Part shown: in pieces, positions 1 to 63,176 of the stretch | How positions within the stretch are numbered: position 1 is the first letter of the stretch | Layout of the letters: each line of letters starts with the position of its first letter | DNA from: a bacterium | Lineage (GTDB): Bacteria; Verrucomicrobiota; Kiritimatiellia; CAIKKV01; CAITUY01 | Direction of reading: 5' to 3' | Length of the DNA: 63,176 nucleotides | NCBI GenBank assembly: GCA_037143175.1 | Contig: JBAWZF010000014.1 | Location: forward strand, 1-63,176 | The notes under the pieces: generated by a model | The model's input: only the letters and a program-made list of their open reading frames with translations | The model's database searches: none | What the model was told of the DNA's origin: nothing | Position numbers and translations under genes: made by a program

Positions 1-29
1 TTCTCAATGTATTTCTCTAGATCATCCAT
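1..29 (-). CDS. partial antitoxin gene, N-terminus only (runs off window)
   Basis: The reverse strand has an ATG at 29-27 preceded by a strong Shine-Dalgarno (ggaggt, six bases upstream), and then reads MDDLEKYIE before the window ends. This start resembles the N-termini of XRE-type antitoxins that follow HigB/RelE-like (Gp49) toxins. The gene directly upstream on the same strand is a toxin remnant of that family, which is the usual toxin-first order. Only nine residues are visible, so the helix-turn-helix domain is presumed, not seen. The gene may still be intact and act as an orphan antitoxin or autoregulator. Confidence 0.45.
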
Positions 30-33
30 GGCT

Positions 34-257
34 TTACCTCCGTCTTATGTGATCGGCTTTACGTTCCTCCGCCAGCCGAATCTCGGCGGGCGGTGGTTGA
101 CCAATTTCTTGAAATAGTTGGCCGGCACACGATCCAAATCCCGAACCACGCGCAGCACCCAGGCAATCTTTTGGACAGTTTTGTCCGGCAGATCGTCAAG
201 GTGCTCTTGAACGGGACAACGCCCTGTTGAAGTGGTGTAGAACTTGATTTCTCTTAT
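34..257 (-). pseudogene. RelE/HigB-like (Gp49 family) toxin remnant with internal deletion
   Basis: Reading the reverse strand from about 257 gives IREIKFYTTSTGRCPVQEHL, then DLPDKTVQKIAWVLRVVRDL and DRVPANYFKKLVN. This matches the N-terminal half of Gp49-type RelE/ParE toxins. The reading frame then runs into unrelated residues and a stop at 45. In the neighbouring frame the same DNA reads PPAEIRLAEERKADHIRRR and stops at 34, which matches the family C-terminus. The central part (about 40 residues including the catalytic strands) is therefore missing, with a frame change at the junction. No ATG is present at the expected start; an in-frame ATA sits there instead. The gene is almost certainly inactive. 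It lies five bases before the antitoxin start, as in an intact higBA operon. Confidence 0.72.
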
Positions 258-553
258 AAGCAGAAGTTACCATATATGTGAACATGATCAATCATCTTTT
301 TGATGACTTTTGCGAAACGAATACGGAACTTTAATTGCAATAAATCAAACAATGCAATCGGCTTAAGATGAAATGAATAATTTGAAAAGAATATTTCACG
401 CGGAACCGCGAAGGCGCAAAAGGGATTTTTTAAAAAAGCTTTCTTTTCGCGGACTTCGCGGCTTCGCATGATGAAATCTAATTCGGCATGAATTAAGGAA
501 AATGACAGGCATAAGGGCCAGATTGTCTGCAGGGATGGGGCAGAATCTACTGA
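258..553. other. intergenic region without a supported gene
   Basis: Between the toxin remnant and the methyltransferase gene there is an AT-rich stretch. It holds an imperfect inverted repeat (listed separately) and short open frames with no family resemblance and no ribosome binding site. No tRNA or terminator with a clear T-tract was found. Confidence 0.5.
391..477. repeat. imperfect inverted repeat (REP-like, GC-rich arms)
   Basis: The left arm begins atttcacgcggaaccgcgaa and the right arm, read on the other strand, begins atttcatcatgcgaagccgc, with related continuation on both sides and a spacer containing a run of T and A. The arms match at most positions but have a few insertions. The motif 'CGCGGA(a/c)-CGCGAAGG' resembles dispersed intergenic repeats that I recall from environmental bacterial genomes. 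Function is unknown; the arms could form an RNA hairpin. Confidence 0.5.
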
Positions 554-1420
554 TTATTGCCCTGCCTCCCATCGGGCAAAGAACCCGGTTGGCAGCACCC
601 GTTTACAGGCCGGATTTTTCATGACCATCGTTCCGGCATCGATCTTGCCGCCGAATCGATCAAGCCATGGAACCAGCAGATTCTTCATCAACGGCGGGGA
701 AAATCCCAATGTATGGCAGGTGAACAGGACGAAACGCGGACGATCCGACATCAGGGGCAGAAGGAGATCAAGTAAAGGCATCAGGTGTTCTTCCAGAATC
801 CATTTCTCGCCCCCAGGCCCTTTTCCATAACTCGGAGGATCAAAAATAATGGCGTCATATTTCCTCTCTCGCCGCCCTTCCCTCGCCACAAACTTTGTCA
901 CATCATCAGTTATCCACCGGATAGGAGCAGCCTTGAGCCCGCTGGCATCGGCATTCCGCCTCGCCCAGTCATTGATATCCTGGACCGCATCCACATGGCA
1001 CACCTCTGCCCCGGCCCGCGCCGCCTGAAGCGTCATCGCACCGGTATAAGCAAACAGATGAAGTACCCGGCACTGTGAGGGATCCGTCTTGACCTGCTCT
1101 GCCACCCAATCCCAGTGGCAGGTATGCTCCGGGAAAAGGCCCATATGCCCGAACCCCGTCGGTTTAATCATGAATGACAGATCATCCCACTTGAGCGGCC
1201 ACTGTGGTGGCGGCGGGCGGGTAAACGACCAATCCCCTCCCCCCGTAGTACTGCGATGGTAGACCCCGACGGCGTTTTTCCAAAGCTCAGGCCGCTCGGG
1301 ATGCCATAACGCCACCGGCGACGGACGGTTGAATACATACGACCCAAACCGCTCTAATCGTGCACCATTCCCCGCATCCAAAAATTCATAATCCGAAGTT
1401 GTTCGTGCCGCCAGTTCCAT
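554..1420 (-). CDS. class I SAM-dependent methyltransferase (RlmI/COG1092-like)
   Basis: This 288-residue protein is predicted to transfer a methyl group from S-adenosylmethionine, probably to rRNA. A Rossmann-type motif I appears as VLHLFAYTGAMTLQAARAGA near residues 119-138, followed by VDAVQDINDWARRNA (acidic motif II region) and the catalytic DPPSYGKGP motif near residue 195, which is typical of N- or C5-methylating RNA enzymes. The N-terminal 100 residues carry no recognisable PUA domain, so it is shorter than RlmI. It is transcribed alone and diverges from feoB. The exact substrate cannot be told from sequence. Confidence 0.8.
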   Translation of the reverse strand: MELAARTTSDYEFLDAGNGARLERFGSYVFNRPSPVALWHPERPELWKNAVGVYHRSTTGGGDWSFTRPPPPQWPLKWDDLSFMIKPTGFGHMGLFPEHTCHWDWVAEQVKTDPSQCRVLHLFAYTGAMTLQAARAGAEVCHVDAVQDINDWARRNADASGLKAAPIRWITDDVTKFVAREGRRERKYDAIIFDPPSYGKGPGGEKWILEEHLMPLLDLLLPLMSDRPRFVLFTCHTLGFSPPLMKNLLVPWLDRFGGKIDAGTMVMKNPACKRVLPTGFFARWEAGQ

Positions 1421-1479
1421 AAACCGCCTTATGCTGAGTTAAAAATGAATGACATCCGCCTGCGACAACAATTAACCCT

Positions 1480-1499
1480 ATTTGCGCTGGCAAGCAAAT
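1480..1499. promoter_or_regulatory. candidate operator: inverted repeat upstream of feoB
   Basis: ATTTGC (1480-1485) and GCAAAT (1494-1499) form a six-base palindrome with an eight-base spacer, about 30 bases before the FeoB start in the divergent region. Iron regulators bind palindromes in such places, but the repeat is short and matches no Fur or DtxR consensus that I can defend. Confidence 0.2.
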
Positions 1500-1530
1500 C
1501 ACCTCACTGGTAATATCCGAACCTTTACCA

Positions 1531-3537
1531 ATGAACAAGAACACTTTTTTAAAACTGATCGGCGCGGTTAACGCAAATGAATCCGGGGTTGAGCCCAAAG
1601 CCAATGCTCCCCTCGTCCTTCTGGTGGGGAACCCGAATGTTGGAAAAAGCGCCTTATTCAACAAACTTACGGGTCAATATGTGACCGTGTCCAATTATCC
1701 CGGCACCACCGTTGAAGTGTCCCATGGACATTGCAAGGAATTAGGCCTTGAAAGTGAAATTGTGGATACCCCCGGCATGTACAGCCTGTTACCCATTACC
1801 GACGAGGAACGGGTCGCCAGTGACATCCTCTTTTCCCCGCGGGTTTCAGTCGTGGCCCATGTTGTTGATGCAAAGAACCTTGATCGTATGCTCGGGCTCA
1901 CCCTCCAACTAATCGAGACCGGGCGGCCGGTGGTCCTCGTGCTGAACATGATGGATGAAGCACGCACCCTTGGAATTACCATTGACCATGCCAAACTCGC
2001 AGAGCGGCTCGGCATACCCATCATCCCCACCGTATCACTCACCGGAGAAGGCATCAGCAAACTCATTGCCCAACTCAAGACCCCGCCCCCCCTCTCCATG
2101 ATTAGAACCGAATGTGGCACCATCATTGAGCAGGCCATTATTTCGATCTCCAAACTCGTGTCTCCGGCCAGTGCAATCTCGCCCCGGACACGTGCCACAC
2201 TGCTTCTACAGAGCGATCTAAGGGAGCAGGAACGACTAGTCAAAGAAGTCGGCGAGAAAACGGCCTCAACTATTCTCGAAATCGTGGCATCAACCAAAGC
2301 TAAACTGAATCACTCTCCGCATTATTACGTCACGCTTTCCCTGCGGACACACACGGGCCAAATTCTAGAAGGCTGTGTCGTCATGCCCAACCTGGCCCCC
2401 ACCCACATGCGAAACTTTCTCAACCTTCTCTGTACCCAGCCTCTCACTGGCTACCCATTGGTCTTTATCGTCCTCTATTTCGGACTTTACCAGTTTGTCG
2501 GCCAGTTCGGAGCCGGCACCTGTGTGAATTTTCTAGAGAACAGTGTCTTTCGGTCCCACCTCATTCCATGGGTTATCCGTATTGTAGACGCGACCCATCC
2601 CTGGGCCCCTGTCCGCGATTTGCTGGTGGGTGAATATGGCATCCTGACATTAGGTTTTCGCTATGCCATTGCTATTATTTTTCCGATTGTCGGCTCCTTT
2701 TTCCTTTTCTTCGCCACGCTCGAGGATAGCGGCTATCTTCCGCGTCTAGCCCTGCTGGTGGACCGGGGGTTCAAGCGCATAGGCCTTAATGGCAGGGCGG
2801 TAATCCCCATGGTGCTCGGGTTTGGATGCGACACCATGGCTACTCTGGTCACCCGGACTCTTGAATCCACCCGCGAGCGACTGATCTGCACAATCCTGCT
2901 GGCACTGGCCATTCCCTGCTCTGCCCAGCTAGGCGTCATTATCGGATTACTATCCGGCCAGGGAGCCGCACTGGCCATCTGGGCCTTTGTCGTCACCGTC
3001 GTGATGCTCCTGACTGGCTGGCTGGCAGCCAAGTTGCTTCCCGGCGATCAGCCAATGTTTTACATGGAGCTCCCACCCCTGCGCCTCCCCACCATCGGGA
3101 ACGTCCTGATCAAAACCTATTCCCGCATGGTCTGGTACTTCCGCGAAATTCTCCCGATGTTCATCACTGCCAGTGTATTGATCTGGATCGGCCAGATTAC
3201 CGGCCTGTTCCAGCTCTTGATTAAAAACATAACCCCCCTCATCCGGGCACTGGGGCTTCCTGATGAGTCTGCTGTCGCCTTCCTATTCGGGTTCTTCCGG
3301 CGTGACTACGGGGCAGCCGGTCTCTATGACCTTCAAAAAACGGGCGTAATGACAGCCCATCAACTTACCGTGGCGGCCATTACCCTGACCCTGTTTCTCC
3401 CCTGTATCGCGCAATTCCTCGTCATGCAAAAGGAACGAGGCACCAAGGTGACCTTATGGATTTCGTTCGGGGTGCTGATCACCGCGTTTTCGGTCGGCTA
3501 TCTGACCCACATCGTATTAACCTGGATGCATTTTTAA
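1531..3537 (+). CDS. feoB: ferrous iron transporter FeoB
   Basis: FeoB carries Fe2+ across the inner membrane and is controlled by its N-terminal cytosolic G domain. All G motifs are visible: GNPNVGKS (33-40), the switch I region SNYPGTT (about 54-60), DTPG (79-82), NMMD (139-142) and SLTGEG near 169. A helical linker follows, then the membrane core from about residue 300. The core contains the conserved GFGCDTMATLV segment near residue 430 and a last transmembrane helix at the C-terminus. At 668 residues it is at the short end of the family. Its stop overlaps the start of the next gene (TAATG), so the three Feo genes appear to be one transcript. The start has only a weak ribosome binding site. 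Confidence 0.95.
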   Translation: MNKNTFLKLIGAVNANESGVEPKANAPLVLLVGNPNVGKSALFNKLTGQYVTVSNYPGTTVEVSHGHCKELGLESEIVDTPGMYSLLPITDEERVASDILFSPRVSVVAHVVDAKNLDRMLGLTLQLIETGRPVVLVLNMMDEARTLGITIDHAKLAERLGIPIIPTVSLTGEGISKLIAQLKTPPPLSMIRTECGTIIEQAIISISKLVSPASAISPRTRATLLLQSDLREQERLVKEVGEKTASTILEIVASTKAKLNHSPHYYVTLSLRTHTGQILEGCVVMPNLAPTHMRNFLNLLCTQPLTGYPLVFIVLYFGLYQFVGQFGAGTCVNFLENSVFRSHLIPWVIRIVDATHPWAPVRDLLVGEYGILTLGFRYAIAIIFPIVGSFFLFFATLEDSGYLPRLALLVDRGFKRIGLNGRAVIPMVLGFGCDTMATLVTRTLESTRERLICTILLALAIPCSAQLGVIIGLLSGQGAALAIWAFVVTVVMLLTGWLAAKLLPGDQPMFYMELPPLRLPTIGNVLIKTYSRMVWYFREILPMFITASVLIWIGQITGLFQLLIKNITPLIRALGLPDESAVAFLFGFFRRDYGAAGLYDLQKTGVMTAHQLTVAAITLTLFLPCIAQFLVMQKERGTKVTLWISFGVLITAFSVGYLTHIVLTWMHF

Positions 3538-3728
3538 TGAAATGTTCATATTGCCAACGCGAGTTTAATGATGAACAGGCAAAGGACGCCTGTCAGAGCT
3601 GTCCCTCAGGGGGCGGTTGCCATATGGTAAAGTGTCCGTATTGCGGCTATGAGTCACCTCGAGAACCGGGATTGATAAAAAAGATCAGGGCCCTCTTTAA
3701 AACGAATAGCAGGGAGAAGAAATCATGA
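3537..3728 (+). CDS. small Cys-rich zinc-ribbon protein of the Feo cluster
   Basis: This 63-residue protein has three cysteine clusters: CSYC near residue 3, CQSCPSGGGC in the middle and CPYCGYESPREP further on, followed by a basic tail. Proteins of this shape are often found beside FeoB and FeoA in anaerobic bacteria. Their role is unproven; they may bind iron or zinc and help FeoB, as FeoC does elsewhere. The start is the ATG that overlaps the FeoB stop codon. The longer frame upstream lies inside feoB. It ends in an ATGA overlap with the following gene. Confidence 0.8.
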   Translation: MKCSYCQREFNDEQAKDACQSCPSGGGCHMVKCPYCGYESPREPGLIKKIRALFKTNSREKKS

Positions 3729-4348
3729 ATGACCCCCGGATTGAAGAAGTACTTGAGGATCTTTATCTTCAGCAAGAACAGCACACACGCCCACCCCGTC
3801 CAGCCACTGACGAAACACTGCAAGCCGCCTTAAAGGCAGGCCTGATCACCCTGACCGCTGGCAAACCCGCCCTTACAGAAAACGGATTACAAGAAGGCCG
3901 GGATGTAGTTCGTCGCCATCGACTGGCCGAATGCCTACTCAAAGACGTGTTTCAAGTCACCGGAGAAGAGGCCGAGGAAGATGCCTGCCAGTTCGAACAT
4001 ATTTTAAGACCCGGACTGGAGGACAAAATCTGTACTCTCCTTGGCCATCCTCTCACCTGCCCTGATGGTCACCCGATTCCACGCGGGAACTGCTGCCGGA
4101 AAGCGGAGCAGGATCACGTCCAAGAGGTCGGACCGCTTTGCGATGGCCGCGCCGGACAGCGGGGAGTTGTGGCCTACCTGAGCACCCGTGACAACCGCGA
4201 AATCCAAAAACTGATGGCCATGGGCATCCTGCCTGGATCAGACATTTGCCTGATCCGCCTCTTCCCGTCCTATATCTTCGAAATCGGACAAAGCCAATTT
4301 ACGGTTGATCGCTCACTCGCGGAGAAAATTTTCGTGCACTGGCAATAA
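3725..4348 (+). CDS. DtxR-like / FeoA-domain fusion protein
   Basis: The protein has 207 residues. The N-terminal half resembles the DtxR/MntR metal-regulator family, including the dimerisation part VVRRHRLAECLLKDVF and the metal-site region QFEHILRPGLEDKICTLLG, followed by HP-x-TCPDGHPIPRG-x-CC. The C-terminal 70 residues form an FeoA-like SH3 domain (LSTRDNREIQKLMAMGILPG and IFEIGQSQFTVDRSLAEKIF). Between the first helix and the dimerisation helices only about 20 residues are present where DtxR has a helix-turn-helix of about 35, so DNA binding is doubtful. It may instead act on FeoB as an iron-sensing FeoA. It is translationally coupled to the zinc-ribbon gene. Confidence 0.82.
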   Translation: MNDPRIEEVLEDLYLQQEQHTRPPRPATDETLQAALKAGLITLTAGKPALTENGLQEGRDVVRRHRLAECLLKDVFQVTGEEAEEDACQFEHILRPGLEDKICTLLGHPLTCPDGHPIPRGNCCRKAEQDHVQEVGPLCDGRAGQRGVVAYLSTRDNREIQKLMAMGILPGSDICLIRLFPSYIFEIGQSQFTVDRSLAEKIFVHWQ

Positions 4349-4395
4349 TTGATCAGGAATACAGAAACCAGGATTCATAATAGAGGAAGCAGCTC

Positions 4396-5067
4396 ATGGC
4401 ATATACTATACACAAAACCGTTCACCCCCCGTCAATGTCCGGTAATTGGAATGATCCCGTTTGGAATCAGTCAGAAACGTTAAAAATAGCAGCCTTCCAC
4501 ACGAGAAGTTCAGCGCACAAACCTAGGGTCCAGGCCCGGCTCCTTTACGACACCAAGAACATTTACGTCCACTTCAAGGTTGCGGATCAATACGTTCGGA
4601 GTGTGACAACCCAACCGCAGGGATCGGTTTGTCAGGACAGCTGCGTTGAGTTCTTTTTTAAGCCAAAACCAGATCTGGGCTATTTGAACGTTGAAGCCAA
4701 CTGTGGTGGCACATTTTTATGTTCCTACATTGAAGATCATCGCCGCGTGCCAGGTGGTTTTGCAAAATACACTCCAATCGACCTGAACTGGCTATCTCAG
4801 ATCCACTGCCATCACACTCTGCCGGAAGTCGTGGAGCCCGAGATAACAGTGCCGCGCGAATGGCAACTGGAATATACCCTTCCCATCGAACTGATTGAAG
4901 CCTATACTGGGCCACTGGGAGACATTGCAGGGCAAACCTGGCAGGCGAATTTCTACAAATGTGGTGACAAAACCTCCCATCCCCATTGGGGGGCATGGGC
5001 TCCAATCGGCGAAGAGTTGAACTTTCATCAACCCGAAAAGTTTGCGCCCATTCACTTTCAAGCGTAA
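4396..5067 (+). CDS. CBM9-like (carbohydrate-binding family 9-like) protein
   Basis: This 223-residue protein matches the CBM9-like family of beta-sandwich modules. It has WNDPVWNQSETL near the start, RLLYDTKNIYVHFKVADQYV in the first sheet, DSCVEFFFKP in the middle and the typical ending HPHWGAWAPIGEELNFHQPE. No signal peptide is visible, so it is probably cytoplasmic or released in another way. A good ribosome binding site (gaggaag) lies 8-9 bases before the ATG. The following gene encodes an outer-membrane-like protein, but the two start separately. Binding to sugars is inferred from the family; the ligand is unknown. Confidence 0.78.
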   Translation: MAYTIHKTVHPPSMSGNWNDPVWNQSETLKIAAFHTRSSAHKPRVQARLLYDTKNIYVHFKVADQYVRSVTTQPQGSVCQDSCVEFFFKPKPDLGYLNVEANCGGTFLCSYIEDHRRVPGGFAKYTPIDLNWLSQIHCHHTLPEVVEPEITVPREWQLEYTLPIELIEAYTGPLGDIAGQTWQANFYKCGDKTSHPHWGAWAPIGEELNFHQPEKFAPIHFQA

Positions 5068-5143
5068 CGGCTTAAAAATTAATTATTCCAAGGGCAAAAA
5101 ACACCTTGAAACCTTACCCCACGAATCGCTAGTATCCCCATCT

Positions 5144-5905
5144 ATGAAAACCTACGCATACATTCTTACCGTTTTGGCTGCGGCCATGGTTAGCACCTAT
5201 ACGTTCGCCTCCGGAGCAGATTCTTCTGCTTATCAAGGCGCTCTCTTCAACGGCGATTCAACGAAATTTTATGATGCCGTGCATAGCGGGGGCCCCCGGC
5301 TCATCAGCGTTGGGGCCAGTGTGCAACAACAAAAGCGCGGCTTGGAATATAGCAGCGGGATGGCTGGTAGCGAACTGGAAGTCAATCACATGGCGGCCAT
5401 CCTTGGTCTAGATGTAACCCAATGGCTGACAGTCTATGGAGGGGTAGGCGGTGCTGACGTGACTCTCGGCAACCAGAATCTGGGCAGCGATAACAGCGAT
5501 TACAATGCTGAATGGCAAGTGGGTGGTCAGGTCCGCATGATGGATTTCATGGTGCTGGAACCTTGGAACGACATTGACCAATATTGGGTCGGTCTTGATC
5601 TGAATTCTTATTTCCGTAATACCACGGTTGACTCCAGGGGCGCGTCCGATAATTTGTCGGAAATTTTCACCTCATTGACCATGAGCTTCTACTCAAAGCC
5701 CGAAAAACCCGGCGCTTGGGATCGCATAGGGTTCTACATTGGTCCGGCCTTCTCTTCTCTTGATTTCGGCGATCAATCTGAGAGTCAATTGTTTGGGCTT
5801 ATCGGGGGGCTACAAATTAACCCCTCCGCTAACATCGGCATCAAATTGGAACTTCAAGAGTTCGACAAACTGGGAATGGGCGCGAGTGTTGCATTTCATT
5901 TCTGA
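5144..5905 (+). CDS. secreted or outer-membrane beta-barrel-like protein
   Basis: The product of 253 residues starts with a clear signal peptide (MKTYAYILTVLAAAMVSTYT, with cleavage probably after FA near residue 23). The rest alternates short hydrophobic and polar strands separated by Gly/Asn/Ser turns, for example WLTVYGGVGGADVTLG and IGFYIGPAFSSL, and ends in MGASVAFHF with a terminal Phe, as outer-membrane barrels do. I do not recognise a specific family. The chosen start gives the signal peptide; the open frame extends 34 codons upstream into the end of the CBM9-like gene. It converges on srkA with only six bases between the stops. Confidence 0.68.
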   Translation: MKTYAYILTVLAAAMVSTYTFASGADSSAYQGALFNGDSTKFYDAVHSGGPRLISVGASVQQQKRGLEYSSGMAGSELEVNHMAAILGLDVTQWLTVYGGVGGADVTLGNQNLGSDNSDYNAEWQVGGQVRMMDFMVLEPWNDIDQYWVGLDLNSYFRNTTVDSRGASDNLSEIFTSLTMSFYSKPEKPGAWDRIGFYIGPAFSSLDFGDQSESQLFGLIGGLQINPSANIGIKLELQEFDKLGMGASVAFHF

Positions 5906-5911
5906 TAACGC

Positions 5912-6889
5912 TCAGTCTATTCCCGCTTCAATTTCCTGACGTTGTTTTTCCAACTCGGCAATTTCCTGACGCCAGAATGCCTGACTGCCCCAGTCAGGCG
6001 ATAAACGTGCGAATCCCCCATCCGCCTTCTGCCTGGCACACCAGGCAGTAAAATGGATAAAATGCATGGCTCTCAAGGGTTCAATCAGTTTTAAGGTATC
6101 ATACGGAAACTCGCGAAAGGTCTCATACCCTTCAAGAAGAAGATCCAACTCCCCACGTGCCCGTGGAAGGCGGTCAGGTAAAATCATCCAGAGATCCTGA
6201 ACCGCAGGGCCAACGGCCATATCGTCAAAATCCAGCAGGTGATAGCCCTCCCCGGGGCGAAACAAGATATTACCACGGTGGCAATCCGCATGGAGCCGCA
6301 AGGTTTCCACCCCCTCAAATAGCGGACTGATATCCTTTACCAGAACGATCACACACTCTTCATAGGCACGCCGATACTGGGGTGATAGCGTGCCCGAGCG
6401 CAAAATAAAGTCGAGATGTGCCAGGGTGGAATGTTGCGGGTGAAGTTGGATTCGATCTTTGGGGAATCGACTACTCCCGACTACGTGCATTCTCCCAATC
6501 AGACGACCCAGCTGAATCCAGTCCTCCGTGGTGGGTTCATCCAAAGGGCGCCCACCCCGTTTCGGGAAGATCGCAAACCAGGTATCCCCGATTTTATGGA
6601 GCAATTGTCCATCCGCCCCGGGAATCGGCGGGACTACTGGTAACTCGGAGTCAGTGAGTTCCTTTAAAAAATCCAATTCATCCTGCAATGCCTCGAAACT
6701 CCAGCGCCCTGGCCGATAGAATTTTACAATCAGACACCCCCCGGCATCCAACCCCACCTCATACACGCGATTGATATAACTGTTAAGCGGACGGCACAGG
6801 TTACTGCATCGAATCTGATTTGCCTCCTCCACAGCATTAATCACAACGTCAGGAGTCAAATGGCTAAAATCAGGAATTTCAAGTGACAT
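5912..6889 (-). CDS. srkA: SrkA/YihE-type serine/threonine protein kinase
   Basis: This 325-residue protein has the length and motifs of stress response kinase A, which in Escherichia coli protects cells in stationary phase and opposes MazEF-type killing. The ATP-binding lysine lies in LIVKFYRPG (Lys 56), the catalytic loop is HADCHRGNIL near residue 203, and the metal-binding aspartate is in LLDFDDMAVGP. The ending resembles the E. coli protein. It is transcribed alone, just downstream of argH on the same strand. The start has no strong ribosome binding site but gives the expected N-terminus. Confidence 0.85.
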   Translation of the reverse strand: MSLEIPDFSHLTPDVVINAVEEANQIRCSNLCRPLNSYINRVYEVGLDAGGCLIVKFYRPGRWSFEALQDELDFLKELTDSELPVVPPIPGADGQLLHKIGDTWFAIFPKRGGRPLDEPTTEDWIQLGRLIGRMHVVGSSRFPKDRIQLHPQHSTLAHLDFILRSGTLSPQYRRAYEECVIVLVKDISPLFEGVETLRLHADCHRGNILFRPGEGYHLLDFDDMAVGPAVQDLWMILPDRLPRARGELDLLLEGYETFREFPYDTLKLIEPLRAMHFIHFTAWCARQKADGGFARLSPDWGSQAFWRQEIAELEKQRQEIEAGID

Positions 6890-6913
6890 AATAAAGCATT
6901 CGGTACTGTAACG

Positions 6914-8302
6914 TCAGACGATGGGATATTTAATCCCCATCAGTTTCGAGGCCATCCGGCAATGGTCAGCCCACTCTGCCTGTTTCCACTCATGACCAGC
7001 TTTGATCCGGGATTCATACCACCCGAAATCCAAGCCCATCGGAGCTCCGAGATGAGTCTTCTTCCGCACCGACTCTACAGCATCCATGGTCTCAAGCTCG
7101 CCCAGATTGGCTTTGATATAATGGTAGGCGTCACGGAAAGGCATACCCTGTCCAACTAATTCCAAGGCGCGATCGGTGGCGAATACACCTGACGAAAAGC
7201 CATGTAATAAGGCTTCTCGATTTACCTCCATACGCTCAATCATTGGCGGCAAAATGGCCAAACACCCGCGCGTCATGGAAAGCCCTTCCATAAATGGGCC
7301 CTTGGTTTCCTGTAAATCACGATTATACCCACTCGGCAAGCCTCGGGCGATGTCCAAAACCGCCATTTCGCAGGACATTACTCTCGCCACACGGGCACGA
7401 ACCAATTCGACGACATCAGGGTTATTCTTTTGAGGCATAATGCTACTCCCCGTGCCATATTCAACTGGCAGTGTAAAATAGCCAAACTCCGGCATTGTGT
7501 ACAGCATCAGATCTTGGGCCATCCTTGAGAGCGAAAGCATGACTTGCACCATCGCCTGGAGGATCAGCGATTCAATCTTGCCACGGGCATTATTCGCATA
7601 GAGCACGTTGTGTACAGGGCGACTAAAACCCAGTAATTGGGATGTCAGCGCACGGTCAATCGGGAGAGGGACACCATAGCTTGCTGCTGAGCCAAGCGGG
7701 CATTGGTCGTTCAGCTCATAAACCCCCATCAAAAGAGACACATCATCCAGCAAACTTTCAGCATGGGCTGAAGCCCACAAACCTACGGAACTCGGCATGG
7801 CGGGCTGCATATGGGTTCGCCCCACCATCGGCACCTCCACATGCCGCTGGGCAAATTTCACCAGTGTCCCGGCTAATGTTAAAACTTCCCCCACAATCTC
7901 AATCAGTTGCTCACGGGCGAATAGGCGCAAATCCAAAGCCACCTGATCATTCCGACTACGCCCTGTATGGATTTTCTTGCCCAGATCGCCTAATTTCGCA
8001 GTCAGAATTCTTTCTACGGCGAGATGCACGTCCTGATCATCCATAGAAATGAAAAACTGTCCGGATGCAGCACGCTGCATGATGGCCTTGAGTTCGCGTA
8101 TCACCGAACGTCGCTCGGAATCCGTAATGATTTTGGGCCGCACCGGCATACGGGAAAGCATCGTGGCATGGGCGGCAGACCCAATGCAGTCGGCCTGCAC
8201 TAAGGCTAAATCCAACTGAAGGTCGCTTCCCGCCGTAAAATCCAAAACAGAAGAATCGATTGCGCCAACGGTCGTTTTGCGTGTTGTATTACGAGATACC
8301 AT
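6914..8302 (-). CDS. argH: argininosuccinate lyase
   Basis: ArgH splits argininosuccinate into arginine and fumarate, the last step of arginine synthesis. It has the lyase-family signature GSSIMPQKNNPD near residue 287 and the substrate-binding HTGRSRNDQ near residue 114. It also has FTAGSDLQLDLALVQADC at the N-terminus, where most family members first show a WGGRF segment that is missing here. The length of 462 residues is normal. A ribosome binding site (aagga) precedes the ATG. No other arg gene is in the window. Confidence 0.92.
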   Translation of the reverse strand: MVSRNTTRKTTVGAIDSSVLDFTAGSDLQLDLALVQADCIGSAAHATMLSRMPVRPKIITDSERRSVIRELKAIMQRAASGQFFISMDDQDVHLAVERILTAKLGDLGKKIHTGRSRNDQVALDLRLFAREQLIEIVGEVLTLAGTLVKFAQRHVEVPMVGRTHMQPAMPSSVGLWASAHAESLLDDVSLLMGVYELNDQCPLGSAASYGVPLPIDRALTSQLLGFSRPVHNVLYANNARGKIESLILQAMVQVMLSLSRMAQDLMLYTMPEFGYFTLPVEYGTGSSIMPQKNNPDVVELVRARVARVMSCEMAVLDIARGLPSGYNRDLQETKGPFMEGLSMTRGCLAILPPMIERMEVNREALLHGFSSGVFATDRALELVGQGMPFRDAYHYIKANLGELETMDAVESVRKKTHLGAPMGLDFGWYESRIKAGHEWKQAEWADHCRMASKLMGIKYPIV

Positions 8303-8342
8303 ATAATGTCCTTCCCTTACTCTCTATTTTACCTTTGCAGGA

Positions 8343-8969
8343 TTAAGGCTTTCCAAATTTTTTATCCGCTTCATCAATATAGGATTCTATACGGCATTTC
8401 TCAAGTCCGGGAATCAGATCATTCCCGACAGACTCCGTGCTGTTCAGCCGATCATCCTTGCCCATTGTTTGCTCATATTCATCAAGATAAACTTTGCGTT
8501 CTAGCGTTTGCCGGGCCAGCTCTTTAAGGGCTTCTTCTGCCCGCCTGAGCCGTTGCTTTAAGACCACCCCCCATGCACCGCGTACCACGCCCTCATAAAA
8601 CAAAACATATTTTCTCCCGACCTCCACAAACTCGGGCGCCGTACCGAGCGTCAGCCGTTGAATCCTACCCATTTTGACGACGGCTAAAGTGGATATTTCC
8701 GGATGCTTTTTTCGCATGGAAATAATCTCCAGCGGACTCACTTCCAGCATTTCCGCATTGTCCTGGGGGGATGCCGGAATTTGGAGCCAAATTTCACCTC
8801 GTAACCGGTCAATCATTTCAAGAGTTACTGCCCCAAATTCCCGCACTAAATCGCTGGATAATACCGTGCGACCAAAGGCATGGGACACCGGAGCAGCGAC
8901 CACGTCTCGAGGGAAAAAAGAAAGAAAGGAAACAATAATGACCGGAATGAAACGTCCCATGCCGGTCAT
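8343..8969 (-). CDS. hypothetical secreted protein
   Basis: The product has 208 residues and begins with a hydrophobic signal (GRFIPVIIVSFLSFF, likely cleaved after VVAA near residue 26). The mature part is acidic/basic mixed and ends in a helical, charged region (LRRAEEALKELARQTLERKV) that may form a coiled coil. I recognise no family. It starts exactly where the preceding zinc-ribbon membrane protein stops (TAA directly followed by ATG), so the two are probably co-translated and may work together in the envelope. Confidence 0.6.
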   Translation of the reverse strand: MTGMGRFIPVIIVSFLSFFPRDVVAAPVSHAFGRTVLSSDLVREFGAVTLEMIDRLRGEIWLQIPASPQDNAEMLEVSPLEIISMRKKHPEISTLAVVKMGRIQRLTLGTAPEFVEVGRKYVLFYEGVVRGAWGVVLKQRLRRAEEALKELARQTLERKVYLDEYEQTMGKDDRLNSTESVGNDLIPGLEKCRIESYIDEADKKFGKP

Positions 8970-9680
8970 TTATTTCCCCACCGGCGTCAACGTCAAATCA
9001 GCCTGCCGTTCCTCGATGGCGACCGTCTGGAGCGCGTCGATTAATCGTTTTTCAGCCAGGATGTCCGGCAACAGTGTGGCAAAGAAATCAGTGGATAAGA
9101 CCTGGGCTTTCCCCACTAGCGGCAAATGCCCGACCCGTCCTTTTCCCGGCATAAAAACTCCACCTTGAAAACTTCCTTGCAACGTGAACGAAACCGGGAT
9201 TTTGATTTTAGCCAGAAAGGCGAGATTGGTAGGAGGCGACCAATCCAGGGCGGCATAAAGATCGAACGAGCCGGGTTTGAGGTCAATGGTAAAGGCATTA
9301 AGGTGCTTCACCTTGGCGCGTGCAGCCAAAAATCCATTCAACTCCCCCTCCTGAAAATCAAGCGTCATCGGCTTATTGTAGGAGAGCGCCCTCAAAATGG
9401 CGGCTATCTTGATCGGGACCTGCCGGGAGCCCACCGCCTCGGTGTAGACAGGCACCGGCTTGGCTGACCACAGTGCCAAACCAATGATCACGGAGACCGT
9501 CACAATCACCACCACTGAAATTCCCCAGCGGATCCACATCCCGAAATTAAATTCACGGCGTTCCTCAAGTTCATTCATCGAGGTATCGCGCAAATCAAGT
9601 TTCTGACCGCATTGGGCACAAAATACACGGCCAAGGTCATTTCGGAACCCACAGGTTTTACACTCAATTTTAATCGCCAT
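8970..9680 (-). CDS. zinc-ribbon membrane protein of unknown function
   Basis: This 236-residue protein has a cytoplasmic zinc ribbon (CKTCGFRNDLGRVFCAQCGQ, residues 8-27), one transmembrane helix near residues 50-72 (ISVVVIVTVSVIIGLALW) and an external domain of about 160 residues. The external domain has amphipathic strands (FTIDLKPGSFDLYAALDW, KIPVSFTLQGSFQGG) that look like a lipid-binding or immunoglobulin-like fold. No catalytic residues can be named. It precedes and probably forms an operon with the secreted protein that follows it on the minus strand. Confidence 0.65.
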   Translation of the reverse strand: MAIKIECKTCGFRNDLGRVFCAQCGQKLDLRDTSMNELEERREFNFGMWIRWGISVVVIVTVSVIIGLALWSAKPVPVYTEAVGSRQVPIKIAAILRALSYNKPMTLDFQEGELNGFLAARAKVKHLNAFTIDLKPGSFDLYAALDWSPPTNLAFLAKIKIPVSFTLQGSFQGGVFMPGKGRVGHLPLVGKAQVLSTDFFATLLPDILAEKRLIDALQTVAIEERQADLTLTPVGK

Positions 9681-9721
9681 GCAAATCCTCCAGACAGATT
9701 ATTGATAACGCCTAGGGGCGA

Positions 9722-10021
9722 TTATTTCTTGTCGCTTGTAGAGCTGGGTTTTGACCCGGAGTCAGGCTTTGCCACGGGAGCCGCCTTAGTGCTGGATTCA
9801 GTCTTCACACCAGAGTCAGCCTTCGCACCACTAGTGTAGTTAGAACTCCGGTAATCAGTTTGATAGAAACCCGTTCCCTTAAAAATAATCCCGGCTCCGG
9901 ATCCCATCAAGCGCTTAACAGTCCCCTTACAAGTGGGACAACGCTTCAGCTTTTCGTCTTTGATGCTCTGAAAAAGCTCAAAAACACCACACTTCTTACA
10001 CTCATACTCATATGTCGGCAT
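9722..10021 (-). CDS. FmdB-family zinc-ribbon protein
   Basis: The N-terminal 50 residues match the FmdB/CxxC regulatory family: MPTYEYECKKCGVFELFQSI, then RCPTCKGTVKRLMGSGAGI and FKGTGFYQTDYR. The four cysteines should bind one zinc ion. The last 40 residues are a low-complexity Ser/Lys/Ala tail. The start at MPTYEYEC is chosen because that is the conserved family N-terminus and a gaggag ribosome binding site sits at the right distance; an open frame reaches seven codons further. Function in this family is not established, though regulation of amidases was once proposed. Confidence 0.82.
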   Translation of the reverse strand: MPTYEYECKKCGVFELFQSIKDEKLKRCPTCKGTVKRLMGSGAGIIFKGTGFYQTDYRSSNYTSGAKADSGVKTESSTKAAPVAKPDSGSKPSSTSDKK

Positions 10022-10152
10022 TGCGCTACACTCCTCACCCAAACATTACTGAAATGACTCCTGTTTATATCGCCCAAAGCCGGGACTGTCAATTTCCGCC
10101 TAATATGCTAGATTCGCACAAAGAGCTGAATACCTTAAAATAGCAGATAAAT

Positions 10153-10392
10153 ATGGATACTGAAAAAAAACTCGATTTAGGCGAACAACCTCTGGCTCAG
10201 ATTATGACAGAATGCGACCTTAAGCGGCATGATCTCGTTGCTCATTCAACAGAACAAATCACATTCAAAATGGTGTCGCGAGCCTGCAAGGGGCGCAGAT
10301 TGACGTCCAACGTCAAACTTAAAATTTTAAACGCACTGAATAAAGCCTCTAGCAGGCAATTTCTCATGAAAGATCTCTTCAATTACCGGTAG
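10153..10392 (+). CDS. small conserved basic protein (PVC-type, unknown function)
   Basis: The 79-residue product contains CDLKRHDLVAHSTEQITFKM and VSRACKGRRLTSNVKLKILN, then ALNKASSRQFLMKDLFNYR. From memory, small proteins with this 'NHDLV-x-x-STEQLTHKMV-x-RACKGRRL' pattern recur in Verrucomicrobia-like genomes. The helical, Arg/Lys-rich middle suggests binding to nucleic acid, possibly a degenerate helix-turn-helix, but this is inference. The gene has an AT-rich leader. Its 3' end overlaps the 3' end of the convergent topA by ten bases. Confidence 0.7.
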   Translation: MDTEKKLDLGEQPLAQIMTECDLKRHDLVAHSTEQITFKMVSRACKGRRLTSNVKLKILNALNKASSRQFLMKDLFNYR

Positions 10393-12230
10393 GCGGAACC
10401 CGCTGGGGGTGCCTCCGCAACTGCGGGCGCCTGTTTCGAGACCATCTCCGAAATCCATAAGGATAAGTTCCTGCCGCTCTTAAGCGTATCTTCGGGTATC
10501 GCGAGCCCATGCTTGGCAGCAAGATGAGCCGCATATTTGAGTTGGGCCTCGCTGGGCCCGCCTGCCTCCCCACGTATCGGTGGAAGCGCAAAGCCCATTT
10601 TATTATGGACCCCTTTGCAAAACCGTTGCCAGGTTTCCTGATTTTCGACCACACGATCCAGAAAAGCTTCCATCCGGCTGGTCAATTCATAATCAATCAC
10701 CCAAGGATGCTTCAGCCGCAGATAATCGATCAGCGCTTCACCTGACGGCAAAGGCAGGACTTTCCCCTTCTCCTCTTTCACATACCCCCGGTCGGAAATA
10801 TTTTTGGTGATGGCAGCGTAGGTTGACGGCCGCCCAATACCTAATCGTTCAAGCTCCTTGACCAGAGAGCCCAGCGTAAATCGGCCCGGTGGCTTGGTCT
10901 TCTTCTCCTCCAGACTCTGCTGCTCCTTTTTGACCTGCTCGCCCACGGTTAAAGCGGGAAGCGTCTGGATTTTATCTTCAGCACTCTTGCCGTCCTTTTC
11001 CTCATCCGCCTCAATATAGACCTTGAGAAAGCCATCAAACTTCATAACCCGTCCGGTCGCCTTGAATTTTTCGCCCACCACATCGAAAAGCAGGAGCGTG
11101 GAATCATAACGTGCAGGCGCCATCTGACTCGCGATCGCCCGCCTAAAAATCAACTCATAAAGGCGGGCATGGTCAGTCGACAATTGTTCCTTGGCAATGC
11201 GGGCATCGATTTCGGCGACACCATGCATATGGGTGGGCCGAATCCCTTCATGGGCTTCTGCCTGGGAATTTTTCGATTTGTACTGGTTGGGTTTAGCAGG
11301 GAGATACACGGCACCGACAGAATGTTCCAGGAACTTCCGGATTTCTGCAATAAAGGCCTCGTCCATCCTGACGGAATCAGTACGATGGTAGGTAATCAAT
11401 CCATGGTCAAATAAGGCCTGGGCCAGTTTCATCGTCAGTTCGGGCGTATATTTCAGACGAGTAGCTGCCGCTGCCTGCAAGTCGACGGTTGTAAAGGGTG
11501 GCTTCGCAGTCTGCCGGGTCTCTTTCTGTTCCACTTTTTCAGACACCGCATGAGATGCACCAGCAATCAGTGTGATAAGCGCATCCGCCTCAGACTGCAC
11601 CACAAATTTACCTTTAACATGATACGCCAGGAAAATGGTCCCCTCTTTACTGAGCTGAATATTTAATAACCAATACGGGGATGAGGCAAAGTTCCGGATC
11701 TCCCGCTCCCGATCGACTACCAGGCGAACCGCAGGGGACTGAACCCGCCCCACACTGTACTTATTGCGCAGACTTCTGCTCGCTATAGGAGACAGGATGT
11801 ACCCTACCAGGCGATCGCCTATTCGACGTCCCAGAAACGCATGGTACAGCCCTGCATTTGTTTGTTCGAATGGAACCGCTTTCGCAAGGGACCCTTTGAG
11901 GCCCTTCTCGGTAACCTCGAAAATTTCCATTCGAAGACAAGCCTTGGCCACAGACTTGACCTCTTCATAAATGTGACAACTGATGGCATAACCTTCCCGG
12001 TCCGGGTCACCCGCCAGCATGACCGTCTCCCCTTTCGCCGCCCGACGCAACTCTTCAGGAAGATGCTTCTTTTTTTCATGATAGACGAACGTCGGCTCAT
12101 ACGTCTTCAAATCTACCCCAATACTGGAGTCTGGGAGATCTTTGAAATGCCCTACGGTTGACAGGGTCTTCACTCCGAGAATGGATTGTATTTTTCTTGC
12201 CTTGGTTGGCGACTCAACAATGATCAGCAT
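10383..12230 (-). CDS. topA: type IA DNA topoisomerase
   Basis: This enzyme relaxes negative supercoils through a transient 5'-phosphotyrosine. The Toprim domain starts with LIIVESPTKARK and holds the acidic motif DPDREGYAI; most family members have Glu where this one has Tyr. The active-site tyrosine lies in GLITYHRTDSVRM near residue 282. The C-terminus lacks the Cys4 zinc fingers of E. coli TopA and instead has a unit PSEAQLKYAAHLAAKHGL, then IPEDTLKSGRNLSLWI. The start is placed at MLIIVESPT because that is the family N-terminus; the frame extends 13 codons further up to 12269. It diverges from guaB. Confidence 0.9.
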   Translation of the reverse strand: MLIIVESPTKARKIQSILGVKTLSTVGHFKDLPDSSIGVDLKTYEPTFVYHEKKKHLPEELRRAAKGETVMLAGDPDREGYAISCHIYEEVKSVAKACLRMEIFEVTEKGLKGSLAKAVPFEQTNAGLYHAFLGRRIGDRLVGYILSPIASRSLRNKYSVGRVQSPAVRLVVDREREIRNFASSPYWLLNIQLSKEGTIFLAYHVKGKFVVQSEADALITLIAGASHAVSEKVEQKETRQTAKPPFTTVDLQAAAATRLKYTPELTMKLAQALFDHGLITYHRTDSVRMDEAFIAEIRKFLEHSVGAVYLPAKPNQYKSKNSQAEAHEGIRPTHMHGVAEIDARIAKEQLSTDHARLYELIFRRAIASQMAPARYDSTLLLFDVVGEKFKATGRVMKFDGFLKVYIEADEEKDGKSAEDKIQTLPALTVGEQVKKEQQSLEEKKTKPPGRFTLGSLVKELERLGIGRPSTYAAITKNISDRGYVKEEKGKVLPLPSGEALIDYLRLKHPWVIDYELTSRMEAFLDRVVENQETWQRFCKGVHNKMGFALPPIRGEAGGPSEAQLKYAAHLAAKHGLAIPEDTLKSGRNLSLWISEMVSKQAPAVAEAPPAGSAYR

Positions 12231-12314
12231 ACGTGGACATACGGTGCCCGAAGAACTAAAAAAATGCAACTAGTGAATCCTTCGTGAATCCTTCGAATTT
12301 AATACCGAAATCAC

Positions 12315-12343
12315 TTGACGCTTATACGCTATAAATACATAAT
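12315..12343 (+). promoter_or_regulatory. predicted sigma-70 promoter of guaB
   Basis: TTGACG (12315-12320) is followed after 17 bases by CATAAT (12338-12343), about 40 bases before the guaB ATG. Both hexamers differ from consensus by one base and the spacing is ideal. No operator is obvious. Confidence 0.5.
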
Positions 12344-12384
12344 CAAGCGGCAACACATTCAACTGAACGCACGGAGATTACCGC

Positions 12385-13878
12385 ATGAGCTTGAATACTT
12401 TTGTACAATCATTTATGGAGAAGTTTCCTCAGGAAGGCCTGACTTTTGATGACGTCTCCCTGATCACCCAGTATGCGGATTTTCTTCCTGAACAAGCAGA
12501 CATCCGCAGCCAGCTGACGAGAAATATTACGCTTAACATGCCCTTCGCCAGTGCCGCAATGGATACCGTTACGGAAAGCCCTATGGCCATCGCGATGGCG
12601 CTTATGGGTGGCATCGGGATCATCCACAAAAATCTGTCTCCCAAACGGCAGGCCGATCACGTGGCTCGTGTTAAACATTACCTGAACGGCTTAATTCGAG
12701 CCCCGATCGTGTTCCGCGCCACCGATACCTTGGAAACCGTTCATAAGACCAAGGAACAAAAGGGCTTTACCTTCAGTGGCTTCCCTATTCTTGATGAAAA
12801 TGACCGGGTAGTAGGCATATTGACCGCCGCAGATATCAAATTTGCCAGTGACATTACGGCCCCTGTAACCGATGTGATGACAGCCAATGTCATCTCCGCC
12901 CCCTCGGAAACGACCCTTCAAGATGCTTACCGCCTGATGAAAAAACACCGGATCGGCAAATTACCGCTGGTGGATAAAGATGGCAAATTGGCGGGACTTT
13001 ACAGTTTTTGTGATGTTCGAACCCTTGTTGAAAACGTTGAACCGCTCTACAATAGGGATTCACGTTATCGGTTACGCGTTGGGGCCGCCATCGGACCCAA
13101 CGATCAGGAACGTGTCGCCATTCTGGCAAAGGCCGAAATTGACGTCGTTGTTGTCGATACCGCACACGGCCATACAAAAGGCGTCATTGAAATGGTTAAA
13201 TGGGTCAAACAGCATCACCCAAACATTGATGTCGTTGCCGGAAACATCGCGACCGGGGAAGCCGCCACTGCCCTTCTTGAGGCAGGAGCTGATGCCGTAA
13301 AAGTTGGCATTGGCCCCGGCTCTATTTGTACGACCCGCGTGGTGGCCGGAGTCGGGATCCCCCAGATTTCAGCGATTTATGATTGTGCCAAGGCATTAAA
13401 AGGGGCCATCCCCATCATTGCCGATGGCGGCATACGTCACTCAGGGGATGTCCCTAAAGCTATTGTCGCTGGCGCGGATACCATTATGGCAGGATCGCTG
13501 TTTGCAGGTACCGATGAAAGCCCCGGCGAAAAAATCATTCATCAAGGCCGTCAATATGTAGTGTATAGAGGGATGGGAAGTTTGGCAGCCATGAGGGAAG
13601 GCTCCGCAAGTCGAGAACGGTATGGCCAAAGTAATATCCACGAAGCGGATCTGGTTCCTCAGGGAATTGAAGGAATCATCCCTTATTCAGGTTCTGTTCG
13701 CAAAGTGATGATTCAATATTGTGGCGGCCTGAAGGCTTCCATGGGATATTGCGGATGCCGTACGATCGATGAGTTTCAAAAACGAGGCCGATTTATCCGT
13801 GTTTCCATGGCGGGCGTCACTGAAGCGCATCCTCATGACGTGAAAATAATGAAGGAAGCCCCGAACTACCGGTCCTAA
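12385..13878 (+). CDS. guaB: IMP dehydrogenase
   Basis: GuaB oxidises IMP to XMP with NAD+, the committed step to guanine nucleotides. The protein has 497 residues. The barrel starts with [10 protein letters not shown]; two CBS domains are inserted at about residues 95-215; the catalytic cysteine is in GPGSICTTR near residue 315; and the flap region contains [20 protein letters not shown]. The ending is complete. It is the first gene of a plus-strand run and is followed after ten bases by a glycosyltransferase gene, so they may share a transcript. Confidence 0.96.
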
Positions 13879-13894
13879 GCAAAAAGGAATGGCT

Positions 13895-14647
13895 ATGCAC
13901 AATGTCTTGATTATTATTCCGACATACGACGAGAAGGATAACGTCAGCCCCCTGTCAAAAGCCATCCTCGACATTGCTCCCACTGTTAACATCCTTTTTG
14001 TTGACGCCAATTCGCCCGACGGCACAGGCAAAATACTCGATGAATTGGCGGCAGCCGATCCACGTATCTCTGTCCTGCATCAGCCCGGAAAATCTGGTTT
14101 GGGGCGTGCCTATATCGAGGGATTTCAATGGGCACTCAAAAAGTCATATGAATTCATCTTTGAGATGGACGCTGATCACTCGCACAGTCCTCGTGAAATC
14201 CCGAATTTCTTAAAAGCGGCCAAAGAGGCGGATTTGGTCCTTGGCTCAAGATATATCCATGGAATTCGGATCACAAACTGGCCGCTCAGCAGACTCCTTC
14301 TTAGCATGGGGGGAGCACTGTATGTCCGCCTACTCACCGGTATGCCATTTAAAGATCCAACAGGCGGTTTCAAATGCTTTCGGCGGCGGGTATTGGAAGC
14401 CATTAATCTGGATAAGGTAAAATCCAATGGGTATTCTTTCCAAATTGAAATGACCCATGCGGCTTGGCTGGAGGGTTTCAGAGTCAAAGAAATTCCTATA
14501 ACGTTTGAAGACCGACGGATGGGCTATTCCAAAATGAGCGGTGGTATTTTCCGTGAGGCCCTCACCATGGTCGGTCTGCTTTGGGTAAGAAGCGGGCTGC
14601 GCCGCTCCCCGAAACAGAAAACTCCGCCGCCCCCGAAACAAGCATGA
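13895..14647 (+). CDS. family 2 glycosyltransferase, polyprenol-phosphate mannose synthase-like
   Basis: The protein (about 250 residues) resembles DPM1-type enzymes that move a sugar from a nucleotide sugar to polyprenyl phosphate. It has NVLIIIPTYDEKDNV at the start, a metal-binding FEMDADHSH motif, and DPTGGFKCFRRRVLE followed by NGYSFQIEMTHAAW. No C-terminal membrane segments are present beyond an amphipathic region. I chose the second ATG because the aagga ribosome binding site is correctly spaced for it; a start six bases earlier is possible. It overlaps the next gene by ATGA, a UbiA-type enzyme, which suggests a shared lipid-carrier pathway. Confidence 0.85.
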   Translation: MHNVLIIIPTYDEKDNVSPLSKAILDIAPTVNILFVDANSPDGTGKILDELAAADPRISVLHQPGKSGLGRAYIEGFQWALKKSYEFIFEMDADHSHSPREIPNFLKAAKEADLVLGSRYIHGIRITNWPLSRLLLSMGGALYVRLLTGMPFKDPTGGFKCFRRRVLEAINLDKVKSNGYSFQIEMTHAAWLEGFRVKEIPITFEDRRMGYSKMSGGIFREALTMVGLLWVRSGLRRSPKQKTPPPPKQA

Positions 14648-15564
14648 TGAATAGGCCACAGGATATTCTCCAGGCGCTTCGCCCGAATCAGTGGACCAAA
14701 AACATCGTCGTGTTAGCCGCCTTTTTTTTCGCGCTGGGAGACAGATCACTTTCAATCCCCCTATCCTCTTTCTATCCGGTATTACTGGCCACTGTATTTT
14801 TCTGTTTCGCCTCCAGCGGCATCTACATCATCAATGATATCAAGGATCTTGAGGCGGATCGTGTTCATCCAGTAAAAAAACATCGCGCCATTGCAGCCGG
14901 CCGCGTTTCCATCCCACTTATCACCTTTATTTCCTTTTTCCTGATGGGCGTGGCGCTTGCTGGCGCATTTTGGATATCCAGACCCTTCGCGCTCATTTTG
15001 AGCATTTATGTCAGCCTTCAGTTTATCTACACGTTCTGGCTCAAGGAAATTGCCCTCGTAGATGTATTCATTATTGCGCTTGGCTTTGTTTTACGGGCAG
15101 CAGGCGGCGGGCTGGCTATGCCCGTCCCCATTCCTATTTCACCCTGGCTTCTGCTGTGCGCCTTTCTTTTGGCCCTATTCCTGGCTCTATGCAAGCGACG
15201 CCATGAAAAGATTCTCATGGTAGGGGCGGCCGTCTCTCACCGTGCTAACCTTGAATTTTATGATACTAAACTACTGGATCAACTCATTGCCATTGTCGGC
15301 GCCACAACCATTGTCTCTTACGCCATTTACACACTCTCCACCGAAACTGTTCATAAATTCGGAACCCCCCTGCTGGCTGTCACCATTCCCTTCGTCATGT
15401 TCGGCATTTTCCGGTATCTTGACCTCGTCTATCGAAAAGAAGGCGGAGGACGCCCGGAGAAAACCCTGCTTACTGACATAATCCTGATTGTTGACCTTTG
15501 CCTTTTCAGTTTATGCCTCCTGGGAATCTTTGTTTACACCCGTCACTTCACTCCTCACTTGTAA
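14644..15564 (+). CDS. UbiA-family prenyltransferase (decaprenyl-phosphate phosphoribosyltransferase-like)
   Basis: This integral membrane protein of 306 residues starts with the LQALRPNQWTKNIVVLAAFF segment typical of decaprenyl-phosphate phosphoribosyltransferases. It carries the first aspartate motif NDIKDLEADRVHPVKKHR and a second region LKEIALVDVFIIALGFVLRA. Eight to nine hydrophobic helices are visible. In mycobacteria such enzymes make the lipid-linked ribose used for arabinan. Here, with the adjoining DPM1-like gene, it could make another lipid-linked pentose. The start is the ATG that overlaps the upstream stop; the frame extends 21 codons into the preceding gene. Confidence 0.82.
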   Translation: MMNRPQDILQALRPNQWTKNIVVLAAFFFALGDRSLSIPLSSFYPVLLATVFFCFASSGIYIINDIKDLEADRVHPVKKHRAIAAGRVSIPLITFISFFLMGVALAGAFWISRPFALILSIYVSLQFIYTFWLKEIALVDVFIIALGFVLRAAGGGLAMPVPIPISPWLLLCAFLLALFLALCKRRHEKILMVGAAVSHRANLEFYDTKLLDQLIAIVGATTIVSYAIYTLSTETVHKFGTPLLAVTIPFVMFGIFRYLDLVYRKEGGGRPEKTLLTDIILIVDLCLFSLCLLGIFVYTRHFTPHL

Positions 15565-15636
15565 CTCAGAGGCTGATGTGGTTAGTTACCCTTTATTACA
15601 GGTCACCATACCCATAATGAATAAGGAGTTTCCGGC

Positions 15637-15990
15637 GTGAAAATTTCATTAAATCTAAACCAGAATGATTACAGCACCCCGGAGGCAACTCGTGAAAAAG
15701 CGATTGAGCGAGATGTGGAGGGGTGCAAAAAAAACGACTGGGAAGCCAAATCCCGTTTGATCCAGACTTTTATGCCGCTCCTCACATCTCTCGCTAAAAA
15801 ACGCACACAGGAAACGGCCATCCTTAATCGATTCATTGAAGCAGGCAAAGAGGGGTTGACGGATGCCGCCAAGCATTTTCATTCATCCTCAAATACTAAA
15901 TTCCAACTCTTCGCCCTGAATTATATCGAGCAGGCCATGAATCGGGTCAACCGCCCAGGCTTTTTTTCCAGAATTTTCGGACGAACCTGA
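15637..15990 (+). CDS. sigma-70 region-2-like small protein
   Basis: The 117-residue product resembles region 2 of sigma-70 factors without the other regions. LIQTFMPLLTSLAKKRTQET looks like regions 1.2/2.1, FIEAGKEGLTDAAKHF like 2.2, and KFQLFALNYIEQAMNRVNRP like 2.3/2.4. No -35-binding region 4 follows and the gene stops shortly after a basic tail. It starts with GTG and has a strong aaggag ribosome binding site eight bases upstream. It could bind core polymerase or compete with a sigma factor; this is inferred from sequence pattern only. trmB follows after eight bases. Confidence 0.6.
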   Translation: MKISLNLNQNDYSTPEATREKAIERDVEGCKKNDWEAKSRLIQTFMPLLTSLAKKRTQETAILNRFIEAGKEGLTDAAKHFHSSSNTKFQLFALNYIEQAMNRVNRPGFFSRIFGRT

Positions 15991-15998
15991 CCCATTAT

Positions 15999-16649
15999 AT
16001 GGTACGAGAACGCATTACTAATCGCATCTTCAACGATGCCTTTCTCATCCCTAAGCCTGAGCCAGAAGCCCAACTCCCCTTACAATCGTTTTACGGGTCG
16101 CTTCAACCCGTGGAGGTTGACATCGGCTGCGGCAGAGGCCGCTTTCTATTGGCCCGAGCCAATAGTTGTCCTCATCTTAATTTTTTAGGCATTGATCTGT
16201 CATTGCTCCGTCTCCGGAAAATTGACAGAAAAGCAGTGGCCAATGGTCTTACTAACATCCGGTTGGTAAATGGGGATGCCCTGCGCATATTGACGGCATT
16301 ACCCCCGGAATCCATTAGCATATGTTACGTCTACTTCCCTGATCCTTGGCCCAAACGTCGCCATCATGTCCGCAGACTCGTCGCCCCCCCGCTCGTAGAT
16401 GTCATCTCAAAAACGCTTGTTCCCAACGGAATAATCCACCTGTGCACCGATCATCATGATTATTTTTCAGCCATGCAGCAGGTCTGGCGAAGGGACCAAC
16501 GCTATACCGAAATTGCGCCTTATATCCCGCCCCCTGAGGAAGAAACCGATTTCTGCCTGATTTTCAAGGATCAAGGGCTGGCCGCCCACCGTTGCTCTTT
16601 CCAAAAAAGAATCCCCTCCATTATTGACGCTAAGGCACACCTCGATTAG
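15999..16649 (+). CDS. trmB: tRNA (guanine-N7)-methyltransferase
   Basis: TrmB methylates N7 of G46 in the tRNA variable loop. The protein has 216 residues, motif I VDIGCGRGRFLLARA, LGIDLSLLRLRKI, a catalytic-site region NGDALRILTAL, the diagnostic YFPDPWPKRRHHVRRLV, and HLCTDHHDYF. The C-terminal ECTRP-like TKFE segment is replaced by SFQKRIPSI, a divergent end. It lies eight bases after the sigma-like gene and was probably transcribed with it. Confidence 0.9.
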   Translation: MVRERITNRIFNDAFLIPKPEPEAQLPLQSFYGSLQPVEVDIGCGRGRFLLARANSCPHLNFLGIDLSLLRLRKIDRKAVANGLTNIRLVNGDALRILTALPPESISICYVYFPDPWPKRRHHVRRLVAPPLVDVISKTLVPNGIIHLCTDHHDYFSAMQQVWRRDQRYTEIAPYIPPPEEETDFCLIFKDQGLAAHRCSFQKRIPSIIDAKAHLD

Positions 16650-16700
16650 AGTTAAGCCATCAGGGAGAATACTCCCGTCCTGAGTATAAGGGGAAAGTTT

Positions 16701-16937
16701 ATGAACAGCCGCAGTGGTTTATCTTTCGCAGATGTGTTGATCATTCTCGCGGTAGTATTACTTCTGGCCGCTCTTGCAGTGCCGAAATTCATTAAGGCCC
16801 CTGATTTTGGAACTGAGGAAGACGACCTTTTGACCAATGATACCGCTGAAGCTTCAATAACGGACTCGACCAATCGCACAGAACAAACCTTGTTGCGCAG
16901 GGAGCCCAAGGCACTGCCCGCACAACCGGCACAGTGA
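16701..16937 (+). CDS. minimal type IV pilin-like protein
   Basis: This 78-residue product begins MNSRSG followed by LSFADVLIILAVVLLLAALA and VPKF. This closely resembles the type III signal and N-terminal helix of type IV pilins and pseudopilins, where cleavage follows the Gly; Asp stands in the place of the conserved Glu at position 5. After the helix only about 50 acidic, disordered-looking residues remain, so there is no globular pilin head. No other pilus gene is near. It has a gggaaag ribosome binding site. It may be a very short pseudopilin or a membrane-anchored tail of other function. Confidence 0.55.
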   Translation: MNSRSGLSFADVLIILAVVLLLAALAVPKFIKAPDFGTEEDDLLTNDTAEASITDSTNRTEQTLLRREPKALPAQPAQ

Positions 16938-17786
16938 TCATCCCAGGATAGTGTTATCGATCAGGCGCGTGCCACCGATTCGAACGGCCAATGCGGCCAG
17001 AACAGGTCGCTGGATTTCAGAGACGGGCTCGAGTGTCTCATTGTCCATAAAAACCACATAATCAATAAGGGCCTCAGGAACCTCTGATATCACGGCCATA
17101 ACGGCCAACTTGACAGGCATGATCGAACGTTCCCCTGCCTGCACCAGTCTCTCGGCCGTGGCAAGTGCCCTCCGCAAACATAAGGCCCGCTTGCGATTAG
17201 CCGGAGAAAGGTATTTGTTACGAGAACTCATCGCCAACCCATCAGGCTCACGAATAATCGGCCCTACAATAATTTCCACAGGAATATTCAGATCCCGCAC
17301 CATTCGCTGAATAACACGGCACTGTTGGGCATCTTTTTGTCCAAAAACAGCGACATCAGGCAAAGTAATGTTGAATAACTTTGCCACAACCGACGTCACC
17401 CCCCTGAAATGCCCCGAACGACTTGCACCGCAAAGCACATTGGACAGAGAGGTTTCTTCCACAAATACGCTATGGTCTGCAGCATACATTTCCTCAGGAT
17501 TCGGGCAAAAAATCAGATCCACCCCCGCTCGCGTACATAATTCTCGATCCCGTTCAAAGTCGCGGGGATAACTGGCCAAATCTTCGCCGGGCAGAAATTG
17601 GATCGGGTTGACAAAAATGCTGACAATGACAACCTCAGCATGCGCTCGAGCCAGAGCCACCAAGGACAGATGCCCCTCGTGAAGATACCCCATGGTCGGC
17701 ACCAGCCCGATCTTCCGGCCAGCCCGCTTCTCACCCAGGGCATGCTGTTGCATGGCCTTCACCGACGTCATGACCCGCATATTCAT
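16938..17786 (-). CDS. panC: pantothenate synthetase
   Basis: PanC joins pantoate and beta-alanine using ATP. The 282-residue protein has the family landmarks: VPTMGYLHEGHLSLV (HxGH-like ATP site), FVNPIQFLPGEDLASYPRDF, VAVFGQKDAQQ and REPDGLAMSSRNKYLS. It is the last gene of the long minus-strand run, and its start overlaps the stop of the hybrid kinase gene by four bases (ATGA). It converges on the pilin-like gene with no gap. panB and panD are not in the window. Confidence 0.95.
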   Translation of the reverse strand: MNMRVMTSVKAMQQHALGEKRAGRKIGLVPTMGYLHEGHLSLVALARAHAEVVIVSIFVNPIQFLPGEDLASYPRDFERDRELCTRAGVDLIFCPNPEEMYAADHSVFVEETSLSNVLCGASRSGHFRGVTSVVAKLFNITLPDVAVFGQKDAQQCRVIQRMVRDLNIPVEIIVGPIIREPDGLAMSSRNKYLSPANRKRALCLRRALATAERLVQAGERSIMPVKLAVMAVISEVPEALIDYVVFMDNETLEPVSEIQRPVLAALAVRIGGTRLIDNTILG

Positions 17787-19000
17787 TTTGGCAGACGCTT
17801 CCGCACAGCCTCCAGAAGTAACTCCGCCTTAATCGGTTTTCGAAGCAGACAATTAACCAAGCCGTCCTTGATAATATCCGCCAACGATTCGGCCGGAGTA
17901 AACCCAGTGCAAAAGACAATAGGCGGCAGGCGCCAATTCCTATCCGTACAAATCTTTCTAATTTCAAAAAAAGATTCCCGCCCATCCTGCCCTGGCATCT
18001 GCAAGTCCATGATGATCAGGTCATGGCAACTCTTCGAAAACGCCGCCACAGCCTGTTCACCGTCCGATACCTGATCGATCACAGCCTCCGGAAATTCAAA
18101 CATGAGAATCATGCCGAAAAGCTTCCGGATCATTTGCTCATCATCAGCAATTAAAATTCGAGGAGCTATCGGTTTTTCCGATGGGGGTGAATCATCAACC
18201 ACAACCGGAACACGCTCAGATTCCATCGGCAAAGGGGACGTCATTTGCTCCTTGGCGAAATCTTTTGCGACAGGTAAATACATAAAAAAGGTCGATCCTT
18301 TTCCCAAAGTGCTCTCAAAGTCAACGTACCCCAGGTGATCTTTTATAATCCCGTGAACAATGCTCAATCCCAGCCCCGACCCGCGTCGTTTGGTAGCACG
18401 TTTAGTAGTAAAAAAAGGGTCGAATATTTTTTCCCGGATATCCTCCGGTATCCCCGCCCCCGTATCACGCACAGAGATCTTTACATAGGCCCCACGGGTC
18501 ACAGTTTGATATTCACCAAACGGGGTATCCAGATATACGTTTTCCGACTTGATGAACAATGATCCGGATGTCCCCATCGCATCCAATGCATTTTGGCATA
18601 GATTTTCCAATGCCGCGTGAATCTGGGAACGGCTTCCGGCAATATTACAAGGGGTAACCACCAAATCACACTTAACCGCAATGCCTTGCGGGAGGCCTGC
18701 CTGCAATGCCTGAACGACCTCCCCAATCACATCACTGATATCAAACACCGCTCGACTCACCCGATTGCGGCGCGCCAAGGTCAGTAATTTCAACGTCAAA
18801 TGCTGCATTTCTGTCGCAGTTTTCTCAATGATCGAGAGATATTCATTAACAACAGCGTTTTGTTTAACTTCATTTCGGATGAGATCGGGATAGGCCAGCA
18901 GAGGAGTTAACAGGTTATTGAAATCATGCGCGATCTGGCCCGCCACCAAACCGGCCATTTCCAATCGTTCTGTTCTGGCCAAATGAACATCAGTCTTCAT
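17783..19000 (-). CDS. soluble hybrid histidine kinase (HisKA-HATPase-REC)
   Basis: The 405-residue protein has no transmembrane segment and no sensor domain. The phospho-accepting histidine is His25 in [20 protein letters not shown]. The ATPase domain shows the N-box ([16 protein letters not shown]), [19 protein letters not shown] and [14 protein letters not shown] receiver domain occupies about residues 283-400, with the phospho-acceptor in [12 protein letters not shown] and the lysine in LLRKPIKAE. It overlaps rex upstream and panC downstream by four bases each. With no input domain, its signal must come from a partner protein; Rex is the obvious neighbour but a link is only inferred. Confidence 0.87.
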
Positions 19001-19650
19001 GATAAGTCATTTCGCTCATTTACTTTCAACACATAGGCCAATTCACGCAAATTAGCGATGATTCTGGCATCCACCAATGCTACCCCAGCAGGAACCGTAA
19101 TATGCGCTGCCGTCAGATTCAAAATTCCCCGAATCCCCGCTTTAATCAGGCGATCCACTACTGCTTGCGCCACATCATGAGGTACAGCGACAATACCAAT
19201 CGCCACCTTCTGCCGCTTGACGACCTCAGGCAACTCTTCCACATCCCTGACAACAAATCGACTAATCGTCTCGCCAACTACCGCAGGGTGATTGTCAAAA
19301 ACATCGCAAATCCTGAACCCCTGTCGCGCAAACTCTTCATGCGTTGCCAAGGCACGCCCCAAATTACCCGCTCCGATCACGACACACACGCTCTCCTGAT
19401 CCGCACCTAAAGTGAGCGTCAACACCGTTTCCAAACCAGCCGTTGAATACCCTTTTTTAGATATCCCCTGGAAATCGATATGTGAGATATCCTGCCGCAC
19501 CGTAGACGAAGTCAAGGAGAGCGCTTCCGCCAAAGCGTCTGATGAAACCCATTCCACCCCTTCCGAGCGTAATTGTTTGGCCATCGTCAGATACTTTGGC
19601 AAACGACGAATCACGGAAATCGGAATTTTTATATTTTGAGTTTCACTCAT
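18997..19650 (-). CDS. rex: redox-sensing transcriptional repressor Rex
   Basis: Rex represses fermentation and respiration genes and leaves DNA when the NADH/NAD+ ratio rises. The 217-residue protein has the winged helix in the first 80 residues (PISVIRRLPKYLTMAKQLRS; SSTVRQDISHIDFQGISKKG) and the NAD(H)-binding VVIGAGNLGRALATHEEF, followed by FDNHPAVVGETI. The C-terminal swap helix (ANLRELAYVLKVNE) is present. It is embedded in an operon of housekeeping genes between a sugar kinase and a kinase of the two-component type. No clear Rex operator was found in the window. Confidence 0.93.
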   Translation of the reverse strand: MSETQNIKIPISVIRRLPKYLTMAKQLRSEGVEWVSSDALAEALSLTSSTVRQDISHIDFQGISKKGYSTAGLETVLTLTLGADQESVCVVIGAGNLGRALATHEEFARQGFRICDVFDNHPAVVGETISRFVVRDVEELPEVVKRQKVAIGIVAVPHDVAQAVVDRLIKAGIRGILNLTAAHITVPAGVALVDARIIANLRELAYVLKVNERNDLS

Positions 19651-19657
19651 TCTTTGA

Positions 19658-20584
19658 TTACCCCGTTTCTACTGTATCAAAATGAGTGAGCCGTTTAAAT
19701 GCGGCAAAACGGCGATTGATCTCATGCCGGGACAAATTCTGCAACCGCCCCAAACTAAAATCTTCCACGCCAAATGAGGCTACGACACTGCCATACCCCA
19801 TCGCTTTACAAATGGCCGCTTCACTCACCTCGCCCCCCTCACTCAAGGCTCCCATCAAACCTCCGGCAAAAGTATCCCCTGCGCCCGTCGGATCGTGCAC
19901 AATCTCAAGGGGATAGGCGGGCACCACAAATATCTCCTTTAACGTAAACAGCATCGCGCCATGCTCACCTTTTTTAATAATGACATATTTTGGGCCCCAG
20001 CCTAGAATTTTTTTAGCGGCTCGAACCAAATTGTTTTCTCCAGCCAAAAGGCGGGCTTCAGACTCATTCAAAGTCAGAAGATCAACTGCGGCAATAACCT
20101 CACGCAGCGGATGAAGCGCAATATTAATCCAGAGGTCCATCGTATCGGCTGCCACAAATTTGGGTGACTTTGCCTGTGACAACACGTGTAATTGTAACTG
20201 AGGCGCAATATTAGCCAAAAACAAAAATGGCGCGCGGGTATAGTCATCCGGTAATTCGGGCATAAAGGTCTCAAGCACATTGAGTTCCGTCGCCAGTGTC
20301 CGGCGATTATTCATGTCCTGCTCATAAATTCCCGACCAGCGGAAAGTTTTCCCGCGGCTTTTTTGCAGCCCGCATAAATTAATCCCGAACTGGCGGTAGA
20401 CATCCACACACGGCTCAGGAAAATCGGCGCCCACTACCCCCACCATACCTGTGGGCGTAAAAAAAGACGCGCTGGCACAGGCATAGCTTACCGATCCACC
20501 TAAAATCTCAATTTTTTTCGCATGAGGCGTTTCAATGGTATCCAGCCCGATCGATCCCACAACTACAAGCTGTACTGGTTTCAT
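19658..20584 (-). CDS. PfkB-family sugar or nucleoside kinase
   Basis: The 308-residue protein has the PfkB fold. The N-terminus is VVVGSIGLDTIETPHAKKI, followed by LGGSVSYACASASFF. The C-terminal signature HDPTGAGDTFAGGLMGALSE holds the catalytic aspartate (about residue 247) and the anion hole. The substrate is not clear; this subgroup is often annotated as an inosine/guanosine or sugar kinase. The start is chosen at MKPVQLVVVG, preceded by an aaaggag ribosome binding site; the open frame continues 13 codons upstream. It lies two bases after the PSP1-domain gene. Confidence 0.85.
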   Translation of the reverse strand: MKPVQLVVVGSIGLDTIETPHAKKIEILGGSVSYACASASFFTPTGMVGVVGADFPEPCVDVYRQFGINLCGLQKSRGKTFRWSGIYEQDMNNRRTLATELNVLETFMPELPDDYTRAPFLFLANIAPQLQLHVLSQAKSPKFVAADTMDLWINIALHPLREVIAAVDLLTLNESEARLLAGENNLVRAAKKILGWGPKYVIIKKGEHGAMLFTLKEIFVVPAYPLEIVHDPTGAGDTFAGGLMGALSEGGEVSEAAICKAMGYGSVVASFGVEDFSLGRLQNLSRHEINRRFAAFKRLTHFDTVETG

Positions 20585-20586
20585 AA

Positions 20587-21414
20587 CTACTCCTTTTCCC
20601 GAGACACGTCCGCGAGCGCACAATCCACAATGCGCCCATCATCCAAACGGATCTTAACCCGCTGTTTCAGAATATCCTTCTCCCAAATACAACCGCAGTT
20701 CTCGCCACACGAAACACGGGCACCATCTTTCGGGAATTTATCCCCCGCCAATTTATAGCTCTCATATTCATGCTTGAGACAGCACTTCAAACGTCCGCAT
20801 GTTCCACTGATGGCTCCCGGATTAAGCGCTAAATGTTGAGCTTTAGCCATCTTAACCGTCACCACATTAAAATCTTTCATCCATGTTTTGCAACAAATGG
20901 CACGCCCGCAGACCCCCATCCCTCCAACCACTTTGGCAGCATCCCGGACACCAATGGCCTTCATTTCAATGCGCGCACGCAATTCCCCTGCCAGTGCCTT
21001 GATGCATTCAGCATACTCAACCCGGTCCTCGGAAGTAAACGTGACATGCAACACAGACCGGTCAAAACTGTAGCGCACCTGAACAACATGAAGAGCGAGT
21101 TTAAACTCCTCGACCCTTTTATGTACAGTCTTGAGTGCCATCCGCCCAACGACCTGGTTTTCAGAAGCCCTCGATTGGTCCTGAAGCGTGGCTCTTCGCA
21201 CCACAAAGGGAATCGTTCCTTTTACTGGCATCTCACCTTCATGATCAATCAGCTGAACCACATGCCCCGACTCAGGAATGCGGTTACATTCAATGACACA
21301 AAGCTCCCCTTGATGGATGACCAACTCAAAGGGGCAAGTGGCATTCACCAGCGAATCATCATCAAGATGTATGAGAGCCGAACGATACACAGGGAATTCT
21401 TTCTCTTTATGCAC
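20587..21414 (-). CDS. PSP1-domain protein, RicT (YaaT)-like
   Basis: This 275-residue protein contains the PSP1 domain with its conserved cysteines in GGMGVCGRAICCKTWMKDF and SGTCGRLKCCLKHEYESYK. In Bacillus subtilis RicT forms a complex with RicA and RicF that holds Fe-S clusters and affects RNase Y. In other bacteria PSP1 proteins are little studied. The order tmk-holB-PSP1 matches that of Firmicutes, so the pairing is old. A further conserved cysteine cluster near the C-terminus (CGENCGC) could add a metal site. It overlaps the end of holB by eight bases. Confidence 0.88.
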   Translation of the reverse strand: MHKEKEFPVYRSALIHLDDDSLVNATCPFELVIHQGELCVIECNRIPESGHVVQLIDHEGEMPVKGTIPFVVRRATLQDQSRASENQVVGRMALKTVHKRVEEFKLALHVVQVRYSFDRSVLHVTFTSEDRVEYAECIKALAGELRARIEMKAIGVRDAAKVVGGMGVCGRAICCKTWMKDFNVVTVKMAKAQHLALNPGAISGTCGRLKCCLKHEYESYKLAGDKFPKDGARVSCGENCGCIWEKDILKQRVKIRLDDGRIVDCALADVSREKE

Positions 21415-22417
21415 TCAATCCGTTTACTGCCCCCGTCAACACAAGACCACTGGGAAGGTTACGATCAAACTGGCGCTGCATCGCCTCCACCACACGCACA
21501 TTTCCCATTGCATCCGCAAACGACAACCCTTGGGCAATACCCAAAATCACCGCCGCCTGATCAGGATACCGCAACTGCGGAGGTTGAGCACTACTCACCG
21601 TCACGGCCACCAACAAATCCCGATACCAAAACAGCATGGCGCGCAAGACCATGGCGCGTAACCCCCTGAATCGCGCCTCAATCCGGGCTTCCAGAATCAC
21701 ATCTTTTGCTTTGGTCGCCTTGATCTTTTCGTCCGGATTCCGAAGCGCCTCTTGCTCCTCCTGATAACGCCTCTTCTCCTCTTTATCGACCGTTTTCTTG
21801 ATATCTGAAAGTAATATATCCAGCCTGGTGGAGCGGGCCAACCGCCCTATCAAGCCGCCGCCCAATGGGGTTGCCAGAATCTCCAACAACGCGCCACGCC
21901 AAGGTTCGGCCAAAACCTCCGATTCGGAAGAGAGCAGCAACCTCTGACAGCGCGATAATATGGTCGGTAGGATCGCTTGCGGGGTATCCGTGAGCAGGAA
22001 AAACACACAACGGGCAGGTGGCTCCTCAAGCGTTTTCAGGAATGAATTTGCGGCCTCTTCACCAATCCGGTCTGCACCGACAAAAACAACAGCCTTCCAC
22101 CCCCCGCTATAGGAAGTCTGATAAATCACCCGCTGCAAATCACGGATACGATCGACCCCCACCACACGCGATTTCTTTTCCGGCTCAATCCACACCACAT
22201 CAATATGTTTATGATCATGAATCTGCTGGCAAGCGACACAGTCCCCGCAGGGTTTCACCATTCCCTGACAGAACAACTGCTGCAATGCAGCCTCGGTAAA
22301 GGGGATCGCCTCTTCACGAAGATTGCCAATCACCAGATAGGCCTGCCCGACCCGTCCGACACGCACTGCCGCATCAAACGCAGCCACAGCGCTCATTACT
22401 GGACTTTCATTCTGCAT
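21407..22417 (-). CDS. holB: DNA polymerase III delta-prime subunit (clamp-loader AAA+ protein)
   Basis: The protein is part of the clamp loader that places the beta sliding clamp on DNA. It has VGQAYLVIGNLREEAIPF at the degenerate P-loop (no GxxGxGKT, as expected for delta-prime), the cysteine cluster CGDCVACQQIHDHKHIDV, the region VDRIRDLQRVIYQTSYSGGW, and the sensor motif NSFLKTLEEPPARCVFFLLT. The start is placed at MQNESPVM, which has an aggaa ribosome binding site. The open frame extends 31 codons upstream inside tmk. It overlaps the tmk stop by about ten bases. Confidence 0.88.
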   Translation of the reverse strand: MQNESPVMSAVAAFDAAVRVGRVGQAYLVIGNLREEAIPFTEAALQQLFCQGMVKPCGDCVACQQIHDHKHIDVVWIEPEKKSRVVGVDRIRDLQRVIYQTSYSGGWKAVVFVGADRIGEEAANSFLKTLEEPPARCVFFLLTDTPQAILPTILSRCQRLLLSSESEVLAEPWRGALLEILATPLGGGLIGRLARSTRLDILLSDIKKTVDKEEKRRYQEEQEALRNPDEKIKATKAKDVILEARIEARFRGLRAMVLRAMLFWYRDLLVAVTVSSAQPPQLRYPDQAAVILGIAQGLSFADAMGNVRVVEAMQRQFDRNLPSGLVLTGAVNGLSA

Positions 22418-23087
22418 GCTGATTCCTGAATTCCGAATCCCGGACTTCTGAGATAACCTTAACCAAGGCCCAAATATCAGCCGCAACCGCCTCCGGCTCG
22501 CGCATGGCATTCACGACCTTGATCCGATCTGGCCACCGCTTCGCCAGTTCAAGAAAGCCGCGATGCACCCGCTCGTGAAAATCAGACGCCTCCCGTTCGA
22601 TCCGGTCACTCGTCGTATTCTGTGCCAGATTACGCTGATGCAACCGTTCCCGCCCGGTCTTGACGTCAATCTCCATGATAATCGTAAGATCAGGAACGCA
22701 GGTGCCCGTGGCATATTTATTAAGGGTAAAAATCGTCTCAAGATCAAATCCCCGCCCATACCCCTGATAGGCGGAAGTGGAATCAATATAACGGTCACAC
22801 AAAACCCATACCCCTTTATTCAGGGCGGGAAGGATAACAGTCTGAACCAACTGGGCTCGGCTTGCCTCAAAAAGAAACAATTCAGCCTCCGGACAAATCG
22901 CCTCTCCGGATTGCTCATGTTGCAAAATCCCCCGAATTGTTTCCCCGGTCAGGGTTCCGCCAGGCTCACGTGTCAGGATGACCGGATGCCCCAGCCCCTT
23001 TAAACGCTCCGTCAGGCACTTGATGTGGGTAGATTTCCCCCCCCCTTCCGGACCTTCGAAGGTTATAAATCTCCCTTTTGATGTCAT
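22407..23087 (-). CDS. tmk: thymidylate kinase
   Basis: Tmk phosphorylates dTMP to dTDP. The 226-residue protein has the P-loop FEGPEGGGKSTHIKCL near the start, the TMP-binding LTREPGGTLTGETIRGIL, the DRYIDSTSAYQGYGRG motif, and a lid region with RIEREASDFHERVHRGFLEL. The start overlaps the stop of cysS by four bases (ATGA). With ThyX elsewhere in the window it completes the route from dUMP to dTDP. Confidence 0.94.
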   Translation of the reverse strand: MTSKGRFITFEGPEGGGKSTHIKCLTERLKGLGHPVILTREPGGTLTGETIRGILQHEQSGEAICPEAELFLFEASRAQLVQTVILPALNKGVWVLCDRYIDSTSAYQGYGRGFDLETIFTLNKYATGTCVPDLTIIMEIDVKTGRERLHQRNLAQNTTSDRIEREASDFHERVHRGFLELAKRWPDRIKVVNAMREPEAVAADIWALVKVISEVRDSEFRNQHAE

Positions 23088-24481
23088 TTTCTTTTCAACT
23101 TTGGGCCCTGCGGCGTATCTTGAATAACCCAGCCTATCGTAGCCAATTCATTCCGTACGCGATCCGCCTCCGGCCAATTTTTAGATTGCCGGGCTTGCTG
23201 CCGGAGGGCTAATAGATTAATGGCTTCGATTGGAATCGCCTCTGCAGGCTTGGTCAAAAAACCAAGAACGGCATCTAATTTCAGCAACATATCAACAATA
23301 ACTGCGGCCTGCTCCCGAGTGAGGGTTTTTGCATCAATGGCTCGATTCCCTGCATGAACCAGATCAAATAACGCCCCCAATGATTCTGAAATATTGAGAT
23401 CATCGGCTAGGCCGGCGTCAAATTTTGCCTTTAAAATGACCGCCCAGTCCGGTAATTCACAGGGTACACGAAGGTCACCCGCCAACTCTTTGAGCCTGTC
23501 TTGAAATTCATCCAAACGTTGCAGTGCGTTGCGTGCTGCAACTAAAGCATCAAAAGAAAAATTCAACGACTGCCTGTAATGGCCTGCCATCAGGACATAC
23601 CTGACTTCGCGTCCGGAATACCCCTTGGAAATGACATCACGAATGGTATAAAAATTCCCAAGGGACTTGGACATTTTCCGACCATCCACAATCAGGTGGG
23701 CGCAATGCAACCAGTACCGTACATACGGTTTGCCGCTTGCCGCTTCGCTTTGAGCAATCTCATCCTCATGATGGGGGAAAACATTATCCACGCCACCCGT
23801 ATGCATATCAAAGCTTTCGCCCAGATACTTGGTGGCCATGGCAGAACATTCAATATGCCACCCCGGCCGCCCACGGCCCCAAGGTGCATCCCACACCACA
23901 TCGCCATCCTTTGCATCCCAGGCTTTCCAAAGGGCAAAATCAGCGACATTCTCCTTCTCATATTCGTCCTGATGCACTCGAGCTCCCGGTCGCAGTCCTG
24001 CCATGTCGAGATGGGCCAACTTCCCATAACCCGGAAAACTGGACACGCTGAAATAAATGGAACCATCTTCGGACTGATAAGCATGGCCCTTATCCATCAG
24101 TTTCTTAATGATGTCGATCATCTCGGGAATATGATCCGTGGCGGCGGGATAGTGTTCCGCAGGCTCCACATTCAGTCCCTTCAAATCCTCAAAAAAAGCG
24201 ACTTTAAAGATTTTGGTGAAGGCATCAAGCGACACACCGGCCTTGATCGCACCCGCAATCGTTTTATCGTCCACATCGGTCAGATTCATCACCTGAACCA
24301 CCTCGAAGCCAAAATATTTGATGCAGCGACGAAGAAGATCCTCGAAGATATAGGCTCTGAAATTTCCGATATGAGCGTAATTGTAAACAGTCGGTCCACA
24401 GGTATAGAGCCGGATTCGGTTCCCTTCAAGAGGAACCACTTCCTCAAGCTGTTGCGTCAAGGTATTATGAATTTTCATCAT
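23084..24481 (-). CDS. cysS: cysteinyl-tRNA synthetase
   Basis: This class I synthetase has 465 residues. It shows the zinc-binding CGPTVYNYAHIGNFRAYIF (containing the HIGH-type HIGN), GWHIECSAMATKYLG, the zinc ligands GGVDNVFPHHEDEIAQSEAA, and the KMSKSLGNFYT loop near residue 267. The C-terminal anticodon part ends in PEADRVRNELATIGWVIQDT. Start at the first of two adjacent ATGs, overlapping the ispF stop by four bases. The neighbours ispF and aspS are commonly linked with it. Confidence 0.96.
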   Translation of the reverse strand: MMKIHNTLTQQLEEVVPLEGNRIRLYTCGPTVYNYAHIGNFRAYIFEDLLRRCIKYFGFEVVQVMNLTDVDDKTIAGAIKAGVSLDAFTKIFKVAFFEDLKGLNVEPAEHYPAATDHIPEMIDIIKKLMDKGHAYQSEDGSIYFSVSSFPGYGKLAHLDMAGLRPGARVHQDEYEKENVADFALWKAWDAKDGDVVWDAPWGRGRPGWHIECSAMATKYLGESFDMHTGGVDNVFPHHEDEIAQSEAASGKPYVRYWLHCAHLIVDGRKMSKSLGNFYTIRDVISKGYSGREVRYVLMAGHYRQSLNFSFDALVAARNALQRLDEFQDRLKELAGDLRVPCELPDWAVILKAKFDAGLADDLNISESLGALFDLVHAGNRAIDAKTLTREQAAVIVDMLLKLDAVLGFLTKPAEAIPIEAINLLALRQQARQSKNWPEADRVRNELATIGWVIQDTPQGPKLKRK

Positions 24482-24960
24482 TTCTCCACTGTCTCCACAG
24501 TTGCCACAGCCATCACGGCAACCCCCTCAGCCCGACCAATGGCTCCGAGACCTTCCATTGTTGTAGCCTTTATGGAAACGTCATCTATCGTTACGTCCAG
24601 CACTGGGGCCAGACACGCCCGCATCCGGGCGGCAAAGGGCATTACCTTCGGGCGTTCGGCCGTAATCACGGCATCCACATTTACCACACGAAATCCCTTC
24701 GCCTTGATGCGCCCCACTACATGACGGAGGAGCTCAACACTGTCTGCGTCCTTCCATTTCGGATCGGTGTTGGGGAAATGCTGCCCGATATCCCCATCCG
24801 CGAGTGAGCCCAACAGGGCATCAGCCAAGGCATGACAAAGCACATCCGCATCCGAATGCCCATCAAGCCCCTCCGGCGAAGGGATCTCGACACCACCCAG
24901 GATGAGTTTCCGACCCGTCGCGAACCGGTGAATATCAAAGCCTATGCCCGTGCGAATCAT
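24478..24960 (-). CDS. ispF: 2-C-methyl-D-erythritol 2,4-cyclodiphosphate synthase
   Basis: IspF closes the cyclodiphosphate ring in the non-mevalonate isoprenoid pathway. The 160-residue protein has GIGFDIHRFATGRKLILGGV (zinc-binding Asp and His), LDGHSDADVLCHALADALLG, DIGQHFPNTDPKWKDADS, and the C-terminal EGLGAIGRAEGVAVMAVATV. All metal and substrate ligands appear present. It lies nine bases after aspS and overlaps cysS. It shows that this organism makes isoprenoids through methylerythritol phosphate. Confidence 0.96.
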   Translation of the reverse strand: MIRTGIGFDIHRFATGRKLILGGVEIPSPEGLDGHSDADVLCHALADALLGSLADGDIGQHFPNTDPKWKDADSVELLRHVVGRIKAKGFRVVNVDAVITAERPKVMPFAARMRACLAPVLDVTIDDVSIKATTMEGLGAIGRAEGVAVMAVATVETVEK

Positions 24961-24969
24961 AATCTGAGT

Positions 24970-26769
24970 TCAAGCCACCGGCTTTGCTTCTTCCTTTTTC
25001 TCTTTCGGTAGATCCAGCTTAAGATGGAGCTCACGAAGCTGCTTATCCATAACCGTATTCGGCGCATTCATCATCAAATCCTGCGCCTTCTGGTTCATGG
25101 GGAAAGCGATAACTTCACGAATATTGCTTTCGCCTGCCAACAGCATCACCATACGATCCACACCAGGCGCAATCCCACCATGAGGCGGCGCACCCAACTT
25201 GAAGGCATTGATCATACCACCAAATCGACGATCTACTTCCTCCGGAGGATAGCCCGCGATAGTAAATGCCTTATACATCACGTCCGGACTATGATTCCGT
25301 ATCGCCCCACTGGAGAGTTCAACACCGTTACAAACGATGTCATACTGGTAAGCCAGAATATCCAGCGGATCTTTTTCGCACAGCGCACTCATACCGCCCT
25401 GCGGCATGGAAAACGGATTATGCGAGAAAGCGATACTTCTGGTTTCCTCATCATACTCAAACATCGGGAAATCAACAATCCAACAGAAGCGATTGACGCC
25501 CTTTGGAATGAGATCCAGATCACGCCCCAACTTGATCCGGAGATCACCGCAGATCTTGTTCGCGACCTTGGCCACATCACTGATGAAAAACATCACATCC
25601 CCGTCAGTCATATTGGCACGCGCGGCCAACGCCTTCAGTTCGTCCTCAGACAAGAACTTCAAGATGGGACCTTTGATGACGCCCCCCTCCCAAACCAGGT
25701 AGGCCAGACCCTTTGACCCTAATGACTGGGCATACTCGACCAACTTGTCGAAGAAACTGCGAGGCTTATCGGCAATCCCCTTGACAGGAATAGCCCGGAC
25801 TACTCCCCCCTTCTCCACAACCGAGCGAAAGGCATTAAACTTGGATACGCGGAAAACATCCGAGACGTCCTGAATCACGATAGGAATACGCAAATCGGGT
25901 TTATCGGTCCCGTACTGCACCATGGAGGTTGCATACGGAATGCGCTCAAACGGCGGCTTGTCATTGGTCACTTTCGAAAATTCAGTAAACACCCCATGGA
26001 TCACATCCTCAACCACGGCAAAAACATCATCCTGCGTGACAAACGACATTTCCATATCGAGCTGATAAAACTCGCCTGGCGAACGATCCGCCCGCGCATC
26101 TTCATCGCGGAAGCAGGGTGCGATCTGGAAATACCGATCAAAACCCGCCACCATGAGCAGTTGCTTAAACTGTTGAGGTGCCTGGGGTAACGCATAAAAC
26201 TTCCCCGGATGAACACGGCTGGGAACCAGATAATCGCGCGCACCCTCCGGTGAACTACTGGTCAGAATCGGAGTCTGAAATTCCGTGAATCCATGCCCGA
26301 TCATACGACGACGCAAACTGGCAATAATCTGGGAACGGAGCAGGATGTTTTTATGCAAACGGTCACGCCGGAGATCGAGAAAACGATATTTCAACCGGGT
26401 CTCCTCAGGGCCGTCCTCCTCAATGGTAATCTGGAACGGCAAAGGCTCCGCGAGGCTTTCGACAATGATCGTTTCCGCGAGCACTTCAATTTTACCCGTC
26501 GGCAGCCCTTCGTTAATCGTATCCTGACTTCTGGCCACCACCGTACCAGTCACCGTAATGACACTCTCGGGCCGCACCTTCTGGCACTCTTCAAAAAAGG
26601 AGCGCTCGGGCGTGATCACTACCTGAGTTTGTCCGTAATGATCACGCAAATCGATAAATAGCAGTTGGCCATGATCCCGCTTCCGGAACACCCACCCGGA
26701 CAGCCGAACGGTTTGAGCCACATGGTCAAGCTTAAGCTCACCACAGTTATGTGTTCTATATTGATGCAT
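24970..26769 (-). CDS. aspS: aspartyl-tRNA synthetase
   Basis: This class II synthetase has 599 residues, the usual bacterial length. It begins with the anticodon-binding OB fold ([20 protein letters not shown]), continues with motif 2 ([30 protein letters not shown] split across the loop), the bacterial GAD insertion (about residues 300-420), and motif 3 [20 protein letters not shown]. The start has a gggag ribosome binding site. It is the first gene of the long minus-strand operon that ends at panC. Whether it also charges tRNA-Asn cannot be told here. Confidence 0.95.
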
Positions 26770-26844
26770 TCTCTATTCTCCCAAACAAATTCAAAACCAT
26801 CACTGTACCACCTAGACACGAAGAAGGAAAGACTTCACCAGTAA

Positions 26845-27870
26845 TTACTCTTCAATAATGACTGAGGTTCCCACTGGCACCATCTCGAAAAGTTCTTCAA
26901 CATCCTCATTTCGCAGTCGAATACAGCCGGCACTTTCCGATTTCCCGATCGAGGCATTATCCCAGGTTCCATGAATACCATACCCCCTGATTTCAGGGGT
27001 CACACCCGTGGCCTTGATCGCCATCCAGCGAGTTCCAAGGATATTCTCCTTATCGCCAAAGGGAATGACTTTGCCATCATCACGGTGCCACGGGGGTTCA
27101 GGGATGCGTTCAACAATGCTGAATGTTCCCACCGGCGTCTTTTCATATCGTCCGGTCGCCACCTGATACCGCTTGAAAAACCGCCCATTGGCAGACAAGA
27201 GCAAATCATGACGGGATTTGCTCACCACAATTTCCATCTTACCCGAAAATACCTTCAGTCGCTGACCGGGCCGGATAATGTCAGGACGTTTCAGCTCGTT
27301 CCCTTTTACAATCATCTCGACCGTTGTACCGAATTTTCGGGCAATAATTTTGACGGCGTCATTCGTCTGCACCACGTATTCCTGTTTTTCGGCCATGGTC
27401 CAAGGCAACCGGATCATCTCGACATTCAGTTTGCCCAATTTTCCTTCAATGGTAGCGCGCAAAGCCCCCTCCGGATGGGCGGCCAATGCTGCAAGATATC
27501 GCTCACGGGCGACATCCTTTTTTTCAGCAACAAGCAGTTCATCGGCTTCAGCCGCAACAGTAGCAGCACTTTCAACCACCAGTCCCGGTACGCTGGCAGA
27601 CACGGTAGCAGGAATACCAGTTACTGATACCGTGGCCCCTGTCACAACAGGCACGTCGCTGACATTCTGCTCATTGGAAGAAACATCTGCATTTTCCAGT
27701 ATGTTACTGGATGAACTGAGCGTTTCCAGTGTGCTGTCCTGCTCCACAACAGCACCTGAATTCCGAAAATGGAACCAGCCCGCCAAACCGATCACCCCGA
27801 CAGCAAGTCCCCCCACGACCAACATCCGAGGCCAACGACGCGGCCGATCCACTCGTTCTAATCCACTCAT
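26845..27870 (-). CDS. LysM and L,D-transpeptidase (YkuD) cell-wall protein
   Basis: The protein of 341 residues has an N-terminal membrane anchor (about residues 16-33), a Val/Ser/Thr-rich linker, a LysM peptidoglycan-binding domain ([31 protein letters not shown]) near residues 170-215, and a YkuD catalytic domain. The catalytic signature is [24 protein letters not shown] (His and the nucleophilic Cys of SAGCIRL near residue 314). It should cross-link peptidoglycan or attach proteins to it. It has a ribosome binding site (aagga). It is separated from aspS by 75 bases and diverges from the HIT gene. Confidence 0.92.
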
Positions 27871-28032
27871 ATGAATAATCCTTAAAATGATTTGTTCCTA
27901 TCAATATTAATCCAGAATGCAGGCCCGGAAAAGAATAATGTTTCCCCCCTTTTTTCAGCCAGCCCAAATCCATCTTTGCCCCAACACACGGCTATGATAT
28001 ATATACGCCCATGATTACGGAGAATAAATGCC

Positions 28033-28452
28033 ATGAATCATGATTGTGTTTTTTGCAAGATCGTAAAAGGAGAGATTCCCTGCACCCGCCTATACGAGGA
28101 TAACGATGTTCTGGCGTTTATGGACATTGGCCCCGTTGTCAAAGGCCATTCGCTCGTCATCCCAAAGGCCCATCATAATCCCTTGATGGATACTCCGCCT
28201 GAAATCCTCCAAAAACTGATTACCGTAGTTCAACGAATTGCCCAAGCCCAGATGAAGGGGCTTCACGCCGACGGCATCAACGTTTCACAAGCCAATGGTA
28301 AAGTGGCGGGCCAAGTCGTGCCTCACATCCATTTCCATATCATCCCCCGTTTCACTACCGACGATTATCATGGGAACTGGATCCCCGGGAAATACGCCAG
28401 CCAGCAGGAGCTCCATGACTACGCAGACCGTATCCGACAAGCAATCCAATAG
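28033..28452 (+). CDS. HIT-family nucleotide hydrolase
   Basis: The 139-residue protein has the histidine-triad catalytic motif HIHFHIIPRF near residue 97, preceded by the zinc-site-like FCKIVKGEIPCTRLYED and DIGPVVKGHSLVIPKAHH. HIT proteins of this group hydrolyse AMP-lysine, AMP-NH2 or Ap4A-like compounds; the natural substrate is unknown. A ggag element lies upstream of the ATG. It heads a three-gene run with the Minf_1886-type gene and the peptidase gene. Confidence 0.92.
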   Translation: MNHDCVFCKIVKGEIPCTRLYEDNDVLAFMDIGPVVKGHSLVIPKAHHNPLMDTPPEILQKLITVVQRIAQAQMKGLHADGINVSQANGKVAGQVVPHIHFHIIPRFTTDDYHGNWIPGKYASQQELHDYADRIRQAIQ

Positions 28453-28473
28453 GTCCGCAGTCGGAAATTCACC

Positions 28474-28926
28474 ATGAAACGCCTTAATTTCGAAGAAGCT
28501 ATGCGGGTGATCCTGAAAGAAGACACCCGCTATCCACTAGAGGCTTACGTTTTCCTGCGCCTCGCCCTGGATTTCACAATCCGCACCCTGAATAAACCAA
28601 CCCATGGCCCGTCGCGCCACATCACGGGCCAGGAACTCCTTGATGGCATCCGTCTTTATGCCCTTCAGGAATTCGGCCCCATCACCCGAACCGTGCTTGA
28701 GGCCTGGGGCATTACCCGTACCGAGGATTTCGGCAACCTGGTCTTCAACCTTGTAAATCACGGGGTACTTGGGAAAACCGAGCAGGACAAGCAAGAGGAT
28801 TTCGCCAATGTCTATTCATTCCAGATGGCCTTCACTGATCCTTTTCTCCCCTCATCGCTAAAAAAATCTGTCAAACCCATAAAACGCAAGCGTCCACCGC
28901 GCACCAAATCAAAGGAGCCCTCATGA
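28474..28926 (+). CDS. Minf_1886 family protein
   Basis: The 150-residue protein matches the Minf_1886 family known mainly from Verrucomicrobia, Planctomycetes and relatives: YPLEAYVFLRLALDFTIRTL, SRHITGQELLDGIRLYALQE, FGPITRTVLEAWGI and NLVFNLVNHGVLGKTEQD. The C-terminal 25 residues are basic (KPIKRKRPPRTKSK). Function is unknown. The gene is the best single indicator of the PVC origin of this window. It overlaps the peptidase start by ATGA. Confidence 0.88.
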   Translation: MKRLNFEEAMRVILKEDTRYPLEAYVFLRLALDFTIRTLNKPTHGPSRHITGQELLDGIRLYALQEFGPITRTVLEAWGITRTEDFGNLVFNLVNHGVLGKTEQDKQEDFANVYSFQMAFTDPFLPSSLKKSVKPIKRKRPPRTKSKEPS

Positions 28927-31568
28927 CCCGAAAGTTCTGTCGTCTTTTCACAGTAGTCTATGGTTTATTCATTCTCACCTCCCCAGCAGCCGATAAAACC
29001 GGTGATTCGGCCCTCACCACCTTGAAACAATCTAATGACCGTATCGAGACCTTCAGTCTGGATAATGGCATGACCTTGTTAACCAAGGAAGACCACTCTG
29101 CACCAGTCGTCTCCATTCAAATCTGGGTGGGTTCCGGCTCGATTCACGAGGGTAATCTTCTCGGGGGCGGCCTGTCCCACTACGTCGAACATATGGTGTT
29201 CAAAGGCACCCCGACCAAAAAACCTGGAGAGATCGCCAAAACCATCATCGGACTCGGCGGGGAATTGAACGCCTATACCAGTCTGGATCGAACCGTTTTT
29301 TTCACCGACATTCCCTCTCGCAACTGGAAAACAGGCCTGAACACCCTCGCAGATGCCGTAATCAATGCCTCTTTTCCGGAAGATGAATGGCAGCGTGAAA
29401 AAGAGGTTATTCTCCGGGAGTTCAGCATGGGTGAGGATAATCCCGGCCGCCAGATTCAAGAATTGCTTTTCCATACCGCTTACACGGTTCACCCTTACCG
29501 CTTGCCCGTCATCGGCCTCAGTGACATCTTTAAATCCATCACCCGCGAGGGCCTTCTGGATTACTATCACCGGCGCTATGTGCCTGACAACATGGTCGCC
29601 GTAATCGTGGGGGATATCAACGCACAGGAAGCCAAGGATACCTTGATCAAGGCCTTTACCGGCTTTGCCCGAAAACCGAACCCTCCTGTATTTATCCCGG
29701 CAGAGCCCTCCCAGACGGCGCCCCGTTATGTTCGTAAAGCCGGTCCCTATAAAATCTCCCGCCTGATGGTGGCCTTCCACACAGTCGCCCTTTCCGATAA
29801 GGATGCTCCTGCCCTTGAACTTCTCGCCTCCATCACCGGCGGCAGCCAGAGTTCGCGCCTCGTACAGGACATCAAAGAAAACCGCAAACTCGTTCACGAC
29901 ATTAATGTCTCTTCCTTCACCATGCGCGATCCCGGACTTTTTGTGATAGGCGCAGAACTCGACCCCACCAGGGAATCCGAAGTGCTGGATGCCATCAATA
30001 CCACTACGGCCACATGGGCCAAAACCCGTTTCTCAAAGGAAGAAATTGAAAAGGCACGCCGGATCATGCTGGTAGGCGAACTCTCCCGCTTACAAACAAT
30101 GCACGGCCAGGCGTCAAGTTATGCCGAAGGCCAGTTATTCATGGATGATCCCCGATATTCTGAAGCCTATCTGGCACGACTCCAATCTGTTACACCCGCA
30201 GACCTTCAGGAAGTAGCCCGCAAATACCTGCAACCCGGAAACCGGGTGACTGTCGTACTTGGTCCGGAACTAGCCTCTTCAGCCACACTCCCTGCGGCAA
30301 TGAATCAACCCTCGGAAGTCATTAAGAAGACTCTTTCCACCGGCATCCCCCTCATCGTGCGGGAAGACCACCGGCTCCCTTTTGTTTATATCTGCGCCGC
30401 CTTCCTTGGCGGAGTGATCACTGAAACTGAAGATAACAACGGCATCACCCAGCTCATGTCGGAACTCCTGACTCGAGGAACCCTGAATCGGACTGCATCC
30501 GAAATTGCCTCTACACTTGAACAGCAAGGAATCGAGCTCTCCCCCTTCGCTGGCAATAACAGTTTCGGACTCCGCGGTCAGTCGCTTTCCGGTAATGCCA
30601 ATCTCCTATTGGACGTCATGTTTGACTGTCTCGGCGAATCCTCGTTTCCCACCAACGAGATCAATAAGCAAAAAACCATTCAGCTGGCAGCCATTGAGGC
30701 ACGAAAAGAACAGCCCATGCAAGTGGCTCGCGAGGCATTGGATGCGATGATCTTTGCAGGCCATCCTTACCGTTTGCCTTTAATAGGTAAAGAGAAGTCA
30801 GTAGCCAAACTTGACCAGACTGCCATCCGGGACTACTACCGGCGTCAGTTGGTTACAGGAAACATGGGCCTATCCATCTTTGGGGATATCACCGCCAAAG
30901 ATGCCGTGATGCTGGCAGAAAAGTACACCCACCGCATTCGCCGTGATCTCGCCCCTGCCCGACTGACCGTAACTCCCAAGCCGTCCCTCCCTGCCCGGAT
31001 GGAGATCCTCGAGCCTCGCGAACAGTGCATTGTTCTTTTTGGATTTCCGGGTGCGGGCATGGCAGATTCCCGCCGTGATTCCTTATTGCTGCTGGAAAAC
31101 GCCATGAGCGGCATGTCCTCGCATCTCTTTGAAACCGTACGCGAAAAACGTGGTCTGGCCTATTACGCAAGTACCACCCAAAGAGTGGGAATTGACACGG
31201 GTTCGTTTACTATTTATGCAGGGACACGTGCGGATGCCCTACCCGAAGTTGAAAAGCTCTTCTATGCTGAAATAGAGCGAGTGGCCACGAAAGGTCTGGA
31301 TCCAGCCGAAATTGACCGCGCCCGCAACATGGTGATTGCGGAACATGAGATGGGCCTGCAGGACAATGGCAATCTGGCCATGGTTTGCTCGCTCAACGAA
31401 CTCTATCAACTCGGTTTTGACCATGAATTCACGACCCGGAAACGCATAGAAGCCATCACCCCTGACCAGATACGCCATGCCGCGGCCTCCATCCTCTCAA
31501 CCAACAAGCTGGCCATTTCTATCGTCCTGCCCCAAACAGGCGGAAAGACTTTACCATCTCCACATTGA
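28923..31568 (+). CDS. M16-family zinc metallopeptidase, two-domain, secreted
   Basis: The 881-residue protein has a signal peptide (RLFTVVYGLFILTSPA) and two M16 halves. The first half carries the inverted zinc motif HYVEHMVFKG (HxxEH, about residue 88) with the downstream glutamate in WQREKEVILREF, so it should be active. The second half (from about residue 475) has the fold (LSTGIPLIVREDHRLPFVYI) but no HxxEH, as in pitrilysin-type enzymes. It probably degrades peptides in the periplasm. Its start overlaps the Minf_1886 gene stop, so the two proteins are likely co-translated. Confidence 0.92.
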   Translation: MTRKFCRLFTVVYGLFILTSPAADKTGDSALTTLKQSNDRIETFSLDNGMTLLTKEDHSAPVVSIQIWVGSGSIHEGNLLGGGLSHYVEHMVFKGTPTKKPGEIAKTIIGLGGELNAYTSLDRTVFFTDIPSRNWKTGLNTLADAVINASFPEDEWQREKEVILREFSMGEDNPGRQIQELLFHTAYTVHPYRLPVIGLSDIFKSITREGLLDYYHRRYVPDNMVAVIVGDINAQEAKDTLIKAFTGFARKPNPPVFIPAEPSQTAPRYVRKAGPYKISRLMVAFHTVALSDKDAPALELLASITGGSQSSRLVQDIKENRKLVHDINVSSFTMRDPGLFVIGAELDPTRESEVLDAINTTTATWAKTRFSKEEIEKARRIMLVGELSRLQTMHGQASSYAEGQLFMDDPRYSEAYLARLQSVTPADLQEVARKYLQPGNRVTVVLGPELASSATLPAAMNQPSEVIKKTLSTGIPLIVREDHRLPFVYICAAFLGGVITETEDNNGITQLMSELLTRGTLNRTASEIASTLEQQGIELSPFAGNNSFGLRGQSLSGNANLLLDVMFDCLGESSFPTNEINKQKTIQLAAIEARKEQPMQVAREALDAMIFAGHPYRLPLIGKEKSVAKLDQTAIRDYYRRQLVTGNMGLSIFGDITAKDAVMLAEKYTHRIRRDLAPARLTVTPKPSLPARMEILEPREQCIVLFGFPGAGMADSRRDSLLLLENAMSGMSSHLFETVREKRGLAYYASTTQRVGIDTGSFTIYAGTRADALPEVEKLFYAEIERVATKGLDPAEIDRARNMVIAEHEMGLQDNGNLAMVCSLNELYQLGFDHEFTTRKRIEAITPDQIRHAAASILSTNKLAISIVLPQTGGKTLPSPH

Positions 31569-31629
31569 CATCCCCCCATGCAAGTCGCTATCATACAACC
31601 CATTATGTTGCAGATGGAGTCATGAAGTA

Positions 31630-32385
31630 ATGAATTTTTTCAAATCGATCAAAAATCTATTCAGCAGGAAGCCCGCACAGAGCGGCCAGCCAGCCTATGT
31701 TTATGTGTACTCTCCAGGAAAAGATGCGTCAAATAGCGAGGTCAATCCAAATGACCAAGTCGCCATCCTGCGCCGTCTGTCCTCCTTCGTCAGTAAGAAG
31801 AACAGCCCCGTCACCATCATTTTTCCAGGCCGCCCATCACGAAAAATCCCGGACGGAGCTAAACAAGATGGTGTTCAAGCCAGATTCGCTACCAGCGATC
31901 AGCTGACCAAGGTCGTCAAAGAATCCATTACAGAATTCCAAAAAACTCATTCGATCGTTTTAGCGGCAGACCGCTCTGAGTTCCAGCGATTGGCTGACAA
32001 ACTGGGAATCCGCTACAGCTTTGCAAGCACCTTCACCAAGACACTCGATAGCGTCTGCGGTGCCATCCAACGGGAACCGAAACCTCAGTCCCCACGCCGA
32101 CAACCACAGCCACCCAAAAATGCGACTCAGCCAAACACCGTAATTTCTGATACCACTCAACTTGCCGCCACCACAAAACCAGACGAATCTACAACACCAG
32201 CCCCCACCAACGAATCTCCTGCAATAGATAGCATTGAACCAGCCACGGAACATGCTGAGCCTGAGTCAGACACTCCGGCTTCAAGCGCGACGCCTAGCTC
32301 ACGCCCTAAACTCCACCGACACGTTCCATCTCAAAAGCGAGAACTGACCGACAGAGCTATTCTCGACTTGATTGACCCGCTGTAA
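31630..32385 (+). CDS. hypothetical protein with NYN/PIN-like domain and disordered tail
   Basis: The first 130 of 251 residues have the alternating strand and helix pattern of NYN/PIN-like nucleases: QPAYVYVYSPGKDAS, VAILRRLSSFVSKKNSPVTI, IIFPGRPSRKIPDG, ARFATSDQLTKVVKESITEF, HSIVLAADRSEFQRLADKLG. The acidic site is not complete, so enzyme activity is uncertain. A long Pro/Thr/Ser/Gln-rich segment follows and the C-terminus is RELTDRAILDLIDPL, which may be a short interaction motif. Start chosen at MNFFKSI with a ggag element upstream; the open frame extends 51 codons into the end of the peptidase gene. Confidence 0.55.
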   Translation: MNFFKSIKNLFSRKPAQSGQPAYVYVYSPGKDASNSEVNPNDQVAILRRLSSFVSKKNSPVTIIFPGRPSRKIPDGAKQDGVQARFATSDQLTKVVKESITEFQKTHSIVLAADRSEFQRLADKLGIRYSFASTFTKTLDSVCGAIQREPKPQSPRRQPQPPKNATQPNTVISDTTQLAATTKPDESTTPAPTNESPAIDSIEPATEHAEPESDTPASSATPSSRPKLHRHVPSQKRELTDRAILDLIDPL

Positions 32386-32403
32386 GGAAATAAGGAGCTT
32401 AAT

Positions 32404-32817
32404 ATGACAAAGAAAACGACGAATGTAATCGTGGCGGGTCTGGTGTGTATCCTCTGCGCGGCAGGCGCTCTGGTGTGGACCGGTTGCGACACGGCCAGCG
32501 CCGATGAATCCCTCGTCGTGACCCCCTCTTCTGTCACCCTTTCCTCCGGACAGTCACAGACGTTCACTGTCAGCGGGGGCTACCATTACAACTGGTCTAT
32601 CGAAGGCTCAGGTTCCAGCACCACAACAACTACAACCGCTCAGGGTTCACTTTCCTCCCTGACTGGCAGCCAGGTGCTTTACACGGCGCCATTAAGTACC
32701 ACATTAAGCGGTTCGGTTACCCTTAATGTCACCTCTACCATCGAGGGCAGCGGCGCAGGAACCACCAATTCGGTAGATTATTCGATACCGGGGAAAGCCA
32801 TCATCACATTCAAGTGA
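32404..32817 (+). CDS. secreted Ser/Thr-rich hypothetical protein
   Basis: This 137-residue protein has an N-terminal export signal (VIVAGLVCILCAAGALVW) followed by TGCDTAS, which looks like a lipobox cysteine with a Trp at the -3 position, so lipidation is uncertain. The rest is rich in Ser, Thr and Gly and has strand patterns typical of bacterial immunoglobulin-like domains (LVVTPSSVTLSSGQSQTFTV). A strong aaggag ribosome binding site precedes the ATG. Function is unknown; a surface protein is likely. Confidence 0.6.
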   Translation: MTKKTTNVIVAGLVCILCAAGALVWTGCDTASADESLVVTPSSVTLSSGQSQTFTVSGGYHYNWSIEGSGSSTTTTTTAQGSLSSLTGSQVLYTAPLSTTLSGSVTLNVTSTIEGSGAGTTNSVDYSIPGKAIITFK

Positions 32818-32829
32818 TAGTGAGCAATC

Positions 32830-33639
32830 ATGCTTAAACCGCTGCTGATCACCAGTCTTCAAAATCCCCGCGTCAAAGCGGTGGTCGGATTACGGCAACG
32901 CTCAGACCGTGACGAACATGGCGAGATGATTATCGAGGGGTATCGCGAACTCAAGCGTGCCTTGGATAATAAACACCTCCCGAAAGCCCTCTTCATCTGT
33001 CCCGATTTCTTTATGGGCACCAATGAACCGGCTTTGATCGAACAGTGCCGACAGGCTGGCGCAGAACTTTTTGAATGTACCATGCCTGTTTTTGAAAAGA
33101 TTTCCTACCGCGACCGGCCAGAAGGATTACTGGCGATCGCCCCGCAGGTTCGCTGGTCGCTCAGTGATCTCGTTTTGCCGGCGAATCCCCTGCTGGTCGT
33201 GGCAGAAGCCATCGAAAAACCAGGCAATCTTGGCACAATCCTGCGCTCCGCGGATGCGGCAGGAGTCCATGCGGTTATCATCTGCGACCGCTGCACCGAC
33301 ATCAATAACCCTAATGTCGTTCGAGCCAGCACAGGGACGCTCTTCGCCATCCCTGTCGTGGAAGCCACATCGGACGAGGTGCTCGCCTGGCTTCATAAAA
33401 ACAATATCCAGATTCTCGCCGCCACCCCTCACACAGAATTCGAATATTACGCCGTGGATCTAAAAAAAGGCACCGCACTCGTGGTGGGGACCGAACAATA
33501 CGGCCTTACGGATAAGTGGATGAACGCGGCCGACCTGAAAGTCCGGATCCCCATGCTCGGCCAAGCCGACTCCCTCAACGTGGCCGCCGCCACCACCATC
33601 CTGCTCTACGAAGCGGTCCGACAACGACGAGTCCAGTAG
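32830..33639 (+). CDS. SpoU/TrmH-family RNA 2'-O-methyltransferase
   Basis: The 269-residue protein has an N-terminal substrate-binding domain and a SPOUT knot. Motif 1 is AIEKPGNLGTILRSADAAGV, motif 2 is VVGTEQYGLTDKW, and motif 3 is IPMLGQADSLNVAAATTILL. It should methylate a ribose in tRNA or rRNA; which position cannot be said. It follows the secreted protein after 12 bases and converges on ribE with 27 bases between the stops. Confidence 0.9.
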   Translation: MLKPLLITSLQNPRVKAVVGLRQRSDRDEHGEMIIEGYRELKRALDNKHLPKALFICPDFFMGTNEPALIEQCRQAGAELFECTMPVFEKISYRDRPEGLLAIAPQVRWSLSDLVLPANPLLVVAEAIEKPGNLGTILRSADAAGVHAVIICDRCTDINNPNVVRASTGTLFAIPVVEATSDEVLAWLHKNNIQILAATPHTEFEYYAVDLKKGTALVVGTEQYGLTDKWMNAADLKVRIPMLGQADSLNVAAATTILLYEAVRQRRVQ

Positions 33640-33666
33640 CAGGAAGACTGACTACTGCAGTCTCTC

Positions 33667-34308
33667 TCAGCCGCCGAAGGCGGCGTGAAGCTTCTCCATC
33701 GTTACGCCCGTTGCGGGCTGAATGCGCTCGAGATAGCGCTGAACGTATTTGCCGATGATGTCGGTCTCAAGATTGACGGTGTGCCCTCGTTTCAAGGCTT
33801 GGAGCGAGGTATTTGCCAAGGTATGGGGAATAAGGTGTACCGTAAAAGACTTCGGTCGCAACTCAGCAATCGTCAGACTGATGCCATCAATCGCAATGGA
33901 ACCTTTCGGAACAATCCCCCGCAGCAGAGTCTCATCACAGGCAACCTCAAGGACCCAGTCGGATCCCTTCTGGTCAAAGGCCATGACCGTCCCCAACCCA
34001 TCCACATGACCACTTACGATATGTCCCCCCAACCGTTCATCGGCACGCAGAGCGCGCTCGAGGTTCAAAGGGGCACCAGTGTCTTTTTTTCCAAGATTGG
34101 ATTTATTCACGGTTTCATGAAGGACATCGCAGGAGAATTCGCCAGCCCGGATTGCCGTCACTGTAAGGCACACTCCCTGCACCGCCACGCTTTCGCCTTG
34201 AATCAAAGGCGAATCCCAAGCGTCATGCGTAATGGCGAAAACCATGCCCTCACCACGCGGCTTTTTGCCCGCCAACTTCCCGACCTTTTGAATCAAACCG
34301 GTAAACAT
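33667..34308 (-). CDS. ribE: riboflavin synthase alpha chain
   Basis: RibE converts two molecules of 6,7-dimethyl-8-ribityllumazine into riboflavin. The 213-residue protein begins with the diagnostic MFTGLIQKVG and has the two lumazine-binding barrel repeats (GVCLTVTAIRAGEFSCDVLH and GISLTIAELRPKSFTVHLIP), with GGHIVSGHVDGLG between them. It is the last gene of the rib operon and overlaps ribD by 16 bases. Confidence 0.95.
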   Translation of the reverse strand: MFTGLIQKVGKLAGKKPRGEGMVFAITHDAWDSPLIQGESVAVQGVCLTVTAIRAGEFSCDVLHETVNKSNLGKKDTGAPLNLERALRADERLGGHIVSGHVDGLGTVMAFDQKGSDWVLEVACDETLLRGIVPKGSIAIDGISLTIAELRPKSFTVHLIPHTLANTSLQALKRGHTVNLETDIIGKYVQRYLERIQPATGVTMEKLHAAFGG

Positions 34309-35411
34309 GATTGTACTCCTGACCTTAGGCGGATCATGACATCATCACCAACCACGCCCGACTCCACCACGTTCATACGCGGGGCCTCTGCCAATGCCCA
34401 ATTCACCGCGCCAACTGATGCCAAGCCCTTCGCCCCGAGCATCACCGGCGCCACAAATAACACCAGTTCATCCACCACCCCCGCCTTTAACAGCGAGCCC
34501 ACCAACACCCCGCCGCCTTCACACACAACATGCATCAGCCCCTTGGCATGCAGCCCTTTCATCAAGGCTACCAACGACACCCCCACCCCAGAAGCCGGCA
34601 GCACCATCACCTCTGCCCCACACTTAGTATAGGCAGCACGCTGACGCTCAGAACACCGCTTGGTGGTCGCCAGAATGGTTCTGGCCGCAAACTCATCGGT
34701 AAACACACGGGCGAGAGATGAAACCTTGCCCCGGGCATCCACGATAACCCGATAGGGTTTCCGCCCCTTTGACGGACGTGGCATTAATGATGGGTTATCC
34801 GCCATCACGGTGCCAGCACCTACCATAATCGCATCCGCCCGTCGCCGAAGCCCCTGCACCTGCACGCGGGCTTCAGGTCCGGATATCCATTGGGAACACC
34901 CCGTGGAATCGGCAATACGGCCATCCAGCGAAGTGGCCAGTTTGACCGTTATATAAGGCCTGGTTCGCAACATGGTCGACGCGAAGGGTCGCAGTATTTC
35001 CGATCCCTCTTCCGCGCCTACACCACGTTCAACGGTAATGCCTTTCTTGCGTAACAGCGTAAATCCTTTTCCAGAGTGCTTAGAATTCGGATCGGACACG
35101 GCACAGACCACGCGCTTGATTCCCGCCGCAAGGATAGCGTCAGTACAGGGAGGCGTACGCCCCCAGGAGGAACAGGGCTCTAAAGTCACATAAAGCGTGG
35201 CACCCGCAGCGCGAGAACCAGCCTGCCGCAGGGCATAGACTTCAGCATGGGGGCCGCCAGCTTTACGATGATAACCACGCCCGATGACCTTGTTGTTCTT
35301 GACCACCACTGCACCCACAGGGGGATTGGGCCGCGTCAGCCCTTCACCCAGACGGGCAAGCCGCAGCGCTTCTGTCATCCATGTTGCGTCCGCTTTCTTC
35401 TGAAATCTCAT
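34293..35411 (-). CDS. ribD: bifunctional riboflavin deaminase/reductase
   Basis: RibD deaminates and then reduces the pyrimidine from GTP cyclohydrolase II. The deaminase half has PHAEVYALRQAG (zinc His and catalytic Glu) and EPCSSWGRTPPCTDAILAAG (zinc Cys). The reductase half starts near residue 150 (TVKLATSLDGRIADSTGCSQ, WISGPEARVQVQGLRRRADA). The length of 372 residues is normal. The start is the first ATG of the frame; an in-frame ATG 11 codons later (MTEALRLARLGEG) matches the family start equally well. It lies downstream of ftsY. Confidence 0.94.
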   Translation of the reverse strand: MRFQKKADATWMTEALRLARLGEGLTRPNPPVGAVVVKNNKVIGRGYHRKAGGPHAEVYALRQAGSRAAGATLYVTLEPCSSWGRTPPCTDAILAAGIKRVVCAVSDPNSKHSGKGFTLLRKKGITVERGVGAEEGSEILRPFASTMLRTRPYITVKLATSLDGRIADSTGCSQWISGPEARVQVQGLRRRADAIMVGAGTVMADNPSLMPRPSKGRKPYRVIVDARGKVSSLARVFTDEFAARTILATTKRCSERQRAAYTKCGAEVMVLPASGVGVSLVALMKGLHAKGLMHVVCEGGGVLVGSLLKAGVVDELVLFVAPVMLGAKGLASVGAVNWALAEAPRMNVVESGVVGDDVMIRLRSGVQSCLPV

Positions 35412-35427
35412 ATTTCAAATCTAAAAT

Positions 35428-36315
35428 CTATACGCCCAGGAAACTCTTCACGAACTCCTTGGAATCAAACGGAGCCAGATCATCTTCGCCTTCGCCGAGT
35501 CCAACAAAATGGACCGGCAACCCAAGTTCTTTACGAAGGGTGAAAACAAATCCAGCTTTTGAAGACCCATCCAGCTTGGCAACCACGACCCCCGAAAGAT
35601 CCACGCATTCCTTGAACATTCTAGCTTGGATAACCGCATTGTTCCCCAGAGTGGCATCCAGGACAATCCAGTTTTCATGAGGCGCACCGGGGAGCGCTTT
35701 GCCGATGGAGCGCTGAACCTTCTGAAGTTCATCCATCAGCGGCTGTTTGGTATGCATCCGGCCCGCAGTATCAATCAACACTACATCTGCCTTCCTGGCC
35801 ACTGCAGCTTTAACGGAGTCAAACGCCACCGCCGCCGAATCAGCCCCATGTGCCCCCACCACTACATCCAGCTTGAGCCGATCCGCCCAGAGTTTGAGCT
35901 GATGGGACCCCGCCGCACGGAAAGTATCCGCAGCCGCCAGTAGCGGCGACAGGCCCTGACGCTTGACCAGATGACCAAGTTTAGCGGTGGTGGTTGTTTT
36001 TCCCGAACCATTCACACCGGTAATCAAAATAACTTTGGGAGAACCCGGAAGGCTCCATTGATAAGGCGCTTGTTCAGGCAGAGCAGCCAACAGCATGGCC
36101 TCGATCAAATGAGTCATATCCCCGCTGCCCGCCTTACGCTTCAACCGGGCAATCCACTCTTCAACCAGGCGGGGCGCAATATCCGCCTGAATCAATAATT
36201 TTTCCCACTCCTCCAAAGCAACGGGATCGGCCTTCGCCAGACCTGGAATCAAACGAGCCAGCCCCCCCGCAATCTTGTCACGGGTACGTGCGAGTGCCGT
36301 CAACCACGACTTCAT
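35428..36315 (-). CDS. ftsY: signal recognition particle receptor FtsY
   Basis: FtsY is the SRP receptor GTPase that brings ribosome-nascent chain complexes to SecYEG. The 295-residue protein is an NG domain without the acidic A domain. It shows ITGVNGSGKTTTTAKLGHLV (G1), DTFRAAGSHQLKLWADRL, VLIDTAGRMHTKQPLMDELQ (G3), VAKLDGSSKAGFVFTLRKEL (G4 region) and FVGLGEGEDDLAPFDSKEFV. G1 has Ser where Val is more usual. It overlaps nusB by ATGA and lies inside the riboflavin operon, an uncommon setting. Confidence 0.94.
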   Translation of the reverse strand: MKSWLTALARTRDKIAGGLARLIPGLAKADPVALEEWEKLLIQADIAPRLVEEWIARLKRKAGSGDMTHLIEAMLLAALPEQAPYQWSLPGSPKVILITGVNGSGKTTTTAKLGHLVKRQGLSPLLAAADTFRAAGSHQLKLWADRLKLDVVVGAHGADSAAVAFDSVKAAVARKADVVLIDTAGRMHTKQPLMDELQKVQRSIGKALPGAPHENWIVLDATLGNNAVIQARMFKECVDLSGVVVAKLDGSSKAGFVFTLRKELGLPVHFVGLGEGEDDLAPFDSKEFVKSFLGV

Positions 36316-36764
36316 GACTCTGTTCCTTCAGCCTCTCCTGCAGTCTTGCCGACCCCGGATGCCTCAATATCACGATGAACCTTATCCAGAACGCCATTCA
36401 CAAAACGCCCGGAGCCAACATCACCCATATTTTTAGCAATGGCCACAGCCTCATTAATAGAGACCGCATGCGGGATATCCTTGCGGAACATCATTTCATA
36501 GACAGCCAGTCGTATCACATTGCGATCGACAGTCGCCATGCGGGGCAACTCCCAATTCTGGGCACACTTGGCAATCGTCGCATCGACAGCAAACCGATTT
36601 TCCATCACACCACGCACCAACTCTTCGACAAACAGCTGGGTCTTGGTCGTCACTTTACGTTCCAGCCAATAGGAAGCCAGGGTGGTATTCAATTCACCCG
36701 GATTGAAATCCAACTGAAACAGGATCTGCACCGCTGATTCGCGGGCATCTCTTCGAGACCCCAT
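36312..36764 (-). CDS. nusB: transcription antitermination factor NusB
   Basis: NusB joins NusE to bind boxA RNA in rRNA antitermination. The product of 150 residues starts MGSRRDARESAVQILFQLDF and contains FVEELVRGVMENRFAVDATI, MATVDRNVIRLAVYEMMF and SINEAVAIAKNMGDVGSGRF, with a C-terminal GVLDKVHRDIE. The start is one base after the ribH stop and gives the conserved family N-terminus; the open frame continues far upstream into ribH and is not used. The pairing ribH-nusB is common in bacteria. Confidence 0.94.
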   Translation of the reverse strand: MGSRRDARESAVQILFQLDFNPGELNTTLASYWLERKVTTKTQLFVEELVRGVMENRFAVDATIAKCAQNWELPRMATVDRNVIRLAVYEMMFRKDIPHAVSINEAVAIAKNMGDVGSGRFVNGVLDKVHRDIEASGVGKTAGEAEGTES

Positions 36765-36765
36765 A

Positions 36766-37245
36766 TTAAACTCCCATCTGCTTACACAAGTTCGCCATCT
36801 CAATGGCGGCCAACGCCCCGCTCCACCCCTTGTTGCCAGCCTTGGTACCACACCGTTCGATGGCCTGTTCAAGGTTATCAGCACAAACGACGGCATTGAT
36901 GACCGGTACCTGTTTATCCAGCGCAATGCCTGACAAAGCCCGCGACACCTGGGAATTAATGAGATCCGCATGCGGAGTCGCCCCTTGAATCACCACGCCA
37001 AGCGCCACAATGGCATTCGTTCCACCTTTGGTCGCCAGTTGCTGCACCACAAAAGGGAGTTCGTTGGCACCCGGCACCCAAGCGACGGTGATATCTTTTT
37101 CATTTACGCCATGCCGTACAAAACAATCGATGGCGCCCCCCACCAATTCTTTGGTAAATAAATCGTTAAACCGGCTGACCACAATACTGAATTTCAGACC
37201 CTGTCCAATCAGGTTGCCAGATACTTCTTTCACAGTTGTACTCAT
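36766..37245 (-). CDS. ribH: 6,7-dimethyl-8-ribityllumazine synthase
   Basis: RibH condenses the pyrimidine product with dihydroxybutanone phosphate and often assembles as an icosahedral shell. The 159-residue protein has KFSIVVSRFNDLFTKELVGG, WVPGANELPFVVQQLATKGG, ALGVVIQGATPHADLINSQV (with catalytic His) and VINAVVCADNLEQAIERCGT. The start MSTTVKEV has a ggaggg ribosome binding site; a frame extension of six codons is possible. It lies 63 bases after ribBA. Confidence 0.95.
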   Translation of the reverse strand: MSTTVKEVSGNLIGQGLKFSIVVSRFNDLFTKELVGGAIDCFVRHGVNEKDITVAWVPGANELPFVVQQLATKGGTNAIVALGVVIQGATPHADLINSQVSRALSGIALDKQVPVINAVVCADNLEQAIERCGTKAGNKGWSGALAAIEMANLCKQMGV

Positions 37246-37308
37246 TATCTTCTCCCTCCCCATTCACTCGTTTTCACTCTTAATGTTTAACATTTTACAT
37301 TTAACTTC

Positions 37309-38520
37309 TTACAGCCAATGCCCCATCTTCTTCTTCTTTGTCGCCAGATACCGCTGACTATGTATGTTTGAAGGCAGAATAAGCGGAACCCGCTCCGTAA
37401 TGGTCAAACCATATGCTTTAAGCCCAACCACTTTACAGGGGTTGTTGGTTATCAACCGGATCTTGGTCAATCCCAGATCTGCCAGTATTTGGGCGCCAAC
37501 GCCATAGTCCCTCAAATCGGCCTTGAACCCAAGCTTTTCATTGGCTTCGACGGTATCGAACCCCTTCTCTTGCAGTTCATAGGCGTGCAGCTTATTTGCC
37601 AGCCCAATCCCCCGCCCCTCCTGGCGCATATAGAGAACAACGCCGACTTTTTCATGAGCCACCATGTCCATAGCCTTGGAAAGTTGATCACCGCAATCGC
37701 ACCGCATCGAACCAAATACATCCCCAGTCAAACATTCGCTGTGCACTCGCACAAGGGGGGCCTTCGCCTTCCGGGGATCGCCCATAACCAAAGCCAGGTG
37801 ATGCTCATTGCCGATCAACGAGCGATAGAGTTTCAGTTTGAAAATCCCATGCCGAGTGGGCATATCCACCGTTCGCTCAAGCTCAATCAGACGCTCCTCG
37901 CGACGACGATACTCAATCAGACTCGCCACCGTGGCAATTTTCAGTCCATGTTTTTTTGCAAATTTAGTCAATTCAGGCAAGCGTGCCATCTCGCCGTTAT
38001 CCTTCATGATCTCACAGATCACGCCGGCAGGCGCCAAGCCTGCTAACCGGGCAAGATCCACGGCCGTTTCGGTATGGCCTGCACGACATAACACACCGCC
38101 TTCTTTGGCTTGAAGCGGGAACACATGCCCCGGACTGATCAAATCGCGTCGCTGCGAGCCTGGCGCGATCAAGGTTTTGATGGTCTTAGCCCGATCATGC
38201 GCACTGATTCCAGTCGTAACCCCTTCATGGGCATCTACCGATTCCATAAATGCCGTACCAAAATGATCTCCTCCGCCACGGTTCACCATACTGCGGATGT
38301 TCAGTTTTTCGAGCCGCTCCTTAGTCATGGCAACGCAAATCAGGCCGCGCCCGTAGCGTGCCATGAAATTAATGGCGCTGTCCGTGACTTTGTCAGCGGC
38401 CATGATGAGATCTCCCTCGTTCTCGCGGTTCTCATCATCTGTGACCACCACCATTTTCCCACGGCGGATATCAGCAATCACTGCCTCGATGGGGTCAAAT
38501 ATCTTGTTTTCTTTACTCAT
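37309..38520 (-). CDS. ribBA: bifunctional DHBP synthase / GTP cyclohydrolase II
   Basis: RibBA begins both branches of riboflavin synthesis. The N-terminal DHBP synthase has VVTDDENRENEGDLIMAADK, the metal site HTETAVDLARLAGLAPAGVI and CEIMKDNGEMARLPELTKFA. The C-terminal cyclohydrolase II (from about residue 206) has the zinc cysteines in SECLTGDVFGSMRCDCGDQL and MRQEGRGIGLANKLHAYELQ. The length of 403 residues is normal. It is the first gene after the FMN riboswitch and its terminator, so flavin level should control it and the genes downstream. Confidence 0.97.
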   Translation of the reverse strand: MSKENKIFDPIEAVIADIRRGKMVVVTDDENRENEGDLIMAADKVTDSAINFMARYGRGLICVAMTKERLEKLNIRSMVNRGGGDHFGTAFMESVDAHEGVTTGISAHDRAKTIKTLIAPGSQRRDLISPGHVFPLQAKEGGVLCRAGHTETAVDLARLAGLAPAGVICEIMKDNGEMARLPELTKFAKKHGLKIATVASLIEYRRREERLIELERTVDMPTRHGIFKLKLYRSLIGNEHHLALVMGDPRKAKAPLVRVHSECLTGDVFGSMRCDCGDQLSKAMDMVAHEKVGVVLYMRQEGRGIGLANKLHAYELQEKGFDTVEANEKLGFKADLRDYGVGAQILADLGLTKIRLITNNPCKVVGLKAYGLTITERVPLILPSNIHSQRYLATKKKKMGHWL

Positions 38521-38575
38521 GTCCGTGCTCCAATGGATCTACTCAGACTATACCGGAAGACCATAACTAAATCAC

Positions 38576-38607
38576 AAAAAAACCCGAAGACCATAAAGGC
38601 CTCCGGG
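38576..38607 (-). terminator. riboswitch-controlled intrinsic terminator before ribBA
   Basis: On the reverse strand cccggaggcc pairs with ggtcttcggg across a five-base loop (tttat), ten base pairs including G-U pairs, followed at once by seven T. It lies between the FMN aptamer and ribBA. The 3' arm contains GTCTTC, the same six bases as the 5' strand of aptamer P1, so the P1 3' strand could pair with either. Confidence 0.85.
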
Positions 38608-38638
38608 ACAATAAAACGGCACAATACATGCCGGTTCT

Positions 38639-38791
38639 GTCTTCTCCCATCCAGACTGAGAGGCGTCATTACGCCACCATCACTGTCGGCCACGGCATTT
38701 CACCGTGTCTGTCCTGCTTTCACAAGACTCGCGGGCTTTAACCGCCGGTTGGGAATCTTCACCTTGCGATGACACACCCTGTCCCGAAGAC
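38639..38791 (-). promoter_or_regulatory. FMN riboswitch aptamer
   Basis: The reverse strand shows the FMN (RFN) element. P1 is gtcttc (38791-38786) with gaagac (38644-38639). The core has ATTCCCAACCGGCGGT and AAAGCCCGCGAG, then CACGGTGAAATGCCGTGG, CCGACAG, and a 3' end CAGTCTGGATGGGAG. These match the consensus for P2-P6. The P2 loop carries about 15 extra bases (GGGTG-tgtcatcgcaa-GGTGAAGATTCCC) compared with the usual GGGUGAAAUUCCC. FMN binding should favour the terminator downstream and shut off the rib operon. Confidence 0.93.
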
Positions 38792-38879
38792 AACCACATT
38801 ACTCAAATCACAAGCAACATTTCTCCGTTGCGGGGAGTAACTTAGTACAAGATCAGGGCGATTTCAATCGCTTTCTCCC

Positions 38880-39470
38880 TTACTTCGCGTGCTTCGCCAG
38901 GTAACTCGCCACACCTGCGGCAGTAGGCTTCATCGCCTCTTCGCCATCTTTCCAATTAGCCGGACACACATCGCCATGCTCTTCATGGAATTTCAGGGCG
39001 TCCAGGGTTCGAATGGCCTCCTCGACATTTCGACCGATCGGAAGGTCGTTCACCAATTGATGACGCACGATCCCCTTCTGGTCAATGAGGAACAACCCGC
39101 GCAGGGCCACTGCATCATTCAGCAACACATCATAGTCACGGGCAATTTTCTTATCCAGATCCGCGACTAACGGGAAGGCAATTTCGCCAATCCCTCCCTT
39201 TTCAACAGGAGTCTGGCGCCAGGCAAAGTGGGAGAACTGGGAATCCACAGAAACTCCCAATACAACCGCACCCTTCTTTTCAAATGTCTTTACCGCCTTG
39301 TTAAACGCCAATATCTCCGAAGGACATACAAACGTGAAGTCCAGGGGATAGAAAAATAACACCACGTACTTCCCTCGGTAGGAAGACAAGGTAAGTTCTT
39401 TAATCTGGTTATCGGGCATCACCGCTTGTGCGGTAAAATCAGGGGCTGCTTTTGTAACTAATACGGACAT
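38880..39470 (-). CDS. 2-Cys peroxiredoxin (AhpC/Prx1 type)
   Basis: This enzyme reduces hydrogen peroxide and organic peroxides. The 196-residue protein has the peroxidatic cysteine in YPLDFTFVCPSEILAFNKAV and the resolving cysteine in HGDVCPANWKDGEEAM, so it is a typical dimeric 2-Cys form. It also has FPLVADLDKKIARDYDVL. The start MSVLVTKAAPDF has an aaaggag ribosome binding site; the frame continues 21 codons upstream. Directly upstream are an operator palindrome and the frameshifted Rrf2 gene, which suggests control by an Fe-S or redox-sensing Rrf2 protein. No ahpF or thioredoxin gene is in the window. Confidence 0.93.
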   Translation of the reverse strand: MSVLVTKAAPDFTAQAVMPDNQIKELTLSSYRGKYVVLFFYPLDFTFVCPSEILAFNKAVKTFEKKGAVVLGVSVDSQFSHFAWRQTPVEKGGIGEIAFPLVADLDKKIARDYDVLLNDAVALRGLFLIDQKGIVRHQLVNDLPIGRNVEEAIRTLDALKFHEEHGDVCPANWKDGEEAMKPTAAGVASYLAKHAK

Positions 39471-39549
39471 ATTATTTCTCCTTTTATTCTCTGTTTTTAT
39501 CTCCCACAAACCTTGAACTTTAAACTTCTTCATTAATACTGCCGGAATA

Positions 39550-39570
39550 ATGACACTACGACGGTATCAT
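39550..39570. promoter_or_regulatory. candidate Rrf2 operator upstream of peroxiredoxin
   Basis: The 21-base site reads ATGACAC-tacgacg-GTATCAT on the plus strand, an inverted repeat in which six of seven arm positions match. A nearly identical site lies before the Rrf2 gene at 40009-40029. Placement between the Rrf2 gene and the peroxiredoxin start supports a role as its operator. Confidence 0.65.
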
Positions 39571-39592
39571 TATCAAGACTTATTTTTGATTT

Positions 39593-39995
39593 CTAAACAA
39601 GATCAGATATATGAATCGCCTTTAACCTCTTGTCCACATCCGCCTGAATGCCAGCAAATTCCCGCTGCATCAAACATAGGGACGATCGGTTGCAGGATTT
39701 AGGATCTGATGTACAAAGGCTCAGCTCCACACCTCTTGGTCCCATCACCCCCATGATGTCGTGCAAGGACATGGATTGAGGCGTCTTAGCGAGGGCGACC
39801 CCGCCCCCCTTCCCTCTCCGGCTCTCAATCAATCCCCCCCACAACAAGTCGCTTGACCAATTTTCTCAAAAAACGGTAGGGAATATCCATCTCCGCCGCT
39901 ATCTCCGCCGAGGAAGCTGATAAAATTCCTTTTTTGTGCCGCTCGGCTAGCGCCAAAACAAGCCGCATCGAATAATCTGTTTCTCGCGTAATCAT
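39593..39995 (-). pseudogene. Rrf2-family transcriptional regulator, frameshifted at a G7 tract
   Basis: The N-terminal part from the ATG at 39995 (aaggag ribosome binding site) reads MITRETDYSMRLVLALAERH, KKGILSASSAEIAAEMDIPY and RFLRKLVKRLVV, a complete winged helix. At a run of seven G (39834-39840 on the minus strand) the frame breaks and a stop follows. Removing one G continues the family sequence: GGLIESRRGKGGGVALAKTP, then MSLHDIMGVMGPRGVELSLC and the cysteine set CTSDPKSCNRSSLC near residue 95. These three cysteines match Fe-S ligands of IscR/NsrR-type members. The intact form would be 133 residues. The break may be a real mutation, a phase switch or a sequencing error. Confidence 0.88.
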
Positions 39996-40008
39996 AACGC
40001 TCCTTATA

Positions 40009-40029
40009 TTGACACCGCGACAGTATCAT
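40009..40029. promoter_or_regulatory. candidate Rrf2 operator upstream of its own gene
   Basis: The site reads TTGACAC-cgcgaca-GTATCAT on the plus strand, 14 bases before the Rrf2 start. It matches the site at 39550-39570 at 17 of 21 positions, with the arms almost unchanged. Position near the promoter suggests autoregulation. Confidence 0.65.
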
Positions 40030-40121
40030 TAAAGCAGCCATCAATTCAAGCAGGAAAAGACAAAGTCAAAACTCCAGGATTCTAAACCATTCTGAATCCG
40101 GAATTTGGAACTCTCGTCTAT

Positions 40122-40718
40122 TTACGCTTTCTCGATCAGGGCGGAAATATCGGCGAATACATGCGGAGCATGCTCATTGAGCGCCTTCAACATCGCCAGG
40201 CAGACATCACGGATTTCCCATTGTGCGCGACGATGGCACCGCACATTAAACACATGACGCCATTCGCGAAAATTAGCGGTAACCACCAGCTCGGTAGTGC
40301 AGGCATTCGGGAGCACAAAGCGGGCATCCTCACTTTTGAGGCCCTTCTCTTTCCATTTCGCATACATGTCCCGGAGGACCGCCATATCCCGATCAAATTC
40401 AGGTTTATCGTCCCCGCTCACAGCAGGAGGCACAACCCACCCGAAAGTCGATTCTGACACATATCTCTGACTTTTCTGCGAGACCGACATTAACCGGTGC
40501 CGTACCAGTTGGTGGGTCATAGCGCGGGAGACCTCGCTTATCCGGAATGTGGCACAGGCATGTTCAAAAGGAGATTCATGCCCCATGGCAATTAACTTGG
40601 GAAGCAGTTCCCCTATTTTTTCAGGGACCATTTTATCCCCGCTCTGATAGCAGGTTCGAGCGGCAATTTCGATGATGCGCTCCGCGTCCGGTGTAATAGC
40701 AAGCAGTTCAACTTTCAT
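40122..40718 (-). CDS. thyX: FAD-dependent thymidylate synthase
   Basis: ThyX makes dTMP from dUMP using methylenetetrahydrofolate and reduced FAD. The product of 198 residues has the signature RHRLMSVSQKSQRYVSESTF (RHRxxSxxxxSxR), HESPFEHACATFRI and the C-terminal NFREWRHVFNVRCHRRAQWE. The start is placed at MKVELLAITPDAE, the family N-terminus; the open frame extends 11 codons. It lies alone, upstream of the Rrf2 locus on the same strand. It uses flavin, so it depends on the rib operon nearby. Confidence 0.95.
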   Translation of the reverse strand: MKVELLAITPDAERIIEIAARTCYQSGDKMVPEKIGELLPKLIAMGHESPFEHACATFRISEVSRAMTHQLVRHRLMSVSQKSQRYVSESTFGWVVPPAVSGDDKPEFDRDMAVLRDMYAKWKEKGLKSEDARFVLPNACTTELVVTANFREWRHVFNVRCHRRAQWEIRDVCLAMLKALNEHAPHVFADISALIEKA

Positions 40719-40781
40719 AGGTGCCACTATAATTCTTAATGGCCATCCCATTCAAGCGCATCTTATTCCTCCACACAACTC

Positions 40782-40810
40782 TTGACATCGTGCGCCATAT
40801 TCGGAGAATC
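40782..40810 (+). promoter_or_regulatory. possible sigma-70 promoter of the DUF1015 gene
   Basis: TTGACA (40782-40787) is a perfect -35 box. Seventeen bases later AGAATC (40805-40810) is a weak -10 box. The site lies about 70 bases before the DUF1015 start in the divergent region with thyX. Confidence 0.35.
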
Positions 40811-40881
40811 ATCCCTCTGTGACCTGCGGTGCCACGAAAAGAAGACTGGGGTGCCCATTATTAATATTCAGGAGATAAATC

Positions 40882-42114
40882 ATGCAAATCAGACCGTTTA
40901 AATCATGGTGCGCCCGTCCCGACCTGGCTACAAAAGTAGCCGCCGTCCCCTATGATGTTGTCAACACCGCAGAAGCCGCCGCTTTGGCCGCCGGGAATCC
41001 TTATAGTTTTCTGCACGTCTCCCGTGCAGAAATTGACATGGAGCCGGGTATCGACCCCTATAGCGACCAAGTCTACGCTCATGGCCGCGACACCTTAAAT
41101 CGCTTCCAGAAAGAGAGTGTTCTGATTCAGGAGTCAATTCCCCAGCTTTTCCTTTACCGGCAAACCATGGGTAAACACGTCCAACGCGGGATCGTCGCCT
41201 GCTGCTCCACAGCAGAATATGAGCAGAAAACCATTAAAATTCACGAAAAAACGCGGCAGGATAAAGAGGACGATCGGACCCGCCACATCAAAACACTCAA
41301 TGCCCAGACCGGACCGGTGTTTCTCCTCTATCGCGATGACCCCACGTTGAACGCCCTTGCGGCGGAAACTGAAAACACCGCACCCCTGTTTGATTTCGTT
41401 GCGCAAGATGGCGTAGCCCATGCCGGCTGGAAATTTGCCAACCCTGAAAAAGTAACCGCAGCTTTCAACCGTGTTGCCGTGGCTTATATTGCCGACGGTC
41501 ATCATCGGGCTGCTTCAGCTGTACGAGTCGCCAAAGAACGACGGGCGGCCCATCCGCAACAGACCGGGGAAGAATCCTATAACTGGTTCCTTGGCGTACT
41601 CTTTCCCTCAAGCCAAATGCAAATTCTGGCCTATAATCGACTCGTCAAGGACTTGAACGGACTCACTCCTGCCACTTTCCTTGAAACGGTTAAAAGCTGT
41701 TTTAACGTCAAAGTTGCCGCCACTCCCGTCCCCGCGGCGCCAGGCACCGTATGCATGCTTTTGGGCGGCATCTGGTACGAGCTCACGTGGATCCTGCCCT
41801 CCAACACACCCCTTGAGAGCCGACTGGATGTTTCCGTACTTCAGGAGCGCCTATTGGCGCCGGTACTGGGAATTGATGATCCCCGCACGAGCAAACGCAT
41901 TGAATTTGTCGGTGGTATACGTGGAACGAGCGAATTGGAGAAGCGAATCGCTGCGGGCGAACACTCCGTTGCGTTCTCCATGCACCCCACCACTGTCGAA
42001 CAATTGATGGATATCGCCGATGTCGGTGGCATCATGCCACCCAAAAGCACCTGGTTTGAACCCAAGCTCAGGGATGGCCTGTTTACCCACGTACTGGGGC
42101 ATTGCACAAAGTAA
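40882..42114 (+). CDS. DUF1015 family protein
   Basis: The 410-residue protein matches the DUF1015 family of proteins of unknown function: QIRPFKSWCARPDLATKVAA at the start, VPYDVVNTAEAAALAAGNPY, NPYSFLHVSRAEID and the conserved YIADGHHRAASAVRVAKERR in the middle. The family is common in anaerobic bacteria and archaea and is often near serine or glycerate metabolism, but no such gene is nearby here. A strong aggag ribosome binding site precedes the ATG. The protein is cytosolic. A single-domain response regulator follows after about 60 bases. Confidence 0.9.
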   Translation: MQIRPFKSWCARPDLATKVAAVPYDVVNTAEAAALAAGNPYSFLHVSRAEIDMEPGIDPYSDQVYAHGRDTLNRFQKESVLIQESIPQLFLYRQTMGKHVQRGIVACCSTAEYEQKTIKIHEKTRQDKEDDRTRHIKTLNAQTGPVFLLYRDDPTLNALAAETENTAPLFDFVAQDGVAHAGWKFANPEKVTAAFNRVAVAYIADGHHRAASAVRVAKERRAAHPQQTGEESYNWFLGVLFPSSQMQILAYNRLVKDLNGLTPATFLETVKSCFNVKVAATPVPAAPGTVCMLLGGIWYELTWILPSNTPLESRLDVSVLQERLLAPVLGIDDPRTSKRIEFVGGIRGTSELEKRIAAGEHSVAFSMHPTTVEQLMDIADVGGIMPPKSTWFEPKLRDGLFTHVLGHCTK

Positions 42115-42177
42115 CGTTATTTATCAGCTTCAAGCAAAGTTTCGACAAAACAGTTAATCACTGGTAAAGTGTCGCGA

Positions 42178-42564
42178 ATGAAACAAAAGATACTAGTCAT
42201 GGACGACGACCCTTCTATTTGCAAGATTTGCACCTTGCTCTTGAATCGTATCGGTTATGATGTAGACACCGCATCCAGTGGAGAAGAAGCGATCACGCTT
42301 TTCTCAAAGGCACTCCAGGCCAAATCGCCCTATCTTGCCGTAATTCTGGATCTCACCGTTCAGACGGGAATGGGTGGTCTGGATGTGGTCAAAAAGCTTA
42401 TCACGCTGGATCCTTCCGTATACGCCATCATGGCCAGCGGGGCATCGGTTGACAACATGATGTCCTCGTATAAATCCCGCGGTTTCAAGGCGGTTCTTCC
42501 TAAACCATTCCGCCTCCAAGACATCACTGATTGCATGAAAAACATCCCCTTATCAGAAAACTGA
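42178..42564 (+). CDS. single-domain response regulator (REC only)
   Basis: The 128-residue product consists only of a receiver domain. It has the acidic triad start KILVMDDDPSICKICTLLLN, the phospho-acceptor aspartate in LAVILDLTVQTGMGGLD, the Thr/Ser switch region YAIMASGASVDN and the lysine in KAVLPKPFRLQDI. There is no output domain, so it must act by binding another protein or as a phosphate shuttle. Start set at the ATG; a GTG nine bases earlier is also in frame. No partner kinase is adjacent, but many are in the island from 48477. Confidence 0.88.
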   Translation: MKQKILVMDDDPSICKICTLLLNRIGYDVDTASSGEEAITLFSKALQAKSPYLAVILDLTVQTGMGGLDVVKKLITLDPSVYAIMASGASVDNMMSSYKSRGFKAVLPKPFRLQDITDCMKNIPLSEN

Positions 42565-42589
42565 TCCGGCTATTGAAAAGAACTTTATT

Positions 42590-43393
42590 ATGGGTAAACC
42601 CTCCTCCGACAATTGTATTCGCCTGAATGCCTCATGGCCCGAAATCGAAATTCTCCGGGAAGATGACAGTCTTCTGGCAATTAACAAACCTGCTGGCCTG
42701 CTCATAGCTGCAGACCGGCTCGATAAGACCCGTGAAAATCTACTAAGCCTGATCCATGCCGGGATTCACCTTCAGCGCCCCTGGGCCAAGAGCCGTAAAT
42801 TGAGTTATCTGGCCCACGTTCACCGTTTAGATCAGGGCACCAGCGGCATTGCTCTTTTCGCCCGGGATAAGGTTGCTCTTACAAATCTCGCCCGGCAATT
42901 TCACCAACAGAAACCTAAACACACTTACGTGGCACTCATTCAAGGTAATCTGACTGAGCCAGAGCAGGAGATTTCCCTGCCGCTAGCGCAAAGTCTGGTG
43001 GATCCGGGAATTACCGTAGTCGATCATCACCGCGGGAAACCCTGCGTCACCCGCGTCACCCAACTTGAATCATTCCGCGGCTATTCCCTCGTGAAGGCCG
43101 AAACCACGACGGAAATTCCCCATCAAATCCGGGTTCATCTTCGTGAGGTCGGCTGCCCTTTGGTGGCTGATCATGACTACGGAACAGGGTTCCCCCTCTT
43201 GTTATCGGAATTGAAAAAACACTACCGCATGAAACGAGAGGGTGAGCATCCCTTGATGGCACGTCCCGCCATGCATGCCGAGCGAATCGAGTTGCACCAT
43301 CCTCTGACCGGTGATCCCTTAATCATTGAGGCCGCCTGGCCCAAAGATATGACGATATCGGTTAAATACCTGCGCAAATTTGCGTCACATTAA
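42590..43393 (+). CDS. RluA-family pseudouridine synthase
   Basis: The 267-residue protein has the catalytic motif HVHRLDQGTSGIALFARDKV with its essential aspartate near residue 81, preceded by LAINKPAGLLIAAD, and IPHQIRVHLREVGCPLVADH near residue 180. There is no S4 domain, so it resembles RluA/RluE-type or TruC-type enzymes. It isomerises uridine to pseudouridine in rRNA or tRNA at a site that cannot be named. Its stop lies just before the stop of the convergent NifA-like gene. Confidence 0.9.
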   Translation: MGKPSSDNCIRLNASWPEIEILREDDSLLAINKPAGLLIAADRLDKTRENLLSLIHAGIHLQRPWAKSRKLSYLAHVHRLDQGTSGIALFARDKVALTNLARQFHQQKPKHTYVALIQGNLTEPEQEISLPLAQSLVDPGITVVDHHRGKPCVTRVTQLESFRGYSLVKAETTTEIPHQIRVHLREVGCPLVADHDYGTGFPLLLSELKKHYRMKREGEHPLMARPAMHAERIELHHPLTGDPLIIEAAWPKDMTISVKYLRKFASH

Positions 43394-43397
43394 GCAT

Positions 43398-44933
43398 TTA
43401 CTGCCGGTAGTCATGGGGGTTTACCCCCAGATGCTTGATGCGGTAATTAATGACACGCTGGGTCGTCTGAAGATGTCGCGCCACGGCGGCCGCAATACCC
43501 CGGTGCCGCTTCAGGGCATCCACAATAATTTCCCGTTCGAATGACTCTACCATCGTCTGCAAGCTGGCCCCGGAATCCGGTAGTAATGAGGTATTCGTCG
43601 CCTCACTTGTCTGCAGTGTTGGCGGCAGTGAGTAACCGTGAATCACCTCGTCGGTGGAAGTCAGTACGGCCCGCTCGATACAATTTTCAAGTTCCCGGAC
43701 ATTTCCCGGCCAGTGATAAGCCATGATCATGTTTATGGCTGGCGTAGAAATCCGCTTCACCTTTCTGCCATACGCCTCATTGTATTTCTGCAAAAAATGA
43801 TCGACCAGTAACAGAATATCAGAACGGCGCTCGCGGAGCGGGGGCAGATGAATCGGAAAGACATTGAGCCGATAGTATAGATCTTCCCGGAAACGCCCCG
43901 ACCGGATGGCATCTTCAAGGTTGCGACTGGTCGCGGCGATCACACGCACACTCACGTTGATCGGCACGTTCCCACCGACCCGCTCAAAGGATCGCTCTTG
44001 CAAAACCCGTAAAAGCCGAACCTGAACGGCAGGCGTAATGTCCCCGATTTCGTCCAAAAATAACGTCCCGCCATTCGCCAGTTCAAACCGCCCTTTTCGT
44101 AATTGAGCCGCCCCGGTAAAGGATCCTTTTTCGTGTCCGAACAATTCACTCTCAATCAAATTCTCCGGTAATGCCGCGCAATTCACACTGATAAACGGAT
44201 TATTCCGGCGCGAACTGCCGAAATGAATGGCGCGGGCGACCAGTTCCTTGCCGGTTCCCGTTTCACCTCGGATCAATACCGTGGCCTGACTGTCGGCCAC
44301 CTGGGCGATCTGGTCATACATCACCCGCATTTCCTTTGAATTCCCGACCAGATTATGAGGCTGATATTTATCCCCCAACTGCCGTCGCAGTCGCTCGTTC
44401 TCAGCCTTCAGACTTTCTTGCTCAACAATTTGCTCCCGAATGCTGGCAACCGCCTCAGCGAGCAGATTTGACACCAGCCGCAAGAATTCCAGATCCTTCT
44501 CCAGTTTTTCCTTTTCAGCCGCAGGGCGGTCGATACTGATTGTTCCAATAACCTGTCGGTGATGGATAATCGGCACGCAGATAAAGGCAACAGTGCCCCC
44601 CTTCCGCGTCCGCGTACGATTCAAGAAGCGTGAATCTTTACTGATGTCAGGCACAATCTCAGGCTTTCCACTCTTGGCCACAGTACCGGTAATGCCTTCC
44701 CCAAGACGGTACTGCCCCCTCTTGTGCTCCGCCGGAGTCATCCCACGGGCAGCTTCAATCACAAAAACATCCGTGTCCGGCCGCCTCAACGTCAAGGTTC
44801 CAAAAGACAACTCCATGTCTTTTTCCAAAATATCGAACACTTCCTGCAAAAGCGCAGAAATATCCCGCCGATGAGCCACAGCCTGAGATATCCGATAAAG
44901 GACACTTAATTCGATGATTTCCCGTTTTTCCAT
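43398..44933 (-). CDS. sigma-54-dependent activator, NifA-like (GAF-AAA+-HTH)
   Basis: The product of 511 residues has a GAF domain (about 20-165, [20 protein letters not shown]), an AAA+ domain with Walker [17 protein letters not shown], the sigma-54 contact loop [15 protein letters not shown], Walker [11 protein letters not shown], and a Fis-type helix-turn-helix at the end ([20 protein letters not shown]). It activates transcription with sigma-54, with the signal read by the GAF domain. The overall shape is NifA/VnfA-like, but no nitrogenase gene is in the window. The start [10 protein letters not shown] has a gggag ribosome binding site; the longer frame begins inside the adjacent mobile element and is rejected. 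Confidence 0.9.
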
Positions 44934-44996
44934 GATAGAGGCTCCCAATTGAGTTCGCAGGCTATCAGACTCTATCAGAGGATTCAAGGTTGCTTC

Positions 44997-45186
44997 CCTA
45001 CCCAAGCAGGGCAGACGCATCTAAATTCCGCGCCAATACGAGGAATTTTCGACAGAATGAACAAAATATACAAAATTGTTTAGGGATAAAGGCAGATTCT
45101 TCTCTTACCATTCTGAACATTCTGTAAATTCTGTCAAAACTCATGATTTTGAGGTGGTTTAGATGCGTCTGCCCTGCCTACCCAAG
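44997..45186. mobile_element. 170-bp MITE with 19-bp perfect terminal inverted repeats and 10-bp target duplication
   Basis: The element covers 45007-45176. The left end is CAGGGCAGACGCATCTAAA (45007-45025) and the right end is its exact reverse complement (45158-45176). The 10-bp sequence CCTACCCAAG flanks it on both sides (44997-45006 and 45177-45186), as a target-site duplication does. The interior has no reading frame of note but contains short repeated words (gacagaat, ttctg-aa). The CAGGG ends and a duplication of this size fit an ISAs1-type parent element, from memory of that family; this is an inference. It inserted between the NifA-like gene and the prenyl synthase gene. Confidence 0.88.
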
Positions 45187-45244
45187 ACCGCTCAGCCTAT
45201 TTTCTTGGCTTGAGCATGATCAGAGAGAGTCGTAGTCTTGCGCC

Positions 45245-46129
45245 ATGTTTGATTTGAATACCTATCTTAATGACCGTCGGCACTCCGTGGAGGCGAAGCT
45301 GGAACAGATGATGCCGCCAGAATCCACGCGCCCGACAATTCTGCATCGCGCCATGCGGTATTCCGTCATGACAGGCGGAAAACGATTACGCCCCATCCTC
45401 TGCCTGGCCGCCTGTGAGGCCGTGGGCGGGCATTTAGAGAACTCCCTTTTGCCCGGAATTGCCCTCGAAATTCTGCACACCTATACCCTCATTCACGATG
45501 ACCTTCCCTGCATGGACGATGACGAACTTCGGCGCGGACACCCAACCGCCCATGTAGTCTTTGGCGAAGCCAACGCACTCCTTGCAGGCGACGCACTCCT
45601 CACGCTGGCTTTCGAGTGGCTCGCCCAATCAACCCCTCCTGCCCCCTACCATTCCAGCCAATTAGTCCTCGAACTTGCCACCGCTTCCGGCAGTCAGGGT
45701 GTCATTGGCGGTCAAGTTGAAGATCTCGCCGCCGAAGGCCGGGAGGCCGACGCGGATCTCGTGGATTATATTCACCGCCATAAAACCGCCGCTCTATTGC
45801 GCGCCTCCGTTCGAATGGGCGGAATCTGCGGTGGAGCCTCTCCTGCATCTCTCGAAGCCCTCACCCAATATGGTGAATGCGCAGGCCTCGCCTTCCAAAT
45901 CGCAGATGACATCCTGAACGTGACCTCCACCGCCGAACAACTCGGCAAACCGGTTGGCAATGATGAGCAGTTGAAAAAACTGACTTATGTGGCCGTTCAC
46001 GGTCTGGACGCCAGTCGCAAAAAAGCGAGTAAATTGATCTCCCTCGCCGTGGAAGCCATTCGCCCTCTCCCCGGTGATCCCACTCCATTAATTGCATTGG
46101 CGGAATATACAGTAAACCGCGCCTGGTAA
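45245..46129 (+). CDS. polyprenyl diphosphate synthase (farnesyl/geranylgeranyl type)
   Basis: The 294-residue protein has the first aspartate motif in LIHDDLPCMDDDELRRGHPT and the second in AFQIADDILNVTSTAEQLGK, with GGKRLRPILCLAACEAVGG near the start and GGQVEDLAAEGREADADL in the middle. It builds C15 to C20 chains from IPP and an allylic primer, downstream of IspF. The residues before the first motif are aromatic/small, as in short-chain enzymes. It is followed by lipB after six bases. No dxs follows, although that order is common elsewhere. Confidence 0.92.
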   Translation: MFDLNTYLNDRRHSVEAKLEQMMPPESTRPTILHRAMRYSVMTGGKRLRPILCLAACEAVGGHLENSLLPGIALEILHTYTLIHDDLPCMDDDELRRGHPTAHVVFGEANALLAGDALLTLAFEWLAQSTPPAPYHSSQLVLELATASGSQGVIGGQVEDLAAEGREADADLVDYIHRHKTAALLRASVRMGGICGGASPASLEALTQYGECAGLAFQIADDILNVTSTAEQLGKPVGNDEQLKKLTYVAVHGLDASRKKASKLISLAVEAIRPLPGDPTPLIALAEYTVNRAW

Positions 46130-46135
46130 TGCCCC

Positions 46136-46798
46136 ATGGAGACCCATGTCACCATCTTCCATAAGCCAGTCCCATACGCCGAAGGACTGCGACTCCAAGA
46201 GCAATGGGTAACAGATCGTCAGGCTGACCAAATCCCCGACCAATTGATTCTTCTGGAACATACCCCCGTCATCACACTTGGAGTCCGGTCGAAAACTGAA
46301 CATCTATTGCTTTCACAAGAAGCGCTTCATATGCGCGGGATCGAAATGTTCGAGACTCCTCGCGGCGGAGACGTGACCTATCATGCACCGGGGCAACTCG
46401 TCATGTACCCTATTATGAAACTGACCGGACCCGAAGCCGATGCCCATGCCTTCGTCGGTAAGTTAGAAGAAATCGCCATCCTGACTGCAGACGCCTTTTG
46501 CGTACACTCTTTCCGGCGTAAAGGCAAAACAGGAGTCTGGGCCGATCAGGGAAAAATTGCGGCTATCGGCGTCCGTTTCAAGAAATGGGTTTCCTCCCAT
46601 GGCATGAGTTTCAACGTCAACCTTGATCTGACAGGATTTGACACCATCATTCCCTGCGGGCTTCACGGGGAAAAGGTCACCTCTCTGCAGGCGATCCTTG
46701 GCGGGAAATGCCCGACAATGCAGGAAGTCCGGGCGGTCATGATGCGTCAATTTGAACGTGTCATGAGCCGAACCGTGATTCAGAACAAGTGCCCATGA
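46136..46798 (+). CDS. lipB: octanoyl-[acyl-carrier-protein]:protein octanoyltransferase
   Basis: LipB moves octanoate from ACP to lipoyl domains, the first step of lipoate synthesis. The 220-residue protein has TPVITLGVRSKTEHLL, the substrate site ETPRGGDVTYHAPGQLVMYP, KTGVWADQGKIAAIGVRFKK with the active-site lysine, SSHGMSFNVNLDLTGFDTII and the catalytic cysteine in PCGLHGEKVTSL. It overlaps the MFS gene by ATGA. lipA is not in the window. Confidence 0.93.
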   Translation: METHVTIFHKPVPYAEGLRLQEQWVTDRQADQIPDQLILLEHTPVITLGVRSKTEHLLLSQEALHMRGIEMFETPRGGDVTYHAPGQLVMYPIMKLTGPEADAHAFVGKLEEIAILTADAFCVHSFRRKGKTGVWADQGKIAAIGVRFKKWVSSHGMSFNVNLDLTGFDTIIPCGLHGEKVTSLQAILGGKCPTMQEVRAVMMRQFERVMSRTVIQNKCP

Positions 46799-48222
46799 GC
46801 CCCACCAAAACCCAAATGAATCCACCTCCCCCGGCAGCAGGCATGCCTCGTGGCTTGATCAACGCCTATTTGTTTCAAATTTTCAATTCGTCATCCTGGT
46901 CCATCATTCTGGGCACGCCCATGCTCCTGTTTCTCAAAAGCATGGATGCCTCCGCGGTCACCCTGGGTGTCGCCGTGGCCATGACACCGCTATTCGCGGC
47001 GCTCCAGATTCCAGCCGCAGGATTTGTGGAAAAGGTCGGGTATAAAAACTTCGTCGTCCGGGGTTGGGCCTCCCGCAGCATCTTCATCCTCGGCATTGCC
47101 ATTGTCGCCATTCTGCCTCACCGCGTTTCGCCGGATCTCCGGATCACCCTGACCCTCCTCATGATGGCCTGTTTTGCGGCCGCCCGGGGAATCTCCATCT
47201 GCGGACTCATGCCCTGGATCACCCAAATCATTCCCGAACCCCTCCGGGGCGCCTTCATTTCCCGCGATATGATGTGCACCCACCTGGCCCTGACCGGAAC
47301 CATGCTGCTGTCCAGTGCCTGCGTCAGTGTCTTCCCCACCATCCACACCTTCGCTGCTCTCTTCCTGCTCAGCTACATTTGCGCTCTGTTCAGTCTGGTG
47401 TTTCTGCGTCGGGTACCGGATGTTCAAGCCGTCAGCAAAGAGGTTCAAGCCGTCCGGCCACCTGGAGCACAGGTCCGGCCGCCCTGGAAAGAGATGTTGC
47501 TCTTCCCACCCTTTCTGAAGTTCGTCCTTTTCAACGTCGCTTTGAATTTCTTCATTTCCGCGCTGGGCGTCATCTGGGTGCCATTCATGAAGGACGGGTT
47601 GCATAAATCCGGAAGCCTGATTCTGGGCCTCTCGGCCTATTCCAGCATCATCTGTGCCCTCGTCTCGCGAGGCACCGGGCCCATCATCGACCGCACCGGC
47701 AGCCGTCCCCTGCTGGCGTTTTCCAGCGTCCTGATCCTGATCTCCCAAGTCGGGTGGCTGCTGACGGCCACAGGCACACTGCCCAGCCACACCTGGGTCC
47801 TTCTACTGCTCGTTCCCATCGGCTCAGCTGGCTACACCATTCTCGGACTTTCCTGCACCCGACTGCTGATGGGCCTTGTTCCTGCATTGGGCCGGAGCCA
47901 TTTTTTCGCGATCTCCAGCGTGGCAGTGAGTCTCACCATGGGGCTCATGCCCATCATCTGGGGCTTCACACTGGACAGCCTGACCCGCCACCTCGGCAGC
48001 GGCTTCATCTTTCTGCCGGGCTGGACGTGGAATCCCTATAGTCTCTTCTATGCCGTGATCATCACCGGCACGCTGGCCTCGCAATTCCTGCGACGTCGGC
48101 TTGATGAACCTCGATCCATGTCCACTGAGGAGTTCATGCACATCCTCATCCAGTCCCCAATCCGGCTGGCCGGCCGGGTTCTTTCTCCGTTACGCAATTT
48201 TCAACTGCCAGGCGGCGGTTGA
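46795..48222 (+). CDS. major facilitator superfamily transporter
   Basis: This 475-residue membrane protein has about 12 hydrophobic helices, for example INAYLFQIFNSSSWSIILGT, AVAMTPLFAALQIPAAGFVE, LNFFISALGVIWVPFM and IYGF-like segments later. A loop after helix 2 has VEKVGYKNFVVRG, a variant of the MFS motif A. The substrate is not recognisable. The start is the ATG overlapping the lipB stop (ATGA), so it is likely made with LipB, though a functional link to lipoate is not shown. The stop is followed by a 250-base stretch with no supported gene. Confidence 0.8.
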   Translation: MSPTKTQMNPPPPAAGMPRGLINAYLFQIFNSSSWSIILGTPMLLFLKSMDASAVTLGVAVAMTPLFAALQIPAAGFVEKVGYKNFVVRGWASRSIFILGIAIVAILPHRVSPDLRITLTLLMMACFAAARGISICGLMPWITQIIPEPLRGAFISRDMMCTHLALTGTMLLSSACVSVFPTIHTFAALFLLSYICALFSLVFLRRVPDVQAVSKEVQAVRPPGAQVRPPWKEMLLFPPFLKFVLFNVALNFFISALGVIWVPFMKDGLHKSGSLILGLSAYSSIICALVSRGTGPIIDRTGSRPLLAFSSVLILISQVGWLLTATGTLPSHTWVLLLLVPIGSAGYTILGLSCTRLLMGLVPALGRSHFFAISSVAVSLTMGLMPIIWGFTLDSLTRHLGSGFIFLPGWTWNPYSLFYAVIITGTLASQFLRRRLDEPRSMSTEEFMHILIQSPIRLAGRVLSPLRNFQLPGGG

Positions 48223-48476
48223 GCCCCGCGCAAAGAGAGAGCCTCCATCAGCTGGATCGCCCCTTTCAGGGTCGCAACTTTGGTCATAGCCGTCATAGTG
48301 AAAAGTTGATACTGGACACCCATGCTTATACAAGCCTGTTTCGCGGGGACAAGGCTGTGCTTGAAGCCTCCGTGTATTAATTTCCTGATGGACAGCTTTT
48401 TCCCCGGCATTCCTGCAGAGGCCAGCCTTGAAAATGCCTGCCATGAATGCCCGGTTGAAGGAGTCGAATGAATTTC

Positions 48477-49571
48477 TTACAGTGAAGAGTACAGCACCTG
48501 AAAATCACCAACCCGTCGAGCAAATGCCGCAACGATGTCAGGGCTCAAGTGCTTTCCAGCGCTTTCAATAATGAAATCGGTGGCCTCGGTATGGGTCAAA
48601 GCCGACTTATAAGGGCGCTTTGACCGCATGGCATCATAGACATCAGCCACCGCCACAATGCGAGCGGAAAGAGGTATGGCGTCGCCGCTCAAGCCTTCGG
48701 GATACCCTGAGCCATCAAAATGTTCATGATGGGACTGCGCGATATCGATACCCATTGCTATGAAGGAATTACCGGGAAACTCAGCATGAACCGCCTTGAG
48801 TGTTTGCGCGCCGATCGTCGTGTGACGCCTCATTTCCGCAAATTCTTCAGAGGATAGTTTTCCCCGTTTCAAAAGAATGGCGTCCGAAATCCCCACTTTA
48901 CCAATATCATGGAGTGGAGCGGCTTGATGCAGATTCTCAATGTAATGATCCGTAATAGTACCGGCATACGGGGGCATGCACCTCAGTTCGTCAGCCAGTA
49001 TCCGACTCAAGGTTTGAACACGCTCCAGGTGATGGCCGGTATCGCTATCGCGCGATTCCGCCAGTTTCGCCAGGGCAAAGATCGTTGCCATCTGGGAGCG
49101 GGAGATCTCCTCGATTTTTTGCTGAACAAGATCCTCAAGGTGGTTATTATAATTCTCCACATCAATTTGAAGCTTCCGCAGACGGAGGTGGGTATCAACC
49201 CGCGCACAAACCTCTTCGACCTGAAATGGCTTGGTCACATAATCCACCGCGCCCATGGCAAACGCCTTCAGTTTGTCGGCCGTCTCGGTAATCGCTGTGA
49301 TGAAGATCACGGGAATTCCCTTCAGCGCGCCCTCCGCTTTCAGGCACTCATACACCTCGAACCCATTCATCTCCGGCATATTGATGTCCAACAGAATAAG
49401 GTCGGGCGGATCGGCTTGCACGGCCATAATGGCAAGTTTTCCTGACAGAACGGGCCGGGGTTCAATCCCCCGCTCCCGAAGAATCCCCGCCAGCAGTTCC
49501 AGATTAGCGGAAGCATCATCAACAATGAGGACATTGGGCGGGGCCGCTTTTTTATTCATCATATTCATCAT
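48477..49571 (-). CDS. HD-GYP response regulator (c-di-GMP phosphodiesterase)
   Basis: The 364-residue protein has an N-terminal receiver domain (NVLIVDDASANLELLAGILR; phospho-acceptor in LILLDINMPEMNG; lysine in VDYVTKPF) and an HD-GYP domain. The latter shows AAPLHDIGKVGISDAILLKR, HTTIGAQTL and SHHEHFDGSGYPEGLSGD, so the metal ligands and GYP loop are complete. It should cleave cyclic di-GMP when phosphorylated. The receiver is nearly the same as that of the adjoining kinase. Several ATGs crowd the start; the one at 49562 is also possible. It overlaps the upstream gene by ATGA. Confidence 0.93.
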   Translation of the reverse strand: MMNMMNKKAAPPNVLIVDDASANLELLAGILRERGIEPRPVLSGKLAIMAVQADPPDLILLDINMPEMNGFEVYECLKAEGALKGIPVIFITAITETADKLKAFAMGAVDYVTKPFQVEEVCARVDTHLRLRKLQIDVENYNNHLEDLVQQKIEEISRSQMATIFALAKLAESRDSDTGHHLERVQTLSRILADELRCMPPYAGTITDHYIENLHQAAPLHDIGKVGISDAILLKRGKLSSEEFAEMRRHTTIGAQTLKAVHAEFPGNSFIAMGIDIAQSHHEHFDGSGYPEGLSGDAIPLSARIVAVADVYDAMRSKRPYKSALTHTEATDFIIESAGKHLSPDIVAAFARRVGDFQVLYSSL

Positions 49572-50698
49572 TTCCTATTTATGGGTACTGTTATTGAGAC
49601 CTGCGCTCCCTGCCCGGAAAAAGTCGCTACTTCAAGAGTTCCTCCAACAAAAGCCAGTCTCTCGCGCAGGGAAAACAATCCGAGACCTTCGGAAGAAAAA
49701 AGAGCCGCCAAAACATCGGGAGAAAACCCGACCCCATGATCGGTGACCACGACGCGGAGTATCGCGGCGTCAAAAAGATCCAGATCCACCTCCGCGCTGG
49801 TTGTTTTAGCATGCGTGACAATATTACGGAGCAACTCACGTACAGTTTGAAATATTAATAACCTGAGTGGTTCCGGAACAATGATGGTTTGATCACCGGA
49901 TACGACCACCAAAAGGCCATGTTTTTCGCACATCTCGTCGGCTAGCCAGCGTAAACTTGGCATAAGTCCAGCTTCCAACATGATGGGTGGAAATAAATCC
50001 GTAGTCACAGACCGCGAAACGGCGAGAATTGTGTCCAATAGTTTGCAAACTTCCCGGATGGACTGCGCAAAGTCCTTTTCCGGCGCCAGACGGTCAATTA
50101 AACCTACTTTAATTGTGGCAGCCACAAGAATTTGCTGAAGTTGATCATGAAGAATCATCGCCAGACGCTTGCGTTCACACTCATCCGTCTGCGTTAACTT
50201 CGCCGTCAGTTTCCGGAGTTGCTCCACATGCTGATCCAAGGTGAGATTCGCTGTTTTCAACTCACTCACCGTATGAGCCAGTTCGACTTGAATGTTCCGT
50301 AACCGCAAATGAGTCTCACACCTGGCGCACACTTCTTCGGCCCGAAATGGCTTGGTCACGTAATCCACCGCTCCCATGGAAAACGCCTTCATTTTTTCCA
50401 TTGTTTCATCCAAGGCAGTAATAAAGATCACGGGAATGTCCTTCAGCGCTGCTTCAGCGTTCAGGCACTCATACACCTCAAAACCGTTCATCTCCGGCAT
50501 ATTGATGTCGAGAAGAATAAGGTCGGGGGGATCAGCCTTCGCGGCGACGATGGCAAGTTGACCGGACAAGACCGGCCGCGATTCATACCCCCGCTCACGG
50601 AGAATCCCCGCCAGCAGTTCCAGGTTGGCAGAAACATCATCCACAATGAGAACGTTGGGCGGAGGCGCTGTACGAGTTCGTTCTGCTTTTGTCATCAT
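49568..50698 (-). CDS. REC-histidine kinase (HisKA_3/NarX-like)
   Basis: The 376-residue protein reverses the usual order: a receiver domain first (LILLDINMPEMNGFEVYECL; VDYVTKPFRAEE), then a coiled coil, then a HisKA_3-type dimerisation region with the histidine in RKRLAMILHDQLQQILVAAT and an ATPase end with VRELLRNIVTHAKTTSAEV and EGLGLFSLRERLAFVGGTLE. It has no membrane segment. It may be phosphorylated by one of the large hybrid kinases upstream and pass phosphate on. It overlaps the HD-GYP gene and probably shares its transcript. Confidence 0.9.
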   Translation of the reverse strand: MMTKAERTRTAPPPNVLIVDDVSANLELLAGILRERGYESRPVLSGQLAIVAAKADPPDLILLDINMPEMNGFEVYECLNAEAALKDIPVIFITALDETMEKMKAFSMGAVDYVTKPFRAEEVCARCETHLRLRNIQVELAHTVSELKTANLTLDQHVEQLRKLTAKLTQTDECERKRLAMILHDQLQQILVAATIKVGLIDRLAPEKDFAQSIREVCKLLDTILAVSRSVTTDLFPPIMLEAGLMPSLRWLADEMCEKHGLLVVVSGDQTIIVPEPLRLLIFQTVRELLRNIVTHAKTTSAEVDLDLFDAAILRVVVTDHGVGFSPDVLAALFSSEGLGLFSLRERLAFVGGTLEVATFSGQGAQVSITVPINRK

Positions 50699-50702
50699 AA
50701 CC

Positions 50703-53700
50703 CTAATTCAACAACTGGAACAATTTGTGATACTCAAATTTGGCAACCAAGTCCTGAAGGGGGCGGGCAATCTCCACCTCCATCTCCGTCAATTGTTGAA
50801 TCAGCTCTAGTAACTGTTCCTGTCGGCAACTGAGGGCCGCTGCACGGAGTTGATTCCGCATCTTAATGGGCAGAGATTCCAGCATCTCCCGTGTCAGAAC
50901 CGGAATAACTTCAGATTTAACTTCTTCCGGCAGAGCTAGTTCCGAGTAGACGTACCGAACCCCGATGAGACTCTGAATTTTATCAAACAATACACTCATC
51001 CGGAATGGTTTCGCCATGAAAACGTCAGTGCCAGCGTCCATGGAACGCTGGCGGGTCTCTTCACTGGCGTTAGCGGTTAATGTAATGATTTTCACCGCGC
51101 CCCCACCCGTACCTTGCCGGATCTGGCGGATCGCTTCATCACCTCGCATGAAGGGCATCCAGTCATCCATCAGAATCAGTTGCGGCTGACTATGGGTAAA
51201 AGCTGCCACCGCTTCCCGCCCATTGGCAGTCTCAACGACATCAAACCCTGCATCACTGAGCATCTGAACGAGAAGCCATCGACTATCTGCGTCATCCTCC
51301 GCAATCAGTACTCGGCAAGGAGGTTGGCCCTCTTCGAGCCGAAAAACCTGACGCAGATCGATCTGAGCCAATGCGCCCCCCTCTTTAACGGGGAACTCGA
51401 GTCGAAAGATACTTCCCTTACCTATTTCACTGACGACCGTTACATCGCCCCCCATCAGACGCGCGAACTGACGACTGATTGCTAAACCCAACCCTGTACC
51501 GGATTTACTGCTGAGGCCGGCCGAGGCCTGGGAAAAGGGTGTGAACAGCCGGTCCATTTCTCCTGCCGCTATGCCCTTCCCGCTATCTTGAATCAAAACA
51601 ACCAACCATAACTCTTCCGGCCCTCTTTGTTCGACCGACACCCGCAACTGAATCCCTCCTGAGGAGGTATACTTGACGGCATTGCTGAGCAAATTAATAA
51701 GGACTTGCCTCAGTTTCTGTTCATCAGCGATGAGATAGCGATGCGTCGGCTCAAGTATCTGTGAAGTAAGTTCGAGGTTTTTATTCTCGGCTTTTATTCG
51801 AAATATGAGAATGAGATCATTCAGTAAAGCGTGTAAGTCAAAGGATGTTAAATACAATTCCAGAATGCCCGACTCAATTTTGGACAATTCCAGAATATCA
51901 TTAAGCAGTGCCAGCAGGTGTTCGCCGCTACAGTTGATGATCTCCACTCGCTGTTGCTGACTGAGCGAAAGTTCCTGGTCGCGCCGCAGCAGTTGCGAAA
52001 ACCCGAGAATGGCATTGAGGGGGGTGCGAATCTCATGGCTCATGTGGGCAAGGAACCGGCTTTTTGCCGTATTAGCCTGTATGGCCTGTGTGGCCAGTTC
52101 ACTGGACCGAACAGTGGCGGCCTCGAGTCGCTGGTTGGATTGTATCAAATCATGCTCCGCCTTCGCACGTAGCTCCACATTGACAAGCATTTGCGAGAAA
52201 AGCGACAGGAGTGAAATTTCTTTATCAGTATAGGAATGATGTTTTCGAACAGAATCGAATCCGACAAACCCCATACATTTCGAGTCAGAAATCATCGGAA
52301 CAGCAATCAGACTTTGCATTCCTTGAGGCTCCAGAATTTGCCTCAGATGACCCGGCGGCAAGGCCCCAACATCTTCAATATACATGGAGTTCCCTTTTTC
52401 ATGAGCCGTAACCCATTCGGGAATCATGTCCAGGGGAACTTCCTTCAATTGATCAATCTGGGGCTCAACCCCCGTATTGCACCATTCATAGTCATTTGAA
52501 GTGATCCCCTTTTCAAAGTCATAACGAAACACATAAGCCCTGTCCGCGGAAACAAATTTACCCATTCTTTCAAGGGATAACTGAATCGCAATGGACACAT
52601 GGTTTAACGGGATATTGATATACTGAGAGGATAACTCCATCATGAGCTTCTGCATTTGCGTAATATCATTGAGAGAAGCTTCTACCTGCCTCAGGGCAGT
52701 AAGGTCGGCCATAACAGAAAGAAACATCGTCTGCCCCTGATTATCAATGATTTCGCCTGAGAATAATCCATCAGCCAGTTCGCCGTTATTTCCCCGAGCT
52801 TTCACCTCCATGCCTGCAATGCGCCCCCGACTCGCCAGTTCGCACGCCATATTCTCCTGAACTTCATCGGTAAAGAGATTCAATTCATTAGCTGTCCTGC
52901 CGATCACCTCGTCGCGTGTATAGCCAAGCCGCTTAAGGAAGGCTTCGTTGACATCGATGATTTTTCTATCCGGAAACGAACTGATAGCCATAAGCGAGGG
53001 GTTGTAACGGAACATCTTCTCAAATGTATCCCAAGCCGCCTGTTGGACCGACATGTCCTTGGAAATCCCGAAAATACAATCTTTTCCATTCCACCTGCCA
53101 AACCACACACGAGTTTCCACAGAAAGATGTCTGCCGTTTTTAGCCAGTAACGGAAGCGGGCAAAATGCTCTTTCCCCCCGGAACATGTCACCCAAAATGA
53201 CTTCCGCTTCCTTGCGATATTCCGCAGGATGCAGATCGAGGATTTGCATGGTTTGCAGTTCTTCGCTGGTGTAGCCAAGCAGTCGATTAACGGCCGTGTT
53301 GGCAAACAAAATATGCCCGTCTGGCGAGCCGACCAAAATCAAGTCATCCACCGTTTCAAAAAACGAACGGAAATTAGTCTCACTGGATTTAAGTTTTTCT
53401 TCGAGTAGTTTCGAACGGGTCACATCCCAATTCGTTCCCGTCATGCGCAGAGGGTTGCCGCCGGCATCACGCTGAACAAGCGCGAGGGCGCGTATGTTAT
53501 GGATCGTTCCATCCGGCCAAAGCACGCGGAATTCTGTATCAAAATCCTTTTCACCACGAAGCGCCATCTGTATATCCAAATCCCCTTGTGCCCGATCATC
53601 CGGGTGCAATCCCGCCTGCCAGGCCGGGTAAGCTCCACTAAATGTATCCGAAGTGATTCCATAGAGCCGATACATCTGATCGTCCCAAACCAGGATGTTG

Positions 53701-55580
53701 TTCACAACATCCCAGTCCCAAATCCCTATGTTTCCGGCTCGTACGGCAAGCGACAGTCGTTCAGTCATTTTGAGCAACTCTTCTTCAGCATGTTTGCGCT
53801 CGGTAATATCCCGAAATGACCACATCCTGCCGAAGTTTTCCCCATCTTTCCCCAAAACCGGCGCAGAATATCGTTCCAGCACCATCCCACTCCTGAATTC
53901 GATCTCGTCACGGCTGGTATCAGTCGGGTGACCGTAAAGCGAGATGACTTTTTTAAGAAACTTGTCGGGAGATTTTGTCAGACTGACGACATGTTTGAGT
54001 AATTTCGTGTCATCCTCGTCATGTAATATGGCCTCGGGGACATTGAATAGTTGACTGATACGCGGGTTGATTAATATCCGTCTCTGATTCTTATCGATCA
54101 CCAGAATCCCTTCAGGCGTCGCATTCATTTGCGCCTCAAGTATGGCGGACTTCAATCGCACCAGCGCCTCCGATTTTTTGCGTTCGGAGATATCAATGAC
54201 AATCGAATGCAGGACCATACGCCCGCCAAACTGGATCCGGCTTGACGCCACTTCCACATCCCTCAGAGAGTGGTCGGCCAAACGGTGCTGAAACTCGAAG
54301 AGTTTGCCTTGTTCCGGCGGAACGGAGGCCATTCTCTGGCTAACTTCTTGCTCGGGAAGGACATTGATGTCGGTGATGCACATGGCCAGGAGCTGCTCTC
54401 GCGAGTAGCCGTAAAATCTTACTGCGGCGGCATTGGCATCAATAATCGCTCCATTGTCCGGATTAATCAGGAACATAATCGCTGAATTCTTGCTGAATTG
54501 ATTGCGGTATGAGGCTTCGCTCTCCCTCAAGCTCACGGTCAACTCTTCAGCCAACTGTTGCGCGTGAATACGAATATTCTGAAGCACTCGAATCAGGAAA
54601 AAAAGCAGTAGGGTGATGATCGAACCACCCACCAGAGTGAGCCATACCTTAATGTACTCCACTGCAAAATACCCGACCCCAGCTTGCGTAAAACGCAGCG
54701 TCCAGCGTTGGCCATTCACTTCAATAGGCATCTGTCGAGTGAAGCGTACTCCCGTCTTGAATTTCCGATTTTGCTCAGCAGCATCCGTTGAAGTGAGCAA
54801 ATTCTTCGGGGAAAGTTGCTCGCCATCAAAAACCTCGAGATGAGTATCCATGTCCTTGCGCATATTTTTATCACCCAGCATGCCCTGCAATAAATCATTC
54901 ATCCGGTAGGGGCTGTAGACCCACCCATAGATCGCAGCACGACGTTGCTCAACGGTATTACAAGGCATCCCTTTACGGTAGACGGGAACATACATCAAAG
55001 TACCCGCCTGAACGACCGTGCCCGTTTCCTGAACCAACACCACTTTCCCTGAGAGCGCCGCCGCATCCGTATCCCTGGCCCGCTCCATGGCGGCCCTACG
55101 CACGGGTTCCGAGAACATGTCATAACCAAAGGCCCGCAAATTTAGACGGGAAAAAGGTTCCAGATAGATGATGGATGAGTAGATTTCGCGCTCCCCCTCC
55201 GGCGTCACCTTGTACTCCGGGAAGCCCTCGCTACGGACGTCCTGTATATGCCGGGCCAGATCTGCGCGCGGGATCAATAGTGAAAACCCAATACCCTGAA
55301 TGCCCGGGAGTTGCTTTTCGATCTTTTGGTATTGACAGTAAGCATGCCAATCTTCGCGCGTGACCTTTTCTGATGCAATAAACAAAGCTGCGCCGCTCCG
55401 CAAAATTCGGGCATGGTCATCAAGCCTGTTTGCAATGATATTGTGAATTTCGGCACAGTGAGAGTCGAACCGTAACTCTGACAACGTATCCGTAACCGAT
55501 TTCAAATATAAGCTAGACGTGAGGGTGAGCACCAGGCCGCCGCCCAGGATAAACCAGGAAAAAGATTGCTTAGGGATCAC
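50703..55580 (-). CDS. large membrane hybrid kinase (CHASE, multiple PAS, GAF, HisKA, HATPase, REC)
   Basis: The 1625-residue protein starts with a transmembrane helix (FILGGGLVLTLTSSLYL), a periplasmic CHASE domain (about 75-270, LPGIQGIGFSLLIPRADLAR) and a second helix near 320-338. It continues with about five PAS domains (360-975), a GAF domain (about 1000-1145), HisKA with AKSRFLAHMSHEIRTPLNAI, the ATPase with GTGLGLAISRQFARLMGGDV, a receiver domain with LILMDDWMPFMRGDEA and a C-terminal helical tail without a clear Hpt histidine. It probably senses an external ligand. It overlaps the next kinase gene upstream by ATGA and is followed closely by the REC-kinase gene. Confidence 0.93.
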   Translation of the reverse strand: MIPKQSFSWFILGGGLVLTLTSSLYLKSVTDTLSELRFDSHCAEIHNIIANRLDDHARILRSGAALFIASEKVTREDWHAYCQYQKIEKQLPGIQGIGFSLLIPRADLARHIQDVRSEGFPEYKVTPEGEREIYSSIIYLEPFSRLNLRAFGYDMFSEPVRRAAMERARDTDAAALSGKVVLVQETGTVVQAGTLMYVPVYRKGMPCNTVEQRRAAIYGWVYSPYRMNDLLQGMLGDKNMRKDMDTHLEVFDGEQLSPKNLLTSTDAAEQNRKFKTGVRFTRQMPIEVNGQRWTLRFTQAGVGYFAVEYIKVWLTLVGGSIITLLLFFLIRVLQNIRIHAQQLAEELTVSLRESEASYRNQFSKNSAIMFLINPDNGAIIDANAAAVRFYGYSREQLLAMCITDINVLPEQEVSQRMASVPPEQGKLFEFQHRLADHSLRDVEVASSRIQFGGRMVLHSIVIDISERKKSEALVRLKSAILEAQMNATPEGILVIDKNQRRILINPRISQLFNVPEAILHDEDDTKLLKHVVSLTKSPDKFLKKVISLYGHPTDTSRDEIEFRSGMVLERYSAPVLGKDGENFGRMWSFRDITERKHAEEELLKMTERLSLAVRAGNIGIWDWDVVNNILVWDDQMYRLYGITSDTFSGAYPAWQAGLHPDDRAQGDLDIQMALRGEKDFDTEFRVLWPDGTIHNIRALALVQRDAGGNPLRMTGTNWDVTRSKLLEEKLKSSETNFRSFFETVDDLILVGSPDGHILFANTAVNRLLGYTSEELQTMQILDLHPAEYRKEAEVILGDMFRGERAFCPLPLLAKNGRHLSVETRVWFGRWNGKDCIFGISKDMSVQQAAWDTFEKMFRYNPSLMAISSFPDRKIIDVNEAFLKRLGYTRDEVIGRTANELNLFTDEVQENMACELASRGRIAGMEVKARGNNGELADGLFSGEIIDNQGQTMFLSVMADLTALRQVEASLNDITQMQKLMMELSSQYINIPLNHVSIAIQLSLERMGKFVSADRAYVFRYDFEKGITSNDYEWCNTGVEPQIDQLKEVPLDMIPEWVTAHEKGNSMYIEDVGALPPGHLRQILEPQGMQSLIAVPMISDSKCMGFVGFDSVRKHHSYTDKEISLLSLFSQMLVNVELRAKAEHDLIQSNQRLEAATVRSSELATQAIQANTAKSRFLAHMSHEIRTPLNAILGFSQLLRRDQELSLSQQQRVEIINCSGEHLLALLNDILELSKIESGILELYLTSFDLHALLNDLILIFRIKAENKNLELTSQILEPTHRYLIADEQKLRQVLINLLSNAVKYTSSGGIQLRVSVEQRGPEELWLVVLIQDSGKGIAAGEMDRLFTPFSQASAGLSSKSGTGLGLAISRQFARLMGGDVTVVSEIGKGSIFRLEFPVKEGGALAQIDLRQVFRLEEGQPPCRVLIAEDDADSRWLLVQMLSDAGFDVVETANGREAVAAFTHSQPQLILMDDWMPFMRGDEAIRQIRQGTGGGAVKIITLTANASEETRQRSMDAGTDVFMAKPFRMSVLFDKIQSLIGVRYVYSELALPEEVKSEVIPVLTREMLESLPIKMRNQLRAAALSCRQEQLLELIQQLTEMEVEIARPLQDLVAKFEYHKLFQLLN

Positions 55581-57946
55581 GGAGCCTCCAGAACTTCTCT
55601 CACCTTACGGGCAAGGACGTCACGCGAAAAGGGTTTCGGCAGGAACTGCATACCCTCATCCAGTACCCCCTGGCGGGCAATAACATCAGCCGTGTAGCCG
55701 GACATGAATAGATACTTGAGATGCGGATAAAGAGGCACCATGTTCTTAACTAGGTCCCGGCCATTCATCCCGGGCATGACCACGTCAGTCAGCATTAAAT
55801 GAATATCACCCGGGTGCCGGGCCGCCATTTCGAGAGCGGCCGCTGGAGTCTCCGCTGCCAACGTTTTGTACCCCAGACTGTCAAGGTATAACCGACATAT
55901 CTTGCGAAGCGATCTTTCGTCCTCCACCAGCATCACGGTCTCGCCACGCCCTTGAGGTGGGCCGGCGGTGATGGCGCCCGTTGATGGGGCAGTCTCACAC
56001 ACAACCCGCGGCAGATAGATGCAGAAACACGCCCCCCTGCCCGGCTCACTGGTGACGTCAATGTAACCGAAATTTTGTTTGACGATGCCATAGACCGTGG
56101 CCAAACCCAAACCAGTGCCTTCACCGACCGCCTTGGTCGTAAAAAATGGTTCAAAGATTTTGGCGAGAACATCCTTTTCCATGCCACAGCCATCATCGCT
56201 AACCGTGAGCCGCACATACTCGCCGGGCACAGAACCCGTGTGCCCGGCACAGTAGGTTTGATCGAGGGTGATATTTGCTGTTTCGAGGGTGATTTTGCCG
56301 ACACCGACAATCGCGTCACGGGCATTGCCGCACAGGTTCGCCAGGATCTGATCAATCTGCGATGGATCAAGTTTGACCGACCAGAGTTTCGTGCCCGGCA
56401 GCCAGGCCAAATGGAGGTCCTCACCAATCATCTGTCGCAATAGACTGAGCATCCCTTCCACAGCCGCATTCAGATCCAGGACCCTCGGCGCGATGACTTG
56501 TTTGCGGGCAAAGGCCAATAGTTGCCGAGTGAGATCAGCGGAGCGCGTTGACGCGTGAGTAATCTCATCCAAATGGAGACGACCGGGGTGCTCCGCCGGC
56601 AGGCTTTCCCGGCACAGTTCGGCATACCCCATGATGCCCATAAGCAGATTATTAAAGTCGTGTGCCACGCCCCCGGCCAGTTGCCCCACCGACTCCATCT
56701 TCTGGGCCTGCACGAGTTGCCCATGCATTTTCTCCTTGTCCGCTTCTGCCCGTTTGCGCTCAGTGATATCGTTCATCACGGTCAAAAAGAACTCCCGCCC
56801 CTGGCTGCGGATGATTTCACCCGAGAATAGCCCGTCAAGGATCGCCCCATCTTTGCGCCGGACCTGCAGTTCAAATTCGCTGATACGCCCATCCGTCCGC
56901 AATTTTTCCGACAGCATGACCTGCTTTTCCGGTTGCAGGAAAATCCCGATATCTGCAACTGTTTTGCCGATGATGTCCGCCCAGGAGTAGCCAAGCGTCT
57001 TGAGGAAGGCATTATTGACATCCGCGAAGCGCTGATCCGGCAACGAGGAGAGCGCCATCAGCGCCGGATTGTTACGGAACAGGCGCTCAAAGCGCTGTTG
57101 TGCCTCCTGCTCGCCAGTCAGGTTCTTGGAAATGCCAAAAATACAGTCCACCCCGTTCCAGCGTCCGAACCAGACGCGAGTTTCAACCGGGATTAGCCGC
57201 CCATCCTTGCAAGCCAGCGGCATGGGGCAGATATCCCGCTCGCCTCTGAGCATGGCAGCAAAGATTTCATCCGCTTCCAGGGCGCTTGTCCGCGAATTCA
57301 AGTCCAGTAGATGCATTTCCCGGAGTTCATCCGGCGAGTAACCCAGCGTTTGGGTGACGGCTGCGTTGGTGAAGAGCACCTGTCCATCCAGTGCGCCCAC
57401 CATGAGCATATCGGTCATGGATTCGAAGAATGCGTGAAAATTGGTCTCGCTCTCCCGTAATGCCGTCTCCGCCTTTTTGCGCTCGGTGATGTCGATTACA
57501 AAAACTGACACACCTGAAATCGCATCAGCCGCATCACGAATGGGGTTGTAATGGTTTTCATAATAGGTGCGAACGCGGGAGAGATCCCCGTATTCCTCCA
57601 CCATAAGCAGGGATTCACCGGCTAAGACGCGGTCAAAATTGAGCTTAGCTTTTTCACGGTCCGGCAGGCTGGTAATGACGTCCAGTATGTTCTGGCCTAT
57701 GGCAATCTCCACGCCCCAGATATTTCTCATCGTCTCCGCATGAGAGCGGGTAAATTCCGTATAGCGATAGGATCCATCCAAAGAAAAGATGATGATGCCC
57801 TGCGGACTCTCCAAAATCGACGTGAGCAAGGCTGTCTTTTGCAGCGAAACCTCCTCAACCTCTTTCATGGCCAATTCTACTCGTTTGCACTCTGTCATCA
57901 GAAATTCACATCTTCTTGCTTGGATTACTTTTTTATTTTCGCACAT
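55577..57946 (-). CDS. cytosolic PAS hybrid histidine kinase
   Basis: The 789-residue protein has three PAS domains (about 30-165, 165-290 and 290-405), a HisKA domain with [20 protein letters not shown], an ATPase with [20 protein letters not shown] and [20 protein letters not shown], and a receiver with [20 protein letters not shown]. No membrane helix is seen. Its second and third PAS domains resemble two PAS domains of the neighbouring large kinase, and its kinase core resembles that of the gene at 61016, so the three arose partly by local duplication. It is the first gene of the minus-strand signalling operon. Confidence 0.93.
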
Positions 57947-58084
57947 TCCGCCTCACCTGTCGAGGCTTGAATGATGACCCAAATCCTCGCCTAAGGACAT
58001 GGCGTCTTTGTGGTAACTCGCATCAGTAAACCTTTCAGGTTGCATTCCAGAGAAGGCGGGGGTAAAATTTACCTAAAACGAGGT

Positions 58085-59299
58085 ATGCCTATTAAAAAGC
58101 CCGCCAAAATCGTTGTACCCGAACCTCTCCCCGGCCCAGTAGCCGCAGTGAAATTCCCTATCGTCGGCATCGGTGCTTCAGCCGGGGGGCTGGTGGCCAT
58201 TGAACTGTTCCTACAGAACGTGCCGCAACACAGCGGCATGGCTTTCGTCATCGTCCAGCACCTGGATCCGACCCACAAGTGCATGATGGCGGAACTGCTC
58301 CAGCATATCACCCCCATGACGGTCCTACAGGTCAAGAATCGCACAAAGGTCCAACCGGATTGCGTCTATGTCATTCCGCCTAACAAGGATATGTCCATTC
58401 TGCACAGAGTCCTGCACTTGCATGCCCCGATGATGCCGCGCGGACAGCGCCTATCGATTGATTTCTTTTTCAAATCCCTGGCTGAAGACCTCCAGGCTCA
58501 TAGTATCGGGGTCCTGCTTTCGGGCATGGGTTCGGACGGAACGCTGGGGCTCAAGGCTATCAAGGAGAAGGCCGGTGCGGTTTTCGTGCAGGATCCGGCC
58601 ACAGCCAGCTTCGACAGCATGCCGCGGAATATCATTGAGACCGGGTTGGCAGATGTGGTCGGTTCGGCGGAAGCCCTGCCCGGCAAGATTATTGCCTATC
58701 TCCGGCGCACTCCCCTCCATAACGAAACCTACCTATCCAAGACGGATATTGAGCACAGTGCCTTTGATAAGATTGCAGCCCTGTTGCGGATGCAAACAGG
58801 CCAGGACTTCTCCCTTTACAAGAAGAATACAGTCTATCGCCGGATCGAGCGACGCATGGGCACCCACCAGATTGACCGGATCGCCACTTATACGCGTTTT
58901 CTTGAAGAAAACCCCCAGGAGTTGGAGCTTTTATTCAAGGAACTCCTCATCGGGGTCACGAGCTTTTTTCGTGACCCTGCGGCATGGGGGCAGTTGGAAT
59001 CCGGGGTCATCCCGGCGTTACTGAAAAATTGTCCGCCCGCTCCGGCACTACGGGTCTGGGTACCTGCCTGCTCAACCGGGGAGGAAGCCTATTCCCTGGC
59101 TATCCTCATTCGAGAGGCTCAGGAGAAATTTAAGCCGGGGCACAAACCCCTTGTACAGATCTTTGCGTCCGATCTGGACAAGGACGCTATTGCTAAAGCC
59201 CGCACGGGCTTTTACCTGCCTCACATTGAATCGGATGTGTCACCAGAACGCCTAAACCGGTTCGTTTGTAAAGGTGGATGGCGGCTATCTGGTCAGTAA
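58085..59299 (+). pseudogene. CheB-CheR fusion protein, 5' fragment (frameshifted)
   Basis: This part holds a complete CheB-type methylesterase (about residues 20-215: VGIGASAGGLVAIELFLQNV with the catalytic Ser, VQHLDPTHKCMMAE with His, LSGMGSDGTLGLKAI with Asp). It is followed by the CheR N-domain and the SAM-binding core (VWVPACSTGEEAYSLAILIR; FASDLDKDAIAKARTGFYLP). After RLNRFVCK the frame is lost at about 59264 and stops at 59299. The family sequence continues in the +1 neighbouring frame. The start MPIKKPAKIV is chosen as the normal N-terminus; an upstream GTG at 58010 is possible. It diverges from the minus-strand kinases. Confidence 0.85.
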
Positions 59300-61019
59300 A
59301 GCCATTCGGGAGACGGTGATCTTCGCCGTACAAAATGTCATCATGGATCCCCCATTCACCAAACTCAATCTGGTGAGTTGCCGGAACCTGCTTATCTACC
59401 TGCTGCCGGAGTTACAGAAGAAACTCCTGCCTCTCTTTCACTATAGCCTTCGCCCCGGCGGCGTGTTATTCCTGGGCAATGCTGAGACCTGCGGCGAATT
59501 TACCGACCTTTTTGCGCCGCTTACGGGTAAGTCGCACTTATACCGACGGCTCGAATCCGTTCGCTCGGCTGAGTTGATCGAGTTTCCCGCTACGTTCCCA
59601 CCTGCCCGGACAGTTAAGGTGCCTCTGCCGCAGGGGTTACAGCGCTCAGACGCACTCCAGGCGCAAGCGGAGCAACTGCTTTTGCAGCGGTATTCCCCGG
59701 CCGCCGTGCTGGTCAACGACAAAGGGGACATCATTTTCATCAACGGACGGACGGGGAAATACCTGGAGCCAGCGGCGGGCAAAGCCAACTGGAACCTGTT
59801 TTCCATGGTTCGCGAGGGCTTACGCTACGACCTGAACGACACCTTCCGGAAGGCGCTCAGGCAAAAAGAAGCGATTGTCCGCAAGAACGTGAAAATCGAG
59901 ACTGATGGCCGTGTTCTGGCGGTGGATCTCACCATTCAATCCATTACCGAACCTGAGACGCTGCGCGGGCTGGTGATGGTCGTATTCACAGACGTAGCCA
60001 CGCCACCGGAAGTGAAAAGACCGGCCACTACATGCCATACCGGCAGCAGCCGGACGGCGGTCCTGGCGCAGGAACTCGAGAAAGCCAGACTGGAGTTGCA
60101 GACCGTCCGCGAAGAAGTGCAAACATTCCAGGAAGAAGCCAAATCCGCCAACGAGGAAATGCAGTCCACCAATGAGGAAATGCAGTCCACCAACGAGGAG
60201 TTAACCACCTCCACAGAAGAGATGTTGTCCATGAACGAGGAATTGCGGACCCTCAGCGCAGAGTTGCAACGCAAGGTGGAAGATCTGTCCCGGCTCAACA
60301 GCGACATGAAGAACCTGCTCGACGGCACCGATGTCGCCACCCTGTTTCTGGATGGCACGCTCCGCGTCCGCCTGTTCACATCCGGCGTAAACCGGATTTT
60401 TAAACTCATCCCGGGCGACGTAGGCCGACTCATCACCGATATCGCTTCGGAGCTGATTTACCCGGAGCTGGCTACCCATGCGCGCGAGGTGCTGCGGACG
60501 CTGGTAGTTCATGAACAACCAGCCACCACGCACGACGGGTGTCGGTTTCGCGTGCGCATTATCCCCTACCGGACTTTGGAAAACATGATTGACGGCGTGG
60601 TGATCACCCTGGTGGACGTCACAACCGAGTTCAAACAGGCCGAAGCCCTTCGTAAAGCCAATGACATGCTCCGCCTGGCAATCGTCGTGCGCGATGCGCA
60701 TGATGCCATTACCGTGCAGGATTTGGACGGTCGCATCCTGGCCTGGAATCCGGGCGCGGTGCGATTGTATGGCTGGAGCGAAGCGGAAGCCCTGGCGATG
60801 AATGTCAGCGAACGCATTCCAATCAATCAAAGAGAACAAGCGATGACCCAGTTAACCCAGCTGTACCGGTCTAAAATTCTGGCACCATACCTCACCCAGC
60901 GTCTCAAAAAAGATGGCACGGCCATGGCGGTCTGGATGACCGCCACCGCGTTAATGAATGAAGCCGGCCATGTGTATGCAATTTCAACCACGGAACGGGC
61001 GGAAGGCAGTGAACCATGA
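59274..61019 (+). pseudogene. CheB-CheR fusion protein, 3' fragment (CheR C-terminus, coiled coil, PAS)
   Basis: This frame resumes the family sequence with DGGYLVSKAIRETVIFAVQN and the CheR end PFTKLNLVSCRNLLIYLLPE. A PAS domain follows (YSPAAVLVNDKGDIIFINGR), then a long Glu/Gln-rich coiled coil with repeated STNEEMQSTNEEL units, then two more PAS domains (LLDGTDVATLFLDGTLRVRL and ITVQDLDGRILAWNPGAVRL). The full fusion would be near 980 residues. If the frameshift is real this part would need its own start (GTG at 59274) and lacks the SAM core. It overlaps the next kinase gene by ATGA. Confidence 0.85.
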
Positions 61020-62743
61020 AGAAAAACAATGATCACCCTGCCGTCGACTCCGGCTTGCGCGGACGTGCCGAGGACCAACTGAAGTGCCAGACGCTGGACA
61101 CCGGAGAGAAAAGACAGGCGGAAGATACCGCACGACTCCTCCATGAATTGCAAGTCCACCAGATCGAACTGGAGATGCAGAATGAAGAACTCCAGCAGGC
61201 ACGCACCAACGCGGACGCGCTTCTGGTCAAATATATTGACCTCTACAACTTCGCTCCGGCGGGCTATTTCACCTTCGACCGCGAGGGATCGATCCGGCGG
61301 GTGAACTTCGCCGGAGCGCAACTGCTTGACACCGAACGCTCCTTGCTGTTGAACCGTCGCTTTGGCTTGTTCGTCGCCGAGGAGAACCGCTGCGTCTTCA
61401 ACGATTTCCTTGATAAAGTCTTTTCGAGCAAGTCCAGGATATTCTGCGAATTGACGATAAAGACCACATCGCAGCCGCCCCTCTTCGTGCGAATTGCGGG
61501 CATAAGTTCTGAAGACGGGTCGAAATGTCGCGCGGTGATAACGGATCTCACCGAGAGAAAACAGACGGAGCAGGCGAATATCAACTTGCAGGCCCAACTC
61601 TTTCAGGCTCAGAAACTGGAATCGCTAGAACAACTGGTAGGAGGCGTAGCGCACGACTTCAACAACATGGTCATGGGTGCTTTGGGCTACACCCAGCTAT
61701 GCCGGGAGGAACTTCCTGCGGAACACCCTGCGGGATGCTACCTGGATGAGATCACTACTATTGTAGAGCGCTCAGCCAATCTCACCCGGCAATTATTGAC
61801 CTTCTCCCGCCGACAAACTATCGCCCCAAAGGTTCTGGCTCTGAACGACACTATGGCAAGCATCGTCAAAATGCTGCGCCGCCTGATCGGCGAGAACATT
61901 GACCTCATCTTGAAGCCGGGGCCAGGACTTTGGCCCATCAAGTTCGATCCGACACAAATCGACCAGATTTTGATCAACCTTTGCCTCAACGCCCGGGACG
62001 CTATCGCCGGAGTGGGCAAAATCACCATTACGACTGCCAATGTCGCCCTCGATCAAGTCTTCTGTAACACCCATCCAGAAACCGTTCCTGGTGATTACGT
62101 CCTGCTGATGGTCAGCGACAACGGCTGCGGCATGGAACAGGACATCCTCGCCAAAATCTTTGAGCCGTTTTTTACCACCAAGGAAGTCGGAAAGGGTACT
62201 GGCCTGGGCTTGGCGATGATTTTTGGCATCGTCAAACAGAATATCGGGTACATTGAAGTGTCCAGCGAACCGGGCCAGGGTTCGACATTTAGAATCTACC
62301 TGCCTCTGTTCGCGGATGAAGTCGTGAAAATAAACAATGCAACCACTGCGATAATCCCCCAGGGTAGCGGAGAGACGATACTTCTGGTGGAAGATGAGCC
62401 AACACTGCGGATAATTTGCGAACAATTTCTGAAAAATATCGGGTATAAGGTTCTGACAGCGGAATCCCCGATAATTGCTCTGGAACTCGCCAGGATACAT
62501 AAGAACGACATCCGGTTACTGCTCACTGACGTGATCATGCCGGGGATGAACGGTCGGGACCTGTCCTTGCGTCTTCTCGAGATGATACCGGGCCTCAAAG
62601 TCCTGTTCATGTCCGGCTACACTCCCGATGTGATCGCCAGACAGCAGGTTCCAAGCGAAGGGATGCACTACATCCAGAAGCCCTTTTCACGCGACGATCT
62701 GGCCCGCAAAATGCACAAACTGCTGGAACATACTGGAGCATAG
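61016..62743 (+). CDS. PAS hybrid histidine kinase following CheB-CheR
   Basis: The 575-residue protein begins with a coiled coil (LLHELQVHQIELEMQNEELQ), one PAS domain (YNFAPAGYFTFDREGSIRRV), then HisKA with [20 protein letters not shown], ATPase with [20 protein letters not shown] and GKGTGLGLAMIFGIVKQNIG, and a receiver domain with [20 protein letters not shown]. It has no membrane segment. Its catalytic half is a close paralogue of the kinase at 55577-57946. It is translationally coupled to the CheB-CheR fusion and probably receives its signal through the coiled coils of both. Confidence 0.92.
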   Translation: MKKNNDHPAVDSGLRGRAEDQLKCQTLDTGEKRQAEDTARLLHELQVHQIELEMQNEELQQARTNADALLVKYIDLYNFAPAGYFTFDREGSIRRVNFAGAQLLDTERSLLLNRRFGLFVAEENRCVFNDFLDKVFSSKSRIFCELTIKTTSQPPLFVRIAGISSEDGSKCRAVITDLTERKQTEQANINLQAQLFQAQKLESLEQLVGGVAHDFNNMVMGALGYTQLCREELPAEHPAGCYLDEITTIVERSANLTRQLLTFSRRQTIAPKVLALNDTMASIVKMLRRLIGENIDLILKPGPGLWPIKFDPTQIDQILINLCLNARDAIAGVGKITITTANVALDQVFCNTHPETVPGDYVLLMVSDNGCGMEQDILAKIFEPFFTTKEVGKGTGLGLAMIFGIVKQNIGYIEVSSEPGQGSTFRIYLPLFADEVVKINNATTAIIPQGSGETILLVEDEPTLRIICEQFLKNIGYKVLTAESPIIALELARIHKNDIRLLLTDVIMPGMNGRDLSLRLLEMIPGLKVLFMSGYTPDVIARQQVPSEGMHYIQKPFSRDDLARKMHKLLEHTGA

Positions 62744-62756
62744 GGCGCCTTTCGAT

Positions 62757-62921
62757 TCAACCGCTTTTCTTTCCGGCATCGCGAGCACGAATCAGTTGCC
62801 GCAAGCGCCCTGCCCGCGGGTCAAGGGCCATTTTCGCTTGTTGGTCGCGACTCGCGTTATGGAATATCTTCTCTGCGGCCTGGGTCTCGCCTGCCGCGAT
62901 CTTGATCTCAACCACATTCAA
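62757..62921 (-). other. short open frame, possible C-terminal gene remnant
   Basis: The reverse strand from a possible TTG at 62921 reads LNVVEIKIAAGETQAAEKIF, HNASRDQQAKMALDPRAG and RLRQLIRARDAGKKSG before a stop at 62757. The composition looks protein-like (helical, charged), but an in-frame stop lies six codons upstream and there is no ribosome binding site. It may be the tail of a gene lost by rearrangement. I do not recognise the family. Confidence 0.25.
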
Positions 62922-63091
62922 GCGAAGGCGCGTGGCTTAACCCGAGTTCGCCAGTTGGGCGGGTATTGAAGTTGTAAGTCGTTGGAAATCAACAAAACGG
63001 TTTCAAAAGTCTTGACTACATTTTTAAGCTCATTGGCACATTTGGAAGTCGCAATTTCAGTCGCGTCAGGAGTACGGCCAGCTCCTTTTCT

Positions 63092-63133
63092 GGCAGGCGC
63101 GTGGGGCAGGCGCGTGGTGGGGCAGGCGCGTGG
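63092..63133. repeat. short direct repeats GGCAGGCGCGTGG
   Basis: Three copies of the 13-base word lie at 63092-63104, 63105-63117 and 63121-63133, and a related ggcgcgtggctt occurs at 62927-62938. They sit in the gene-free tail of the window (62922-63176), where no other gene, RNA or terminator could be supported. The pattern suggests a small repeat array or the edge of a repeated intergenic element that continues outside the window. Confidence 0.6.
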
Positions 63134-63176
63134 CTTCGCCACATTAAGTCATTGAAAACAAATGATTTAAACAAAA

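Follow-up and report, generated by a model that had tools for sequence, protein, structure and literature searches.

A predicted Fe-S-type Rrf2 regulator gene split at a seven-G tract, and the conserved palindrome that accompanies it

The split rrf2 gene and its predicted product

The stretch of DNA analysed here (the window, 63,176 nucleotides) is the entire contig C14 of a genome, G000, that is 3.3 Mb long in 107 contigs, 95% complete and evidently a metagenome bin. Between thyX and a gene for a 2-Cys peroxiredoxin, its minus strand bears an rrf2 gene, split at a run of seven G (Table 1). Read from its ATG at 39995, the gene yields only 56 residues (MITRETDY...KRLVVGGID, that is MITRETDYSMRL...RKLVKRLVVGGID) before a TGA at 39827-39825, and the remainder of the gene lies in the next frame, which is open from upstream of the tract, reads LIESRRGKGGGVALAK...ELSLCTSDPKSCNRSSLCLM...ISDLV after the G run and ends at a TAG at 39595-39593. 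Alignment with eight homologues places a single extra base precisely in the G run, the gene being otherwise aligned. Taken separately, the C-terminal half matched the Pfam Rrf2 profile with 53.9 bits and the N-terminal half with 27.6 bits, the latter below the curated cut-off; when the two reading frames of the window were joined as letters for profile searches, the resulting 133-residue product reached 94.2 bits against PF02082, whose curated cut-off is 30, and covered positions 1-130 of the 132 in the profile, as expected of a member of the family.

Table 1. Features of the rrf2 locus, in window coordinates
Feature	Position	Strand	Basis or conservation
2-Cys peroxiredoxin gene (AhpC/TSA), adjacent presumed target	38880..39470	-	Next to rrf2 in G002-G005, G008 and one Armatimonadota genome
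Candidate operator 2, AATGATACCGTCGTAGTGTCATT, in the interval from rrf2 to the peroxiredoxin gene	39549..39571	-	Conserved at the same place in G002-G005
3' part of rrf2 (shifted frame, ending at TAG), encoding the wing, the C-X6-C-X5-C three-cysteine loop and the dimerisation helix	39593..39832	-	Open reading frame, Pfam, alignment, structure model
5' part of rrf2, from the ATG to the early TGA; its 56 residues hold just the N-terminal helix and the helix-turn-helix	39825..39995	-	Translation; Pfam Rrf2 positions 1-51
Seven-G tract (C7 on the plus strand), site of the frame shift	39834..39840	-	Sequence, alignment, homopolymer survey
Ribosome binding site of rrf2, AAGGAG	40000..40005	-	Sequence
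Candidate operator 1, AATGATACTGTCGCGGTGTCAAT, upstream of rrf2 (presumed autoregulation)	40008..40030	-	Conserved at the same place in G002-G005
Upstream neighbour thyX, for a flavin-dependent thymidylate synthase	40122..40751	-	End of thyX also precedes rrf2 in G002-G005 (synteny by eye)

The consequences of the break were considered on an AlphaFold2 model of an intact protein from a congeneric genome (pLDDT 84), in which helices at residues 4-21, 29-36 and 40-52, strands at 56-59 and 65-68 and a long helix at 108-126 form the winged helix-turn-helix and the long dimerisation helix typical of the Rrf2 family; its best matches in the PDB were RsrR, IscR, CymR and NsrR, with TM scores of about 0.72-0.80. 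The G run falls at residues 52-54, after the recognition helix and ahead of the first wing strand, so that, according to this model, the 56-residue product would be left without wing, three-cysteine loop and dimerisation helix, and should be non-functional. The three cysteines of the loop that precedes the dimerisation helix, a feature of the Fe-S-type members, are invariant in ten aligned proteins of the family, and for this reason the intact protein is predicted to bind an Fe-S cluster. These results agree with the first-pass annotation of the window, which had described an Rrf2 gene interrupted exactly at the seven-G tract, with two preserved halves from which a 133-residue product could be restored, three conserved cysteines, a ribosome binding site and operators.

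The protein shares its fold and the three invariant cluster-loop cysteines with IscR, NsrR, RirA, RsrR and the SUF regulator, and also resembles such Rrf2 Fe-S regulators in its presumed autoregulation and presumed control of Fe-S assembly genes. It differs from the named ones in the spacing of the cysteines, in the pairing with a peroxiredoxin gene, in the frameshifted copy and in its scores, all below cut-off, with the subfamily models (62.8 of 110.65 bits for the SUF regulator, TIGR02944, 41.7 of 207.55 for IscR and 33.3 of 182 for NsrR). The superfamily model TIGR00738 was the only curated model passed, and since the curated subfamily cut-offs were missed, the names IscR, NsrR, RirA and SUF regulator were discarded.

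A conserved palindrome and the presumed regulon

The palindrome AATGATAC-N7-GTATCATT is found upstream of rrf2 and of the peroxiredoxin gene in all five genomes with rrf2 (G000 and four of its congeners, G002-G005). A third copy lies upstream of nifU-nifS, a locus at which Pfam supports NifU and a desulfurase-like neighbour, in three of them: it is identical in G000 (C24:38233-38255; L082, L213) and G004 (C5:28831; L140), and recognisable in G003 (C311:11075). All three sites are thus kept in the genome with the split gene. With up to two mismatches allowed, the palindrome gave 25 + 16 matches on the two strands of G000 versus 3 + 3 for a reversed control, figures to be read with the caveat that the pattern is itself palindromic and that most single matches are without conserved context; only the three sites above are claimed. 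Other operator-like matches in this genome (repeated coding sequence on C21, C8, C14:16837 and C28) had no conserved counterpart and were set aside, as was a pattern with a six-base spacer, which had the wrong spacing, gave mostly noise and was replaced by that with seven bases. A promoter-like site overlaps operator 2; sites of this kind occur here at chance frequency.

The pairing of rrf2 with the peroxiredoxin gene recurs beyond the congeners: G008, a member of the same family, has it, as does an Armatimonadota genome. The simplest reading of this arrangement would be an autoregulated Rrf2 repressor of peroxide defence and Fe-S assembly, with the site upstream of nifU-nifS presumably tying the protein to cluster assembly. 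A literature search on Rrf2 together with peroxiredoxin and nifU returned nothing directly on the present system. Whatever the origin of the extra base in the window, this putative regulon of the genus, in which an Rrf2 repressor would act on itself, the peroxiredoxin and NifU-NifS through a conserved palindrome, may be the more durable outcome of the analysis.

On the same strand, an FMN riboswitch (Rfam RF00050, 85.9 bits) is present at 38635-38795 of the window, upstream of a riboflavin cluster (33667-38520) that includes genes for a ribBA-type DHBP synthase/GTP cyclohydrolase II, lumazine synthase and riboflavin synthase, with nusB-, ftsY- and ribD-like genes, recognised by eye, interspersed.

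Intact orthologues and constraint on the gene

The first-pass annotation had proposed a comparison of the locus in close relatives, and this was done with five congeneric genomes. The orthologue is intact and in one frame in G002-G005, environmental bins of which one is labelled PVC-group bacterium, with 70-80% identity; three of the proteins align along all 133 residues and one along 132. In the fifth genome, which is 85% complete, no rrf2 orthologue was found. More widely, there were Rrf2 matches in 48 of 58 related genomes, and among the matches listed none other than that of the window contained an internal stop. Across the junction the four intact proteins read V-(V/S)-GGLIESRRGKGGG, and the G run of the window derives from these conserved codons for Val-(Val/Ser)-Gly-Gly, two of them glycine codons. 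The corresponding sequences in the congeners are GTTGGGGGG, TCGGGCGGA, TCGGGTGGT and TCGGGCGGG; the tract is interrupted in three (GGGCGGA, GGGTGGT, GGGCGGG) and consists of six G in the fourth. With runs broken or shorter in the relatives, there is therefore no inherited slippery tract at this site.

Prolonged loss of constraint along the branch would be expected to leave an excess of replacements in the C-terminal half, downstream of the break. Compared with the nearest congener, synonymous sites are near saturation (pS 0.49 and 0.79 in the N- and C-terminal halves, with pN 0.11 and 0.15). At sites where three outgroup congeners agree, replacements exclusive to the window and to L004 numbered 1 and 2, respectively, in the N-terminal half, and 4 and 4 in the C-terminal half, which is thus as constrained as in the sister lineage. 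It follows that the lesion is very recent, or is not real, or has not abolished function. That the gene could be an old pseudogene in decay, as its broken frame might suggest, is therefore the most improbable of the readings considered, given that no further lesion was detected and the candidate operators are intact. An NsrR-like second Rrf2 paralogue of the congeners (G003:C289, L211; G004:C31, L210) is also missing from what was found in G000, which might be taken in favour of decay. In G003 this paralogue adjoins apparent nitrite-reductase cytochrome genes. No second copy of the subfamily of the split gene was found in G000. A related gene with 38-40% identity is present in a Lentisphaerae-labelled bin (L037, 3001-3393), directly upstream of what by eye appears to be the gene for a carbon-monoxide dehydrogenase catalytic subunit.

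Homopolymers in the genome and the origin of the extra base

Homopolymers were surveyed over 2.06 Mb of G000, after an earlier round of 0.86 Mb. G runs of at least seven amount to 131, with 113-147 expected, so the run in rrf2 is within chance, and what is unusual is the break of a conserved gene. Reading frames were then compared on both sides of G/C runs of at least seven with strong coding on the same strand at either side: 95 of 97 such runs (lengths 7-11) are in frame. Of five shift flags, those at L167, L168 and L171 were by eye ordinary stop/start gene junctions, and the two retained after inspection correspond to rrf2 and to a gene with a kinase ATPase domain. None of the A/T runs of at least eight was shifted, and the approximately 1,600 runs of five or six yielded at most a few doubtful shifts, several of the flags being junctions or false calls by eye and one (L192, 10054) perhaps real. 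A T7 flag in the window itself, at 15961, marks the boundary to the following gene, which is trmB-like by eye. In 0.4 Mb of the closest congener, G004, 39 runs of at least seven are in frame and the sole flag is a gene junction. A tblastn comparison of frameshifts in random stretches of the two genomes provided only about 20 homologous pairs, too few to be informative, and an ab initio Viterbi search for frameshifts, with 60 flags of which those inspected were gene junctions and antisense frames, was too noisy to be used. Homopolymer error is thus not systematic in G000, and true breaks seem to concentrate in the longer runs, as slippage predicts, be it in the cell or, rarely, in sequencing.

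These data bear directly on the homopolymer error that the first-pass annotation had listed among its explanations, and which becomes unlikely as a systematic effect but may still hold as an accident at a single site. The extra G would then have arisen in the sequencing or consensus calling of a metagenome-type assembly, and the gene would be intact and working in the cell, something we consider unlikely but deserving of serious attention. The survey is compatible with a single wrong call in about 97 long coding G/C runs, and the absence of other damage or relaxed constraint in rrf2, together with its intact candidate operators, would be expected from an error just as from a young mutation. 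On the other side, the frames of the surveyed runs, including the A/T ones and those of the closest congener, indicate that errors are rare at most.

The explanation that we favour, with some reserve, is a recent null allele, produced by slippage, of an ordinary Fe-S-type Rrf2 repressor; a very recent mutation is also, among the three possibilities raised in the first pass, the one that fits best. As assembled, the gene has the traits of a recent pseudogene with a single lesion: one extra base in a homopolymer, no damage elsewhere in the gene or at its control sites, constraint maintained and orthologues intact in sister taxa. Taking the extra base as given, we know of no difference from other single-base slippage pseudogenes and frameshift null alleles. 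The intact regulator, with a three-cysteine loop like that of IscR and NsrR, would repress its own gene, the adjacent 2-Cys peroxiredoxin gene and nifU-nifS through the palindrome; expansion by one base of a chance G run would truncate the protein after the recognition helix, before the wing, leaving an inactive 56-residue fragment, and peroxiredoxin and NifUS would be derepressed. The mutation would be very young. It may have reached fixation not long ago or may still segregate in the sampled population; fixation appears the less likely of the two, since doing without a repressor of Fe-S assembly may carry a cost. If real, the allele would be a naturally occurring knock-out of a regulator in an uncultured lineage, with constitutive peroxiredoxin and NifUS as its predicted outcome.

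Phase variation, in which frequent and reversible changes in tract length would alternately silence and restore the redox regulator in subpopulations, had been put forward in the first pass on the grounds that the break falls exactly in the homopolymer and everything else is intact. Like the contingency loci of Neisseria or the pilus switches of Bifidobacterium breve, rrf2 loses its reading frame precisely at a G tract inside the gene; unlike them, its tract is shorter and is not kept at the same site in relatives, and the gene encodes a conserved regulator rather than a surface structure. Meningococcal homopolymers were found predominantly variable from length 8, with one C5/C6 case also mentioned (PMC5084427), and the B. 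breve tracts are G10-G11 (PMC9187656). Seven G is an ordinary length in G000, no longer than dozens of in-frame tracts, and even coding runs of 8-11 G/C are in frame. A search of the literature on Rrf2 with phase variation and homopolymeric tracts found none. A small opening is left by the mild excess of G/C runs of at least nine in the surveyed 2.06 Mb (29 seen, 12-18 expected). The proposal has gained no positive support and we regard it as improbable; slightly more doubtful still is its extension, in which slippage would toggle a global Fe-S/peroxide repressor and make the population heterogeneous in its readiness for oxidative stress. Should tract lengths coexist, it would be a surprising instance of phase variation acting on a redox regulator. 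In the same survey, A or T runs of at least nine are strongly under-represented (8 seen, 37-49 expected).

The conservation of the downstream half could also be accounted for if a ribosomal frameshift, or slippage of RNA polymerase, at the G run supplied some full-length regulator and hence low-level function; rescue of a product by transcriptional slippage at poly-G has been proposed elsewhere for runs of ten or more G (PMC7835394). We give this very little credit: seven G is short, all orthologues are in one frame, so that no congener needs recoding and the frame break is not a conserved one, and the RNA that follows the run folds no better than shuffled sequences (z = +0.59), with no unusual structure that might stimulate frameshifting.

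In the second gene retained in the survey, a G8 run interrupts a histidine-kinase ATPase domain (L177, 5777; G000:C15 at about 25777; also in L212); by eye the gene looks rearranged, is apparently fused to a KdpB-like fragment, and resembles part of a kdp locus already damaged and in decay.
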